A stretch of 48,912 nt of DNA. It comes from an uncultured Faecalibacterium sp. Its GTDB lineage: Bacteria > Bacillota > Clostridia > Oscillospirales > Ruminococcaceae. The stretch lies in NCBI GenBank assembly GCA_944386015.1, contig CALWZK010000082.1, positions 1 to 48,912 of the forward strand, in the 5' to 3' direction. The translations under genes and the position numbers were made by a program. The notes under the pieces are model-generated. The model saw only the letters and a program-made list of their open reading frames with translations. It made no database searches and was not told the DNA's origin. Below are positions 1 to 48,912 of this stretch, in pieces. Numbering within the stretch: the stretch's first letter is position 1; each line of letters starts with the position of its first letter.

Positions 1-1223
1 GGGCAGCCATAGCGGAAGAACTCCAGGTAGAATTCCACATCCTTGCCCAGACCCTTCTCCTCTGCCTGCTTCTTCAGCACCTCATAGCGATGCTCACGCT
101 GGGCGCCGGTGGTGATCTCCACGCCGCGCCAGATCAGGTCGTAGCCCTGGGGCACTCCGTTCTCATCCCGCATGTGGTAGAAGGCGCGCTTCTCAGCGTC
201 GTAATCGGTGACAAACAGGAACTCGTGGTTGTAGTGCTTCTTGACCCAGTCGTAGCTCAGGCGCTCGGCCTCGGTGGTCAGGTCGCCCTTCTCGGAGTCG
301 TCCACCTTGTAGCCGAAGTCCTCTTCCAGGCCCTTGTACAGGTCGGCCAGCTTGACCACCGGGAACGGGGTCTCGGGCACGATCACGGGCAGGCCGAAGG
401 TCTCCTCGATCTCCTTGCCGTAGGCGTCCTTGACGGCCTGGAGGGCATACTTCAGCAGCTCCTCCTCCATGTGCATCACATCGCGGAAGGAGTTGATGTA
501 GCTGAACTCCAGATCAAAGCCGGTGAACTCGGTGGTGTGCTTGTTGGTGTAGGATTTTTCGGCGCGGAACACAGGGCCCACCTCAAAGATCCGCTCAAAG
601 CCGCTGGCCATGGCCATCTGCTTGTAGAACTGAGGGCTCTGGGCCAGGTAGGCATTGCGGTCAAAGTAGTCCACCTTGAACACCTCCGAGCCGCTCTCGC
701 TGGCAGCAGCGATCAGCTTGGGGGTGTGGATCTCGATGAAGTTCTTGTCCAGCAGGAACTTGCGCATGGCGTTGACCAGGACGGTCTGGGCCTTGAACAT
801 CAGCTGGTTCTCATCGGTACGCAGGTCAATCCATCGGTAATCGATCCGCTGGTCGATGCTGGAGCGCTCCACTGCCTTCTTTTTCTTGGTGGCAGCGATC
901 TCCTTGCGGACGATGGGCAGGGTGTCAGCGATGCTCTCAATCTGGATGGACTCGGGAATCATCTCGATGCCGCCCATCTTGACATAGTCGTTGGCCATCA
1001 CTTTGCCCACCACCGTGATGACCGAGTCAGCGGTCAGCTGGTCGATGGTGCCCACCAGGTCGGGGTGGTCCTCTTTCTCAATGGTGATCTGGAGCTTGCC
1101 GGTGATATCCTTCAGCACAATGAAGGCCATGGCCTTGCTGCTGCGAAGGTTTTCGATGAAGCCCTGCACCTTGACGGTTTCGTCAATGTGGTTCCGGACT
1201 TCGGAAATATAGGTGCGATCCAT
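1..1223 (-). CDS. aspS: Aspartyl-tRNA synthetase, archaeal/nondiscriminating type (3' end off window)
   Basis: Charges tRNA-Asp, and in the nondiscriminating form probably also tRNA-Asn, with aspartate in the cytoplasm. The visible 407 residues begin MDRTYISEVRNH at an ATG preceded by GGAGG with a 6-base gap. They carry an N-terminal OB-fold anticodon-binding domain (about residues 15-110) followed by the class II core: FRAEKSYTNKHTTEF (motif 2 region) and FTGFDLEFSYI. The compact form without the bacterial GAD insertion is known from archaeal AspRS and from the second AspRS of many Clostridia, which pairs with GatCAB. The stop codon and motif 3 lie beyond position 1. The family assignment is firm; relaxed tRNA specificity is an inference from the subtype. 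A sigma-A-like promoter lies upstream. Confidence 0.85.
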   Translation of the reverse strand, partial: MDRTYISEVRNHIDETVKVQGFIENLRSSKAMAFIVLKDITGKLQITIEKEDHPDLVGTIDQLTADSVITVVGKVMANDYVKMGGIEMIPESIQIESIADTLPIVRKEIAATKKKKAVERSSIDQRIDYRWIDLRTDENQLMFKAQTVLVNAMRKFLLDKNFIEIHTPKLIAAASESGSEVFKVDYFDRNAYLAQSPQFYKQMAMASGFERIFEVGPVFRAEKSYTNKHTTEFTGFDLEFSYINSFRDVMHMEEELLKYALQAVKDAYGKEIEETFGLPVIVPETPFPVVKLADLYKGLEEDFGYKVDDSEKGDLTTEAERLSYDWVKKHYNHEFLFVTDYDAEKRAFYHMRDENGVPQGYDLIWRGVEITTGAQREHRYEVLKKQAEEKGLGKDVEFYLEFFRYGC

Positions 1224-1287
1224 TCCAATCCTCCCAAATGTGCGGCCCATTCAAGACCACACTGTCGTTCTATGGTACAACAGCTCT

Positions 1288-1315
1288 ATTATACTGTATT
1301 TCAAGGCAAAATCAA
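1288..1315 (-). promoter_or_regulatory. Promoter of aspS
   Basis: On the minus strand TTGATT and TATAAT are separated by 16 bases. They sit about 65 bases upstream of the aspS start codon. Confidence 0.65.
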
Positions 1316-1360
1316 GCGAAAATCTTGTTCCCGCCGCTGAAATGCCGCTTTTTTTGCAGC

Positions 1361-1405
1361 AAAAAGGCACGGGCCGCTTTTCCCGAAGGGACGCAGCGCC
1401 GTGCC
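1361..1405 (-). terminator. Intrinsic terminator after the CNNM/CBS gene
   Basis: Inverted repeat GGCACGG/CCGTGCC with an internal stem, followed on the minus strand by TTTTT. It lies just downstream of the stop codon at 1414. A T-rich flank on the other strand makes it potentially bidirectional. Confidence 0.75.
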
Positions 1406-1413
1406 TTTTGGAT

Positions 1414-2742
1414 TCATTCTTCCCGATTGGCCTGGTCCGGGGCAGGCTGCTGGGGTTTCTTTTCCACCACGGCCATCTCCACCCGGTGGCCGGTGACATT
1501 TTTCACATCGATGGAAAGGCCGTAGCCCTCGCAGGTGAACTGCTCCCCTTCATCAGGCACCCGGCCCACAATGCCGCAGACCATGCCGTTGAAGGTTTCA
1601 TGCTCATCGGTGGGCAGCTGAACCTCCAGCTCCTCCGCCACCTCTTCCAGGGAGGCGGAGCCGCGGATTTCCCAGCAGTTCTCCCCAATCTTCTGGATTT
1701 CCACCTGGCGGACGGTGTCCTCGTCGTCCATGGTGCCCACCAGTTCCTCCATCAGGTCGTGGACGGTGACAATGCCGCTCATGCCGCCGTATTCGTCGAT
1801 GACGATGGCGAAATAATTGTGCTCCTGCTTCATCCGGGTAAACAGGGCGTCGGCCCGGATGCCCTCGGGCACAAAGAAGGGCTTATCCACCGCGTGCTTC
1901 ATCACCGACCGGCGGGACAGATCCTCCAGCCGGAAATAATCCTTGGTGTTCAGGACGCCCACCACATCGTCCTGGCTCTGGCCGCAGACCGGGAAGTATG
2001 TAAAGCGGCTGTCCCGGATGGTCTGGGCCCAGACGTCCATCCCGTCGCTCAGGTAGAGGCAGACCACATCCCGGCGGCGGGTGCTGACCTCCTCGGCGGT
2101 GGTGTCATTGAGCTCGAACACGTTCTGGATGATCTCGTTTTCGTCGTTTTGGATGGTGCCCTGCTGGCTGCCCTCCATCAGCATCATTTTGATTTCATCC
2201 TCGGTGACCAGCTCCTGGTTCTGGTTGGGATCCACCCCCATCCCCCGCAGCAGGCCGTTGGTGGAGGCAGTCAGCAGCCACACCAGCGGTGCACACAGAC
2301 GCGACATAAAATACAGGATGCCCGACAGACCCAGGGCCAGGCTCTCAGATTTTTTCATGGCCAGCCGCTTGGGCACCAGCTCGCCGAACACAATGCTGAA
2401 ATAGGTCAGCACCAGGGTAATCAGTACCACCACAGCCGAGCGCAGAGCGCTGCGGGGCACAGCCAGCTGCAGGCCCATCAGCTGATCCACAATGGGATCG
2501 GCAAAGTTTCCTGCTGCGAACGCGCCGCCCAGCAGTCCGGCCAGGGTGATGGCCACCTGGATGGTGGCCAGGAATTTTGCCGGCTGTCTGGTCAACGCCA
2601 TCAGCCGCTTGGCCCGCTTGTCTCCGTCCTCTGCCAGGACTTTCAGACGGGTCTCACTCATGGAAATGACTGCGATCTCCGAGCTGGCAAACAGCGCGTT
2701 GACCCCAATCAGGATGATTTGTAATAGAAATGCGCCAATCAT
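1414..2742 (-). CDS. CNNM/CBS-domain membrane protein (hemolysin C / CorB-CorC family)
   Basis: Integral membrane protein of the DUF21-CBS-CorC_HlyC family, whose members are linked to magnesium or other divalent cation export. The N-terminal DUF21 domain holds about four membrane segments (residues 1-180, beginning MIGAFLLQIILIGVNALFASSE). It is followed by paired CBS domains (about 200-340; YFPVCGQSQDDVVG and HNYFAIVIDEYGG) and a C-terminal CorC/HlyC domain ending in a charged tail. I chose the ATG at 2742 because GGAGA lies 8 bases upstream; an in-frame ATG at 2757 (MENIS) is possible but has a weak site. It is transcribed alone from a strong promoter about 190 bases upstream. The family is clear; the transported ion cannot be read from the sequence. 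Confidence 0.85.
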   Translation of the reverse strand: MIGAFLLQIILIGVNALFASSEIAVISMSETRLKVLAEDGDKRAKRLMALTRQPAKFLATIQVAITLAGLLGGAFAAGNFADPIVDQLMGLQLAVPRSALRSAVVVLITLVLTYFSIVFGELVPKRLAMKKSESLALGLSGILYFMSRLCAPLVWLLTASTNGLLRGMGVDPNQNQELVTEDEIKMMLMEGSQQGTIQNDENEIIQNVFELNDTTAEEVSTRRRDVVCLYLSDGMDVWAQTIRDSRFTYFPVCGQSQDDVVGVLNTKDYFRLEDLSRRSVMKHAVDKPFFVPEGIRADALFTRMKQEHNYFAIVIDEYGGMSGIVTVHDLMEELVGTMDDEDTVRQVEIQKIGENCWEIRGSASLEEVAEELEVQLPTDEHETFNGMVCGIVGRVPDEGEQFTCEGYGLSIDVKNVTGHRVEMAVVEKKPQQPAPDQANREE

Positions 2743-2942
2743 TGAGATATTCTCCATTCTTTGTTCTGTCGGTTTGAAACACAAAAAGCACAGTCCGCAG
2801 CTTGCCAAAAGCGCAGACTATGCCTCACAAATTCATCCGATTCATCACACGCCGTGGAGAAACAAAGGCTGCCGTATGGGGATCCCCATCCGAACCGTCT
2901 TCCATGGAACGTCCACACCTCTCTTTCTGTATAATCAAATGA
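2743..2942 (-). promoter_or_regulatory. Long 5' leader of the CNNM/CBS gene
   Basis: About 190 bases separate the strong promoter at 2943-2971 from the start codon. The leader contains a 26-codon frame (MEDGSDGDPHTAAF..., start near 2906) with a poorly placed GAGAGG, and no terminator. I could not match it to a known metal riboswitch. Confidence 0.3.
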
Positions 2943-2971
2943 ATTATACCACTTCAAAAGAGAGATGTCAA
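2943..2971 (-). promoter_or_regulatory. Strong sigma-A promoter for the CNNM/CBS gene
   Basis: Perfect consensus on the minus strand: TTGACA, 17-base spacer, TATAAT. Confidence 0.9.
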
Positions 2972-2980
2972 CGCGGCGCC

Positions 2981-3937
2981 TTACACCGGCAGCTCGGCCC
3001 CCAGCCGGTCTGCGATGGCCTGGGGCGCCAGGCCTTCGCCGATGACAATCAGCACTTCCTGCCCCTGGGGGATGGGGCAGAAGGTGAACTGATCCCGGGT
3101 GGCGTTCAGTTCCAGCCATCCGCCGCCGGCGGGCAGAAAGCCCTTGACCCGAAAGATTTTTCCGCAGGCCGGATCCTGCCAGAGAGATTCCACCCGGCGG
3201 CGCAGCTCCTCCGGGGACAGATCCAGATGGAGGAAATACACCGACTCAAAGCCACCGGCTTTGGCACCCGGCAGGCTCTCTTTGCGGTAGCTGGTCTGCT
3301 TCCAGCCGCAGGAGGCCAGTCGCTGGAAATCGGCGTCGGTGAGGCTGTCCCAGTCTTTGGCCAGGACCTCTTCCCCGCTGCCAAACCGCCGGGCGCAGCC
3401 GGCAGCCTCCAGCGCCCGGTCCAGATGGGCCAGGGAGGCAGCGGCCCGCTCCGGGCCGGCTTCCTTGTATTTGCTGAGGACGATGCAGCCGGCCTCAGCG
3501 GCCTCGCTGGCCAGCAGATACTCGGCCTCGGGAGAAAGATGTTCTTCCAGGCCGGCATCCAGCACCGTGATGACGCTCCCCGGCTGATACCACCGGTCCA
3601 CCGGCGACTCACACAGAGCGTCAAAGAATTCATCCACATCATAGATGCCGGAAGGCTCCACCAGCACCCGGTCATACCCCAGCATTCCCATGGCAATCAG
3701 TTTGGTGCGGAACCGCCGCTTGTGGCAGTCGGCGTCACAGCCCCCCGAGATCATTTCCAGGTCGCACTGGGGCCCTTCCAGGTCCTGCAGCAGCATCCGG
3801 TCCACATTGACAGCGCCATAGTCGTTTTCCAGGATGCCGATCTTCTGGCCCTGGTCCATCAGCCAGCGGGCATAACGGCGGATCAGCGTGGTCTTGCCCG
3901 CACCCAAAAAGCCTGTGATCAGATCAATCTTTATCAT
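2981..3937 (-). CDS. COG0523/CobW-family GTPase (metal chaperone type)
   Basis: A 318-residue G3E-family P-loop GTPase. The start MIKIDLITGFLGAGKTTLI is set by GGAGGG 7 bases upstream and places the Walker A motif (GFLGAGKT) at residues 9-16. ILENDYGAVNVD and VEPSGI are further G3E motifs, and a CobW_C-type domain fills the last 90 residues. COG0523 proteins deliver metals such as zinc or cobalt to target enzymes. The usual metal-binding CxCC is replaced here by GGCDADCHKRR (C-x3-C-H), so the metal cannot be assigned. It is transcribed alone from its own promoter, between a membrane CBS protein and aminopeptidase C. Confidence 0.8.
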   Translation of the reverse strand: MIKIDLITGFLGAGKTTLIRRYARWLMDQGQKIGILENDYGAVNVDRMLLQDLEGPQCDLEMISGGCDADCHKRRFRTKLIAMGMLGYDRVLVEPSGIYDVDEFFDALCESPVDRWYQPGSVITVLDAGLEEHLSPEAEYLLASEAAEAGCIVLSKYKEAGPERAAASLAHLDRALEAAGCARRFGSGEEVLAKDWDSLTDADFQRLASCGWKQTSYRKESLPGAKAGGFESVYFLHLDLSPEELRRRVESLWQDPACGKIFRVKGFLPAGGGWLELNATRDQFTFCPIPQGQEVLIVIGEGLAPQAIADRLGAELPV

Positions 3938-3974
3938 ACCTTTTCCCTCCGGAACCGATGGTTTGTTCGGACTT

Positions 3975-4002
3975 ATTATAGCAAAATCCGGCCAAAAGGC
4001 AA
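3975..4002 (-). promoter_or_regulatory. Promoter of the COG0523 GTPase
   Basis: Minus strand TTGCCT, 16-base spacer, TATAAT, about 35 bases upstream of the start codon. Confidence 0.65.
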
Positions 4003-4018
4003 CCGGCCCCCTGCACAC

Positions 4019-4054
4019 AAAAGCCCCCGGCGGGCCTGAAACCCAACCGGGGGC
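4019..4054 (-). terminator. Intrinsic terminator after pepC
   Basis: GCCCCCGG/CCGGGGGC stem followed by TTTTG on the minus strand. It sits 16 bases past the pepC stop and just upstream of the next promoter. Confidence 0.8.
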
Positions 4055-4070
4055 AAAGAATGTGAAGCCA

Positions 4071-5387
4071 TCAGGCCAGCGGATCCCACAGCTTCATGGG
4101 CAGAGGCTCCTGGTCCAGCAGGGCGCGCTGGGCCGGGCTCAGCAGGTCCTTGCGGATGACGGTCTGGTAGACATAGGCCTTGAACCACTTCTCGCTGCCG
4201 ATGAAGTAGCCCTTCTGGCCCGAGGCGTCCCCCCAGCTGTTTTCAATCTTCCAGCGGTCGGGTTTGCCGGTTTCGTCCAGATTGACGCCGCAGAACAGCA
4301 TGCAGTGGTTCATGGTGCTCTCCCGGCTGGACAGCCGCGCGGCTTTGTCCATCTCCAGATCCAGGCCCCCCAGCACCTGGCCGTACTGGAAGCAGTCGGG
4401 GTCCCAGTAGCCGTGGTCACGGTCCCGGTCGGGGTGGCAGTCGCAGCTGAAGCAGACCGGCTCCCCTGCCTGCAGCTGCCGGACGGTCAGCGTCTCCATC
4501 TCCTCCTGGCTCAGATTCAGCCAGAACATGTTTTCTTCCACCACATCCCCCATGCCGGGCTGGCAGTAGGTGCGGTTCATCTCGTGGATGGGCGAGGAAA
4601 TCACCGGCACATAGGCGCTGAAATCGTAGTGGACGTACTTTTCAAAGAAGGTCTTGGGGGTCAGGCCGGTGTCGCAGTGATAGGTTTTATCCTTGTCGGT
4701 ATAGGCAAAGTCAAAGGTCCTGGGCGGCTGGCCGTAGAGGATGCACAGGGCGTTGTAATCCTCCTGGAGCATCTCGGTGCGGCGGGCCGCCGTATCCCTG
4801 CCGGCCCGGGCCAGTTGACGCAGCTCCAGGGCATCCTTCCGCAGCTTGCGGCTCAGAATGGGCATGTACTGGGCCGTGCCGGTGGAATGGACATTTTCCG
4901 GCATCACCCACGACGGCACCACGCCGTATTTCCGGATCAGGCTGGCCACCATATCCCACTGGCCGCCGTCGGGCAGCGGTTTGCCCAGCAGAGTCCAGGT
5001 TTCCCGGTCATCCAGGTCCTGGTCTGCATAGTGCAGAATGTTCTCATAGAACAGGTTGCACTTTTCCAGCTTGTCGTAGAAGGCCAGATAGGTGGGCGAG
5101 AAGGAAAAATCCTCCAGATTGCACTCCCGGATCACCTGCTCCCGCAGGGCGTTCAGCACCATGAACATCCAGCAGCGGCCGCTCTTTTTCTGGTTGGTGA
5201 TGCCGGTGGTGGGCACCACCACCGAGAAGTCCATCCGCAGTTTGGCAGCGGCAGAGGGCACAAACGAAGCATCGTCCAGGCTGGTGCGGCTGATGGCGTT
5301 GGACATCACGGACAGATAGGGCCGGTCGGCATAGCCTTGCTCAAACCGGGACAGCAGTTCAGAGCTGATGGGGGTAACTTGATCCAT
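4071..5387 (-). CDS. pepC: Aminopeptidase C (bleomycin hydrolase family, peptidase C1B)
   Basis: Cytoplasmic cysteine aminopeptidase of 438 residues, the usual PepC length, that trims N-terminal residues from peptides. The catalytic Cys is in GRCWMF (about residue 72, preceded by the oxyanion-hole Gln of NQKKSGRCW). The catalytic His is in MNHCMLFCG and the Asn in ENSWGD, all in the order expected for the papain fold. The start MDQVTPISSELL has only a distant AGGA. There is no signal peptide. It is a single-gene unit with its own promoter and terminator. The family hexamer's C-terminal tail, which shapes exopeptidase specificity, ends here in MKLWDPLA. Confidence 0.9.
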   Translation of the reverse strand: MDQVTPISSELLSRFEQGYADRPYLSVMSNAISRTSLDDASFVPSAAAKLRMDFSVVVPTTGITNQKKSGRCWMFMVLNALREQVIRECNLEDFSFSPTYLAFYDKLEKCNLFYENILHYADQDLDDRETWTLLGKPLPDGGQWDMVASLIRKYGVVPSWVMPENVHSTGTAQYMPILSRKLRKDALELRQLARAGRDTAARRTEMLQEDYNALCILYGQPPRTFDFAYTDKDKTYHCDTGLTPKTFFEKYVHYDFSAYVPVISSPIHEMNRTYCQPGMGDVVEENMFWLNLSQEEMETLTVRQLQAGEPVCFSCDCHPDRDRDHGYWDPDCFQYGQVLGGLDLEMDKAARLSSRESTMNHCMLFCGVNLDETGKPDRWKIENSWGDASGQKGYFIGSEKWFKAYVYQTVIRKDLLSPAQRALLDQEPLPMKLWDPLA

Positions 5388-5431
5388 AAAGCATTCACGA
5401 TCCTTTTCCTATGATTTCACTTCGGTTTCCC

Positions 5432-5460
5432 AGTATAGTAGCCATCGAGCCTTTTTGCAA
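5432..5460 (-). promoter_or_regulatory. Promoter of pepC
   Basis: Minus strand TTGCAA, 17-base spacer, TATACT. It lies only about 30 bases beyond the asnB stop, so pepC has its own start even though asnB has no obvious terminator. Confidence 0.7.
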
Positions 5461-5490
5461 GCCCATTTTCGACAAAAACCGCTTCCCTTT

Positions 5491-7335
5491 TCAGCCAATG
5501 TGGTACATCTTCATCCAGTCATTCACCTGCAAAAAGTAGGCGATCATCTGGGGCCCCGCCATCAGCTGGCCAAACCAGGGTTTGCCGTAGTCCTTGGGCT
5601 GGGCGAGAAAGCGCTCTGCCTTGTTCCGGTCCAGAAAGCGGTGGACCGGCGCCTGGGGGTCGGCCAGAACCTGCCGGAATGCCTCGGTCAGCAGCGCCTC
5701 ATACACCGGGGAGTAGGTTTTGGGATAGGGGCTCTTTTTCCGGTACAGCAGCGCGGGGGGCAGCAGATCCCTGCAGGCATCCCGCAGCAGCTTTTTCTCC
5801 ATCCCATCCTGGTATTTCATCTCCCAGGGCACATTGTAGACGTACTCCACAATCCGATGGTCGGCAAAGGGCACCCGGGCTTCCAGTCCCCAGGCCATGC
5901 TGGTGCGGTCCATCCGGTCCAGCAAAGTCTGCATGAACCAGCGCAGGTTCAGATAGCCCATCTCCCGCCGGCGCTTTGCCGGGCCCTGCTCCCCCGGCAG
6001 GACCGGGGTTTGGGCCAGGGTGTCCAGGTACCGCTGGCGGACATACTCTTCCAGATCCAGCGCCCGGATGGCTTCCTCCGACAGCAGAACCGTCCGGGCC
6101 GACAGGTCGGGCGACCAGGGGAAACCGTCTGCTTCCAGCAGTTCTTTGCGGTAAAACCAGGGGTAGCCGCCAAAGATTTCGTCGGCACACTCCCCGGTCA
6201 GCGCCACCTTGTTGTGCTGTTTGACCAGGCCGCAGAAATACAGCAGCGAGGCGTCCACATCGGTCATGCCCGGCAGATCTTTCATCCGGACGGCGTCTTT
6301 CAACATACCGGCCAGGGTGACCTCATCGCACTCCAGATAGGTGTGGTGCAGCGGGTAGAGGGCCAGCACCTGGTCCACATAAGGCCGGTCCCGGGTGGGC
6401 TGGAAGGCGTTGGCCTGGAAGCAGTCGTCGTTGTGGGCAAAGTCAAAGGAAAAGGTGTTGAGGGTGTGGCCCTCGGCTGCCAGCTCCCGGCAGGCAAGGG
6501 CGGTGGCCACGCTGGAATCAACGCCGCCGGACAAAAAGCTGCATACTGGCACATCCGACACCAGCTGGCGCTTCACTGCATCCCGCAGCAGCCAGGAGAC
6601 CTTTTCCACCGTCTGGGCGTAGGTATCAGTGTGGGGCCGGGCCTCCAGGGTCCAGTAGGGATATTCCCGCATCCGCCCCCCGGTGCAGGCCACGATGCAG
6701 CCCGGCTTCACCTCCCGCAGGCCGCAGAACACCCCGCAGCCGGGGGTGCGGGCCGGGCCCAGGCCGAAAATTTCCCGGAAGCTGTCCAGGTCTGCCCGGG
6801 GTTGAATCTGCGGGTGGGCAAACAGGGCTTTGGGCTCTGAGCCAAACACCAGCCCATCCTCCCGGGCCGCGTAAAACAGCGGTTTGACCCCCATCCGGTC
6901 CCGGCAAAGAAAGAGGGTATCCTTTGCCCCGTCCCAGATGGCAAAGGCATAGATCCCGTTGAGCTTTTGGGCAATCTCCATGCCGTATTCCATATAGCCC
7001 CAGAGGATCACCTCGGTATCACAGGTGGTCTCAAACCGGCAGCCCCGGCTCTGCAAATCCTGCTTGAGTTCGGCGGCGTTGTAGATTTCCCCGTTGTAGA
7101 CGATGGCACACTCCCGCTCTCCCTGCCGGCGCACCATGGGCTGGGCGCCGCCGGCCAGGTCCCGGATGGACAGCCGGGTGTGGGCAAGCCCCACATGGGG
7201 CTTCAGATATTCCCCTGTCTGGTCGCGGCCCCGGTGGGCAATGGCCTGCCGCATCTGGATGAGGACCCGGTTCCACATCCCGGCATGTTCAAGAAAATCC
7301 GTCTTGAAATCACAAAATCCCGCAATTCCGCACAT
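5491..7335 (-). CDS. asnB: Glutamine-hydrolysing asparagine synthetase
   Basis: Makes asparagine from aspartate, ATP and glutamine. The ATG at 7335 gives MCGIAGFC, so removal of Met exposes the class II glutaminase nucleophile Cys2; a GAGG lies 8 bases upstream. The glutaminase domain (1-200) has AHRGRDQTG and YNGEIYN. The synthetase domain has the PP-loop SGGVDSS at about residue 269. At 614 residues it is a normal AsnB length. An in-frame GTG three codons earlier is rejected because it would bury the nucleophile. It lies downstream of the moxR operon, separated by a hairpin that the asnB transcript would have to cross if the weak promoter at 7403 is used. Confidence 0.92.
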   Translation of the reverse strand: MCGIAGFCDFKTDFLEHAGMWNRVLIQMRQAIAHRGRDQTGEYLKPHVGLAHTRLSIRDLAGGAQPMVRRQGERECAIVYNGEIYNAAELKQDLQSRGCRFETTCDTEVILWGYMEYGMEIAQKLNGIYAFAIWDGAKDTLFLCRDRMGVKPLFYAAREDGLVFGSEPKALFAHPQIQPRADLDSFREIFGLGPARTPGCGVFCGLREVKPGCIVACTGGRMREYPYWTLEARPHTDTYAQTVEKVSWLLRDAVKRQLVSDVPVCSFLSGGVDSSVATALACRELAAEGHTLNTFSFDFAHNDDCFQANAFQPTRDRPYVDQVLALYPLHHTYLECDEVTLAGMLKDAVRMKDLPGMTDVDASLLYFCGLVKQHNKVALTGECADEIFGGYPWFYRKELLEADGFPWSPDLSARTVLLSEEAIRALDLEEYVRQRYLDTLAQTPVLPGEQGPAKRRREMGYLNLRWFMQTLLDRMDRTSMAWGLEARVPFADHRIVEYVYNVPWEMKYQDGMEKKLLRDACRDLLPPALLYRKKSPYPKTYSPVYEALLTEAFRQVLADPQAPVHRFLDRNKAERFLAQPKDYGKPWFGQLMAGPQMIAYFLQVNDWMKMYHIG

Positions 7336-7352
7336 ACATCGCACCTCACAGC

Positions 7353-7389
7353 AAAAATACAGGGTGCTCTCCCTCTCCGGCGAGCACCC
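7353..7389 (-). terminator. Hairpin with T-tract between the moxR operon and asnB
   Basis: GGGTGCTC/GAGCACCC stem followed on the minus strand by TGTATTTTTG. It ends about 18 bases before the asnB start, so it can serve as the terminator of the upstream operon and also lies inside any asnB leader. Confidence 0.65.
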
Positions 7390-7402
7390 TTGCTTCTGTC
7401 CC

Positions 7403-7432
7403 AGTATATTCTGTGTTTTGCTGTGTGATACA
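7403..7432 (-). promoter_or_regulatory. Possible asnB promoter
   Basis: A good -10 (TATACT at 7403-7408) with a weak -35 (TGTATC, 18-base spacer) on the minus strand, just downstream of the previous stop codon. Confidence 0.35.
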
Positions 7433-7440
7433 GGGAACCG

Positions 7441-8667
7441 TCAGGAGTGGTTTTCCTCCGGCTGTTCCAGAGCCTTTTCCAGCCGCTCTGCTGCCGCCGC
7501 ATCCTGGGGCGTGGCGGCTTCTCCATACCGGGCTTTCAGATAGAGCCGGCGCAGCTGCTGCTCCGCTTCCGGGTCCAGGAAAGGGGTCCGGCCCAGACGA
7601 TCCAGGCTGGTCTCGGAGGACTGCCGGTCCACGCCGTGATGGGCCTGGCGCTCCAGGTATCTGCTGTAGGCCCGCCGAACCCTGGCGTTGGGGCTGAGGA
7701 AAAAGGACGGCCACCGCCGGCGGCCCCTGCGGGAGGCCTGCTGCATGCTGGCCGGACCTTCCCCGGCCAGAGGGGCTTTGCTCCTGTGGAGCAAATGCCG
7801 GAACAGGATGATGCAGCCCGCCCCCAGCAGGAGAACCCCCGCCCCTTTCAGCAGCAGCTCGCCGTTCAGCAGCGGCCGGACCGCCGGGGCAAAATTGTTG
7901 CTGCTAATGCTTTCCCCTGCGGCACCCATCATGGAAGCTGCATCCTGGTTCCCGCTTCTGGAAGCTATCCAGTATAAAACCGCCGTGAAGGCGGGCAGAA
8001 GCAGGTGTTCCGCCGCCCATGCCAGCATGGAAAGCGGAACGGTCAAAACCGGAACCGCCAGGCCAAAATACACCGTTCCCACAGCAGACTGGGCCGCGCC
8101 CAGCACTGCAGGGCGGCTGACCAGAAAACCCAGCAGACCCAAAAGCATCATCCGCCCAGCATTCGCCAGCAAATAACCCGGGCTGCGGTATGTGGCCGGG
8201 GCCTGACGCAAAATCCGCATCAGAAAGATTTGCAGCAGAACGGCCCAGACAGCCAAAGGCAGCGAAACCGTCAGCATGATCTGACCGTTCCAGGCCAGGC
8301 TGAGGAGAATGGCAAAGGCAGGATAAGCCTTGCAGAACAGCAGAAAAACATCCGCCTGCCGGTCCGCCGAAAGGAGATACTCCCCCTTCCAAGCCAGGTA
8401 CAGAGAATAGAAAGCGGCGGACAGATACGCCGCCCGATCCACCCAGCCCGGCACCAGCAACAGGCCCAGCAGAGAAACCGCCCCGCAGACCGTCCGCAGG
8501 GTGCGGCGCTGGGAAAAGCAGGCCGACACACCATAACAGACCGCCGGCAAAAGCACAAGCAGGGGCACAGGCTGCCCCCCGAGGCAGGCCGCGAAAAAGG
8601 CCGCAAAGGCGCTGTAGACCAGCAGATCCCCTGCCATCCGCAGGGTGTAAAGCAGTGCGGTGGTCAT
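7441..8667 (-). CDS. Multi-spanning membrane protein with cytoplasmic DUF4129-like tail
   Basis: A 408-residue membrane protein, the last gene of a MoxR/DUF58 operon. About seven to eight hydrophobic segments fill residues 1-225, a further one lies near 275-292, and a basic cytoplasmic tail ends in FLDPEAEQQLRRLYLKARYGE. This tail resembles the C-terminal region of DUF4129/transglutaminase-associated proteins in this operon type. Its start overlaps the DUF58 stop by 4 bases (ATGA), implying translational coupling. In related operons such proteins are thought to sit in a membrane complex assembled with the MoxR chaperone. No catalytic motif is visible and the substrate is unknown. Confidence 0.6.
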   Translation of the reverse strand: MTTALLYTLRMAGDLLVYSAFAAFFAACLGGQPVPLLVLLPAVCYGVSACFSQRRTLRTVCGAVSLLGLLLVPGWVDRAAYLSAAFYSLYLAWKGEYLLSADRQADVFLLFCKAYPAFAILLSLAWNGQIMLTVSLPLAVWAVLLQIFLMRILRQAPATYRSPGYLLANAGRMMLLGLLGFLVSRPAVLGAAQSAVGTVYFGLAVPVLTVPLSMLAWAAEHLLLPAFTAVLYWIASRSGNQDAASMMGAAGESISSNNFAPAVRPLLNGELLLKGAGVLLLGAGCIILFRHLLHRSKAPLAGEGPASMQQASRRGRRRWPSFFLSPNARVRRAYSRYLERQAHHGVDRQSSETSLDRLGRTPFLDPEAEQQLRRLYLKARYGEAATPQDAAAAERLEKALEQPEENHS

Positions 8668-9770
8668 TCAGCATCCCCTTTCTCTGTCGGAAGTTCCGGC
8701 CTGAGAACCAAAAGGCTGCGGCCCGGCTCCAGGTGCAGGCAGGACCGCACCCTTTCCTCCGGTTCGGTGGTAATCATAATGCAGCTGTCCTGGGTGCCTG
8801 GGGCGAAAGATTCGGCGCAGAACTGCCCGCAGGATTCGGCGGGCTGGCCCGCGGCCCGGCCCAGAATTTCCAGGGCCCGGCGGAAATGTTCCGGCCCATA
8901 GCCCCGGCCGGTTTCCAGGGGTTTGTTCCATTGGCTGCCCGCCACCAGCGCCCCGCTGATCAGGACATCAAAGGTGGAATTCACCACCAGGCGGTAGATC
9001 ACCGCTTTTTCCTCCAGCATGCGGCACACCGTCCGGGCCATGGAGTAGCACGCTTCCACCGCCGGCATCTGCTCTTCCGAAGGAGCATCGGCATGCACCA
9101 GCACCGTCACCCGGGGCTCGGTGGCAGCGTCATATTGTTTGCTGATCAGGCCCATACCCCGGGCGCTCTGCTTCCAGGCGATGGACCGCATGGGGTCCTG
9201 GCTGGTGTAGGGCCGGCAGCCCGCCGTCAGAATGGGGTCCTGATACAGAAAGCGGTTGACCTCCAGCTCTCCCATCAGACCCCCCATGGCCGCATCCAGG
9301 GATGGAGAGGCAGATTCCCGGGGCGGGACAACCAGTTCCTGCAGGCCGGTGACCCGCCGGGTCATCTCGATCAGCCCCAGAAAATCCCCGCTGCCCAGAT
9401 ACAGGGGTTCCAGCAGATACCTCCCCCGCCGGGCCAGCTGCACTTCCAGCTGCCAGGAGGCCTGCCGGCGGGGCTTGAGCCAGGTTACAAGGCGGACGGT
9501 CCGCCCCCCGCCCAGAATATCTTTCTGGACAAAATCAGACGCCTGGGTTTCAAACGCCGGGTCCAGATGGAGTTTCAGAGAGACCAGGGGCCGGGGCCAG
9601 CTCTTTTGATTGGTGACTGTCAGGCGCAGCCGGGCTGGCTGGCCCGGTTCTGCCAGCAGGTCTTCCGGCACCATCCCGGCTTCCAAACCATCCAGTGCGT
9701 GTTTTTTGGAATGCGCCTGCAGGGCCAGCACCAGGATCACCAGCGCAGCTGCAAACACCAGGAATGTCAC
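8664..9770 (-). CDS. DUF58 domain protein (MoxR-associated, VWA-like)
   Basis: A 368-residue protein with one or two N-terminal membrane segments (VTFLVFAAALVILVLALQ) and a DUF58 domain whose conserved stretch is QDPMRSIAWKQSAR (about residues 180-200). DUF58 resembles a von Willebrand A fold and is nearly always encoded next to a MoxR AAA+ ATPase. I place the start at the GTG at 9770, which overlaps the moxR stop as GTGA. A longer reading frame upstream is low-complexity sequence antisense to nothing sensible and lies inside moxR. The operon order moxR-DUF58-membrane protein is the classic arrangement, suggesting chaperone-assisted assembly of an envelope complex. Confidence 0.8.
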   Translation of the reverse strand: MTFLVFAAALVILVLALQAHSKKHALDGLEAGMVPEDLLAEPGQPARLRLTVTNQKSWPRPLVSLKLHLDPAFETQASDFVQKDILGGGRTVRLVTWLKPRRQASWQLEVQLARRGRYLLEPLYLGSGDFLGLIEMTRRVTGLQELVVPPRESASPSLDAAMGGLMGELEVNRFLYQDPILTAGCRPYTSQDPMRSIAWKQSARGMGLISKQYDAATEPRVTVLVHADAPSEEQMPAVEACYSMARTVCRMLEEKAVIYRLVVNSTFDVLISGALVAGSQWNKPLETGRGYGPEHFRRALEILGRAAGQPAESCGQFCAESFAPGTQDSCIMITTEPEERVRSCLHLEPGRSLLVLRPELPTEKGDAE

Positions 9771-10711
9771 AGTTTTTCCAGCGGCACCGGGATGCTTTGC
9801 AGCAGCTGCTGCATCCGGTGGGCCGCCGCCTCCCCGTTCATGCCGCCGCCCAGGGTCAGGCGGTGGCACAGCACGGCCGGTGCCAGCTCCTTGATATCTT
9901 CCGGGATCACATATTCCCTGCCCCGCACGGCGGCCAGGGCCTGGGACGCCTTGTACAGGGCAATGGCGCCCCGGGTGGATACCCCGCCGGCAAAGGCGCT
10001 GCGGGTACGGGTGGCCTCCACCAGGTCCATCAGATAGTTTTTGACGTCATCGCTCACCTTGACCTCTACATAGGCCGACCGCACATAGGCGGTCTGTTCC
10101 GGCGTCACCAGGGTTTCCAGGCTGTCCAGAATGGCCTGGGTGGAAGGCCGGGCAATGACTTCCAGCTCCTGCTGGCGCTGCATATAGCCAAGGGACAGCC
10201 GCATCAAAAACCGGTCCATCTGGGCGTCCGGCAGCGGGAAAGTGCCGAAGGACTCCTGGGGGTTCTGGGTGGCCAGCACCATAAAGGGTTCTGCCAGACG
10301 GGTGGTGACGCCGTCCACCGTGATCTGCCTCTCTTCCATGGCCTCCAGCAGAGCCGACTGGGTCCGGGGTGTGGCCCGGTTCAGCTCATCTGCCAGCACA
10401 AAATGGCTGAACAGCGGCCCCGGCCGGAACTCAAATTCACTGGTTTTCTGATTGTAAAAATTGATGCCGGTCAGATCCGACGGCAGAAGATCCGGCGTAA
10501 ACTGCACCCGTTTGCAGTCCCCGCCCACCGTCCGGGCAAAGGCCCGCAGCAGCATGGTTTTGCCGGTGCCGGGCTTATCCTCCAGCAGCACATGGCCGGA
10601 ACAGATAAAACACACCAGAATCTTTTCGATCACGTCTTCCTTGCCCACAATCACTTTGGAGCAGTTGGAGCGTATTTTTTGCGCATAGTCTGTAAATGCA
10701 GACAGTTCCAC
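9767..10711 (-). CDS. MoxR-family AAA+ ATPase
   Basis: A 314-residue cytoplasmic ATPase. Walker A is KPGTGKT (about residues 46-52), Walker B is FVLADELNRA, and sensor 1 lies in MVLATQNPQES. The C-terminal lid region includes GVSTRGAIALYKASQALA. MoxR proteins act as chaperones that insert cofactors into, or mature, neighbouring VWA/DUF58 partners. The GTG start at 10711 has a strong GGAGG 9 bases upstream. It is first in a three-gene operon driven by a TTGACA promoter. Confidence 0.88.
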   Translation of the reverse strand: MELSAFTDYAQKIRSNCSKVIVGKEDVIEKILVCFICSGHVLLEDKPGTGKTMLLRAFARTVGGDCKRVQFTPDLLPSDLTGINFYNQKTSEFEFRPGPLFSHFVLADELNRATPRTQSALLEAMEERQITVDGVTTRLAEPFMVLATQNPQESFGTFPLPDAQMDRFLMRLSLGYMQRQQELEVIARPSTQAILDSLETLVTPEQTAYVRSAYVEVKVSDDVKNYLMDLVEATRTRSAFAGGVSTRGAIALYKASQALAAVRGREYVIPEDIKELAPAVLCHRLTLGGGMNGEAAAHRMQQLLQSIPVPLEKL

Positions 10712-10753
10712 AGGCCGTTTCCTCCCTCTTAATCATGCGTTCAGGATGCTATT

Positions 10754-10782
10754 AACATAACATCCCGCCGCCTGTGTGTCAA
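10754..10782 (-). promoter_or_regulatory. Promoter of the moxR operon
   Basis: Minus strand TTGACA, 17-base spacer, TATGTT, about 40 bases upstream of the GTG start. Confidence 0.75.
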
Positions 10783-10876
10783 TCAACCCGGCGGACATTT
10801 CCCGCCGGAAAAGGGCATTTGACCCGTCCCGCCGGAATGGCGCCCCGCAAACAGCCTCTGCACTGCCCCCAACAGC

Positions 10877-10923
10877 AAAACACCCCGCCTGCCCTGCAGC
10901 ACAAACTGCCGGGAAGCGGGGTG
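10877..10923 (-). terminator. Terminator of sdpRI, probably bidirectional
   Basis: CACCCCGC/GCGGGGTG stem with TTTTG on the minus strand and CTTTTTG on the plus strand, 20 bases past the sdpI stop. Confidence 0.75.
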
Positions 10924-10943
10924 CTTTTTGTCGCCGGGAAGAA

Positions 10944-11975
10944 TCAGCTTTCTTTTGCAGAGGAATCCAGCCGGGCCGTCAGCTCCTGATAGATCTCCCG
11001 GGTATCGTCGGCACTGGGGCCGTTGAGGACCACCGTCATGCCGCTGACGCTGAGCACGACGCAGTCATCACAGGAATCGTAGGTATACCGGGTATAATTG
11101 CCGTAGGCATCATTGGAGAAGGAACCCATCAGCATCCGCAGGTTCCCCAGGCCATAGGTGCGGATGCCTGCAGCGGGCATCTCATCCCCTGTCACATAGG
11201 ACACCGACTCAATGCTGTCATAGGAAATGGTCATATCCTGCCACAAGCTCGCATCCACTGTCAGGGAATCTTCTCCAAACACAACCTTTGCGCTGCCTGC
11301 CACCATCGCCACGGCCGCAAAGGCCAGGGCCCCCACCAGAATCAGGCGGGCCGCCATCTTCTGGGCCGGGCTGACATAGATCTTTCCTACTTCGCCATCC
11401 TGGGGATGCTGCTTGTAGTAGCGGTAGGAATAGACGCAGGGCACCACCGATGCCAGCACAATGGACGCGATGAAGACCACCATCATGGTTTTCCCCGGCA
11501 GCAGGGCGCTGATCATGCACAGCAGGCCCGCTGCCACCCAGACTTTGCCCGCAAAGCGGTGGGTGGCGTTCCAGTTTGCTTCGCTGGCCAGGGTCCACTT
11601 GACCCGGATGCCCATGGTGTGGTTCTGGCGGATTTTGGGCATATAGTTGCCTACCACCAGAAACAGCAGCCCGAAAGCAAAACAGGTGATGAGATATGTG
11701 ATTCTGATCCCCGCCGCCCCCTGCTGTACCGCCATCCTGATGGCCGCCATCAGCAGCGAGACAACCGGCATCAGCCAAAAGATCAGCCCCACCGCTTTTT
11801 TGCTCTGGCCCTGCCGGTTGCGGTGGTCTGCAAACACCAGCACCAGACAAACCCAGTGGACCGCCAGCAGCCCGACACAGGGCCAGAGAATCTGCCAGCC
11901 CAGCGCAGCGGGCAGCAGAATCACCAGGGAAGAAAGCAGCAATTTGACTTTGTGTTCAGCCATCGTTTTTTTCAT
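10944..11975 (-). CDS. sdpI: SdpI-family immunity-like membrane protein
   Basis: A 343-residue protein with at least six hydrophobic segments and a C-terminal extracytoplasmic or cytoplasmic domain of about 110 residues. The SdpI signature is NYMPKIRQNHTMGIRVKWTL followed by NWNATHRFAGK (about residues 107-140). In Bacillus subtilis SdpI protects against the SdpC toxin and sequesters the repressor SdpR when toxin is bound; no sdpC-like toxin is visible here. The C-terminal domain after residue 215 (DSLTVDASL...YDSIESVSYV) resembles DUF5673/PH-like sensor extensions, unlike the short B. subtilis protein. The ATG at 11975 and the adjacent GTG at 11978 share AAGGAG. The start lies inside the end of sdpR. 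Confidence 0.8.
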   Translation of the reverse strand: MKKTMAEHKVKLLLSSLVILLPAALGWQILWPCVGLLAVHWVCLVLVFADHRNRQGQSKKAVGLIFWLMPVVSLLMAAIRMAVQQGAAGIRITYLITCFAFGLLFLVVGNYMPKIRQNHTMGIRVKWTLASEANWNATHRFAGKVWVAAGLLCMISALLPGKTMMVVFIASIVLASVVPCVYSYRYYKQHPQDGEVGKIYVSPAQKMAARLILVGALAFAAVAMVAGSAKVVFGEDSLTVDASLWQDMTISYDSIESVSYVTGDEMPAAGIRTYGLGNLRMLMGSFSNDAYGNYTRYTYDSCDDCVVLSVSGMTVVLNGPSADDTREIYQELTARLDSSAKES

Positions 11976-12243
11976 CACCGGACACTCCTTTCAAATCCGT
12001 GATCCAGAGCATCACTTCCTCCAGAACAGAGGCATTCAGTTCATAGTAGATGTACTTGCCTTCCCGCTGGTCGCGGATCAGGTCCGCATCCTTCAGCACC
12101 GACAGGTGCCGCGAGATGGAGGCCGCCGTCACCGGGAAATGCTCTGAAATTTCCCCCGCCGACAGGCGCCCTCCTTTCAGCAGATTGAGGATTTCCCGCC
12201 GGATCGGGTCGGCCAGCGCCTTCAGGGTCAGCTGCAAGCTCAA
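11956..12243 (-). CDS. sdpR: ArsR-family autorepressor (SdpR-like)
   Basis: A 95-residue winged-helix protein: MSLQLTLKALADPIRREILNLL and the recognition helix region PVTAASISRHLSVLKDADLI are typical of ArsR/SdpR. No metal-binding CxC motif is present, which fits SdpR rather than a metal sensor. The TTG start at 12243 is fixed by AGGAGG 8 bases upstream; no ATG lies nearby in frame. The 3' end overlaps sdpI by 20 bases. It most likely represses its own operon through the palindrome at 12272-12294. Confidence 0.85.
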   Translation of the reverse strand: MSLQLTLKALADPIRREILNLLKGGRLSAGEISEHFPVTAASISRHLSVLKDADLIRDQREGKYIYYELNASVLEEVMLWITDLKGVSGDEKNDG

Positions 12244-12271
12244 GGATTTTGCCTCCTTTCAGGTTCTACAT

Positions 12272-12294
12272 TTAACATTTAGACTAATTGTTAA
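12272..12294. promoter_or_regulatory. Palindromic operator upstream of sdpR
   Basis: A 23-base inverted repeat, TTAACATTTAG-A-CTAATTGTTAA, with 10 of 11 positions symmetric. It sits directly upstream of the sdpR ribosome binding site in the AT-rich promoter region, the expected site for an ArsR-family autorepressor. Confidence 0.75.
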
Positions 12295-12359
12295 CCATAC
12301 AATACCATAGATTTCGTTCCCTGTCAAGAGAATGGCTGTTTGCTCGCCCGGCCCGGCGA

Positions 12360-12388
12360 TTGACTTTGCCTTTTCGCCCTACTATAAT
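12360..12388 (+). promoter_or_regulatory. Promoter of the HxlR regulator
   Basis: TTGACT, 17-base spacer, TATAAT, ending about 58 bases upstream of the start codon. Confidence 0.8.
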
Positions 12389-12445
12389 GAAAAAAACGCA
12401 ATATATTCCAGTTGTCCCATACTGTTTGAAAGGAGAGTATCCTCC

Positions 12446-12793
12446 ATGCCGGAACCGCAGAACTACCAGTCCTGTATTGCCAGCGCCAGGCTGGCCGACA
12501 CAGGATTCAGCTATACCCTGTCCCTCATCAACGGAAAATACAAGATGACCATCCTCTACACCCTCATGTGTTTCGGGGTGGTTCGTTTCAACGAAATGAA
12601 GCGTTACATCGGCGAGATTTCCTACAAAACCCTTAGTGCCACCCTCAAGGAGCTGGAGGCGGACCAGCTGATCCACCGGGAGGAGTACCCCCAGATTCCC
12701 CCCAAGGTGGAGTACAGCCTCACCCCCCGGGGGCGGTCTCTGATCCCGATTCTGGACCAGATGTGCGACTGGGGCGAAAAGAACCGGCTGTGA
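12446..12793 (+). CDS. HxlR-family winged-helix transcriptional regulator
   Basis: A 115-residue single-domain DNA-binding protein. INGKYKMTILYTLM, VRFNEMKRYIGEISYKTLSATLKELEADQLIHREEYPQ and YSLTPRGRSLIPILDQMCDWG are the standard HxlR/MarR-like helices and wing. HxlR proteins often respond to redox or electrophile stress, some through a Cys near residue 10-15. Here Cys at residue 9 (NYQSCIASARL) is in a similar place, which is suggestive only. The ATG at 12446 has AGGAG 9-10 bases upstream; an upstream frame extension starts before the promoter and is rejected. No adjacent target gene is obvious. Confidence 0.85.
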   Translation: MPEPQNYQSCIASARLADTGFSYTLSLINGKYKMTILYTLMCFGVVRFNEMKRYIGEISYKTLSATLKELEADQLIHREEYPQIPPKVEYSLTPRGRSLIPILDQMCDWGEKNRL

Positions 12794-12908
12794 ATGCTGA
12801 GGCTTCCGTTTTTTCTCTTTCCTTGAAAAAACCGGGGCGCCTTTTTCGTTTTATGAAGAGGAACCTGCAGGGGTTCCCTGATTGAAGGACAGGAGGAGAG
12901 CAGAAACC

Positions 12909-13601
12909 ATGAACGAAGAGATCCTGGTGGTGGACGACGAGAGCGCCATTGCCGACCTGGTGGAAGTCTACCTGAAAGGGGAAGGATATACCGTACATAA
13001 ATGCAGCACCGCCGCCCAGGCGCTGGACTGCGTGGAACATCAGAAAGTAGACCTTGCCATTTTGGATGTGATGCTGCCCGACCAGAGCGGCTTTTCCCTT
13101 TGCCGGAAAATTCGGGAAACCCATCTGTTTCCCATCCTGATGCTCACCGCCAAGGTGGAGGACATGGACAAAATCACCGGCCTGGCCCTGGGCGCCGACG
13201 ATTACATCACCAAGCCTTTCAACCCCCTGGAGCTGGTGGCCCGGGTCAAAACCCAGCTGCGCCGCTACATCCGCTACAACAGGGGCAGCGGCGCTGCTCC
13301 CTCCCAGGAATACGACATCCGGGGGTTGCAGATTTCCAAGACAAGCCACAAATGCTTTCTCTTTGGGGAAGAACTGAACCTGACCCCGCTGGAATTTTCC
13401 ATCCTCTGGGTGCTGTGCAGCCGGCAGGGCAAGGTGGTATCCAGCGAGGAGCTGTTTGAGGCGGCCTGGGGCGAGAAGTATCTGGACAGCAACAATACGG
13501 TGATGAGCCACATCGCCCGGCTGCGGGAAAAGATGCACGAAAACAGCCGCCGGCCCAAATTCATCAAGACGGTCTGGGGGGTAGGATACACCATTGAATA
13601 A
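12909..13601 (+). CDS. OmpR/VanR-type response regulator
   Basis: A 230-residue two-domain regulator. The receiver domain (residues 1-118) contains VVDDE, the phospho-acceptor Asp53 in ILDVMLPD, and the conserved Lys in DYITKPF. The winged-helix effector (about 135-230) has LTPLEFSILWVLCSRQGKVVSSEELFEAAWG and ends KTVWGVGYTIE, typical of VanR. The ATG at 12909 gives MNEEILVVDDE with AGGAG 10 bases upstream. The stop overlaps the histidine kinase start by 8 bases, so the pair is co-translated. No vanHAX, transporter or resistance gene is adjacent, so its regulon is unknown. Confidence 0.9.
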   Translation: MNEEILVVDDESAIADLVEVYLKGEGYTVHKCSTAAQALDCVEHQKVDLAILDVMLPDQSGFSLCRKIRETHLFPILMLTAKVEDMDKITGLALGADDYITKPFNPLELVARVKTQLRRYIRYNRGSGAAPSQEYDIRGLQISKTSHKCFLFGEELNLTPLEFSILWVLCSRQGKVVSSEELFEAAWGEKYLDSNNTVMSHIARLREKMHENSRRPKFIKTVWGVGYTIE

Positions 13602-14724
13602 GCTGTTCAAAACCCGCCGGGAATCCGCCCTCCCGGCCGACCGTGCCCGGCAGGCCGGGCTGCGGTACTGGGGCTGGTATATGCTGGCTCTCACCCTCTG
13701 GGCCGCAGCTGTATCGGCTGCCGCCATCCTGGGCCCTTGGGTCTGTTCTTTCTTCGTCTGGTATGAATCCAACCCCCTTTACCGTTATCTGAGCCTGATC
13801 CGGAGCAATGCCCTGCTGTTGTATCTGCTGGCGATTGTAATTGGTTGGGTTGTCATCAGCTACCGGTTCATCGCCCGCTCTGCCCAGGACCAGGCCTGGC
13901 TGCTGGCCGGGGCCGAAGCCCTGGGGCATCCAACCGACACCCCCATCCAGCTGCCGGACCGGATGAAGAGCGCCGAAGACCAGCTGAATCTGGCCCGGGA
14001 GCAGGCGCTGCGCACCGCCCAGGCCGCCAAAGAGGCGGAACAGCGGAAAAATGATCTGGTGGTCTATCTGGCCCACGATCTGAAAACGCCCCTGACCAGC
14101 GTCATCGGCTATCTGACCCTGCTGCAGGATGAGCCCCAGATTTCCCCCGAAATGCGGGCCCGGTATACCGGCATTGCCCTGGAAAAATCCGAGCGGCTGG
14201 AAGATCTGATCAACGAATTTTTCGACATCACCCGCTTCAGCCTCACCCATCTGGAACTGGAAAAGCAGGAAATTGACCTCAAACGGATGCTGGAACAGAT
14301 GGCCAGCGAATTTGAGCCGGTGCTGTCCGGCCGCAGGATGCAGTGCCGGCTGGACCTGCCTGGCCCGCTGCCCCTGGTCTGCGACCCCAACAAGATGGCC
14401 CGGGTCTTTGACAATCTGTTCAACAACGCCTGCCACTATGCCTACCCTGACTCGGTGCTGGCCGTGGCCGGGCGGCAGGAGGATGACCAGGTGGTCATCA
14501 CGTTCCGCAATGCAGGGGCCACCATCCCGCCCGAAAAACTGGACCGGATGTTTGAGCAGTTTTTCCGTCTGGATCCCTCCCGCGGGACCCGTTCCGGCAG
14601 TGCCGGGCTGGGGCTTGCCATTGCAAGGGAAATTGTCCAGGCCCATGGCGGCACCATCACCGCCCAGAGCGCTGACGAACAGGTGGTTTTCACCGTTGCC
14701 CTGCCCCGCCAGGCAAAAGCATGA
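13594..14724 (+). CDS. VanS-type sensor histidine kinase
   Basis: A 376-residue membrane kinase that partners the response regulator at 12909. Two hydrophobic segments (about residues 30-52 and 72-90) flank a short extracytoplasmic loop of about 20 residues. The linker is followed by HisKA with the phosphorylatable His161 in YLAHDLKTPLTS, then HATPase_c with N box VFDNLFNNACHYA, an F-box region MFEQFFRLDPSR and G2 GSAGLGLAIAREIV. The TTG start at 13594 overlaps the regulator stop and has AGGA 7 bases upstream. The tiny sensor loop suggests sensing in or near the membrane, as for VanS or envelope-stress kinases. Confidence 0.88.
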   Translation: MNKLFKTRRESALPADRARQAGLRYWGWYMLALTLWAAAVSAAAILGPWVCSFFVWYESNPLYRYLSLIRSNALLLYLLAIVIGWVVISYRFIARSAQDQAWLLAGAEALGHPTDTPIQLPDRMKSAEDQLNLAREQALRTAQAAKEAEQRKNDLVVYLAHDLKTPLTSVIGYLTLLQDEPQISPEMRARYTGIALEKSERLEDLINEFFDITRFSLTHLELEKQEIDLKRMLEQMASEFEPVLSGRRMQCRLDLPGPLPLVCDPNKMARVFDNLFNNACHYAYPDSVLAVAGRQEDDQVVITFRNAGATIPPEKLDRMFEQFFRLDPSRGTRSGSAGLGLAIAREIVQAHGGTITAQSADEQVVFTVALPRQAKA

Positions 14725-14725
14725 C

Positions 14726-14764
14726 AGCAAAAAGGCCCATCCGGTATCCGCCGGACGGGCCTTT
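14726..14764. terminator. Bidirectional terminator between the kinase and rsgI
   Basis: GGCCCaTCCGG/CCGGAcGGGCC stem between convergent genes. The minus-strand side has TTTTTG; the plus side has TTTG and a later TTTT. Confidence 0.8.
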
Positions 14765-14799
14765 GCTATGCTGTTTTATCCGGGCAGCCGGGCCGCGGG

Positions 14800-15435
14800 T
14801 CAATCGTCCCGGTCGTCGTGGTCGTCATCCCAGTCGCCCTTTCGGGAAGTCTGGGCATCAGCAGTCTGATCTGTTCCGGCATCGCCCGCCGAGACCTGAA
14901 CCGAACCTTTGAACTCATCCAGAATGGTTTCCCGCAGGTCTTTTTCCATCTCATCCCGCCAGTGGCTGCTTCCGCCGCTGGCCGAGAGGGAAACGGTGCC
15001 GCCTGTTTCCAGGTATCCCATGCGAAGGGCCCGCTTCACCAGGTCCTCCACCACATCGTCGCATTCCTCGCCCCGGAAATCATAGCCTTCGATGAGGGCT
15101 TCGCCGTCCTGGTTCAGCCCCTCCAGTTTCACTACATCATCCTCCCGGTTGACCGACAGCTGGACATCCGGGTTGATCTGGAGCCGGACGGTACCGTACA
15201 CCATCCATTGGGGCCGGATGAAGCCGAAGAACAGCACACCCAGGCCCAGAAGCACCACCACAAGGCCCACCAGCCACCAGGCCCGAAACCGCCGGGCCGG
15301 CGGCAGCTGCAGCTCCACCACCTGGTCCACCGTCTCCCCCACCTCATAGTGGAGGTTGGCAGCCCGCAGGAAACGGCCCCGCTCGTCCAGCACCACCGCA
15401 TAGGCGGGGTGGGTTTCCATCACAAGATATTTCAT
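14800..15435 (-). CDS. RsgI-like anti-sigma-I factor
   Basis: A 211-residue single-pass membrane protein. The N-terminal RsgI_N domain (MKYLVMETHPAYAVVLDERGRFLRAANL..., residues 1-50) binds sigma-I. A membrane segment lies at about 52-74 (WWLVGLVVVLLGLGVLFFGF), followed by an extracellular part with YGTVRLQINPDVQLSVN, the short beta domain found after the membrane segment in RsgI proteins. The tail is acidic (DWDDDHDDRDD) and has no carbohydrate-binding module, unlike cellulosomal RsgI proteins. Its start overlaps the sigma factor stop by 4 bases (ATGA). It is expected to hold sigma-I at the membrane until an envelope signal releases it. Confidence 0.75.
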   Translation of the reverse strand: MKYLVMETHPAYAVVLDERGRFLRAANLHYEVGETVDQVVELQLPPARRFRAWWLVGLVVVLLGLGVLFFGFIRPQWMVYGTVRLQINPDVQLSVNREDDVVKLEGLNQDGEALIEGYDFRGEECDDVVEDLVKRALRMGYLETGGTVSLSASGGSSHWRDEMEKDLRETILDEFKGSVQVSAGDAGTDQTADAQTSRKGDWDDDHDDRDD

Positions 15436-16199
15436 GTCCGCTCTCCTCCCTTTGGTGCGATCTGGCGCAGGTGGCCCCGGATGATTTCATAGCCATTGGT
15501 GAAGGCCAGCAGGATGGCCACCAGGTATTTCCGGTGGCGCTCGATGGTCTTTTTGTCCACACCTGACCCCATGGCCAGCTCCCGCACCGGCAGCCGCCCC
15601 GTGTGGACCAGCCGGTCTAGCAGCATAGGGTTGGCCCGGGCACAGTTCAGCACCGCATGGCAGGCGGCCATGGTCCGCTCCTGGCGGGGGCAGTTGTCTG
15701 CCACATCCGAGAAGGAAAGGCCGAAGGTGGCCAGCTGGCGGCCAAACTCCTGGATCTCTTCCCGGCTGGCCGCCCGCAGGTCATAGGCCCCGATCTCATC
15801 CCGGCTGTCGGGCAGGGTTTCCAGCAGCTGGCGGCCATCCTCCCCGGCCGGGGTTTCCAGGGGGACCAGGCCGCTGTGCCGCTGCTCCACCCGGTAAAAG
15901 TCGATCAGCCGGTTGCGGATGGCCGTGGATGCATAGGGCAAAAAGGCCCCCCGGCCCCTCTGGTAGGAAAGGGCCGCCTCATAAAAGGCGGTGGCCGCAA
16001 TGTTCAGCTCATCCTCATGGCCCGCCTCGGGGGCGGCATGGGTGAATTTAAAGGTCTCACTGCGTATAAATGGCATGTACTGCCCGATCAATGCATCGGC
16101 TGATGCCGGGTCTTTCTGGGCGGCCCAGACCTGGGCCTCAATTTTGTGCTCCTTGCGGAGTGGGGAGCCTTCCGGCTCCATTTGCAACTGTCTGTGCAC
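15432..16199 (-). CDS. sigI: RNA polymerase sigma-I-type factor
   Basis: A 255-residue sigma-70-related factor. Region 2 is seen in FLPYASTAIRNRLIDFYRVEQRH (about residues 85-115) preceded by DELNIAATAFYEAALSYQRGRGAF; the C-terminal domain ends in DKKTIERHRKYLVAILLAFTNGYEIIRGHL, the SigI-C helix-turn-helix. The GTG at 16199 is preferred because GGAGG lies 7 bases upstream; a downstream ATG gives MEPEGSP. It is paired with rsgI, the usual arrangement. Sigma-I controls heat/envelope stress genes in bacilli and polysaccharide-sensing regulons in Clostridia. No clear autoregulated promoter could be recognised. Confidence 0.8.
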   Translation of the reverse strand: MHRQLQMEPEGSPLRKEHKIEAQVWAAQKDPASADALIGQYMPFIRSETFKFTHAAPEAGHEDELNIAATAFYEAALSYQRGRGAFLPYASTAIRNRLIDFYRVEQRHSGLVPLETPAGEDGRQLLETLPDSRDEIGAYDLRAASREEIQEFGRQLATFGLSFSDVADNCPRQERTMAACHAVLNCARANPMLLDRLVHTGRLPVRELAMGSGVDKKTIERHRKYLVAILLAFTNGYEIIRGHLRQIAPKGGERT

Positions 16200-16383
16200 T
16201 TGAATTCCTCCCTCCTGGTCTTTCCTCAGGTACACCCTTGCCAGCAGAATACGGAGCTGCTGTCGGATTTTCGGGGACAGACTGCATCTTTCTTTTTTAG
16301 TGTATCACATTGGAGGGCGGTTGGCGATGGCATGGCGGGATAAAATCCTCAAAAACCGGAAAAAGCCCCTTTTCTCCCCCGGC

Positions 16384-16412
16384 TTGACATTCCTCTGGCC
16401 GGGCTGTATCAT
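16384..16412 (+). promoter_or_regulatory. Promoter of the short-chain dehydrogenase
   Basis: TTGACA, 17-base spacer, TATCAT, about 42 bases before the start codon. Confidence 0.7.
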
Positions 16413-16453
16413 GAAATCAATCCACATACCATCATTTGAGAGGAGCAGAGTCT

Positions 16454-17221
16454 ATGAAAATTGCCGTAGTCACCGGCGCCTCCAGCGGACTGGGCCGGGA
16501 ATTTGTCCGTCAGCTGGCCCTTTTGGACAAACAGCTGGATGAAATCTGGGTCATCGCCCGGCGGCGGGACCGGCTGGAAGCCCTGCGGGCCCATTGCCGG
16601 GTCCCCCTGCGGGTGCTGCCCCTGGACCTCACCGCCCCCGGCGCTGCTGATACCCTGGAAGCTGCGCTGAAAGCCGCTGCCCCCGAGGTATCCATCCTGA
16701 TCAACGCCGCCGGCTTTGGCCGGATGGGTGACTGGCAGGCCGTCGGCCGCCGGGAGAGCGCCGCCATGATCCGGTTGAACTGTCAGGCGGCGGTGGAAGT
16801 CACCCAGGTCTGCCTGCCCTTTATGGGCCGCGGCAGCCGGGTTCTGGAGATCTGCTCCACCTCTGCCTTCCAGCCCCTGCCCTATCTCAATGTCTACGCC
16901 GCCACCAAGGCCTTCCTCTACCGGTACAGCCGGGCGCTCCACTGGGAGCTGCGGCCCCGGGGCATTACCGTCACCGCCGTCTGCCCCTACTGGATCCGGG
17001 ACACAGAGTTTATCCCCACCGCCGCCCAGAGCGGCCAGCCGGTGCACCACTATCCCCTGGCCTCCACCGCCCGTCGGGTGGCCTTCCGGGCCCTCTACGA
17101 CAGCCGGCACGAAAAAGCCGTCTCCACCCCGGGGCCGGTCTGCACCGTCCACCGGCTGGCAGGCAAGTGCCTGCCTTCCGACGCCATGATGGCCCTCTGG
17201 GAAGGCCTGCGCCGCCTCTGA
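16454..17221 (+). CDS. Short-chain dehydrogenase/reductase (SDR)
   Basis: A 255-residue classical SDR with a Rossmann fold. The cofactor motif is TGASSGLGRE (residues 8-17), RRRD after beta-2 favours NADPH, NAAGFG is the structural motif, and the catalytic Ser (CSTSAFQPLP) and Tyr-x3-Lys (YAATK) are present. It resembles the DltE-like/'SDR family NAD(P)-dependent oxidoreductase' group whose substrate is unassigned. The ATG at 16454 has AGGAG 8 bases upstream. It is a single-gene unit with its own promoter and terminator. Confidence 0.85.
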   Translation: MKIAVVTGASSGLGREFVRQLALLDKQLDEIWVIARRRDRLEALRAHCRVPLRVLPLDLTAPGAADTLEAALKAAAPEVSILINAAGFGRMGDWQAVGRRESAAMIRLNCQAAVEVTQVCLPFMGRGSRVLEICSTSAFQPLPYLNVYAATKAFLYRYSRALHWELRPRGITVTAVCPYWIRDTEFIPTAAQSGQPVHHYPLASTARRVAFRALYDSRHEKAVSTPGPVCTVHRLAGKCLPSDAMMALWEGLRRL

Positions 17222-17235
17222 ATCTCAGACAGCAA

Positions 17236-17275
17236 AACGCCCCTTGCAGGCCTTTCCTGCAACGGGCGTTTTTTT
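17236..17275 (+). terminator. Terminator after the SDR gene
   Basis: Long stem AACGCCCcTTGCAGG/CCTGCAAcGGGCGTT followed by a run of seven T. Confidence 0.9.
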
Positions 17276-17469
17276 CATGCGTTCTGCTCACAAGACAAAC
17301 CTTTTGCGCAGGCACCGGCAGGCCCGTCGGTTTCTGCCCCCGCTGGAAGAATGTGACAGACACACAGACTTTTCCCGGGGAATACACTATAGTAAAGATA
17401 AAATAAAACAGAGCGGACCACCGGCCCGCATCCTATGCAGGAAGTCAGATTGAAAAGGAGCGTAAAACC

Positions 17470-19158
17470 ATGAAGTATGTCATCGTTGGCGGAAACACGG
17501 GCGGCGCCGGCGCAGCGGCCCGGCTGAGAAGACTGGACGAGCAGGCCGAGATTCTGCTGCTGGAAAAGGGCGCTGCCGTTTCTTATTCCAACTGCAGCCT
17601 CCCCTATCGCCTGAGCGAGACGGTGGACCAGACCGAGAAGCTGGTGCTCAACACCCCTGAATCCCTCCACAATGTCTACAACATCGAGACCCGGGCCCAC
17701 AGCCAGGCCGTTTCCATCGACCGCGCCGAAAAAAAGGTGCACATCAAGGATCTGATGACCGGCCGGGAGTACGACGAAGCCTATGACACCCTCATCCTGT
17801 CCCCCGGCGCCAACGCCGTGGTCCCCCGGATTCAGGGCATCGAAAACGCCAACCTCTTCACCATTAAGACGGTGGCGGATATCAGCCGGTTTTATGGTTT
17901 CCTGAAGGAATCCGGCGCAAAGAAGATCTCGGTGATCGGCGGCGGCTTCATCGGGGTGGAAACAGCCGTCAACCTGCGGGAGGCCGGCTATCAGGTAGCC
18001 CTGGTGGAGGCCATGGACCAGATTTTGAAGCCCTACGACTACGACATGGTTCAGATCCTCCAGAAAGCCATGATTGACCACGGCGTCGAGCTGATAGTGG
18101 GCGACTCGGTGGTGGCCTTCCAGCAGTCCAACCTGCAGCTGAACTCGGGCCGGGTCATCGAAGGGGACGCCGTTGTGATGGCGGTGGGCGTCCGCCCTGA
18201 CACTGCTCTGGCCGCCGAGGCCGGGCTGGAAATGAACGCCCGGGGCGCCATCCAGGTGGACCCCAACTACTGCACCAGTGATCCCAGCATTTATGCGGTG
18301 GGCGATGCAGTGGAGGTGTTCAATCCCCTGACCCACAAGCCCGCCATGGTCCAGCTGGCCGGCCCGGCCCAGAAACAGGCCCGGCAGGCTGCCGACCACA
18401 TCTACGGTCTGCCGGTGCGGAACACCGGCTTCATCGGGTCCAGCTGCATCCAGGTCTTTGAGTGGAATGCAGCCAGCACCGGCCTCACCGCCGCCCAGTG
18501 CCAGCAGGAGGGCATTCCCTATGAAATCGCCTATGTTCTTCCCAAGGACCGGGTGGGCATCATGCCCGGCAGCACCCAGCTCCACTACAAGCTGATCTAT
18601 GAGGTGCCCACCGGCAAGGTGCTGGGCGCCCAGGCCATTTCCAAGGGAGATGCTCCCAAGCGGATTGATGTGGCCGCCACTCTCATCAAGTTCGGCGGCA
18701 CGGTGGATGACCTGCGGGATCTGGAGCTGTGCTACGCTCCCCCCTTCTCTGCCCCCAAGGACGCCGGCAACTATGCCGGCCTGGTGGCGGGCAACCTGCT
18801 GGCCCACCGGTTCCGCCAGGTCCATGTGGACCAGGTGCGTTCGTTGGTGGAGTCGGGCGCCTATATTCTGGACGTCCGTCCCCCTGAAATGTACAATCTG
18901 GGCCATCTGAAGACTTCGGTCAATATTCCCCTGGGCCAGCTTCGCTGCCGCCTGAATGAAATTCCCACCGACCGGCCGGTCTACGTCCACTGTCAGATCG
19001 GCCAAAGCAGCTACAACGCTGTGATGGCCCTGCAGGGCCACGGCTTCACCAACGTGTACAACGTGTCGGGCGGTTTCCTGGGCATCTGCAACTACGAATA
19101 CTTCAACGATGTGACCCGGAAGCGGGACCCCATCGTCACCAACTACTGCTTCGGCTAA
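17470..19158 (+). CDS. CoA-disulfide reductase-like FAD oxidoreductase fused to rhodanese
   Basis: A 562-residue flavoprotein. The FAD-binding motif is VGGNTGGAGAAARLR (residues 6-20). The redox Cys is C42 in SNCSLPY, typical of CoA-disulfide reductase/NADH oxidase. NAD binding is at SVIGGGFIGVETA, and the second FAD motif is YAVGDAVE. A dimerisation domain follows to about 450. The last 100 residues form a rhodanese domain with active-site loop HCQIGQSSYN. CoADR-rhodanese proteins reduce CoA disulfide or per/polysulfide, moving sulfane sulfur between domains. The ATG is set by AGGAG 9 bases upstream. A possible -10 (TATAGT near 17388) lacks a clear -35. Confidence 0.85.
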   Translation: MKYVIVGGNTGGAGAAARLRRLDEQAEILLLEKGAAVSYSNCSLPYRLSETVDQTEKLVLNTPESLHNVYNIETRAHSQAVSIDRAEKKVHIKDLMTGREYDEAYDTLILSPGANAVVPRIQGIENANLFTIKTVADISRFYGFLKESGAKKISVIGGGFIGVETAVNLREAGYQVALVEAMDQILKPYDYDMVQILQKAMIDHGVELIVGDSVVAFQQSNLQLNSGRVIEGDAVVMAVGVRPDTALAAEAGLEMNARGAIQVDPNYCTSDPSIYAVGDAVEVFNPLTHKPAMVQLAGPAQKQARQAADHIYGLPVRNTGFIGSSCIQVFEWNAASTGLTAAQCQQEGIPYEIAYVLPKDRVGIMPGSTQLHYKLIYEVPTGKVLGAQAISKGDAPKRIDVAATLIKFGGTVDDLRDLELCYAPPFSAPKDAGNYAGLVAGNLLAHRFRQVHVDQVRSLVESGAYILDVRPPEMYNLGHLKTSVNIPLGQLRCRLNEIPTDRPVYVHCQIGQSSYNAVMALQGHGFTNVYNVSGGFLGICNYEYFNDVTRKRDPIVTNYCFG

Positions 19159-19170
19159 CCCAATCAACAA

Positions 19171-19220
19171 AACAGCCCCCGCTTGCCAGACAGGTTTCTG
19201 TCCGGCAGACGGGGGCTGTT
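19171..19220. terminator. Bidirectional terminator between convergent genes
   Basis: Stem AACAGCCCCCG/CGGGGGCTGTT with internal pairing GACAG/CTGTC. It lies between the flavoprotein stop and the convergent gene ending at 19257. Confidence 0.8.
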
Positions 19221-19256
19221 TAAATCACTATTGCCCGATCTGATGCTGCTTCAGGG

Positions 19257-20525
19257 TTAACCCTCCGCAAAATAGGCATTCTGGATGGCCAGCAACACGC
19301 CGGCCCGGCTGGCCGTAAAGTTCAGGCCGCCCTGCAGATAGCAGGTATAGGGGGCCCGCATGGGGCCGTCGCAGCTCAGCTCGATGGTGCTGCCCTGGGT
19401 GAAGCTGCCGCTGGCCATGATGACCTCATCGGTATAGCCCGGCTCGGGGCAGGGTTCCGGGGCGGCATAGCTGTCCACCGGGCTGGCCGCCTGGATGCCC
19501 CGGCAGAAGCCCACCAGGGCGTCGGCCGTGCCGGCATCAAAGCAGGTCACAATGTCGTTGTGGCTGTCGCAGTAGCGGGGCACCGGCTTTTTGCCCACCA
19601 GCTCCAGCAGGCACTGGGCATAGATGGCGGTCTTGATGGCCTCGCAGACCACGCCGGGGGCATAGTAGAAGCCCATGTACATCTCCCGGGGGGTGTCCAG
19701 GGTGCAGCCCAGATCCTTGCCCAGACCGGGGGCATTCAGGCGGTAGGCGCACTGTTCCACCAGGTCCCGCCGGCCCGCAATGTAGCCGCCGGTGGGGGCA
19801 ATGCCGCCGCCGGGGTTCTTGATGAAGCTGCCGGCAATCAGGTCGGCCCCCACCTGGCAAGGCTCCTGGGTCTGGGTGAACTCGCCGTAGCAGTTGTCCA
19901 CAAAGACGATGATCTTGGGGTTGGTGCTGCGGGCAGCCTCGGCCACCTTGCGGATGGTCTCCAGATCGAAGGCGTTCCGCTGCATATAGCCCCGGCTGCG
20001 CTGGATGTGGCAGACCCTGGCCCGGGGAGCTGCCGCCGCAATGGCCGCATAGTCGGGGGTGAAGTCCTCCTTCAGGGGCACTTCCTCGTAGCGGATGCCG
20101 TAGTCGGTGAGGGTGCCGGTGCCTTTGCCCTTGCCCTCAATGCCGATGACCCCTTCCAGAGTATCATAGGGGCGGCCGGTGGCAGCCAGCAGGGTGTCCC
20201 CTGCCCGCAGCAGGCCGAACAGGGCCACCGCCAGGGTGTGGGTGCCGCTCATGAACTGGCTGCGGACCAGGGCGTCCTCACAGCCCATGGCCTGGGCAAA
20301 GATCTGCTCCAGTTTGGCCCGGCCGGTATCCCACAGGCCGTAGCCGGTGGTGCCCAGCATATCGGTGGAGGACATCTGATTGTCTGCAAAGGCCCGCAGC
20401 ATTTTCAGCTGGTTGAAGTCCCGCACTTCCTCGGCCTGGCGGAAGTAGGGCGCACAGAGTTCCATGGCCTTCTGGTCCAGCTCCAGGACCTCGGGCTTAT
20501 AGTCAAAAAAGCGTTCAAGCATCAT
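19257..20525 (-). CDS. PLP-dependent 'aluminium resistance'/methionine gamma-lyase-like protein
   Basis: A 422-residue member of COG4100, annotated in Clostridia as aluminium resistance or methionine gamma-lyase family protein. The fold-type I PLP signature includes VRSQFMSGTHTLAVALFGLLRAGD, VFVDNCYGEF (PLP Asp) and the lysine-containing GSFIKNPGGGIAPTGGYIAG. The true substrate is not established for most members. The start MMLERFF (ATG-ATG at 20525/20522) lies inside the 3' end of the upstream acetyltransferase, giving an 11-base overlap; AAGGA is distant, so translational coupling is likely. It is the third gene after murD. Confidence 0.8.
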   Translation of the reverse strand: MMLERFFDYKPEVLELDQKAMELCAPYFRQAEEVRDFNQLKMLRAFADNQMSSTDMLGTTGYGLWDTGRAKLEQIFAQAMGCEDALVRSQFMSGTHTLAVALFGLLRAGDTLLAATGRPYDTLEGVIGIEGKGKGTGTLTDYGIRYEEVPLKEDFTPDYAAIAAAAPRARVCHIQRSRGYMQRNAFDLETIRKVAEAARSTNPKIIVFVDNCYGEFTQTQEPCQVGADLIAGSFIKNPGGGIAPTGGYIAGRRDLVEQCAYRLNAPGLGKDLGCTLDTPREMYMGFYYAPGVVCEAIKTAIYAQCLLELVGKKPVPRYCDSHNDIVTCFDAGTADALVGFCRGIQAASPVDSYAAPEPCPEPGYTDEVIMASGSFTQGSTIELSCDGPMRAPYTCYLQGGLNFTASRAGVLLAIQNAYFAEG

Positions 20526-21300
20526 TGGTTGTGTTGGTTTCCTTTCCTGTTTCGCCGGGCTGGCACCGGGCCAAAGCCCCGGCCTGCACAAAGCCCAGAC
20601 GTCTGTATAAATGGACCCGCCGGGGGCTGCAAAGCAGGCTCACCCGCAGGCCCTCGGCGGCCAGGGCGGTGGCGGCAGCAGCAATCAGCCGCCCGCCGAT
20701 GCCCCGGCCCCGCAGGGATTCCGCTGCCTGTCCGCAGGCCAGATAGGCCTCCCCGCCCCAGAGGGCATAGGCCCCCACAGTGGCGGCAATCCGGTCCTGA
20801 TCCATCAGGGCCCACACCCGGGCCAGTCCCCGGCTGCGCTTGGTGCACAGGGCCGAGTAGAAGTCATCCCGCTGCCGGGGCTGATGGGGATAGAGAAAAT
20901 CCGCCAGAGGGCCCGGCCTGGGGTTCTGGTCCAGATGGAGCGCATTCCAGAGGTTTTCGTCCGCCGGGGGCACCGGCAGAGCCTGGCCCGGCTCCAGCAC
21001 AAAGCAGGACATCTCCTCGGTCTGGCGCCACCCCGCCGGGATGGTGCCGCTGGTCACCAGGGACCGGCACCCGCAGAAGCCCAGAAAAGAGGCCAGTTCC
21101 TCAGGGTTGGCCCCGCCGGCGGCCAGAGCATCCTCTCCCCCCAGGTCCAGCGCCAGGGAGGGGCCGGCATAAAACCGGCCCGGCTGGCTGCGGCCAAAGA
21201 GGGCATGTTCTTCCTGCAGAAGTGCCCCCAGACAAGGCACGCCCCGGCAGGCGCGGCGGAATCGCTTGTTCCCTGCCGGGGTGTTGGCACGGGCAATCAC
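20515..21300 (-). CDS. GNAT-family N-acetyltransferase
   Basis: A 261-residue protein whose C-terminal half is a GNAT fold. The acetyl-CoA loop is ESLRGRGIGGRLIAAAATAL (about residues 195-214), followed by LLCSPRRVHLYRRLGFVQAG. The N-terminal half (PGRFYAGPSLALDLGG...GRSQ) is less conserved and may be a second, degenerate GNAT-like domain. The GTG start overlaps the murD stop by 4 bases (GTGA). The acceptor is unknown; position beside murD does not by itself indicate a cell-wall role. Confidence 0.75.
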   Translation of the reverse strand: MIARANTPAGNKRFRRACRGVPCLGALLQEEHALFGRSQPGRFYAGPSLALDLGGEDALAAGGANPEELASFLGFCGCRSLVTSGTIPAGWRQTEEMSCFVLEPGQALPVPPADENLWNALHLDQNPRPGPLADFLYPHQPRQRDDFYSALCTKRSRGLARVWALMDQDRIAATVGAYALWGGEAYLACGQAAESLRGRGIGGRLIAAAATALAAEGLRVSLLCSPRRVHLYRRLGFVQAGALARCQPGETGKETNTTNDA

Positions 21301-22691
21301 AGCCCGTTTACAATCTGTTTGAAGTGACGGCCCCGGACCTCAAAGTTGGGGTAGACGTCAAAGGAAGCGCTGGCCGGCGAAAGGCTGACAATGTCGCCGG
21401 GCTTGGCAGCGCCGCGGGCCAGAGCCACGGCCTCCTCCATGGTGTTGGCGTGAAGGATTTCCAGGCCGCTCTCAGCGAAGCCCTCTGCTTCCCGGACCGC
21501 TTTCTCGATGCGGGGGCCGGTGGCGCCCATCAGCACCAGCACCTTCACGTGGGCCAGGATCTCAGGGGCCAGGGGCTCATAGGGAATCTTCTTGTCGTAG
21601 CCGCCGGCAATCAGGATGATCTTCTGGTCAAAGCTCCGCAGGCCTGCAATGGTGCGGGTGGGGCTGGTGGCAATGGAATCGTTGTAGTAAGTGACCCCGT
21701 CCAGCACCCGGACCGGCTCGATCCGGTGCTCCACGCCGGTGAAGGTGCTGCCCACCTTCTGGATGGCTTCCACCGGCACCCGGCCCCAGACAGCCGCGGC
21801 GGCGGCCAGCAGGTTCTCAATGTTGTGGAGGCCCCGCAGCTTGACATCCTTCTGGGCCAGGAAGGGGGTCACCACACCGTGCTCTGCCATGCACAGCATC
21901 CCGTCGCTGCGCAGGAAAGCGCCGTTGTCGGTCTCCCGCAGGCGGGTGAACCAGACCTGCTCCCCTTTGCAGTCGGCCTGCATGGCCCGGGTGATGTCGT
22001 TCTCATAGCCCAGCACGGCCCGGCAGGGGGGCACCTGATGCAGCAGGATGTTCCGCTTGGCGTCGATGTACTCCTGCATATCCTTGTGGTGATCCAGGTG
22101 GTTGGGGGTCACGTTGGTGACAACAGCCACCTTGGGGCTCTTGCGCATGCTGATCAGCTGGAAGCTGGACAGCTCCACCACGGCCACATCATCGGGAGAC
22201 ACATCCGGCAGCATGGGCAGCAGGGCTGCGCCGATGTTGCCGCCCAGGTGCACCCGGCGGCCCGCCGCCTTGAAGAATTCACTGATCAGGGTGGTGGTGG
22301 TGGTCTTGCCGTCGCTGCCGGTCACCGCCACAATCTCGCAGGGGCAGAAATCAAAGAAGAGTTCCACCTCACTGGTCACCATGGTGCCCGCTGCAATGGC
22401 GTCCTGCAGGGGCTTCTGGTAAAATTCAAAGCCAGGGGTCCGCAGGATGATGTCCTGCCCCTTGAAGCCGTCCATGTAATTTTCACCCAGGCTCAGGTGG
22501 ATGCCCAGGCGGCGGATGGTGTCGGCGTAGTCCCCGAAATCCTCCACCGAGTTCTTTTTATCACAGAGGGTCACTTCGGCCCCCAGACCCACAAACTCCT
22601 CAATCAGAGTCTTGTGGCTGACGCCTGCGCCGATGAAGGCGACCTTTTTCCCGCGTACCAGCGCGGCAAGCTGCTGCTGTTCCTTCTGCAT
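21297..22691 (-). CDS. murD: UDP-N-acetylmuramoyl-L-alanine:D-glutamate ligase
   Basis: Adds D-glutamate to UDP-MurNAc-L-Ala in peptidoglycan synthesis, in the cytoplasm. The 464-residue protein has an N-terminal Rossmann-like domain (KKVAFIGAGVSH), a central ATPase domain with the Mur P-loop VTGSDGKTTTT (about residues 123-133), NVTPNHLDHHKDMQEYIDAKRNI, the NIENLLAAAAA stretch, and a C-terminal domain with YNDSIATSPTRTIAGL and LSPASASFDVYPNFEVRG. The ATG near 22691 follows GGAGG by about 10 bases; an in-frame ATG 14 codons earlier is less well placed. It stands apart from any division cluster and heads a three-gene operon. Confidence 0.92.
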   Translation of the reverse strand: MQKEQQQLAALVRGKKVAFIGAGVSHKTLIEEFVGLGAEVTLCDKKNSVEDFGDYADTIRRLGIHLSLGENYMDGFKGQDIILRTPGFEFYQKPLQDAIAAGTMVTSEVELFFDFCPCEIVAVTGSDGKTTTTTLISEFFKAAGRRVHLGGNIGAALLPMLPDVSPDDVAVVELSSFQLISMRKSPKVAVVTNVTPNHLDHHKDMQEYIDAKRNILLHQVPPCRAVLGYENDITRAMQADCKGEQVWFTRLRETDNGAFLRSDGMLCMAEHGVVTPFLAQKDVKLRGLHNIENLLAAAAAVWGRVPVEAIQKVGSTFTGVEHRIEPVRVLDGVTYYNDSIATSPTRTIAGLRSFDQKIILIAGGYDKKIPYEPLAPEILAHVKVLVLMGATGPRIEKAVREAEGFAESGLEILHANTMEEAVALARGAAKPGDIVSLSPASASFDVYPNFEVRGRHFKQIVNGL

Positions 22692-22752
22692 AATCGCAAT
22701 TCCTCCTGGGGGCAGCTGCCCCCGATCTGTCATTCAATCAGACACACGGTCT

Positions 22753-22781
22753 ATTATAGCCTTTTTCTCTCCGATTGGCAA
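22753..22781 (-). promoter_or_regulatory. Promoter of the murD operon
   Basis: Minus strand TTGCCA, 17-base spacer, TATAAT. Confidence 0.8.
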
Positions 22782-22812
22782 CGAAAATCCCAAAACAAAA
22801 GGGCAAAACCTG

Positions 22813-22841
22813 TTGTCTTTTCAACCCATTTCTGCTACACT
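22813..22841 (+). promoter_or_regulatory. Promoter upstream of the solute-binding lipoprotein
   Basis: TTGTCT, 17-base spacer, TACACT. It implies a leader of about 170 bases before the TTG start at 23021. Confidence 0.6.
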
Positions 22842-22870
22842 TGACCCGGAACGGCAAGGAGGCGGTCCGA

Positions 22871-22963
22871 AACAGGGTCCCTCCACCCTGTTCTTCTTTT
22901 ATGCGCAGGCCGGTTGTGCTAGACCGGGCCCTGCTTTTTCATGCCCCGGGTCTATTCCCCGGG
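22871..22963 (+). promoter_or_regulatory. Tandem-hairpin leader of the lipoprotein gene
   Basis: Three hairpins follow the promoter. The first is AACAGGGT/ACCCTGTT (22871-22892) followed by TTCTTCTTTT. The second is GCAGGCCGGT/ACCGGGCCCTGC (22905-22934) followed by TTTTT. The third is CCCGGG/CCCGGG (22945-22963). The first two look like intrinsic terminators located before the gene, so the leader may be an attenuator or the source of a short RNA. Confidence 0.5.
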
Positions 22964-23020
22964 CCTTTGCCATAGAGTTTCAGTGCATGGCACTTGCTAT
23001 AGATAGAAAGGATTTATCCC

Positions 23021-24589
23021 TTGAAACGTACCTTGATTCGATTTTTTGCTGCCTTTTTGACGGCAGCTTTGCTGCTGCCTCTGGCCGCCTGCACCAAAGG
23101 GTCGGGCGTCAACAGCTTTACCTGGTTTGTGGAGGAAATCCCCGCCAACCTGGACCCTCAGGTTGCCACTTCCTCGCAGGATGTGATTGCCTGCACCAAC
23201 CTGTACAGCGGACTGGTGCGCCTGGACGCCGACGGCGCCCCCCAGAATGATCTGTGCGAGGACTGGTCTGTCTCCTCCAACGGGCTGACCTATACCTTCC
23301 ACCTGAAATCGGGGCTGACCTACCAGGCCGCCGGCGGCGAGGCCACCGACTACGCCATCACCGCCGAGGATTTTGTCTATGCCTTCCAGCGGATGTTTTC
23401 CCCCGAGACCCAATCCCCCTATGCGGTGGAGTTTTCGGCCATTGAGGGCGCCGACACTGCCCTGGCAGGGCTCACCGACCCCACTCAGATCGGGGTCAAA
23501 GCCACCGACCCTCTGACCCTGGTTTTTACCCTGTCCGAGCCGGACGATGACTTCGTCAGCAAGCTGGCCCTGCCGGGTGCCATGCCCTGCGACGAGGACT
23601 TTTTCCTCAGCACCGGCGGCAGCTACGGCCTGACCAGTGACACCACCCTGTCCAGCGGGCCTTTTTATCTGTACAACTGGACTTCCAGCGGCCTGTTCCT
23701 CCGGCGGGAAGGCGGGGACGGCCTGGTGGATTCCCTGCGTCTGGTCCAGAACACCGGCACGGTACAGAGCGCCCAGGACCTGATCCTCAACGAGCGCTGC
23801 ACCGCCGCCCTGGACACCACCAATGCCTCCACCAGCCTGCGGTCCATCAGCTATTCCGACACCACCTGGTGCCTGCTGTTCAACACCCAGAACACCGCCC
23901 TCGCCTGCACCGAACTGCGGCAGGCTCTGGCCTCCGGGGCACAGCAGGCCATGCCTCTGTCGGTGGACACCAGCATCTATTCCCCTGCTGCCGGCCTGGT
24001 GCCGGATGGGCTGTCGGTGGGCAGTGTGGACTACCGGGAAACCGCCGGTAACCCCACCCCCACCCTGGGCAGCGCCTACACCCTCTATCGGACCGCCCGG
24101 CAGACGGTTACCAGCGCTGACCTGATGGGCATCACACTGCTGCTGCCCAAGGACGCCGGGCTGACGGCGGCAGCGGAGGCCATCAACAGCGTCTGGCAGC
24201 GGGAGCTCTCCCTCTTCTTCTCGGTGGAAGAGGTGGATCAGGAGGACTTTGAAACCCGGATGGCGGATGGCGACTACACCATCGCCATTGCGCCGGTGAC
24301 CTGCACCGACGGCAGCGTCTACAGCTTCCTGCAGAACTTCTCAGCCGACGGGCTGTGCCATTACAGTGACCCCACATATCAGGCTCTGCTGGACCAGAGC
24401 GTCACCGCCAGCGACAGCACTGCCCGCTGCCATCTGCTGGCCCAGTGTGAGCGCCAGCTGCTGGAATCCTGCGCCGTGGTTCCCCTTTTCGCCCAGCAGA
24501 AGCGTCTGCTGCTGGCCGACGGGGTGGATGGGCTGATCTTTGACCCCTATGGGCCTGTGCTGGATCTCACCTGGACCACCAAGCAGTAA
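23021..24589 (+). CDS. Peptide/solute-binding lipoprotein (ABC transporter family 5)
   Basis: A 522-residue extracytoplasmic binding protein of the OppA/DppA (SBP_bac_5) family. It has a lipoprotein signal peptide (MKRTLIRFFAAFLTAALLLPLAAC, lipobox LAAC with Cys24). The mature protein begins with NLDPQVATSSQDVIACTNLYSGLV and carries the family stretch LTYTFHLKSGLTYQAAGGEATDYAITAEDFVYAFQRMFSPET. The TTG start is supported by AAGGA 8 bases upstream and the perfect signal peptide. No permease or ATPase gene is adjacent, so it is an orphan receptor and may share a permease or act as a sensor. Confidence 0.85.
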   Translation: MKRTLIRFFAAFLTAALLLPLAACTKGSGVNSFTWFVEEIPANLDPQVATSSQDVIACTNLYSGLVRLDADGAPQNDLCEDWSVSSNGLTYTFHLKSGLTYQAAGGEATDYAITAEDFVYAFQRMFSPETQSPYAVEFSAIEGADTALAGLTDPTQIGVKATDPLTLVFTLSEPDDDFVSKLALPGAMPCDEDFFLSTGGSYGLTSDTTLSSGPFYLYNWTSSGLFLRREGGDGLVDSLRLVQNTGTVQSAQDLILNERCTAALDTTNASTSLRSISYSDTTWCLLFNTQNTALACTELRQALASGAQQAMPLSVDTSIYSPAAGLVPDGLSVGSVDYRETAGNPTPTLGSAYTLYRTARQTVTSADLMGITLLLPKDAGLTAAAEAINSVWQRELSLFFSVEEVDQEDFETRMADGDYTIAIAPVTCTDGSVYSFLQNFSADGLCHYSDPTYQALLDQSVTASDSTARCHLLAQCERQLLESCAVVPLFAQQKRLLLADGVDGLIFDPYGPVLDLTWTTKQ

Positions 24590-24598
24590 CCTTTATAA

Positions 24599-24636
24599 CA
24601 AAAGAGCTTCGCCCCTGATGAGGCGAAGCTCTCTTT
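24599..24636. terminator. Bidirectional terminator
   Basis: AGAGCTTCGCC/GGCGAAGCTCT stem between convergent genes, with T-rich flanks on both strands. Confidence 0.85.
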
Positions 24637-24647
24637 ATGTCATAACA

Positions 24648-25064
24648 TTACATTTCCTTCTCATAGCGGAACCGCCAATAGAGGGCGCAGCCCTGCACCA
24701 GCAGGTAGACCAGGACCAGCACTAATATGGCAGCCGTTTGCACCCGCATTACAGCAAAGGAAACAATCAGAGCACCAAAGGCATAGGTCATCATATCATA
24801 GGCCTTCCCTTTGGCCCGGCTTGCAATGGCAATGTTCCGCTCGTCTTTTTGGACAATTTCCAGCTGCCGGCGGAGCTCGGGGCTGTTCCGAAGGGCCCGC
24901 CGGGACACCAGCTCACCGGTGCCCTGGCCAAACAGTCCTGCACCAATCCCGATGCAGAGGTAAGGCCAGGGGGAATTTGACCCGCTCTGGCCCCAGCTCA
25001 GGGCCATCAGCAGCAGGCCCAGCGCTGCCATCACGGCAACCAGCCAAGTTTTATACGCTTTCAT
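24648..25064 (-). CDS. Small membrane protein, unknown (third gene of XRE operon)
   Basis: 138 residues with four predicted hydrophobic segments: about 7-25, 33-50, 88-107 and 108-130. A central charged stretch (ELRRQLEIVQKDERNIAIASRAKGKAYD) lies between segments two and three and resembles the DERN-containing loop of DUF2178-type proteins. ATG with GGAGG 9 bases upstream. The same layout, two hairpins of membrane helices around a soluble 'DER' loop, is seen in the neighbouring protein at 25080, so the two are probably paralogs or form a complex. No function can be named. Confidence 0.65.
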   Translation of the reverse strand: MKAYKTWLVAVMAALGLLLMALSWGQSGSNSPWPYLCIGIGAGLFGQGTGELVSRRALRNSPELRRQLEIVQKDERNIAIASRAKGKAYDMMTYAFGALIVSFAVMRVQTAAILVLVLVYLLVQGCALYWRFRYEKEM

Positions 25065-25079
25065 GCTTTGTCCCCTCCC

Positions 25080-25502
25080 TCACATCCGCTTTTCCAGAAT
25101 GCGGAAGATCACAACCCCGATGGCCCACTGGAAAACCGTCAGCAGGAACACCAGCAGAATCACCCAGGCATCTGCCCGGATCAGGGCCAGAACCAGCGCC
25201 ACCAGAAATAAAAGCACCAGCATGATCTGGTAGGCAATGTGCCCTGCTTTCATCCGCAGAAACTGTTTGCGCTCGTCCACAGCGTTGATGTGGGCCTCCT
25301 GCTGCCGGGCCTGGTATGCGGCCCGGCGCTGGGGCGCCTGCCAGTAAATCACCCGCAGCAGATGCACCAGCCCTGCCCACACCAGGCCAAACCCGGCGGC
25401 AAACACCATGGTGTTGTAGTAATCCACAGGCATCACCCAGCCCGCTGCCATCAGCACCACCCCCACTGCGATGTCAACCAGAAACGGAATTCTCTCTTTC
25501 AT
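25080..25502 (-). CDS. Small membrane protein, unknown (second gene of XRE operon)
   Basis: 140 residues, four hydrophobic segments (about 7-24, 30-50, 85-105 and 113-132), with the soluble loop RRAAYQARQQEAHINAVDERKQFLR in the middle. Its start overlaps the XRE regulator stop by 4 bases (ATGA). Operons of one XRE regulator plus DUF2178/DUF3796-like membrane proteins are common in Clostridia and Bacilli, with no established role. Confidence 0.65.
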   Translation of the reverse strand: MKERIPFLVDIAVGVVLMAAGWVMPVDYYNTMVFAAGFGLVWAGLVHLLRVIYWQAPQRRAAYQARQQEAHINAVDERKQFLRMKAGHIAYQIMLVLLFLVALVLALIRADAWVILLVFLLTVFQWAIGVVIFRILEKRM

Positions 25503-25705
25503 GGCTTCTCCTCCTCTTCATAGATGAAGATATCCTCGATGGTCAGCCCGAAGTATCGCGCAATCTTGAATGCCAGCAGAATGGACGGGTTGTACCGCCC
25601 GTTTTCCAGCGAGCCGATGGTCTGACGGGATACTTCCAGGGCGTTGGCCAGCTCTTCCTGCCGGATGCCGCGGGCCTTCCGCAGCTCCTCCAGACGGTTT
25701 TTCAT
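25499..25705 (-). CDS. Small XRE-family regulator (Cro/CI type)
   Basis: A 68-residue helix-turn-helix protein with no other domain: MKNRLEELRKARGIRQEELANALEVSRQTIGSLENGRYNPSILLAFKIARYFGLTIEDIF. This matches the YozG-like subfamily. The ATG at 25705 has AGGAGG 6 bases upstream. It is the first gene of a three-gene operon with two membrane proteins and probably controls that operon through the inverted repeat at 25726-25741. Confidence 0.88.
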   Translation of the reverse strand: MKNRLEELRKARGIRQEELANALEVSRQTIGSLENGRYNPSILLAFKIARYFGLTIEDIFIYEEEEKP

Positions 25706-25725
25706 CCCCTGCCTCCTTTCTGAAT

Positions 25726-25741
25726 GGAAAGTTTCCTTTCC
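25726..25741. promoter_or_regulatory. Inverted repeat at the XRE operon transcription start
   Basis: GGAAAG-TTTC-CTTTCC, 6-base arms and 4-base spacer, between the expected transcription start and the ribosome binding site. A third CTTTCC copy lies upstream of the -35 near 25785. It is a plausible operator for the XRE protein. Confidence 0.5.
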
Positions 25742-25749
25742 ACGATTCC

Positions 25750-25777
25750 AGTATAACAGATTCCCGCAAAATGTCAA
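25750..25777 (-). promoter_or_regulatory. Promoter of the XRE operon
   Basis: Minus strand TTGACA, 16-base spacer, TATACT. Confidence 0.8.
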
Positions 25778-25850
25778 GTGTGCTTTCCATTTCGTTCAGT
25801 TCCATGGGATGGCAGCCTCTTTTTTGGGCTGCTGATCGAAAAACATTGCC

Positions 25851-25879
25851 TTGACACGGGCTCGCCATGTCTTTATAAT
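25851..25879 (+). promoter_or_regulatory. Promoter of the ATP-grasp operon
   Basis: TTGACA, 17-base spacer, TATAAT: a perfect consensus promoter, divergent from the XRE operon. Confidence 0.9.
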
Positions 25880-25890
25880 AGATTGCAGAA

Positions 25891-25930
25891 ACAGGGCACC
25901 GACGCCTTTTGGCGCCGGTGCCCTGTTTTT
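25891..25930 (+). terminator. Leader hairpin with T-tract in the ATP-grasp operon
   Basis: ACAGGGCACCG/CGGTGCCCTGT stem extended by ACGCC/GGCGc, followed by TTTT. It begins about 5 bases after the predicted transcription start and 20 bases before the first ribosome binding site. No plus-strand gene lies upstream, so it cannot be an ordinary gene-end terminator. Confidence 0.7.
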
Positions 25931-25950
25931 GTGTTAAGGAGGACTTTTGG

Positions 25951-27264
25951 ATGGACGACCTGATCCGACATGAAAAACAGATCAATCATCAGCTGGCGCG
26001 CTATGGCGTCAAATTCGGCATTTATAAGGATGGTACCTTTCACGAGCGGCTTTTCCCGTTCGACACCATTCCCCGCATCATCACGGCCCAGGAATGGGAG
26101 CAGCTGGAAAAGGGCCTTGCCCAGCGGGTAACGGCCCTGAACCTGTTTCTGAAAGACATCTACGGCAAAAAGCAGATTCTGGCCGACGGCATTGTACCGG
26201 AGGATTTTGTCTACCGTTCCCCCGGCTATCTGCCCCAGTGCGAAGGGATCACCCCGCCGGGCGGCATCTACAGCCACATTTCCGGCATCGACCTGGTCAA
26301 GGGCAAGGACGGCGTGTGGTACATCCTGGAGGACAACTTGCGGATTCCCTCGGGCGCTTCCTATCCCCTGATCGCCCGGGAGCTGTGCCGCAGGTGCAGC
26401 CCCGATACCTTCCGCCACAACCACATTGTGGATAACCGCCAGTACGGTCAGCTGCTGCGCCAGACCATGGACAGCGTCAGCACCGGCGGCATCAACGTGG
26501 TGTTTACCCCGGGGCGGTACAATGCGGCTTACTTTGAGCACTCCTACCTGGCAGAACAGTCGGGCGCCGTGCTGGCAGAGGCCGGCGACCTGTATGTGCG
26601 GGACAGCGTGGTGTATTACCGCTCGATCCACGGGGACCAGCGGGTAGGCGCTCTGTACCGCCGGGTTTCGGATGAGTACATGGATCCCCTGTGCTTTGAG
26701 CCCAGTTCCCTGATCGGCATTCCCAACCTGATGACCGCCTATCGGGCGGGCAATGTAGCGGTGCTGAACGCCTTCGGCAACGGCGCGGCAGATGACAAGG
26801 GCATCTACTATTTCGTGCCCAAGATGATCCGCTATTACCTGGGGGAGGAGCCGATCCTCTGCAACGCTCCCACCTATCTGCCCATCGATGAGACCGACAA
26901 GAAGTACATCATGGACCATCTGGACACTTTGGTGGTGAAGGATGTGGCAGAGGCCGGCGGCTACGGCGTGGTGTTCGGCAGCAAGCTGACCAAAGAGAAA
27001 CTGGAGGACCTGCGCCAGACCATTCTGGCCAATCCCCGCCGGTTCATCGCCCAGGAGGTTATCGACTTCCAGGATCTGCCCATCATGGATGAGGGCCAGA
27101 AAGTGGAGCGCAAAGCGGACCTGCGGGCCTTCGTCCTGTCGGGAGCCGATAAAACGGTGGTCTGGCCCAGCGGCCTGACCCGCTTCTCCCGCAACCCCGA
27201 TAGTTTTATTGTCAATTCTTCGCAAGGTGGAGGTTTCAAGGATACATGGATACTGTCACGCTGA
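25951..27264 (+). CDS. Circularly permuted type 2 ATP-grasp protein
   Basis: A 437-residue protein of the DUF404/DUF407 (CP_ATPgrasp) family, predicted to form an amide or peptide bond by an acyl-phosphate mechanism. The conserved blocks are RYGVKFGIYKDG, LFPFDTIPRII, RVTALNLFLKDIYGKKQIL, WYILEDNLRIPSGASYPLIAR, NVAVLNAFGNGAADDKGIYYF, LVVKDVAEAGGYGVVFG and KADLRAFVLSG. The ATG at 25951 follows AGGAGG by 8 bases. Its 3' end overlaps the alpha-E gene by 19 bases. In other bacteria the family is encoded with alpha-E and transglutaminase-like proteins, as here. Substrates are unknown. Confidence 0.88.
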   Translation: MDDLIRHEKQINHQLARYGVKFGIYKDGTFHERLFPFDTIPRIITAQEWEQLEKGLAQRVTALNLFLKDIYGKKQILADGIVPEDFVYRSPGYLPQCEGITPPGGIYSHISGIDLVKGKDGVWYILEDNLRIPSGASYPLIARELCRRCSPDTFRHNHIVDNRQYGQLLRQTMDSVSTGGINVVFTPGRYNAAYFEHSYLAEQSGAVLAEAGDLYVRDSVVYYRSIHGDQRVGALYRRVSDEYMDPLCFEPSSLIGIPNLMTAYRAGNVAVLNAFGNGAADDKGIYYFVPKMIRYYLGEEPILCNAPTYLPIDETDKKYIMDHLDTLVVKDVAEAGGYGVVFGSKLTKEKLEDLRQTILANPRRFIAQEVIDFQDLPIMDEGQKVERKADLRAFVLSGADKTVVWPSGLTRFSRNPDSFIVNSSQGGGFKDTWILSR

Positions 27265-27917
27265 GCAAACAAAGCCGGCTGTTCTGGCTGGGCCGTTACG
27301 CTTCCCGGACCTATATGACGGTCCGCTATATGATGAAACAGCTGGACGCTCTCATCGACGAAAAGCCGGTGCCCTATGAGGACTTCTGCCGCCGGATGGG
27401 AATCCCCTGCAATTACCGGAACAGTGAGGATTTCTGCCGCAAATACCTCTTTGATTCCACCGACCCCAGTTCGGTGGCCCGCTGCGTGGACGCCATGCTG
27501 GGCAACGGCATGACCCTGCGGGAAACCATCACCTCCCCCACTCTGGCCTATCTGCAGATGGCCCAGTCGGCCATGGACCTGGCCGCCCGCAGCGAGGCCC
27601 CTGCTGTGGAACTGCAGTGGGTTCTGGACGACATCATGGCCTTCTATGGCAGCTTTGACGGCAGTGTGGAGGTGGAAAACGCCCGCAACATCACCAAGAC
27701 CGGCGGTCTGGTGGAGCGCCTCAGCCTGATGCTGCGGCTGGATCTGCAGCCCGAAAAGGTGGAGCCGGAACTTCAGAAACTGGTTAACCGCCTGTACAAA
27801 ACCGACCTGACCCCCCAGCCCGGGCCCCTGGCTGTCATCGAGAAACAGGCTCTGGAAGACCAGCCTGCGGAACCGGCTGCCCTGCTGGCCGCCGTGGAAG
27901 GCCTCTTTGTGTTATGA
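27246..27917 (+). CDS. Alpha-E domain protein (DUF403)
   Basis: A 223-residue all-helical protein starting MDTVTLSKQSRLFWLGRYASRTYMTVRYM, the typical alpha-E N-terminus (RLFWLGRYAER in many members). The family normally follows the circularly permuted ATP-grasp gene and is thought to be an accessory or second catalytic component; no activity is established. The body is shorter than the usual 300 or so residues and the middle (NSEDFCRKYLFDSTDPSSVARC) is a helical insert. It overlaps the ATP-grasp gene by 19 bases and the transglutaminase gene by 4 bases (ATGA). Confidence 0.8.
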   Translation: MDTVTLSKQSRLFWLGRYASRTYMTVRYMMKQLDALIDEKPVPYEDFCRRMGIPCNYRNSEDFCRKYLFDSTDPSSVARCVDAMLGNGMTLRETITSPTLAYLQMAQSAMDLAARSEAPAVELQWVLDDIMAFYGSFDGSVEVENARNITKTGGLVERLSLMLRLDLQPEKVEPELQKLVNRLYKTDLTPQPGPLAVIEKQALEDQPAEPAALLAAVEGLFVL

Positions 27918-28690
27918 GCCGGCTGCTGCACTTCACCTATGACATCCAGCTGGCTTTCAGCGCCCCGGTGGTGCAGCACGCCTTCGTGCTGCGCTGCCTG
28001 CCCCCGGATCTGCCCGGGCAGCAGATTCTGGATGCGGGGCTGACATTGGACCCGTCAGTCCCCTTTTCCATCCAGCGGGACAATTTTGGCAACCTGCTGG
28101 AAGTTGGTCAGTTGGAGGACCCCCACGACCATTTCTGGTACAGGGCCCGGGGCTCTGTACGGGTGGACTTTGCGCAGCGCCAACTGGTGCGCTGCAGCCC
28201 TATCTTTCGTCAGCCTTCATTTTATACCCGGCTCAGCCCCGAGCTGACCGACTGGCTGAATACCCTCGCCCTGCCCCAGAACCCCCGGGATCTGGCCTGG
28301 GCCCTGGCTCAGGCGGTCCACGACCGGCTGGAATATGTGGCGGGCTCCACCGGTGTAGCCACCACCGCGGCCCAGGCTTTCCACGCGGGGAAAGGTGTCT
28401 GCCAAGATTTCGCCCATATCTATCTGGCGCTGGCCCGGCAGGCCGGGCTGGCTGCCCGGTATGTCAACGGCCTGCCCCAGGGGGAGGGCGCCAGCCACGC
28501 CTGGTGTGAGGTGTGGCTGGACGGTCTGTGGACCGGCATCGACCCCACCCGCTGCCGCTGGACCGATGAAGGCTATCTGCGCTTTAATATCGGCCGGGAC
28601 TTCGGAGACTGCCCCATGGAACGAGGGGTATTCCGGGGCCCCGCCGACCAGACCCAGACCGTATTTATGCGGGTATCCCAACAGCAATAA
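27914..28690 (+). CDS. Transglutaminase-like cysteine peptidase/amidase
   Basis: A 258-residue protein with an N-terminal beta domain (residues 1-105, FTYDIQLAFSAPVVQHAFVLRCLP) and a transglutaminase core. The catalytic triad is visible: Cys163 in GKGVCQDFAHIYLALARQAGL, His195 in SHAWCEVW and Asp210 in GIDPT. There is no signal peptide, so it acts in the cytoplasm. In ATP-grasp/alpha-E operons such proteins are predicted to cleave or transfer the amide product. It is the third gene of the operon, with an ATGA overlap upstream and a 74-base gap with a hairpin downstream. Confidence 0.87.
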   Translation: MSRLLHFTYDIQLAFSAPVVQHAFVLRCLPPDLPGQQILDAGLTLDPSVPFSIQRDNFGNLLEVGQLEDPHDHFWYRARGSVRVDFAQRQLVRCSPIFRQPSFYTRLSPELTDWLNTLALPQNPRDLAWALAQAVHDRLEYVAGSTGVATTAAQAFHAGKGVCQDFAHIYLALARQAGLAARYVNGLPQGEGASHAWCEVWLDGLWTGIDPTRCRWTDEGYLRFNIGRDFGDCPMERGVFRGPADQTQTVFMRVSQQQ

Positions 28691-28722
28691 CAACGACATC
28701 GCAACGGCGCGAGAATGTGAGG

Positions 28723-28757
28723 ACCGTCCTTCCCGGCCGTGCGTCGGAAAGGACGGT
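28723..28757 (+). promoter_or_regulatory. Hairpin covering the ribosome binding site of the first M14 gene
   Basis: ACCGTCCTTCC/GGAAAGGACGGT (one bulged base), followed by TTTGTTT. The 3' arm contains the AAGGA ribosome binding site for the start at 28765, so folding would hide it. With the T-rich flank it could also act as a partial terminator inside the operon. Confidence 0.6.
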
Positions 28758-28764
28758 TTTGTTT

Positions 28765-29706
28765 ATGGTACAAGAAGTTGTCCGCCTGCCCCTGGCGGTG
28801 GGCGAAGATCTCCGCATCTGCAAAAACCGCGTGGGCAGCGGCGGCAAGCGCATCTGTATTGTCACCGGCACCCACGGCGACGAGCTGGAGGGCCAGTATG
28901 TGGCCTGGCGGCTGAACCGGATACTGGCCAAAAATCCGAACTATTTACAGGGTACTGTGGACATCTACCCTGCCATGAATCCCCTGGGCATCAGCACCAT
29001 GACCCGGGGCATCCCCCTGTGTGATCTGGATATGAACCGCACATTCCCCGGCAGCGAAAACGGCTCCATGTCCGAGTTTGTGGCTGCACGTCTGGTCCAG
29101 GATCTGCAGGGGGCAGACGCCTGCGTGGACATCCACGCCAGCAACATCTATCTGCAGGAAATCCCCCAGGTGAGGGTCAACGTCAACACCGCTGAAAAGC
29201 TGGTGCCCATGGCCAAACTGCTCAACATGGACTTCATCTGGGTCCATGCAGCCGCCACCGTGCTGGAATCCACCCTGGCCCACAGCCTCAACGCCCTGGG
29301 CACCCCCACCCTGGTGGTGGAAATGGGGGTGGGCAACCGTCTGACCCCTGCCTATGGGGATCAGCTGCTGGTGGGTCTGCTCAACCTGATGGTCTCTCTG
29401 GGGGTCTGGACCGGGCCGGTCAAGCCGGTCCGGGAACCCATCGTCAGCACCGACCACCACGTCTCCTTCCTCAACGCCCCCTGCCCCGGCATTTTCATCC
29501 CCTCGGTGGAGCACAACGCCCATGTGAAGCAGCGGCAGGAGCTGGGCCTGATTGCAGATCCCCTCACTGGTGAAATCCTTCACACCATCTACAGCCCGGC
29601 CAACGGGCTGCTGTTTACCCTGCGGGAATACCCTGTGGTCTATGAGGGCTCTCTGATTGCCCGCATCCTGGATGAATATCCCAGCAGCAAGGAGGAACTG
29701 GCATGA
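28765..29706 (+). CDS. Succinylglutamate desuccinylase/aspartoacylase-family M14 metalloenzyme
   Basis: A 313-residue zinc carboxypeptidase-fold deacylase. The zinc ligands are H37 and E40 (TGTHGDE) and H124 (CVDIHAS). The substrate-binding Asn-Arg pair is in DMNRTFPG and the catalytic Glu in VVEMGVGNR. A C-terminal beta domain (PGIFIPSVEHN...VKQRQELGLIADPLTGEILHTIYSPANG) is the lipoyl-like domain typical of AstE/AspA relatives. The ATG at 28765 is preceded by AAGGA inside a hairpin. It overlaps the next, paralogous gene by 4 bases. Next to an ATP-grasp/alpha-E/transglutaminase set it could hydrolyse the amide they make. Confidence 0.85.
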   Translation: MVQEVVRLPLAVGEDLRICKNRVGSGGKRICIVTGTHGDELEGQYVAWRLNRILAKNPNYLQGTVDIYPAMNPLGISTMTRGIPLCDLDMNRTFPGSENGSMSEFVAARLVQDLQGADACVDIHASNIYLQEIPQVRVNVNTAEKLVPMAKLLNMDFIWVHAAATVLESTLAHSLNALGTPTLVVEMGVGNRLTPAYGDQLLVGLLNLMVSLGVWTGPVKPVREPIVSTDHHVSFLNAPCPGIFIPSVEHNAHVKQRQELGLIADPLTGEILHTIYSPANGLLFTLREYPVVYEGSLIARILDEYPSSKEELA

Positions 29707-30647
29707 AAGAAACCACTCTGTTCTCCATTGACACTCCCTACCGCCCCGCCCTTCCGGTGCGGGCCTGGACCTTTGGCACCGAGGGCAAGAAGAGCCTGGC
29801 GGTGATGGGCTCTCTGCGGGGCAACGAAATCCAGCAGATGTATATCTGCGGCCGGCTGATCCGGGCCCTGACTGCGGCGGAATCCGCCGGACAGCTGGAC
29901 CCCGACTGCGGGATCCTGGTGGTCCCCTGCGCCAACCAGTTCTCCATGAACGTGGGACGCCGGTTCTGGGCCGCCGACAACACCGACATCAACCGGATGT
30001 TCCCCGGCTATGACCAGGGCGAGACTACCCAGCGGATCGCCGCCCGGCTGTTTGATGCCCTGAAAGACTATCCCTATGGGGTCCACCTCACCAGCTTTTA
30101 TCTGCCCGGGGACCATCTGCCCCATGTGCGGATGATGGACACCGGTTATCAGCACCCCGAAGATGCTGCCGGGTTCGGTCTGCCCTATGTGCTGGTGCGC
30201 ACCCCCCAGGCCTACGACACCACCACCCTGAACTACAACTGGCAGATCTGGAACACCCAGGCCTTCTCCCTTTACAGCACTTCCACCGACTGCATCGACG
30301 AGGACGCCGCACAGCTGGCAGTGGAATCCATCCTCCGGTTCTTGTCGGTGAAAGGCCTGCTCCACCGGGCCTATTTCCCGGCGGCCACGGCCCCGAAAAT
30401 CTTCCGTGAAAGCTGCCTGCACACCATCCTGAGCCATGCAGGCGGCCTGCTGCTGTGCCGCCGCAAACCCGGCGACGCTGTCGCCGCCGGGGAGCTGCTG
30501 GGAGAGATTCTGGACCCCTGCAGCTGCCAGACCCTGGAACAGCTGAAGGCCAGCTGCAGCGGCCGGGTCTTTTTCAGCCACCGTGCCCAGCTGATCAATG
30601 GCCACGAAGTGGCTTTCCGCATCCTGCCCGAAAGCATCGCCGGGTAA
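29703..30647 (+). CDS. Aspartoacylase-like M14 paralog with degenerate active site
   Basis: A 314-residue paralog of the preceding protein with the same domain order: M14 core, then a lipoyl-like C-terminal domain (HAGGLLLCRRKPGDAVAAGELLGEILD...CSGRVFF). At the first zinc-ligand position it reads GSLRGNE, so Arg39 replaces His while Glu42 remains. The INRMFPG and GVHLTS (second His) motifs are kept. The catalytic-Glu stretch appears replaced (AFSLYSTSTD against TLVVEMGVGN). These comparisons come from hand alignment with the neighbour. It may be a catalytically weak or regulatory partner, perhaps forming a heteromer. The ATGA overlap indicates coupled translation; a strong terminator follows. 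Confidence 0.8.
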   Translation: MKETTLFSIDTPYRPALPVRAWTFGTEGKKSLAVMGSLRGNEIQQMYICGRLIRALTAAESAGQLDPDCGILVVPCANQFSMNVGRRFWAADNTDINRMFPGYDQGETTQRIAARLFDALKDYPYGVHLTSFYLPGDHLPHVRMMDTGYQHPEDAAGFGLPYVLVRTPQAYDTTTLNYNWQIWNTQAFSLYSTSTDCIDEDAAQLAVESILRFLSVKGLLHRAYFPAATAPKIFRESCLHTILSHAGGLLLCRRKPGDAVAAGELLGEILDPCSCQTLEQLKASCSGRVFFSHRAQLINGHEVAFRILPESIAG

Positions 30648-30703
30648 AAGATAAAGGCAGACTTTTCCGCCTGCCGGAATGGTTATGATGTGACAAATTA
30701 CAA

Positions 30704-30755
30704 GGCTCTGCCCGCCGGATCTCAAGACGTCCAGCGGGCAGAGCCTTTTGTTTTA
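30704..30755 (+). terminator. Terminator of the ATP-grasp operon
   Basis: Perfect 12-base stem GGCTCTGCCCGC/GCGGGCAGAGCC followed by TTTTGTTTTATTT. Confidence 0.9.
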
Positions 30756-31042
30756 TTTCTCTTTTGCAAGCCTGCTTTTATCAGTCAAAATCACATGTTT
30801 TCCGTTTTTGTTTGTCACAGCATAAAAGAGCATGCGGCAGCGCTGCCATGTTCTTCCGTTCCAAATGCTGAAGGTTATTTTCACCTTTCAGCAGCCCCCA
30901 GGGGATCCGGCAAAAGCGGTTTCTTTTCCTCTTTGTTTTGCGTCATTTTATCCGGAACGGGGTGCGATTTTGAGTTGCAGCAAAAATCAAACAGAATCAG
31001 CATGGTTCTGATAGCAACCGGCCCTGCTCTTTCGATACAATA
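30756..31042. other. AT-richer intergenic stretch with two small hairpins
   Basis: No credible gene. It contains the palindrome GGCAGCGCTGCC near 30837-30848 and a hairpin GCTGAAGGT/ACCTTTCAGC near 30868-30893. Base composition is clearly AT-richer than the flanking genes. Confidence 0.4.
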
Positions 31043-31200
31043 GACTTATAAAATCGCTGCATTTTCGCAGACATGCCATCCGCAGATCAAAACTGGTATA
31101 GGACAAGCCATACCCGAAGGGAAACAGAGGCTTGACCCCGAAGCCGTCAAAAAAAGCTGGCGGTCTGTGTCAAATACACATTCCGTCAGCCTTTTCATTT
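31043..31200 (+). ncRNA. Candidate structured RNA with a possible pseudoknot
   Basis: After a possible -10 (TACAAT near 31036-31041) comes CTGC/GCAG, then GGTAT...ATACC (31094-31114) whose loop CAAGCC can pair with GGCTTG (31129-31134). Small stems CCC/GGG and GGCTT/AAGCC follow. The RNA would end at the hairpin 31156-31190 followed by CTTTTCATTTT. There is no downstream plus-strand gene and no match to a known family that I can recall. The terminator hairpin is shared with the mod operon, so the RNA is uncertain. Confidence 0.3.
31149..31190 (-). terminator. Terminator of the Moco/mod operon
   Basis: GCTGACGG/CCGCCAGC outer stem (one G-T pair) with inner TGTGT/ACACA, then seven T on the minus strand, 15 bases past the modC stop. 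Confidence 0.85.
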
Positions 31201-31204
31201 TCAT

Positions 31205-32281
31205 TTAACCTTTCGCTGAAGGGCGGCCAGCCAAACCGTGAAGCGGCATCAAACTTTCGGGGGCCGCGCACAGGCAGGCAGGGGCCTTGGGGCAAACCGC
31301 CGTGAGGGTGGTTTTGGACACCTTCCACCACAGGCGGTCTGACCCGTCCGGCGCCGTACAGATCATGTTCCAGTCAAAGGGGTTTTCACTGGTGGATACT
31401 ACCCGGACCGGCAGCGCATTGGCAGTCTCCGGGCGACAGGGAGCCAGGTCATGGGCCCGCACCCCTACAGCGGTACAGTCGGCCGGCACCGGCCGGGCCA
31501 GATGCAGATCGGTCTGCCAGCCGGTCAGATGGACGGTGTGTTCGTCCACCGGGATGCAGGACAGGATGTTTTTGCAGCCCGTCAGCCGGGCCGCTGTCAC
31601 GCTCTGAGGGTCTGCAAAGACCTCCTTGGTGACGCCTGCCCGCAGCACCTGCCCACCGTCCATGATCATCATGTCATGACACAGGCGGTAAGCTTCGTCC
31701 CGATTGTGGGTAACCAGCAGGGCCGTGCCCGGAAAGGAGCTCAGCAGTCTCCCCACTTCCCCTTCCACTTCTTCCCGCAGGTAGCTGTCCAGGGCACTGA
31801 AGGGTTCATCCAGCATCAGGATCCTGGGCTGGCTCACCAGAATCCGGGCCAGGGCGGTCCGCTGCTGCTGTCCCCCTGAAAGAGCCGCCGGGCGGTGCCG
31901 GGCCACATCTTCCAGCCGCATGGCCCGCAGCATCTCAGTGCAGCGAGCCCGGCGGAGGACAGGGTCCTTTTCGTGTTTCAGGCCGCAGAGAATGTTCTGT
32001 TCCACCGTCATGCCCGGAAACAGCGCATAGTTCTGGAACAGAAGCCCCACCCCCCGCTGCTGGGGCGGCAGGTTGATGCCCTGCTCACTGTCAAACAGCA
32101 CCCGGCCATCCAGCACAATGCGGCCCCGGTCCGGCCTGACAATTCCTGCAATGCAGCGCAGCGTCATGCTTTTGCCGCAGCCCGAAGCTCCCAGGATCGC
32201 GGTGGCCGTATTGGACGCCGCAAACCGGGCGCAGAGGGTGAAATCCTCCCACTTTTTCTCGATCTCCACTTCGAGGCTCAC
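31205..32281 (-). CDS. modC: Molybdate/tungstate ABC transporter ATP-binding protein
   Basis: A 358-residue ABC ATPase. Walker A is GASGCGKS (residues 31-38), the Q-loop is in LLFQNYALFPGMTV, the signature is LSGGQQQRTALARIL, Walker B is ILMLDEPFSALD and the H-loop is LLVTHNRDEA. A C-terminal extension (from about 245: CKNILSCIPVDEHTVHLTGWQTD...AVGVRAHDLAP) is a TOBE/mop-like oxyanion-sensing region. The start is a GTG overlapping the modB stop by 4 bases. It powers import through ModB. It is the last gene of the cofactor operon, followed by a strong terminator. Confidence 0.9.
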   Translation of the reverse strand: MSLEVEIEKKWEDFTLCARFAASNTATAILGASGCGKSMTLRCIAGIVRPDRGRIVLDGRVLFDSEQGINLPPQQRGVGLLFQNYALFPGMTVEQNILCGLKHEKDPVLRRARCTEMLRAMRLEDVARHRPAALSGGQQQRTALARILVSQPRILMLDEPFSALDSYLREEVEGEVGRLLSSFPGTALLVTHNRDEAYRLCHDMMIMDGGQVLRAGVTKEVFADPQSVTAARLTGCKNILSCIPVDEHTVHLTGWQTDLHLARPVPADCTAVGVRAHDLAPCRPETANALPVRVVSTSENPFDWNMICTAPDGSDRLWWKVSKTTLTAVCPKAPACLCAAPESLMPLHGLAGRPSAKG

Positions 32282-32949
32282 CGGCGGTCACCTGCTTTCT
32301 GTCTGCGCTCCAGCAGGTTGACGGCCAGCAGCACCACCGCCGAAATGGCGATATCCACCAGCACCCACCGGAGGGCCCCTGCTTCGTCATTGGTCCGCCA
32401 AAGCTGATACACCGTGGTGGCAATGGTGGCCGTTTTGCCCGGTGTATACCCTGCAATCATGCTGGTGGCGCCGTATTCTCCCAGCGCCCGGGCAAAGGCC
32501 AGCACAGTGCCGGCCAAAATGCCCTGACGGCAGAAAGGCATCCTGACGTGCCAGAAAATCCAGGTGTTGGACAGACCCAGGGTCTGGGCGGACCAGGCCA
32601 GGGTCTCGTCAAAGCTTTCAAAGGCGCCCCGGGCGGTACGGTACATCAGCGGAAAAGCCACAACAATCGAGGCAAAGATGGCACTGTACCAGGTCATCAC
32701 CAGTTTGACCCCAAAGTGTTCCTGAAAAAACAGGCCCACCGGCCGTTTGGCCCCAAAGAGCAGCAGCAGGAAGTAGCCCACCACAGTGGGCGGCAGAACC
32801 ATCGGCAGGGTCAGCACCACATCCAGGATGCCCTTGACGCCCCGGGGAAGCTTTGCAATGTAATAGGCGGCAAAAATGCCCAGAAAGAACACTGCCGCGC
32901 AGCTGATCAGGGCAATGCGCAGGCTGTTCCAGAGAGGATACCAGTCCAT
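32278..32949 (-). CDS. modB: Molybdate/tungstate ABC transporter permease
   Basis: A 223-residue inner-membrane permease with five to six membrane segments (residues 8-32, 45-70, 80-105, 130-150, 190-212). The cytoplasmic EAA loop includes AQTLGLSNTWIFWHVRMPFCRQGILAGTVLAFARALGEYGAT, the ModB/CysT signature. The ATG at 32949 (MDWYPLWNSLRIA) has AAGGA 6 bases upstream. It forms the channel for molybdate or tungstate with ModC and receives cargo from ModA at 33016. Confidence 0.9.
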   Translation of the reverse strand: MDWYPLWNSLRIALISCAAVFFLGIFAAYYIAKLPRGVKGILDVVLTLPMVLPPTVVGYFLLLLFGAKRPVGLFFQEHFGVKLVMTWYSAIFASIVVAFPLMYRTARGAFESFDETLAWSAQTLGLSNTWIFWHVRMPFCRQGILAGTVLAFARALGEYGATSMIAGYTPGKTATIATTVYQLWRTNDEAGALRWVLVDIAISAVVLLAVNLLERRQKAGDRR

Positions 32950-33015
32950 AGTCAATCCTTTTTCAACGGGTCCGCCCTCTCCCCTGCAGGAGGAAGCAGG
33001 CGGCATCTTCAGACG

Positions 33016-33867
33016 TCACTGCTTTGCAAGAGGGGTGAATCCCACACTTTCAAACACGGAACCAGCTGCATCCGTCTGCAGGTAGCCCAAAAAAGCTTTG
33101 GCGGCGTCAGCGTGCGGGGCTGCTTTCATGACGGCAGCCGGATAAATGACCTGGCCGCACATCTCCCGGGTGGCCTCATCCACCGGGGTCAGCCCTGCAC
33201 TGAAGGCGTCGGTGCCATAGACCACGCCGGCATCTACGCTGGCTTCGATGATCTGGGTGGTTACTTCCTTGACATTGGAGCCGTAGGTGATGACGCCGGC
33301 AGCCGCCAGCGCCTCTTCATCCAGGCCGTAGTAATCCAGAATCTTCTGGGTATACTGCCCCACCGGCACATCGCTGTTGCCCATACAGAACAGGATATCC
33401 TGCGCTCTCAGGTGGCCGGCCAGGGCGTCAAAGCTGTCGATGCCCTTGGTGCTGCCCTCCGGCACACAGAGAACTACTTTGTTCTCCAGCAGGTCCACCC
33501 GGCTTTCACTGTCCACGCAGTCCAGTCCTTCGGTATTCACCTCAGCGGAAGCGGCACTGTCCAGCTGATCCATCTGTTTCTGGCCGGCCGAAATGAACAG
33601 GTCGCAGTCGGCCCCTTCCTGAATCTGGGTCTTGAGGGTACCCGAAGAATCAAAGTTGAACTGGAACGTCACCCCCGGATGATCGGCCCCATAGGCTTCC
33701 CCGATGGCGGTCAGGGTCTCGGTGAGGGAAGCTGCTGCAAAGACAATCAGCTCCACGGTTTCCCCGGCAGACGAAGCCGTGCTGCCGCAGGCGGTCAAAA
33801 GGGCGGCTGCACCGGCCAAACCGGCAGTATCCAGAAACTGGCGTCGGGAGATGAGATGGTTCCTCAT
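33016..33867 (-). CDS. modA: Molybdate/tungstate-binding lipoprotein
   Basis: A 283-residue periplasmic-type binding protein that captures molybdate or tungstate outside the cell. Its N-terminus combines a twin-arginine-like motif (ISRRQFLDTAG) with a lipobox (LLTAC), suggesting a Tat- or Sec-exported lipoprotein. ModA motifs are VFAAASLTETLTAIGEAY (the oxyanion-binding Ser), FNFDSSGTLKTQIQEGADCDLFISAGQKQM, and DAGVVYGTDAF. The ATG follows GGAGG by 8 bases. Selectivity between Mo and W cannot be judged by eye. Confidence 0.9.
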   Translation of the reverse strand: MRNHLISRRQFLDTAGLAGAAALLTACGSTASSAGETVELIVFAAASLTETLTAIGEAYGADHPGVTFQFNFDSSGTLKTQIQEGADCDLFISAGQKQMDQLDSAASAEVNTEGLDCVDSESRVDLLENKVVLCVPEGSTKGIDSFDALAGHLRAQDILFCMGNSDVPVGQYTQKILDYYGLDEEALAAAGVITYGSNVKEVTTQIIEASVDAGVVYGTDAFSAGLTPVDEATREMCGQVIYPAAVMKAAPHADAAKAFLGYLQTDAAGSVFESVGFTPLAKQ

Positions 33868-33923
33868 GGGGTTTTCCTCCTTATAAGACCTTTTCCTCTG
33901 CGCCCTGCACAGGGCAGAAGCTC

Positions 33924-34856
33924 TTATTTGCGTGCGCACTCTCCGTCCAGACCGGCGGCAATCCGCACACCGTGTTCCAGGCTGGGCAGAATGTATTCCA
34001 GATTTTCTTTCACGGCCTTGGGGCTGCCCGGCAGATTGACAATCAAGGTCTTGCCCCGCAGCACACTGGCAGCCCGGCTCAGCATCCCCCGGGGCGTGAT
34101 GGACAGGCTGTGATACCGCATGGCTTCTGCAATGCCGGGAGCATTCCGGTCAGCCACTGCATAGGTGGCCTCCGGGGTGATATCCCGCGGCGAAAAGCCG
34201 GTACCGCCGGTGGTCAGAATCAGATTGACCTGACGGCCGTCGGCCAGGCGGATCAGCTGGGCTTTAAGGGCTTTGGCCTCATCCGGCAGAAGCAGGGTCT
34301 CCTCCACCACATAGCCGGCAGCGGTCAGCATCTCCACAATCAGCGGCCCGCTCTTGTCCTCCCGCTCGCCCCGGCTGCCCTTGTCCGACAGAGTAATGAC
34401 AGCGGCCCGCAGCGGCGGATGCTCCAGCGCCGGCAGCAGCTCGACCTGGTCGCCCACATGGATTTCGCCGCCCTGCAGCACCCGGGCAAACACGCCTTCC
34501 CGCGGCATAATGCACTCACCGGTCTGCTGCTTGATGACGCAGTCGTTGTGGCACTCTTTCCCGATCTGGGTCATTTCCAGCACCACATCTCCAATGGCAA
34601 ACCGGCTGGTCACCGGCAGATTCCGGAAGTCAAAACCTTCAATGACCAGGTTTTCCCCGAAGGCACCGTAATCCACCCAGATCTTTTTGCGGAACGCCTC
34701 AATCTTTTCGGCGCTCAGCATGCTGACCTGACGATGCCAGCTGCCGCCGTGTGCATCTCCCACAATGCCCCATTCCGGGGTGAGCCGGGCGCTGGGCACA
34801 GGGGTCTTAACGGTGCCCCGCTGGGGACTGGTGCAGATAGCCAGTAACTTTCCCAT
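33924..34856 (-). CDS. MOSC domain-MogA/MoaB fusion protein
   Basis: A 310-residue fusion. Residues 1-145 form a MOSC domain (GIVGDAHGGSWHRQVSML, YGAFGENLVIEGFDF, MTQIGKECHNDCVI with Cys and His of the family). Residues 150-310 form a MogA/MoaB molybdopterin adenylyltransferase-like domain: AAVITLSDKGSRGEREDKSGP, LILTTGGTGFSPRDITPEATY and NLPGSPKAV. MogA adenylates molybdopterin before metal insertion by MoeA; the MOSC domain suggests sulfur or cofactor carriage. ATG with GGAGG 7 bases upstream; it starts 4 bases after the moaA stop. Confidence 0.88.
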   Translation of the reverse strand: MGKLLAICTSPQRGTVKTPVPSARLTPEWGIVGDAHGGSWHRQVSMLSAEKIEAFRKKIWVDYGAFGENLVIEGFDFRNLPVTSRFAIGDVVLEMTQIGKECHNDCVIKQQTGECIMPREGVFARVLQGGEIHVGDQVELLPALEHPPLRAAVITLSDKGSRGEREDKSGPLIVEMLTAAGYVVEETLLLPDEAKALKAQLIRLADGRQVNLILTTGGTGFSPRDITPEATYAVADRNAPGIAEAMRYHSLSITPRGMLSRAASVLRGKTLIVNLPGSPKAVKENLEYILPSLEHGVRIAAGLDGECARK

Positions 34857-34859
34857 ACA

Positions 34860-35837
34860 TTATCCTCCAATTCGGTACATCCCGCGGGTGGCGGGCATGG
34901 TTTTGCTTTCAAAATGATGTTCCAGGGGTTTGTTCCAGATGGTCTTCCGGATGGCATTCAAAATGGTTTCATCGTCGGCGCCGCCGCGCAGCAGAGCCCG
35001 CAGATCACAGCCGGTCTCACTGGCCAGGCAGGGCCGCAGGAATCCGAGGCTGGTCAGACGCACCCGGTTGCACTGGGCACAGAACTTGCCGTGCACCGCC
35101 GCAATCAGGCCGATGCTCCCCTTCCAGCCCGGCACCGTATAGTAAACCGCCGGGCCGTCCCCCAGGGCGTGGGCCTGGCTCTCAGGCAGCGGGGTCAAAT
35201 CCGGCCAGCGGGCCTGAAACCGGGCCAGCAGCTCCGGCCCCGAAATGCAGGGCATGGCCGCCCCGTATCCGATGGGCATCATCTCGATGAACCGCACCTG
35301 CAGGGCGTGGTCCTGGGCCAGGGCAGCCAGGGATTCCAGTTCCCCCTCATTGACCCCCACCTGGGGCACACAGTTCAGCTTGACCGGCAGGCCGCTCTTC
35401 AGGGCTGCATCCAGTCCCGCCTGCACCGCCGCAAAGGCATCCCGGGCCGTAATCCGGGCAAACACCTCCGGCGACAGGGTATCCAGGCTGATGTTGACGC
35501 TGTCCAGCCCGGCTTTCAGCAGGGCCGGCAGCTGTTCTGCCAGCAGGATGCCGTTGGTGGTCATGGTCACTTTCCGGATGCCCGGAATGACTTTCAGGCC
35601 GGCCACCAGGGTATCCACCCCCTTGCGCACCAGAGGCTCGCCGCCGGTCACCCGGACGGTATCCACACCGCAGGCGGCAAACAGAGCCGCCAGCCGCAGA
35701 AACTCCTCGTAGGTCAGGATATCTTCTCTTTCCAGCTTTTCCACACCATCCGGCATGCAGTAGCGGCAGCGCAGATTGCACAGGTCGGTGACTGAAAGCC
35801 GCAGATAGTGGATATCCCGCTGTGTCGCATCAAACAT
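34860..35837 (-). CDS. moaA: GTP 3',8-cyclase (radical SAM, Moco step 1)
   Basis: Converts GTP to the cyclic intermediate that MoaC turns into cPMP. The 325-residue protein has the radical-SAM motif CNLRCRYC (C20, C24, C27), the GGEP SAM-binding motif ([12 protein letters not shown]), and the second cluster site [11 protein letters not shown]...RPCL near residues 258-275. It ends RGMYRIGG, the GG tail required in MoaA. The start overlaps the moaC stop. Confidence 0.93.
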
Positions 35838-36327
35838 AGCCGCCCTCCGCCCGGATATACAAGCCGCTCTTGCCGCCGCTCTTTTTGTCCAGATGGATCT
35901 CGCCCAGCTCCATTCCCTTGTCCACCGCTTTGCACATATCGTAGATGGTGAGCAGGGCCGTGGAAACGCCGGTCAGGGCTTCCATTTCCACGCCAGTGAC
36001 GCCGCTGGTCTTGACGGTGCAGAACACCTCCACCGCCTGGCGCTCCGGCAAAAGCTGAAAGTCGATCGCCACTTTGGTCAGGGGCAGCGGATGGCACAGC
36101 GGGATCAGTTCGCTGGTCCGCTTGGTGGCCATGATGCCGGCCACCCGCGCCACACCCAGCACGTCGCCTTTTTTCACGGTGCCGCTCTGGACCGCTGCAA
36201 AGGCCTCAGCGTTCATCGTGATGAGGCCATGGGCGGTGGCTTCCCTTGCTGTGGCAGGCTTTTCGCTGACATCCACCATCACGGCGTTGCCTGCGGCATC
36301 AAAATGGGTCAATTTATGTTCACTCAT
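35830..36327 (-). CDS. moaC: Cyclic pyranopterin monophosphate synthase
   Basis: Rearranges the MoaA product to cPMP. A 165-residue protein, standard length, with [74 protein letters not shown] and the catalytic KKSGGKSG at the C-terminus. The ATG at 36327 has a weak AAAGAG. It lies after a MoeA-like gene and overlaps moaA by 8 bases. Confidence 0.93.
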
Positions 36328-36374
36328 GTAAGATACTCTTTCTGATTCTGAATCATGGGAGCCCGTATTCCGGC

Positions 36375-37394
36375 TCAGCAGTGGCCAAAGCCGCAGTTGG
36401 GCCAGGTACAGGTGGCGCAGCCCTGGCACAGACCGCCCTCACCCAGACGGGCAATGTCATCGGCTGTGATGGGATCATCCGCCAGCAGCCGGGGCAGCAG
36501 CAGGTCGAAAATGGTCCGCTTGGCGTACATCACACAGCCAGGCAGGCCGCAGACAGGCACACCATCCAGATAGCTCACCAGGAACATGGCGCCCGGCAGC
36601 ACCGGTGCGCCGTAGGTGACAATCTCGGCGCCGGTGTTTCGGATGGCCAGCGGGGTCCGGTCGTCCGGGTCCACGCTCATGCCGCCGGTGGTGAAGATCA
36701 TCTCGCAGCCCGCTGCCCTGGCCTCCAGAATGGCGGCCGTGATGCCGGCGGGATCGTCGTCGCAGATCTTGTGGAAGGTCATTTTACAGCCGTACTCCCC
36801 CAGCTTGTCCACCAGAATCGGGGTAAACTTGTCCTCAATCCGGCCCTTGAACACCTCGCTGCCGGTGGTAATCACGCCGCATTTCTTGGTGTGGAAGGGC
36901 AGAACATTCAGGATCGGCTCGGGGCCGGCAGCCGCCTGCATGGCATCCATCTTCTCCTGCTCGATCACCAGCGGAATGATGCGGGTACCCGCCAGCTTCT
37001 GCCCCTTCTTGACCGGCATGTCACCGTGGATGGTGGCAATCATCATCTGCGGGGTGCGGTTGACCGCCAGCAGGGCGTCCCGGCGGATTTTCAGCAGACC
37101 GTCGCAGTCTGCAATCAGCTCGATTTTCCCTTCCCTGGGCTCGGTGCCGTGGATGTTCCGGCCGGCGGCAGCCCGGTACAGCAGCGCCGCCGCTTCATCT
37201 TCGTGCAGGATGCCGGGCTTTTTCTCCCAGACGTAGAGGTTCTCTTTGCCAATGCTCAGCAGAACCGGGATGTCCTCGGGCTGGATGATATGGCCCTTGC
37301 GAAACCGGGCGCCCTTGAACTCGCCGGGGATGATCTGGGTGATATCGTGGCAGAGCACCTGGCCTGCCGCGTCTACGGTACGGATCAGTTTCAT
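36375..37394 (-). CDS. MoeA-like molybdopterin-binding protein with Cys-rich tail
   Basis: A 339-residue protein with a MoCF (MoeA/MogA-type) domain: [23 protein letters not shown] and [22 protein letters not shown] (about residues 172-275). The N-terminal part ([34 protein letters not shown]) replaces the usual MoeA domains. The last 20 residues are Cys-rich, [17 protein letters not shown], with five cysteines in a possible metal or Fe-S site. Such proteins are common next to Moco genes in Clostridia, but their exact step is not known. ATG with AGGAG 11 bases upstream. Confidence 0.8.
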
Positions 37395-37409
37395 TGTTTC
37401 ACATTCTCC

Positions 37410-37901
37410 TTACAGGGCCGGCATCTGGGCGCAGATCCAGTCGGCCAGGGGGACAATTTCCTCCAGGCCGAAATCTGCGCCGGGTATGTCGCCTACAATT
37501 GCCAGCGGCTGGATTGAAACCGGGGTCTCCGAAATGGCCTTGCGCACCACTTCGATCTTGGGCCAGCCGCTGGATTTATAGCCCTCCATCAGCACCAGGT
37601 CATAGCCGTGGCGTTCAAACAGGGCGAGCAGGTCCTGCTCGGTCAGATGCAGCAGCTCGGTCACCAGATAGCGCTGGCCGGAATAAACCGCCACCCCTTC
37701 GGCACCGGCTTCCCGCAGACGGTAGCTGTCGGTGTCGGGCACATCCGGGGTAAAGTCGTGGCCGTCGTGTTTGATGACGCCCACCTTCAGCCCGCGGCTG
37801 CGCAGAACCGGGATCAGCTTTTCCAGCAGGGTGGTTTTCCCACTGTTATGGGCGCCGCTCACGGCCAGGACTGCAGGCTGTTTGAGCTGCAGTTCTGCCA
37901 T
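37410..37901 (-). CDS. mobB: Molybdopterin-guanine dinucleotide biosynthesis protein B
   Basis: A 164-residue P-loop GTPase that supports guanylylation of Moco to the dinucleotide form. Walker A is SGAHNSGKTTLL (about residues 14-25), followed by KVGVIKHDGHDF and LVLMEGYKSSGWPKIEVVR. The ATG at 37901 has a poor site; an in-frame TTG at 37928, inside the end of moeA, has GGAGG 9 bases upstream and may be the true start. No mobA is visible here. Confidence 0.88.
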   Translation of the reverse strand: MAELQLKQPAVLAVSGAHNSGKTTLLEKLIPVLRSRGLKVGVIKHDGHDFTPDVPDTDSYRLREAGAEGVAVYSGQRYLVTELLHLTEQDLLALFERHGYDLVLMEGYKSSGWPKIEVVRKAISETPVSIQPLAIVGDIPGADFGLEEIVPLADWICAQMPAL

Positions 37902-37917
37902 GCGCGCTTGTTTATCT

Positions 37918-39156
37918 TCACTGTACAAAGGAAAGAACCTCCACTTGTTCACCAGGCTGCACCGGGCCGCTGCCCGCAGGCAGCTCCACCAGACAGTTAC
38001 AGCCAATCATGGCAGCCAGGCTGCCCGAAGAATGGACTTCTGCGTTTCCCTCCCCGGGAATGGCCACTGCCCCGCCTTCTGCTTTGGCCCGCAGGAAGCG
38101 GGTGCCCTTGCTGGACTTGGAAAAGCCCGTGGTCAGGGTACGGGTGGTGCGGGGCAGGATGCATTCCTCTTCCCTGCGCCCGGCCGCCCGCAGCAGCGCC
38201 GGGACTGCATACTGTTCCAGGGTGGCAGCAGCTGCAAAGGGATTGCCCGACAGACCGAATACCAGTTTGTCGCCCATCCGGGCGGCCACCATGGGGCTGC
38301 CGGGTTTCTGGGCCACGCCGGCGAAGAGAATCCGGGCCTGCAGCCCTTCCAGCACCGCCGGCAGATAATCCTTCTGCCCCACCGACACGCCGCCGCTGGT
38401 AATCACTGCGTCGCAGCGGGACAGCAGATCCTGGATCCGGCGGGAAATCAGCTCCGGGTCATCCGAGCAGTGCTGCCGCTCCACCTGAAATCCCAGCTGC
38501 GCCAGCCGGGCGGCGTTCTGGACCCCGTTGGCATCATAAATCTTGCCGGGCGCCCATGTTTCCCCCAAAGCCAGCAGTTCGCTGCCGGTGGCCAGCACCC
38601 CTACCCGCAGGGAGCGGAAGACCGGCACTTCTGCATAGCCCTGGCCCGCCAGCACCCCCAGATGGGCCGGGGTCAAGACTTCCCCTTCCCGGGCAATGAC
38701 GGCGCCGGCGGCGATATCTTCACCCCGGAACACCACATTCTGGTTTGGACGGAGGCTGGCATAAATCTGTACCGTCTCCTCACCGCCGTCGCTCAGCTCC
38801 TGCATCAAAACGCAGTCGGCGCCTTCAGGCAGCGGGGCCCCGGTCATAATCCGGGCGGCACAGCCCGCAGGCAAAACCGCCGCAGGTGCATCCCCGGCAT
38901 AGAGCTTCATTACCACCGGCAGGGAGACCGGGTGCTCCCTGTCCGCCCCTGTGGTATCCGCACTATGAAGGGCATAGCCGTCCAGAGGGCTGCGGTTGAA
39001 GGGCGGCTGATCCATCCGGGCGCAGAGGGGCCGGGCCGCTATCCGGCCCCAGGCTTCTTCCAGGGGGACATATTCCACGGCCGGCCTGGGCAGGGCCGAC
39101 GCTGCCTCCAGAACGCAGCGCAGCGCCTCGGCGGGCGCGCAAAAAGGCTGTTTCAT
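37918..39156 (-). CDS. moeA: Molybdopterin molybdenumtransferase
   Basis: Inserts molybdate or tungstate into adenylated molybdopterin. A 412-residue protein of normal domain order: domain I/II with ARMDQPPFNRSPLDGYALHS and AARIMTGAPLPEGADCVLMQE, domain III with VGVLATGSELLALGE, ITSGGVSVGQKDYL and FGLSGNPFAAAATLEQYAVPALL, then domain IV. The ATG at 39156 is set by GGAGG 8 bases upstream. First gene of the cofactor/transport operon; the leader RNA upstream probably controls it. Confidence 0.93.
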   Translation of the reverse strand: MKQPFCAPAEALRCVLEAASALPRPAVEYVPLEEAWGRIAARPLCARMDQPPFNRSPLDGYALHSADTTGADREHPVSLPVVMKLYAGDAPAAVLPAGCAARIMTGAPLPEGADCVLMQELSDGGEETVQIYASLRPNQNVVFRGEDIAAGAVIAREGEVLTPAHLGVLAGQGYAEVPVFRSLRVGVLATGSELLALGETWAPGKIYDANGVQNAARLAQLGFQVERQHCSDDPELISRRIQDLLSRCDAVITSGGVSVGQKDYLPAVLEGLQARILFAGVAQKPGSPMVAARMGDKLVFGLSGNPFAAAATLEQYAVPALLRAAGRREEECILPRTTRTLTTGFSKSSKGTRFLRAKAEGGAVAIPGEGNAEVHSSGSLAAMIGCNCLVELPAGSGPVQPGEQVEVLSFVQ

Positions 39157-39173
39157 CCAAAGATCCTCCAAAG

Positions 39174-39221
39174 CCCCGGGCGGTGCAGTTCTGCTATGGC
39201 TCAGATGCACCTGGCCCGGGG
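39174..39221 (-). promoter_or_regulatory. Extended hairpin beside the moeA ribosome binding site
   Basis: Arms CCCCGGGC/GCCCGGGG (39174-39181 with 39214-39221) stacked on GGTGCA/TGCACC (39182-39187 with 39206-39211). It ends about 8 bases before the moeA GGAGG, downstream of the leader terminator, so it may affect translation start. Confidence 0.55.
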
Positions 39222-39253
39222 AGATTCTGTTCTTCTCTTCAATCGGCAGGTTT

Positions 39254-39298
39254 AAAAAAAGCGGAGACGTTTTGACTTGAAAATCAAAACGCCTCCGC
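39254..39298 (-). terminator. Strong terminator in the leader of the moeA operon
   Basis: 15-base stem GCGGAGgCGTTTTGA/TCAAAACGtCTCCGC followed by seven T on the minus strand, about 100 bases before moeA. Its 5' arm overlaps a sequence that can pair with the upstream RNA. Confidence 0.85.
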
Positions 39299-39463
39299 AG
39301 AAGATCCCCAGCATTCCCGGCAAAAGGACAGTTTGCAGCCTGCCACGCCGGTGGACTCTGTCCGCCGGCAGCCGCCCTTGCAGCGGCGGCTGATCCTTCT
39401 GGCCAGGTCCTTGTGTGGGATGGGAGGAGTTCTTTTTTTCAAATTGCAGCGTTTCTTCTGCGG
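39295..39463 (-). ncRNA. Candidate Moco/Tuco-type riboswitch
   Basis: On the minus strand a 10-base helix, CCGCAGAAGA (39454-39463) with TCTTCTGCGG (39295-39304), closes about 170 bases. Inside lie GAAGGATC with GATCTTC, CAGCCGCC/GGCGGCTG (39369-39392), CCGGCGGAC/GTCCaCCGG (39348-39368) and a GGCA/TGCC arm. The GCGG of the closing helix is also part of the terminator stem that follows, so the two folds exclude each other. Size, layout and position before a Moco operon match the Moco RNA class. I cannot verify the conserved aptamer bases from memory, so the class name is an inference; another RNA family is possible. Confidence 0.5.
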
Positions 39464-39613
39464 GAAGGCGGCCGGGTTTCCCCTTCCACCCTTGAATGCC
39501 TGCCTGTGTCCAGGCCTCCGGCATTGCGGCGCGGCGTCCTGCTCCCGCCGGGGAGTTTAGACGCCTTTGCTCAAAGAAGCTCTTTTACCCTGATTCAGTT
39601 GTACTGTATTGGT

Positions 39614-40537
39614 TTAGTCGCAGAAATCATCCACGTCGCTGATGGCTTTGGCATAGCGCCGGGTCAGATACTGGGTGGAGAAGAGGAACCGCTCTTTCCG
39701 GTTATTGGTCAGCTCCTCGATGTCGGAAAATTCCGGCCGGCTCTGCACCGTCTTCCAGGTCTGCTCCACCGTTTCCATGGGCAGATTATAGGGCGAACGG
39801 CAGAAATACCGCATCGGCGTTGCGCTGGGATAAATGCGGGCATTGAACCGCACCATCTCTGCCATCATGGTGCAGAGATCCTGGTCCTCGATGAGCTGGG
39901 CAATCATGGCGTAGTTGTCGCTCATGTTGGCGTTAGAGTAATAATAGGTATCTTTGGCGCCGGTGCGGGACACAATGTCGGTGCACTGCGGGTCTTCCGG
40001 CATCTCAGCCAGAAGCTGTTCTGCGTTCTCCACCTCGCTCACCAGCAGGGCACGGGGGGTGACCAGCGCAGCCGCAGAGCGGGAGCGGATGTAGCCCGCC
40101 AGCTCCTGGGCCGGGGTCATCTCGGGCAGTTCCGGCGCCGTCACGGTGGGCTGATCTGCAAAGGGATCGTTGGCTGCCTCCGGGGCGGAGGCCAGGAAGT
40201 CCAGCAAATCCTGCTTGCCTTCCGGGCCTGCAGCGGCTTCCGGGCCCGGCCCGGCCGGGGCGCCGGACGCGGCCGCCTGCTTTGCAGCAAGGGCGGCAGT
40301 CTCCTTCTCCACCGCTGCGATGACATCCTCTCCTGTCTTGGCGGCGCTGCCATCAAACATACTGCCGGTTTCCTTCAGGCGGCGGGCCGTCTCGCTGGCG
40401 GCATCCATATCAAAAACCTCTGCTTTGGGTTTCTTCTTGGCTGCCATCTCTGCTTTCTGCAGGTCCAGAATCACCTGCTCCGGGTCCGAGCCGTCCACCG
40501 TGGTGGTGTAACCGGGTTTACGTCTGCCAAACAACAT
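39614..40537 (-). CDS. ydhW: YdhW-like protein of the aldehyde-oxidoreductase cluster
   Basis: A 307-residue soluble protein with a low-complexity Ala/Pro/Glu-rich middle (about 85-140) and a conserved C-terminal domain (YYYSNANMSDNYAMIAQLIEDQDLCTMMAEMVRFN...MRYFCRSPYNLPMETVEQTW). This domain resembles YdhW of the E. coli ydhYVWXUT operon. Its role there is unknown, but it accompanies YdhV and YdhY, as here. ATG with GAGG 8 bases upstream; 29 bases after ydhV. There is no Fe-S or metal motif; a chaperone or assembly role is conceivable only from context. Confidence 0.7.
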   Translation of the reverse strand: MLFGRRKPGYTTTVDGSDPEQVILDLQKAEMAAKKKPKAEVFDMDAASETARRLKETGSMFDGSAAKTGEDVIAAVEKETAALAAKQAAASGAPAGPGPEAAAGPEGKQDLLDFLASAPEAANDPFADQPTVTAPELPEMTPAQELAGYIRSRSAAALVTPRALLVSEVENAEQLLAEMPEDPQCTDIVSRTGAKDTYYYSNANMSDNYAMIAQLIEDQDLCTMMAEMVRFNARIYPSATPMRYFCRSPYNLPMETVEQTWKTVQSRPEFSDIEELTNNRKERFLFSTQYLTRRYAKAISDVDDFCD

Positions 40538-40566
40538 GGTTGGTTCCTCTCGTTTCTGAAATTGGA

Positions 40567-42720
40567 TTATTCAGCAGCTGCCGTCTGGCTGTAGATGCCG
40601 TGGGCCTCCAGATCGTCGGCCATATCCGACAGGCCGAACTTCTCCAGGGTCTCACGGGTGGGCACGCCAGTGGTCTTGTCCCAGCCGTAGACCTCGTAGA
40701 ACATATCCTTGGCCTTCTCCATGTCCTCGCGGTCCAGCTTGGTGGTGCCCTCTTCAAAGGCCTTGAAGTCAGGCTCCTTGTCGAAGACCCAGTCGCAGAT
40801 GGCGTCGTGCTCCTGACGCAGGTTGGCGCTGCCGCAGTTCAGCTGGTAGCTGATGGCGGTCATGGCCCGGAGCATCTGGGTGATCTTCTCGCCGGTCTCC
40901 TGCAGGCCAGCCTGGGTATAGGTCTCGCCGGTGACGGCGGTCATAAAGTCGGCCTGCAGGTCCAGGTCGCCCTTGTAATTGCGCTCCTTGGAGGGAGACT
41001 GGGTCATGGGCCACATCCAGTTGCACAGGGTGGCGGAATCGTGGAAGTTCTTGTCGTTGACGCAGTAGGCAGCCAGCTTGACCTTGTTCTCGTTGATGGG
41101 CGTGTAAGCCTTGGCCTTGTCGTAGCAGCCCTCGCCGAAGAAGTCTTCCATGACCTTCTTGGTCACCTCATAGGGTGCGCCGGAACCGGTCTCGCAGACA
41201 ATCTCGTGGATCATGCAGTCACGGTTGAAAACCAGATTATACAGCATGCCCACCTGCCATGCCTCAGCAGGGCCGTGGTGGTTGGGATAGCCGTTGTACA
41301 TCAGGTTGGAGTTGGTGGCGCTGTCGTCGCGGTCCAGCCAGCTCTTGGGCAGGCCGAACTTTTCCATCATGGCCAGGGTGCCCTTGCCGATGACGGACAG
41401 GTCGCCCTCGCCGTATGCCATCCGCCGGATCAGTTCCACTTCCCAGCGGGGATCGCCGGCCTTGCACCACTCCCAGGGCAGAGAATCATATTCCTCAGCG
41501 CTGATGTACTTCAGAGCTTCGTCGCGGGACAGGTTCAGGAACCACTGCAGGTCACGGTTCAGGTTGCCGTAGTTATCCCACAGACCCATATCGTCCACGG
41601 CGTGGGACCAGGCCAGGTTGATGACCAGCTTGGCGTCGCCCTCGTACTTGAAGTCGTGGAGGCCATACGGGTAAACGCGGTCGCCGTACAGAACCGGCAT
41701 GCAGGTGTTGGAGTTGTGGGTGGGCAGGTCATAATCGGCCAGGGGGTCGATGTCGTACTCAGTGTAGCAGCGGATGGGGCAGGAAGAGCAGCCGCCCTGT
41801 TTGACGGTGTACTCTGCAGCCGGTGCGCCGAAGTCAAAGTAGCCCTTGAAGCAGCGCAGGGCGATCTTGTTGATATCGTTGTAGGGCTGCTCGCCGGTAT
41901 CCACGGGGCCGCCGGGGGCCTTTTTCCACATACGGCCCGGAGCACCAGCCCAGCGGTTGTTGCCGGAAGTGGCGCTGTACTCAGCCCAGCTCTGGGGCTG
42001 TGCGGGAACGTTGTGGTTGTTGTTGCCGCCAATCAGGTTGCCCAGCATGTAGTTGCACAGTTCCAGAACCTTCTTGGGGTCTGCAACCTTGACGCTGCCG
42101 GTGCCGCGGACCACAATGCCCTTCAGCTTCTTGTTGCCCAGGGCAGCGCCCAGACCGGCGCCGGCCGAGTTGCCAAAGCTGGTGTTCATGGTGGAGTAAT
42201 CCACCAGATTCTCGCCTGCAGGGCCGATGGCTGCGGACTCAAACTCGCGGCCGTTCTGCTCGATCATCCACTTGTTGGAAGCAAAGGTACCCTTGCCCCA
42301 GATCTCGGACGCGTCCTCCAGAGAGACATTGTCGTCCTCGATCCGCAGGTAGACGGGCTTTTCGGAAATGCCGGAAATCACGATGCCGTCATAACCGGCA
42401 TACTTCAGCATGGGGCCGATGTGGCCGCCGATGTGGCCGTCGATGATGGATTTGCCCTTGGACCAGGTGGACCGGAAGGTCACGTTCATACGGCCGGAGC
42501 AGGGCACGCCGGAACCGGTCAGAGGACCGACGCCGAAGATGACCAGAGCCTTCTCATCGTAGGGGTCCAGGTCCATCGGGGCTTCGTCGTACATAATGCG
42601 GTAGGCCATGCCCATACCGCCGATGTATTCATGGTATTGGGTATCGTCTTCGGTGGTGATTTCACCGGTGGTCAGGTTGACGCGCAGGATCTTGCCTGCC
42701 CAGCCATAAGTATCAGCCAT
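40567..42720 (-). CDS. ydhV: Aldehyde:ferredoxin oxidoreductase-family enzyme (YdhV-like)
   Basis: A 717-residue AOR-family protein that should carry a tungsten or molybdenum bis-pyranopterin and one [4Fe-4S] cluster. The N-terminal AOR domain (GWAGKILRVNLTTGEIT, IGGMGMAYRI, GPLTGSGVPCSGRMNVTFRSTWSKG, GHIGGHIGPMLKYAGYDGIVISG) binds the cofactor. The cluster ligands are C311, C314 and C318 (CSSCPIRC), with a fourth Cys in HDSATLCNW matching the D-x3-L-C motif. It belongs to the YdhV branch rather than archaeal AOR; the physiological substrate is unknown. ATG with AGGAGG 7 bases upstream. Confidence 0.88.
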   Translation of the reverse strand: MADTYGWAGKILRVNLTTGEITTEDDTQYHEYIGGMGMAYRIMYDEAPMDLDPYDEKALVIFGVGPLTGSGVPCSGRMNVTFRSTWSKGKSIIDGHIGGHIGPMLKYAGYDGIVISGISEKPVYLRIEDDNVSLEDASEIWGKGTFASNKWMIEQNGREFESAAIGPAGENLVDYSTMNTSFGNSAGAGLGAALGNKKLKGIVVRGTGSVKVADPKKVLELCNYMLGNLIGGNNNHNVPAQPQSWAEYSATSGNNRWAGAPGRMWKKAPGGPVDTGEQPYNDINKIALRCFKGYFDFGAPAAEYTVKQGGCSSCPIRCYTEYDIDPLADYDLPTHNSNTCMPVLYGDRVYPYGLHDFKYEGDAKLVINLAWSHAVDDMGLWDNYGNLNRDLQWFLNLSRDEALKYISAEEYDSLPWEWCKAGDPRWEVELIRRMAYGEGDLSVIGKGTLAMMEKFGLPKSWLDRDDSATNSNLMYNGYPNHHGPAEAWQVGMLYNLVFNRDCMIHEIVCETGSGAPYEVTKKVMEDFFGEGCYDKAKAYTPINENKVKLAAYCVNDKNFHDSATLCNWMWPMTQSPSKERNYKGDLDLQADFMTAVTGETYTQAGLQETGEKITQMLRAMTAISYQLNCGSANLRQEHDAICDWVFDKEPDFKAFEEGTTKLDREDMEKAKDMFYEVYGWDKTTGVPTRETLEKFGLSDMADDLEAHGIYSQTAAAE

Positions 42721-42732
42721 GGTAGTTCCTCC

Positions 42733-43377
42733 TTACAGTTCCATGTAAGCAGCCTGTGCTGCACTGGTGACGGCATCCCAGTCCACAATGGACAGAGCGC
42801 CGGACGGGCAGCCTGCCACACAGGCACCGCAGGCGATGCACTTGGAAGACTTGCCGGTTTCAGGGTTGACGGTGGGCATGTGCCAGGGGCATGCATCATG
42901 GCAGGCACCGCAGCCAATGCACTTGTCGGTATCCACGATGCGGATGCCCTGCCCATTGGTGATGATGGCCTTCTGGGGGCAGGCGTTGCCGCAGGCAGGG
43001 TCTTCACACTGGCGGCAGGTGTCGGGGAAATACACCCAGCAGTTGTCGGTGCCGGACAGCAGGCCGTTGCCGGCGCCGTCCAGGTTCAGGCGGCGCTGAA
43101 TCTTGACCCGGCTGATGTAGGACGAGCAGACGCCGTCATTGGTCAGGGTGCAGTTGATCTCGCAGCGCTGGCAGCCGGTGCACAGGTCTGCGTTGACCAC
43201 CAGCAGGCCCTGGGGCAGAGCCCAGGTTGCCACTGCGCCGCTGTCAACCTGCTCCTGAGAGCAGCCAAAGAGGGACAGCATGGATGCAGAAAGGGTGAGA
43301 CCTGCAAGGCTTTTGCCCGAGATCTTCATGAACTGGCGGCGGGTCATGTCAGCCGTCAGAAAATCGGTTTTTGCCAT
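42733..43377 (-). CDS. ydhY: Exported ferredoxin-like protein with four [4Fe-4S] sites (YdhY-like)
   Basis: A 214-residue electron-transfer protein. The N-terminus has a twin-arginine signal, TRRQFMKISGKSLAGLTLSASMLSLFGC (Arg13-Arg14), with a possible lipobox Cys. Four cluster motifs follow: CTGCQRCEINC, CRQCEDPACGNACP, CIGCGACHDACP and CIACGACVAGCP. This is the YdhY/DmsB/NrfC type of four-cluster subunit. It should pass electrons between a membrane or flavin partner and YdhV. I choose MAKTD at 43377, since GGAGG then lies 10 bases upstream; the ATG at 43386 is too close to it. Confidence 0.85.
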   Translation of the reverse strand: MAKTDFLTADMTRRQFMKISGKSLAGLTLSASMLSLFGCSQEQVDSGAVATWALPQGLLVVNADLCTGCQRCEINCTLTNDGVCSSYISRVKIQRRLNLDGAGNGLLSGTDNCWVYFPDTCRQCEDPACGNACPQKAIITNGQGIRIVDTDKCIGCGACHDACPWHMPTVNPETGKSSKCIACGACVAGCPSGALSIVDWDAVTSAAQAAYMEL

Positions 43378-43399
43378 AGTTTCCATTCCTCCGTTGAGG

Positions 43400-44314
43400 T
43401 CACTCTGCGCTGAGCACCTCGGTTACATAGAAATAAGCATTGTTGACGATATCCGTTACTGCCGTCGAGGTAATGGTTGCGCCCGAAAGAGCATCCACCT
43501 CGGTAAAGTTGGAGCTGACTGCAGCAGTATCAGAGGATGCCTGCGACAGCTCTGCCTCGGCCAGCCGATAGGCTGCCTGCTCCTCTGCCGACAGATCCGC
43601 AAAGGGCGTGGCCTGTGCTTCCCCGTCCTGAGCGCTCTTGCTCAGACCGGCGCTGTACAGCTTCCGGCTCGCCACAGCCTCCGGGCTGGAATCCATGGGC
43701 GGGATCAGCTGGTCGCTGAGGGCCTCGCCATTCAGTGCGGAAAGGGTCAGACCGGCTTCATACATTTTCCGGGTGGCCTCCGCCTCGGGCGAAGTGTCCG
43801 AAGAATTCCACTGCTCGGGATCAAACGCCGCAGAAGCGTCATCGGTGGATGCCGCGCCGCCGGCTGCATAGGCTGTACCGGTGGCCGGATCGGTCACAGT
43901 ATAGCTCTTGCCTGCCAGCGTAAAGGGCGCCTGGCCCTGGTACTGGGATGTAAATTCCGGGTTGACGCACTGGCCGCCCAGGGTGTCCGTCTCTGCCTGG
44001 GAGAGAATCTCCACATTGGTTACGTTGCCCTCTGCATCCAGAGTCACAGCAGCCTGTACATCGCTTTGAAAGCCTTTTTTTGTTCCCTCTACGCGATAGC
44101 TGCCATCGTCGAGCTGGTACACTGCGTCGATGCTGTAGGCGGCTGCATCCGCCTCCGACACCGGCAGCAGCGTACCGGCAACCGTGGTGCGCGCATTCTG
44201 GATTGCGATCAGGCCGACCGCAACTGCAATCGTCGCAACACCCATGGCTGCATAGCCCGGCAGTCGTTTGCGCCACAGAGGAACCGGGGCAAACGGATTG
44301 GTTGCCTGCTTCAT
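43400..44314 (-). CDS. Membrane-anchored FMN-binding protein with duplicated insert
   Basis: A 304-residue protein with one membrane segment (about 20-40), then an FMN_bind fold split in two: residues 55-150 (VYQLDDGSYRVEGTKKGFQSDVQAAVTLDAEGNVTNVEIL) and 265-304. The flavinylation motif is SGATIT, with T282 the expected FMN-phosphoester site added by an ApbE enzyme not present here. Between the halves lies an Ala/Ser-rich insert with two 24-residue repeats (174-197 TSPEAEATRKMYEAGL..., 209-232 SSPEAVASRKLYSAGL...). It probably carries electrons outside the membrane to or from the YdhY/YdhV pair. Its ribosome binding site is AGGTGA. Confidence 0.8.
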   Translation of the reverse strand: MKQATNPFAPVPLWRKRLPGYAAMGVATIAVAVGLIAIQNARTTVAGTLLPVSEADAAAYSIDAVYQLDDGSYRVEGTKKGFQSDVQAAVTLDAEGNVTNVEILSQAETDTLGGQCVNPEFTSQYQGQAPFTLAGKSYTVTDPATGTAYAAGGAASTDDASAAFDPEQWNSSDTSPEAEATRKMYEAGLTLSALNGEALSDQLIPPMDSSPEAVASRKLYSAGLSKSAQDGEAQATPFADLSAEEQAAYRLAEAELSQASSDTAAVSSNFTEVDALSGATITSTAVTDIVNNAYFYVTEVLSAE

Positions 44315-44412
44315 GTTATCACCTGCCTGTTTGTTGTATGCAAGAGTGGATTTCCTTGCATGAAAATGACCGCTCGGCCTGCTGCAACAAGCGGAACGGT
44401 CTTTTCACCTGT

Positions 44413-44441
44413 ATATTATCATGCGCCCAACAGTAAGTCAA
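44413..44441 (-). promoter_or_regulatory. Promoter of the FMN-binding/ydhYVW operon
   Basis: Minus strand TTGACT, 17-base spacer, TAATAT. The leader of about 90 bases contains a GACC...GGTC hairpin (44368-44401). Confidence 0.75.
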
Positions 44442-44506
44442 CTTAAAACTACCTATTTTTTCCTCTTTCGACTCCGGTAATTCGACCCCGTTCGGGTTGG
44501 CTTCAT

Positions 44507-45244
44507 TCAGGACGATTTTTGGGCGCACAAAAGCCGCAGGCCGCAGGCAGCCGCCAGATCCAGCGATTGCGCCGTAGGCATGCTCTTGCTGATCAATACC
44601 GGTACGCCGGCCCGAATGGCCTTCCGCACCATATCCACCGGTACCCGGCCGCTGGTATAGAGCACACATTCAGCCATCGGGATTTCCTTCAGCAGAACCG
44701 AGCCCACCGCCTTGTCCAGGGCATTGTGCCGCCCCAGATCTTCGCACTGGCAGATGATCTCTCCCCGGTGCATGATCAGGCAGCTGTGCACCGCCCGCGT
44801 GGCGCGGTAAAGCGGGAGCCCTGCCCCCATGGCGTCCTTCAGCTGCTCCACCCAGCAAGAACAGATTTCCATCTGAGGCACCCGGCCCAGAGGCCGGGGA
44901 CTGGACGGGCTGCCCAGGGGCAAATTGTCGGTGCAGCTGGCCACTTCCTGGGCTGCAGCGCTGCGGGCCTCCAGCGGATGGGTCAGGCGGACACGGATGC
45001 TGGTTCCATCCCCGCAGACTGCAATTTCCTCCACCTCATGCACCGAGGCAATCCAGCCTTCCGTCAGCAGACGGCCCAGGGCCAGCTGCGGCAGCAGCGC
45101 CGGCGTGCAGACCACCCGGAAAGCAGGCTGATCATTGACCAGAATCATGGTGGTGTGCTCCACTGCCACAACCCGCCGGGTTCCGTCCGGCAGACAGACC
45201 TCCCGGCAGCCCGGCCGCAGGCCAAAACAATCTTTGATCTGCAT
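44507..45244 (-). CDS. fdhD: FdhD-like sulfurtransferase / Moco-enzyme maturation protein
   Basis: A 245-residue FdhD/NarQ-family protein; in E. coli FdhD delivers sulfur to the formate dehydrogenase molybdenum cofactor. Conserved stretches are RATRAVHSCLIMHRGEIICQCEDLGRHNALDKAVGSVLL and LYTSGRVPVDMVRKAIRAGVPVLISKSMPTAQSLDLA. The E. coli CGLC active-site pair is represented here by ICSCW (C-x-C), a variant. The ATG at 45244 has GGGAG 10 bases upstream. No formate dehydrogenase gene lies in the window, so it may serve the YdhV-like enzyme or an enzyme elsewhere. Confidence 0.85.
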   Translation of the reverse strand: MQIKDCFGLRPGCREVCLPDGTRRVVAVEHTTMILVNDQPAFRVVCTPALLPQLALGRLLTEGWIASVHEVEEIAVCGDGTSIRVRLTHPLEARSAAAQEVASCTDNLPLGSPSSPRPLGRVPQMEICSCWVEQLKDAMGAGLPLYRATRAVHSCLIMHRGEIICQCEDLGRHNALDKAVGSVLLKEIPMAECVLYTSGRVPVDMVRKAIRAGVPVLISKSMPTAQSLDLAAACGLRLLCAQKSS

Positions 45245-45249
45245 AGGCG

Positions 45250-45477
45250 TCAGTCTCCCACGTAGACAAAGCGGGGCTGCACTTTGCCGTCCCGCTCCAC
45301 CTGCTCGCACCACATGGAGGCCGGGCGCACCCACAGTCCGCCCTCTCCATAGAGAGGCCGATAGACCACCATTTCCTCTTCGGTTTCGCTGTGACGGGCC
45401 ATCCCGATCACCTGGTACTCGTTGCCTTTGAAATGGCGGTACCGCCCGGGCTTGATGTCATACTGAAATGCTTTCAT
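45250..45477 (-). CDS. DUF1653 protein
   Basis: A 75-residue single-domain protein starting MKAFQYDIKPGRYRHFKGNEYQVIGMARHSETEEEMVVYRPLYG, the DUF1653 signature (PGRYRHFKG, YRALYG-like). Function unknown. ATG with AGGAG 8 bases upstream; it precedes fdhD by 5 bases and shares its extended -10 promoter. Confidence 0.85.
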   Translation of the reverse strand: MKAFQYDIKPGRYRHFKGNEYQVIGMARHSETEEEMVVYRPLYGEGGLWVRPASMWCEQVERDGKVQPRFVYVGD

Positions 45478-45505
45478 CCTGTTTTCTCCTGTTTGAGAGT
45501 CATTC

Positions 45506-45525
45506 GATCATTGATGATCATTATA
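45506..45525 (-). promoter_or_regulatory. Extended -10 promoter with overlapping palindrome (DUF1653-fdhD)
   Basis: TGATATAAT on the minus strand (-10 at 45520-45525) without a good -35. GATCAT-TG-ATGATC (45506-45519) spans the expected start of transcription and could be an operator. Confidence 0.55.
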
Positions 45526-45545
45526 TCATAACTTGTCTGAAAATG

Positions 45546-45790
45546 GTATGTGACCTTGCAGTCCGAGCCGTCTGAATGGAATTTTTCACCCATTTTCCTA
45601 AGATATCAAAAGGACTTTCAGCTCTTTAAATTCCGTTTTCTTGATGATTCAAAACTTTCTAGCCAAGCCCGGTTTTGCCGGCAGGGACTGGGACAAAAAC
45701 AACGGCCGTCCGCCACGCTCGATGCGTGATGGACGGCCTGTTTCTTTTGGGGATGAATGAGGCAGCAGAGTATCACCTTTCATATAAGCT
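45546..45790. other. Intergenic region without a recognisable gene
   Basis: The only clear structure is a hairpin GGCCGTCC/GGACGGCC (45704-45738, inner ACGC/GCGT) with T-rich flanks on both strands (TGTTTCTTTT on plus, TTGTTTTTG on minus), probably a terminator. The rest is AT-rich, with no supported reading frame. Confidence 0.5.
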
Positions 45791-45807
45791 GTGAGCGCGT
45801 ACAAACG

Positions 45808-45850
45808 AACAGGAGTGGCGCCGCTGACGCTGCGCCACTCCTGTTTCATT
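45808..45850 (-). terminator. Hairpin after hcp
   Basis: AACAGGAGTGGCG/CGCCACTCCTGTT stem 40 bases past the hcp stop. The minus-strand flank (CGTTTG) is only moderately T-rich; the plus side has TTTCATTTATATTT. Confidence 0.6.
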
Positions 45851-45886
45851 TATATTTCTGTCATTCGGGTGTCAGATGCCTTTGAA

Positions 45887-47527
45887 TCAGGCGTCCTCGC
45901 CGAAGAACAGCTTCATGTCCTCTTCCACGGTGCCGATGCCTGCGATGCCGAAGTTCTCTACCAGAACCTTGGCCACGTTGGGGCTGAGGAAAGCGGGCAG
46001 CGTGGGACCCAGGTGGATGTTCTTGATTCCCAGGTACAGCAGAGCCAGCAGCACGATGACCGCCTTCTGCTCATACCAGGCGATGTTGTAGATGATGGGC
46101 AGGTCGTTGATGTCCTCCAGGCCGAAGATCTCATTCAGCTTGAGGGCAATGACTGCCAGCGAGTAGGAGTCGTTGCACTGGCCGGCGTCCAGCACACGGG
46201 GGATGCCGTTGATATCACCCAGCGCCAGCTTGTTGTACTTATACTTGGCACAGCCGGCGGTGAGGATGACGGTATCCTTGGGCAGGGCCTTGGCAAACTC
46301 AGTGTAGTACTCCCGGCTCTTGGCCCGTCCGTCACAGCCGCCCATCACCACAAACTTCTTGATGGCGCCGCTCTTGACGGCCTCCACCACCTTGTCCGCC
46401 AGGGCAAAGACCTGGGCGTGGGCAAAGCCGCCGATGATCTCGCCGGTCTCAATCTCGGTGGGGGGAGCGCACTTCTTGGCATGCTCGATGATAGCCGAGA
46501 AGTCCTTCTGCTCCCCAATCCCGCCGGGGATGTGCTTGCAGCCGGGATAGCCGGCAGCGCCGGTGGTGTACATCCGGTCCTTGTAGCTGTCCTTGGGGGG
46601 AACAATGCAGTTGGTGGTCATCAGGATGGGGCCATTGAAGGACTCAAACTCCTCCTTCTGCTTCCACCAGGCGTTGCCGTAGTTGCCCACAAAGTTGGGG
46701 TACTTCTTGAAGGCCGGGTAGTAGTGGGCGGGCAGCATCTCGGAATGGGTGTAGACATCCACGCCGGTGCCCTGGGTCTGCTCCAGCAGCATCTCCAGAT
46801 CCCGCAGGTCGTGGCCGGAAACCAGGATGCCGGGGTTCTTCCCTACCCCGATGTTCACCCGGGTGATCTCGGGGTTGCCATAGGCGGTGGTGTTGGCCTT
46901 GTCCAGCAGAGCCATGCCCGAGACGCCGTACTTGCCGGTCTCCAGGGTCAGGGCCACCAGATCGTTAGCGCTGAGGCTGTCGTCCAGAGTGGCGGCCAGG
47001 GCACGCTGCAGGAAGGCGTCCACCTCTTCATCATCCTGGAGCAGGGCATTGGCGTGCTTGGAATAGGCGGACAGGCCCTTGAGGCCGTAGGTGATCAGTT
47101 CCCGCAGGGAGCGGATATCCTCGTTTTCAGTGGAGAGAACGCCCACCGTCCTGGCCTTCCCCTCCCAGTCCCCTGCGCCGTCCCACAGGGCGGCTTCGGG
47201 CAGGCCGGCGGTATCCTTCAGCCGGGCCAGCAGCTCCTGCTTGGCATCCAGGGTGGCGCGGATGCGGGCCTCGATGCTTTCTTTGTCAAAGTTGGCGTTG
47301 GTGATGGTCACAAACAGGTTGAGGGTGATCAGGTGGTTGATCTCGGGAGCCACCGTCTGGCCCTCTTTGCGCAGGGCCGTGGTGACCGCAGAAATCCCCT
47401 TGCTCACATACACCAGCAGGTCCTGCGCGGCGGCCACATCCGGCTTTTTGCCGCAGACACCCACCATGGTGCATCCTTTGCACCCTGCGGTCTCCTGGCA
47501 CTGAAAACAAAACATCTGACGTTCCAT
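45887..47527 (-). CDS. hcp: Hybrid cluster protein (hydroxylamine reductase / NO reductase)
   Basis: A 546-residue cytoplasmic enzyme with a [4Fe-4S] and a hybrid 4Fe-2S-2O cluster; the family reduces hydroxylamine in vitro and acts on nitric oxide in vivo. The first cluster is bound by Cys7, Cys10, Cys19 and Cys25 ([19 protein letters not shown]). The hybrid cluster motifs are [79 protein letters not shown] and the late Glu-bearing SWYEQKA-like AWYEQKA. ATG with AAGGAG 6 bases upstream. It follows a cupin gene, with an Hcp-type regulator divergent, as in many Clostridia. Confidence 0.95.
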
Positions 47528-47555
47528 AGCTGTCTCCTTTGAAGCAGTTTTTGTT

Positions 47556-47594
47556 CCGGGGCGGGCATGCCCGGCCCCGGCGTTTTTCTTTTAA
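47556..47594 (+). terminator. GC-rich hairpin between cupin and hcp
   Basis: CCGGGGC...GCCCCGG around GGGCATGCCC, with T-tract CGTTTTTCTTTT on the plus strand only. It cannot be a minus-strand terminator, since the minus flank is A-rich. It may stop antisense transcripts or separate the two messages. Confidence 0.45.
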
Positions 47595-47923
47595 AATACA
47601 ACCACCAGCAGCATCTTGAAGGCTTCTTCACCGTAGACCGCATGGGGATGGCCTGCGGGCATCACGATGGACTCGCCTTCATGCAGAAGGTAATCCACAC
47701 CGTCGATGGTGATTTTGCCCACGCCGTCCAGGCAGGTGACAAAAGCGTCGCCGCCCGACTCGTGGGTGCTGATTTCCTCCCCCTTGTCAAAGGAAAAGAG
47801 GGTGATGCTCACAGCGCTGTTCTGGGCCAGGGTCTTGCTGACCACCTGCCCCTCCTGATAGGCAATCTGATCCTTCAAAACCAGGACTTCGGCCTGGCTG
47901 ATGTTCTTCATTTTGGCTGCCAT
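47591..47923 (-). CDS. Small cupin-domain protein
   Basis: A 110-residue single cupin barrel: ISLFSFDKGEEISTHESGGDAF-type motif 1 (here ITLFSFDKGEEISTHESGGDAFVTCLDG) and motif 2 HEGESIVMPAGHPHAV. His and Glu residues for a metal centre are present (H-E...H...H). Cupins of this type commonly sit next to hcp in anaerobes. Role unknown; perhaps a metal- or ligand-binding sensor or detoxification partner. ATG with AGGAGG 7 bases upstream. Confidence 0.85.
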   Translation of the reverse strand: MAAKMKNISQAEVLVLKDQIAYQEGQVVSKTLAQNSAVSITLFSFDKGEEISTHESGGDAFVTCLDGVGKITIDGVDYLLHEGESIVMPAGHPHAVYGEEAFKMLLVVVF

Positions 47924-48038
47924 TGGGGTACCTCCTTGTTTTCCCTGGGCTTTCAGTTGGCTCCCGCCTGCCCGTAGGCTCTTTGACAGGATGCCCCGGC
48001 CAGGGTTCTCTATGCTTTGGACTTTTCGGCCAAAAAGC

Positions 48039-48067
48039 TTGCGGGCTTGTGGGTATTGTACTATAAT
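48039..48067 (+). promoter_or_regulatory. Promoter of the Crp/Fnr regulator
   Basis: TTGCGG, 17-base spacer, TATAAT. An inverted repeat TGTTG-TAATTC-CAACA (48082-48097) lies just downstream and could mediate autoregulation. Confidence 0.7.
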
Positions 48068-48110
48068 GGCATCAAAGTGTATGTTGTAATTCCAACAGAA
48101 AGGTGATTCT

Positions 48111-48788
48111 ATGGAAGATTTTCTTTCGGTGCTTTCCCGGTATGCCCTGTTCCAAGGCGTTGCCCCGGAGGAGATCCAGGCTATCCTCCCCTGTCTCGGG
48201 AGCAAAACCCGGTCTGTCTCCAAGGGCGGCCCGGTCTTTTTGGAGGGGGAACCGGCCCGGTGGGTGGGTGTACTGCTGACCGGCATGGCCCAGGTGGTTC
48301 AGGATGATTACTATGGCAACCGGAGCGTCCTGGCGATCCTGCAGCCGGGCGACACCTTCGGGGAAGCTTTTTCCTGTGCCGGCATTGCCACCATGCCGGT
48401 CAGCGTGATGGCGCTGACCGACTGCGAAATCCTGCTTTTGGACTGCAGCCGTGTCATGACCACCTGTTCCCATTCCTGCCATTTTCACACCCAGCTGATT
48501 CAAAACCTGCTGAAAGGGATGGCCCTGAAAAACCTGGCCTTTACCGAGAAGATCCGGCACATGTCCAAAAAGACCACCCGGGAGAAGCTGCTGTCCTATC
48601 TGCTGCAGCAGGCAAAGAAACGGGGCGCTGCAGCCTTTACCATCCCCTACGACCGGCAGGGCCTGGCGGACTATCTGGGAGTGGAGCGAAGCGCCATGTC
48701 CGCCGAACTCAGCAAATTGAAAAAGGCCGGATTGCTGGACACCAAGGGGTCCTGGTTTTGCCTGAAAGACACCCGCCGGGATGATTGA
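48111..48788 (+). CDS. Crp/Fnr-family regulator (HcpR-like)
   Basis: A 225-residue transcription factor. The cyclic-nucleotide-binding-like domain (residues 10-130; VFLEGEPARWVGVLLTGMAQVVQDDYYGNRSVLAILQPGDTFGEAF) is followed by a dimer helix and an HTH_Crp (REKLLSYLLQQAKKRGAAAFTIPYDRQGLADYLGVERSAMSAELSKLKKAGLL). The recognition helix contains ERSAMSAEL. Divergent location from the cupin-hcp pair is typical of HcpR, which senses nitrosative stress. Cys/His-rich CSHSCHFH (about 122-129) may bind haem or metal, unproven. ATG with AAAGG 7 bases upstream. Confidence 0.87.
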   Translation: MEDFLSVLSRYALFQGVAPEEIQAILPCLGSKTRSVSKGGPVFLEGEPARWVGVLLTGMAQVVQDDYYGNRSVLAILQPGDTFGEAFSCAGIATMPVSVMALTDCEILLLDCSRVMTTCSHSCHFHTQLIQNLLKGMALKNLAFTEKIRHMSKKTTREKLLSYLLQQAKKRGAAAFTIPYDRQGLADYLGVERSAMSAELSKLKKAGLLDTKGSWFCLKDTRRDD

Positions 48789-48811
48789 GGTTCGATACCA
48801 GCACAAAAAAT

Positions 48812-48834
48812 GGCCACCTGCCGCGCTCGGCGCG
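48812..48834 (+). terminator. Half of a split terminator after the regulator
   Basis: GGCCACCTGC followed by CGCGCTCGGCGCG, resembling the left arm and loop of the hairpin at 45704-45738. The expected right arm GCAGGTGGCC and T-tract do not follow; the sequence switches to an insertion-sequence-like end. Confidence 0.45.
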
Positions 48835-48912
48835 TGTGAAGTGACCCCAAAAAGTTAGACAATAATTTGAAATAAAAATAGTTCAAACAGCCGAAAGGGC
48901 TTGTTGTCTGTG
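48835..48912. mobile_element. End of a probable IS3-family insertion sequence (continues off window)
   Basis: The sequence beginning TGTGAAGTGACCCCAAAAAG and continuing TTAGACAATAAT closely resembles terminal inverted repeats of IS3/IS150-type elements, which typically start TG and contain CCCCAAAAAGTTAGACA-like sequence. It is more AT-rich than the flanking genes. Transposase genes would lie beyond the window, so family and orientation are inferred from the end only. Confidence 0.55.

Follow-up and report, generated by a model that had tools for sequence, protein, structure and literature searches.

A probable Moco-class riboswitch of atypical, enlarged form that lies between the oxidoreductase and Moco operons of Faecalibacterium

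What does the long leader between an oxidoreductase operon and a cofactor operon of Faecalibacterium sense, and how does it act on the genes behind it? We addressed this question in the window, by which we mean the whole 48,912-nucleotide stretch that was analysed (an uncultured Faecalibacterium sp., contig CALWZK010000082.1 of assembly GCA_944386015.1), and in related genomes. The leader lies on the minus strand, bounded by the stop codon of a ydhW-like gene (39616-39614) and the ATG of moeA at 39156. It carries a new, enlarged and atypical variant of RF01055, a class of RNAs known to sense cofactor, and is probably a Moco-class riboswitch that works as an OFF switch via transcription attenuation. 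In the open-licence literature no paper was found that pairs Faecalibacterium with a riboswitch and molybdenum.

A sequence-only reading of this DNA had placed the leader between a tungsten/molybdenum oxidoreductase cluster and a moeA-mobB-moaC-moaA-modABC operon, and had proposed a Moco or Tuco riboswitch. Pfam and NCBIfam assignments agree with the operon, which in full runs moeA, mobB, a MoCF-domain protein, moaC, moaA, a MOSC-MoCF protein, modA, modB and modC; Mo-related genes for Moco synthesis and molybdate transport, the context of RF01055, are thus found downstream. The upstream placement also holds, as a YdhV-like AFOR-family oxidoreductase and the ydhW-like gene precede the leader, and an FMN-binding protein is encoded in the same cluster. 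NF007354 (PRK09849), the family model matched by the oxidoreductase (Table 1), is one that we take to represent E. coli YdhV.

Table 1. Positions of the leader, its elements and the adjoining genes in the window
Feature	Position	Strand	Basis or remark
Leader RNA	39613-39157	-	From behind the ydhW-like gene to the base before the moeA ATG
Putative Moco-class aptamer, P1 to P1	39427..39582	-	RF01055; boundaries redrawn from invariant P1 strands
P1 5' strand GAGCUUCUUU (GAG-c-UUCUUU)	39573..39582	-	Invariant in 13/13 orthologs
P1 3' strand AAAGAACUC	39427..39435	-	Also part of one putative antiterminator
P3 stem, AAUGC/GCAUU and variable apical hairpin	39495..39525	-	Seen in 13/13 orthologs
P4 with GAAA tetraloop (39480-39477)	39467..39490	-	GGG-GAAA-CCC kept in 13/13 orthologs
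Inserted hairpin GCAG-AAGAAACG-CUGC	39446..39461	-	Invariant in 13/13 orthologs
10-bp helix (candidate antiterminator), 5' arm CCGCAGAAGA	39454..39463	-	Perfect 10 bp
10-bp helix (candidate antiterminator), 3' arm UCUUCUGCGG	39295..39304	-	Overlaps terminator base; GCGG common to terminator stem
Second putative antiterminator, 5' strand AAAAAAAGAACUCCUCC	39423..39439	-	Partner 39296-39280; duplex -18.4 kcal/mol
Middle domain, two CUGCAA-loop hairpins (loops 39383-39378, 39338-39333)	39299..39424	-	Stems covary, loops conserved in 13 orthologs
Intrinsic terminator with T-run (stem 39298-39261)	39254..39298	-	17-bp stem, then T7
CCUGCC just 3' of terminator	39245..39250	-	Can pair with GGAGG of moeA ribosome-binding site
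Post-terminator hairpin, loop AGCCAUAG inside 39205-39190	39174..39221	-	Stem covaries; GCCAUAG loop invariant
moeA ribosome-binding site GGAGGA	39164..39169	-	Sequence; invariant in 13/13 orthologs
moeA, first gene of the operon probably gated	37918..39156	-	Pfam MoeA_N, MoCF_biosynth, MoeA_C
ydhW-like gene	39614..40537	-	NF007411 (YdhW family) 123.1 bits, below the cut-off of 203
YdhV-like AFOR-family oxidoreductase	40567..42720	-	AFOR_N/AFOR_C; NF007354 (PRK09849) 861.5 bits, cut-off 868

No RNA family reached its Rfam gathering threshold anywhere in the window. A permissive search revealed a match to RF01055 (Moco RNA) at 39588-39434, covering the entire model (positions 1-135) with 30.6 bits, short of the gathering score of 36 bits, and with E-values of 2.6e-5 on 581 bases and 0.0022 on the entire window. 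The covariance-model search that had been suggested for 39250-39470 thus points to the right family, but the aptamer (39582-39427) lies mostly upstream of that stretch, which is mostly expression platform. The match is the best to RF01055 in its genome, the next ones scoring 23.2, 20.7 and 13.2 bits; across 61 genomes, 20 match at an E-value of 1 and 8 reach the cut-off or more. A tblastn search with the window proteins identified 13 of these places, the window's included, as one locus with the order ydhW - RNA - moeA. The 12 syntenic Faecalibacterium orthologs score 29.2-39.5 bits, five at or above the gathering score (36-39.5) and seven below it (29.2-35.7). Furthermore, ydhW is present in 13 of 31 genomes of the genus, exactly those carrying the RNA, and a 27-base exact pattern from an invariant block was matched by 7 stretches across the collection of genomes, each with Faecalibacterium in its title. 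That the leader contains a Moco-class (RF01055) aptamer is therefore well supported, and the Rfam threshold overlooks most such RNAs, as 8 of the 13, including that of the window, score under it.

The aptamer has the P1-P4 arrangement of the known Moco RNA, together with the GAAA tetraloop, P3, GAGC and UUUGAAAA-type core stretches and the position before moe/mod genes; the portions available of the description of that class (PMC2408646) also mention some members with a downstream terminator. All 13 RNAs show a P1-closed junction with P2 and P4 and a GNRA tetraloop on P4, and P1 is found in the unconstrained MFE structure of every one of the 13 aptamers. P2 shows a C-G/U-A exchange among the orthologs and a mismatch in 4/13 (L012, L014, L015 and L017). 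Unlike the known class, the Faecalibacterium RNA has a hairpin inserted before the P1 3' strand, and the tetraloop-receptor site expected in P2 is non-consensus, with a receptor-like loop of UAAA opposite CA plus 1-2 bases in 12/13 (L019 differs). Further additions are a roughly 125-nt middle domain, which contains the two CUGCAA hairpins, and a conserved hairpin past the terminator. Comparison by eye with L005 and L006, where no hairpin was seen at the insertion site, suggests that cmscan set the P1 3' strand too early because of the hairpin inserted before the UUUGAAAA stretch. Judged from the sequences, the inserted hairpin and the altered tetraloop receptor probably explain the low RF01055 scores.

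The hairpins and the strong terminator that had been read in the leader are borne out, and none of 100 shuffles folds as well as the 427 nt of leader tested (z -5.0). A 10-base helix with arms about 150 bases apart, also noticed earlier, is real, its arms (39463-39454 with 39304-39295) being separated by 149 bases. It had been taken for the closing helix, but that role falls to P1 (39582-39573 with 39435-39427), with which it competes in the manner of an antiterminator. On its own the helix is not significant, as a perfect helix of at least 10 bp with arms at least 100 bases apart occurs in 22 of 300 dinucleotide shuffles. It gains weight because the pairing is conserved, 9 or 10 of the 10 positions being pairable (G-U counted) in 13/13 orthologs, although something other than this pairing may also keep the two strands constant; in the window, 3 and 1 of 1000 shuffles show complementarity as good in this region. 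We consider it a candidate antiterminator, conserved in sequence and predicted to be incompatible with both P1 and the terminator.

A second possible antiterminator would pair AGAACUCCUCC, which includes the P1 3' strand, with GGAGGCGUUUU. The 10-bp helix crosses P1 in nesting and the second helix shares its 3' strand. Complementarity as good as that of the second helix was found in 3 and 2 of 500 shuffles for the window, whereas the orthologs L012 and L016 showed no clear excess over shuffles (55 and 175, and 68 and 62, of 500). Outside the genus, 15 non-orthologous RNAs were scored (L006 and L081 could not be parsed), and three of these, L064, L066 and L068, had such a pairing at the 1% level or better.

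The GCGG common to the 10-bp helix and the terminator stem had been read as giving mutually exclusive folds, and this is supported by the computed ensembles, which are equilibrium computations with neither ligand nor kinetics. In the finished aptamer the probability of P1 is 0.96-0.97 in 13/13. Adding the terminator's GCGG lowers it to 0.25 or less in 7/13 (0.0 in the window); it persists at 0.88 in L009 and 0.79 in L011, and before this addition it was already 0.42 in L009 and L012. At the intermediate stage the 10-bp helix reaches a probability of 1.0 in the window, against 0.11-0.97 among the 12 orthologs; three of them show only 0.11-0.16, and in L013, L014, L015 and L017 the second helix takes over (0.52-0.84). 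With the complete terminator, the terminator itself is at 0.95-0.99 and P1 at 0.62-0.96 in all 13 leaders, cut at the terminator end.

On these models attenuation is the likely mechanism. When the cofactor is plentiful, the aptamer (39582-39427) would close P1, the terminator (39298-39261) would form and RNA polymerase would stop before moeA. When it is absent, P1 would give way as the 5' arm of the terminator emerges, CCGCAGAAGA:UCUUCUGCGG or AGAACUCCUCC:GGAGGCGUUUU would pair and sequester this arm, and the genes from moeA to modABC would be transcribed. The middle domain, situated between the antiterminator strands, probably brings these strands together.

P1 starts 27-32 bases past the ydhW stop codon in 13/13 orthologs (31 bases in the window). 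In the 120 nt that run up to a point 10 nt inside the aptamer, the best -35/-10 promoter matches score 6-8 of 12, which is inside the background of 520 random stretches from the same loci (most score 6-7, up to 10), and a sigma-70 scan of 38900-39900 returned no promoters. A promoter of the leader's own was rejected on these grounds. From the short spacing and the lack of a promoter above background we infer read-through, and the RNA probably gates transcription that leaves the oxidoreductase operon and continues into the cofactor genes. In such an arrangement of enzyme operon, cofactor-sensing attenuator and cofactor genes, the supply of cofactor would be adjusted behind its user. Two candidate leader peptides were also rejected, as the frame at 39524-39252 (90 aa) ranges from 5 to 104 aa and a TTG frame at 39442 from 14 to 94 aa across the 13 leaders.

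Moco is the probable ligand. It is a better fit than Tuco in view of the P3 stem, the YdhV-like enzyme, the ModABC transporter and the lack of any TupB match, so that the earlier proposal of a Moco/Tuco riboswitch with a terminator is supported in its Moco form and less favoured in its Tuco form. According to the part of Regulski et al. 2008 (PMC2408646) consulted here, RNAs that contain P3 are associated with Moco genes, and those lacking it largely with Tuco genes. The AAUGC/GCAUU stem and an apical stem occur in all 13 Faecalibacterium RNAs, and the absence of P3 typical of the Tuco type was thus not observed.

It is unlikely that the RNA senses the tungsten cofactor (Tuco) instead, although it does adjoin an AFOR-family enzyme, and enzymes of class V, to judge from sections of a 2026 classification (PMC13328260), can be tungsten enzymes, as in C. 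somerae, where W was preferred. A third point in favour of tungsten is G027 (L054, L006), in which a YdhV-like AFOR (47% identical) is combined with a single strong Moco RNA that is P3-less and located before modB; enzyme type alone therefore does not fix the metal. These points are countered by the presence of P3 in 13/13, by E. coli YdhV, which prefers Mo in the sections seen of three papers (PMC9103625; PMC12096430; PMC13328260), by ModA and ModB, which are above their NCBIfam cut-offs, and by TupB, matched in none of the 13 Faecalibacterium genomes with the unit at E 1e-10, which is weak evidence. The same sections of the classification describe a similar cluster for class V of gut Clostridia, with Faecalibacterium named, and read two MoeA copies as a sign of both cofactors; besides moeA, the window encodes a shorter protein with a MoCF domain (36375-37394), which by Pfam is not a full MoeA, and the number of copies decides nothing here. 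They treat the metal of class V AFOR-family enzymes as an open question (PMC13328260). If the RNA does sense Moco, the metal of such an enzyme in a common gut commensal could be predicted from an RNA switch.

AFOR matches were found in 25 of 36 genomes with Moco-class RNAs, the 13 Faecalibacterium enzymes scoring 112-122 bits and most others 206-472. At E 1e-10, TupB is matched in 11 of these 36 genomes, none at the model cut-off, and also in 9 of 14 control genomes. Beyond the 13 genomes, the presence or absence of P3 was read at 25 loci (a tally that leaves out the unparsed loci L064, L067, L007 and L083 and matches without loci); 9 have it and 16 do not, some of the 16 by eye. Among genomes in which all RNAs read bear P3 (n=7), one has an AFOR and one a TupB-like match, and among those in which all RNAs read lack it (n=11) the counts are 8 and 7. 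Many P3-less RNAs of the panel occur alongside AFORs and TupB-like permeases. G249 has RNAs of both kinds. The P3-less, putative Tuco RNAs L005, L070 and L071, from the same order, have a common core with the Faecalibacterium RNA and similar operons but no P3, and L005 also lacks the inserted hairpin (by eye).

Comparison of the orthologs for covariation, as had been advised, gave a divided result. Besides the exchange in P2, the middle and post-terminator hairpins covary, whereas in the P1 and antiterminator 5' strands no position varies, so that they cannot reveal covariation inside the genus. The consensus folds that RNAalifold derived from MAFFT alignments were weak (-5.75 and -7.24 kcal/mol), and the stems were therefore compared outward from their loops. 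When arms were re-dealt 20000 times among species, pairing as good as that of the true arms arose 0 times for middle hairpin 1 (10 distinct pairs of arms), 110 times for middle hairpin 2 (13 distinct pairs) and 7 times for the post-terminator hairpin (11 distinct pairs), counts that ignore relatedness. Of the 26 hexaloops in the middle domains, 25 have the sequence CUGCAA and one CUGCAG; their self-complementary UGCA might allow kissing interactions. CUGCAA occurs three times in the leader, at 39449-39444 in the 3' arm of the inserted hairpin and in the two hairpin loops. A reading of these loops as ANTAR-type hexaloops was rejected, as they do not follow the ANTAR rule.

Past the terminator, the models allow a possible translational layer through masking of the ribosome-binding site. 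Control that is mainly or also translational, in which CCUG(C/U)C pairs with the moeA GGAGG around the GCCAUAG-loop hairpin and a reader of the loop opens or closes this structure, seems to us improbable. CCUGYC:GGAGG is pairable in 13/13 and is included in the -5.75 kcal/mol RNAalifold consensus, and the mean unpaired probability of GGAGGA is at most 0.5 in 12/13 (0.34 in the window). The hairpin motif YCYGRGCCATAGCRGR is found once in each of the 13 unit-bearing genomes and in 0 of the 97 others among 110 searched, with the reversed pattern as a control matching 2/110. However, the computed probability of the CCUG(C/U)C:GGAGG helix spans 0.01-0.91 among the 13 (0.54 in the window) and is at least 0.3 in only 5/13, the helix is short and nearly invariant and so shows no covariation, and a strong terminator with antiterminators precedes it. 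By eye, the GCCAUAG loop was also considered as a partner of the ribosome-binding site, but as only CCA:UGG stays constant we do not claim this pairing. Transcription attenuation thus remains our preferred reading. A bolder extension of it is a two-layer device, in which the Moco aptamer and terminator are joined by a second input for another ligand or a protein, formed by the middle domain and the ribosome-binding-site mask of the GCCAUAG hairpin and linked to this particular unit of enzyme and cofactor genes, and in which P3 reports that the class V enzyme is a molybdoenzyme; we put this forward tentatively and think it rather less than likely.

A leader that serves only to terminate the oxidoreductase operon, its aptamer having degenerated and lost the ability to switch, is very improbable, for although the RF01055 score is under the gathering threshold and the terminator is the computed default in 13/13 leaders, long invariant blocks run through aptamer and expression platform in 13 genomes whose flanks diverge, and conserved loops sit on covarying stems.

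The oxidoreductase genes, the RNA and its moeA seem to come and go together as a module. Six genomes of the genus have moaC and no AFOR match, and none of six exact leader motif strings was found in six stretches (7.8-14.5 kb) from them. In L058, L059 and L060 (G010, G028 and G030) the operon is present from mobB on, with no moeA ortholog within the stretch examined. As a separate observation, a MoCoBD_1 (xanthine-dehydrogenase-like) protein was matched in 26 of 31 genomes of the genus and MoaC in 20 of 31. Three of these genomes, G021, G019 and G004 (93-99% complete), have the MoCoBD_1 protein and no MoaC match; perhaps they possess a Moco enzyme but do not make Moco themselves, or the protein is a relative that needs no cofactor.

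In G300, which represents another genus of the family, a Moco RNA that contains P3 and has a hairpin inserted lies at L103:8295-8465 (G300:C63). This RNA (L082) resembles that of Faecalibacterium in having P3, a terminator and an insertion at the same site, but the hairpin is a different one, the sequence is unrelated, and no CUGCAA or GCCAUAG was seen by eye in 300 bases. Its insertion is complementary to the stretch before the terminator, with 59 and 14 of 1000 shuffles as good. A molybdopterin oxidoreductase/Fer4 pair immediately precedes this RNA, and frames with ABC_cobalt, Oxidored_molyb and MobA-like domains follow it. Elsewhere in the same order, several Moco RNAs have an operon-internal position, with a MOSC/MoCF gene on one side and modA on the other (L072, L078, L087, L088 and L089).
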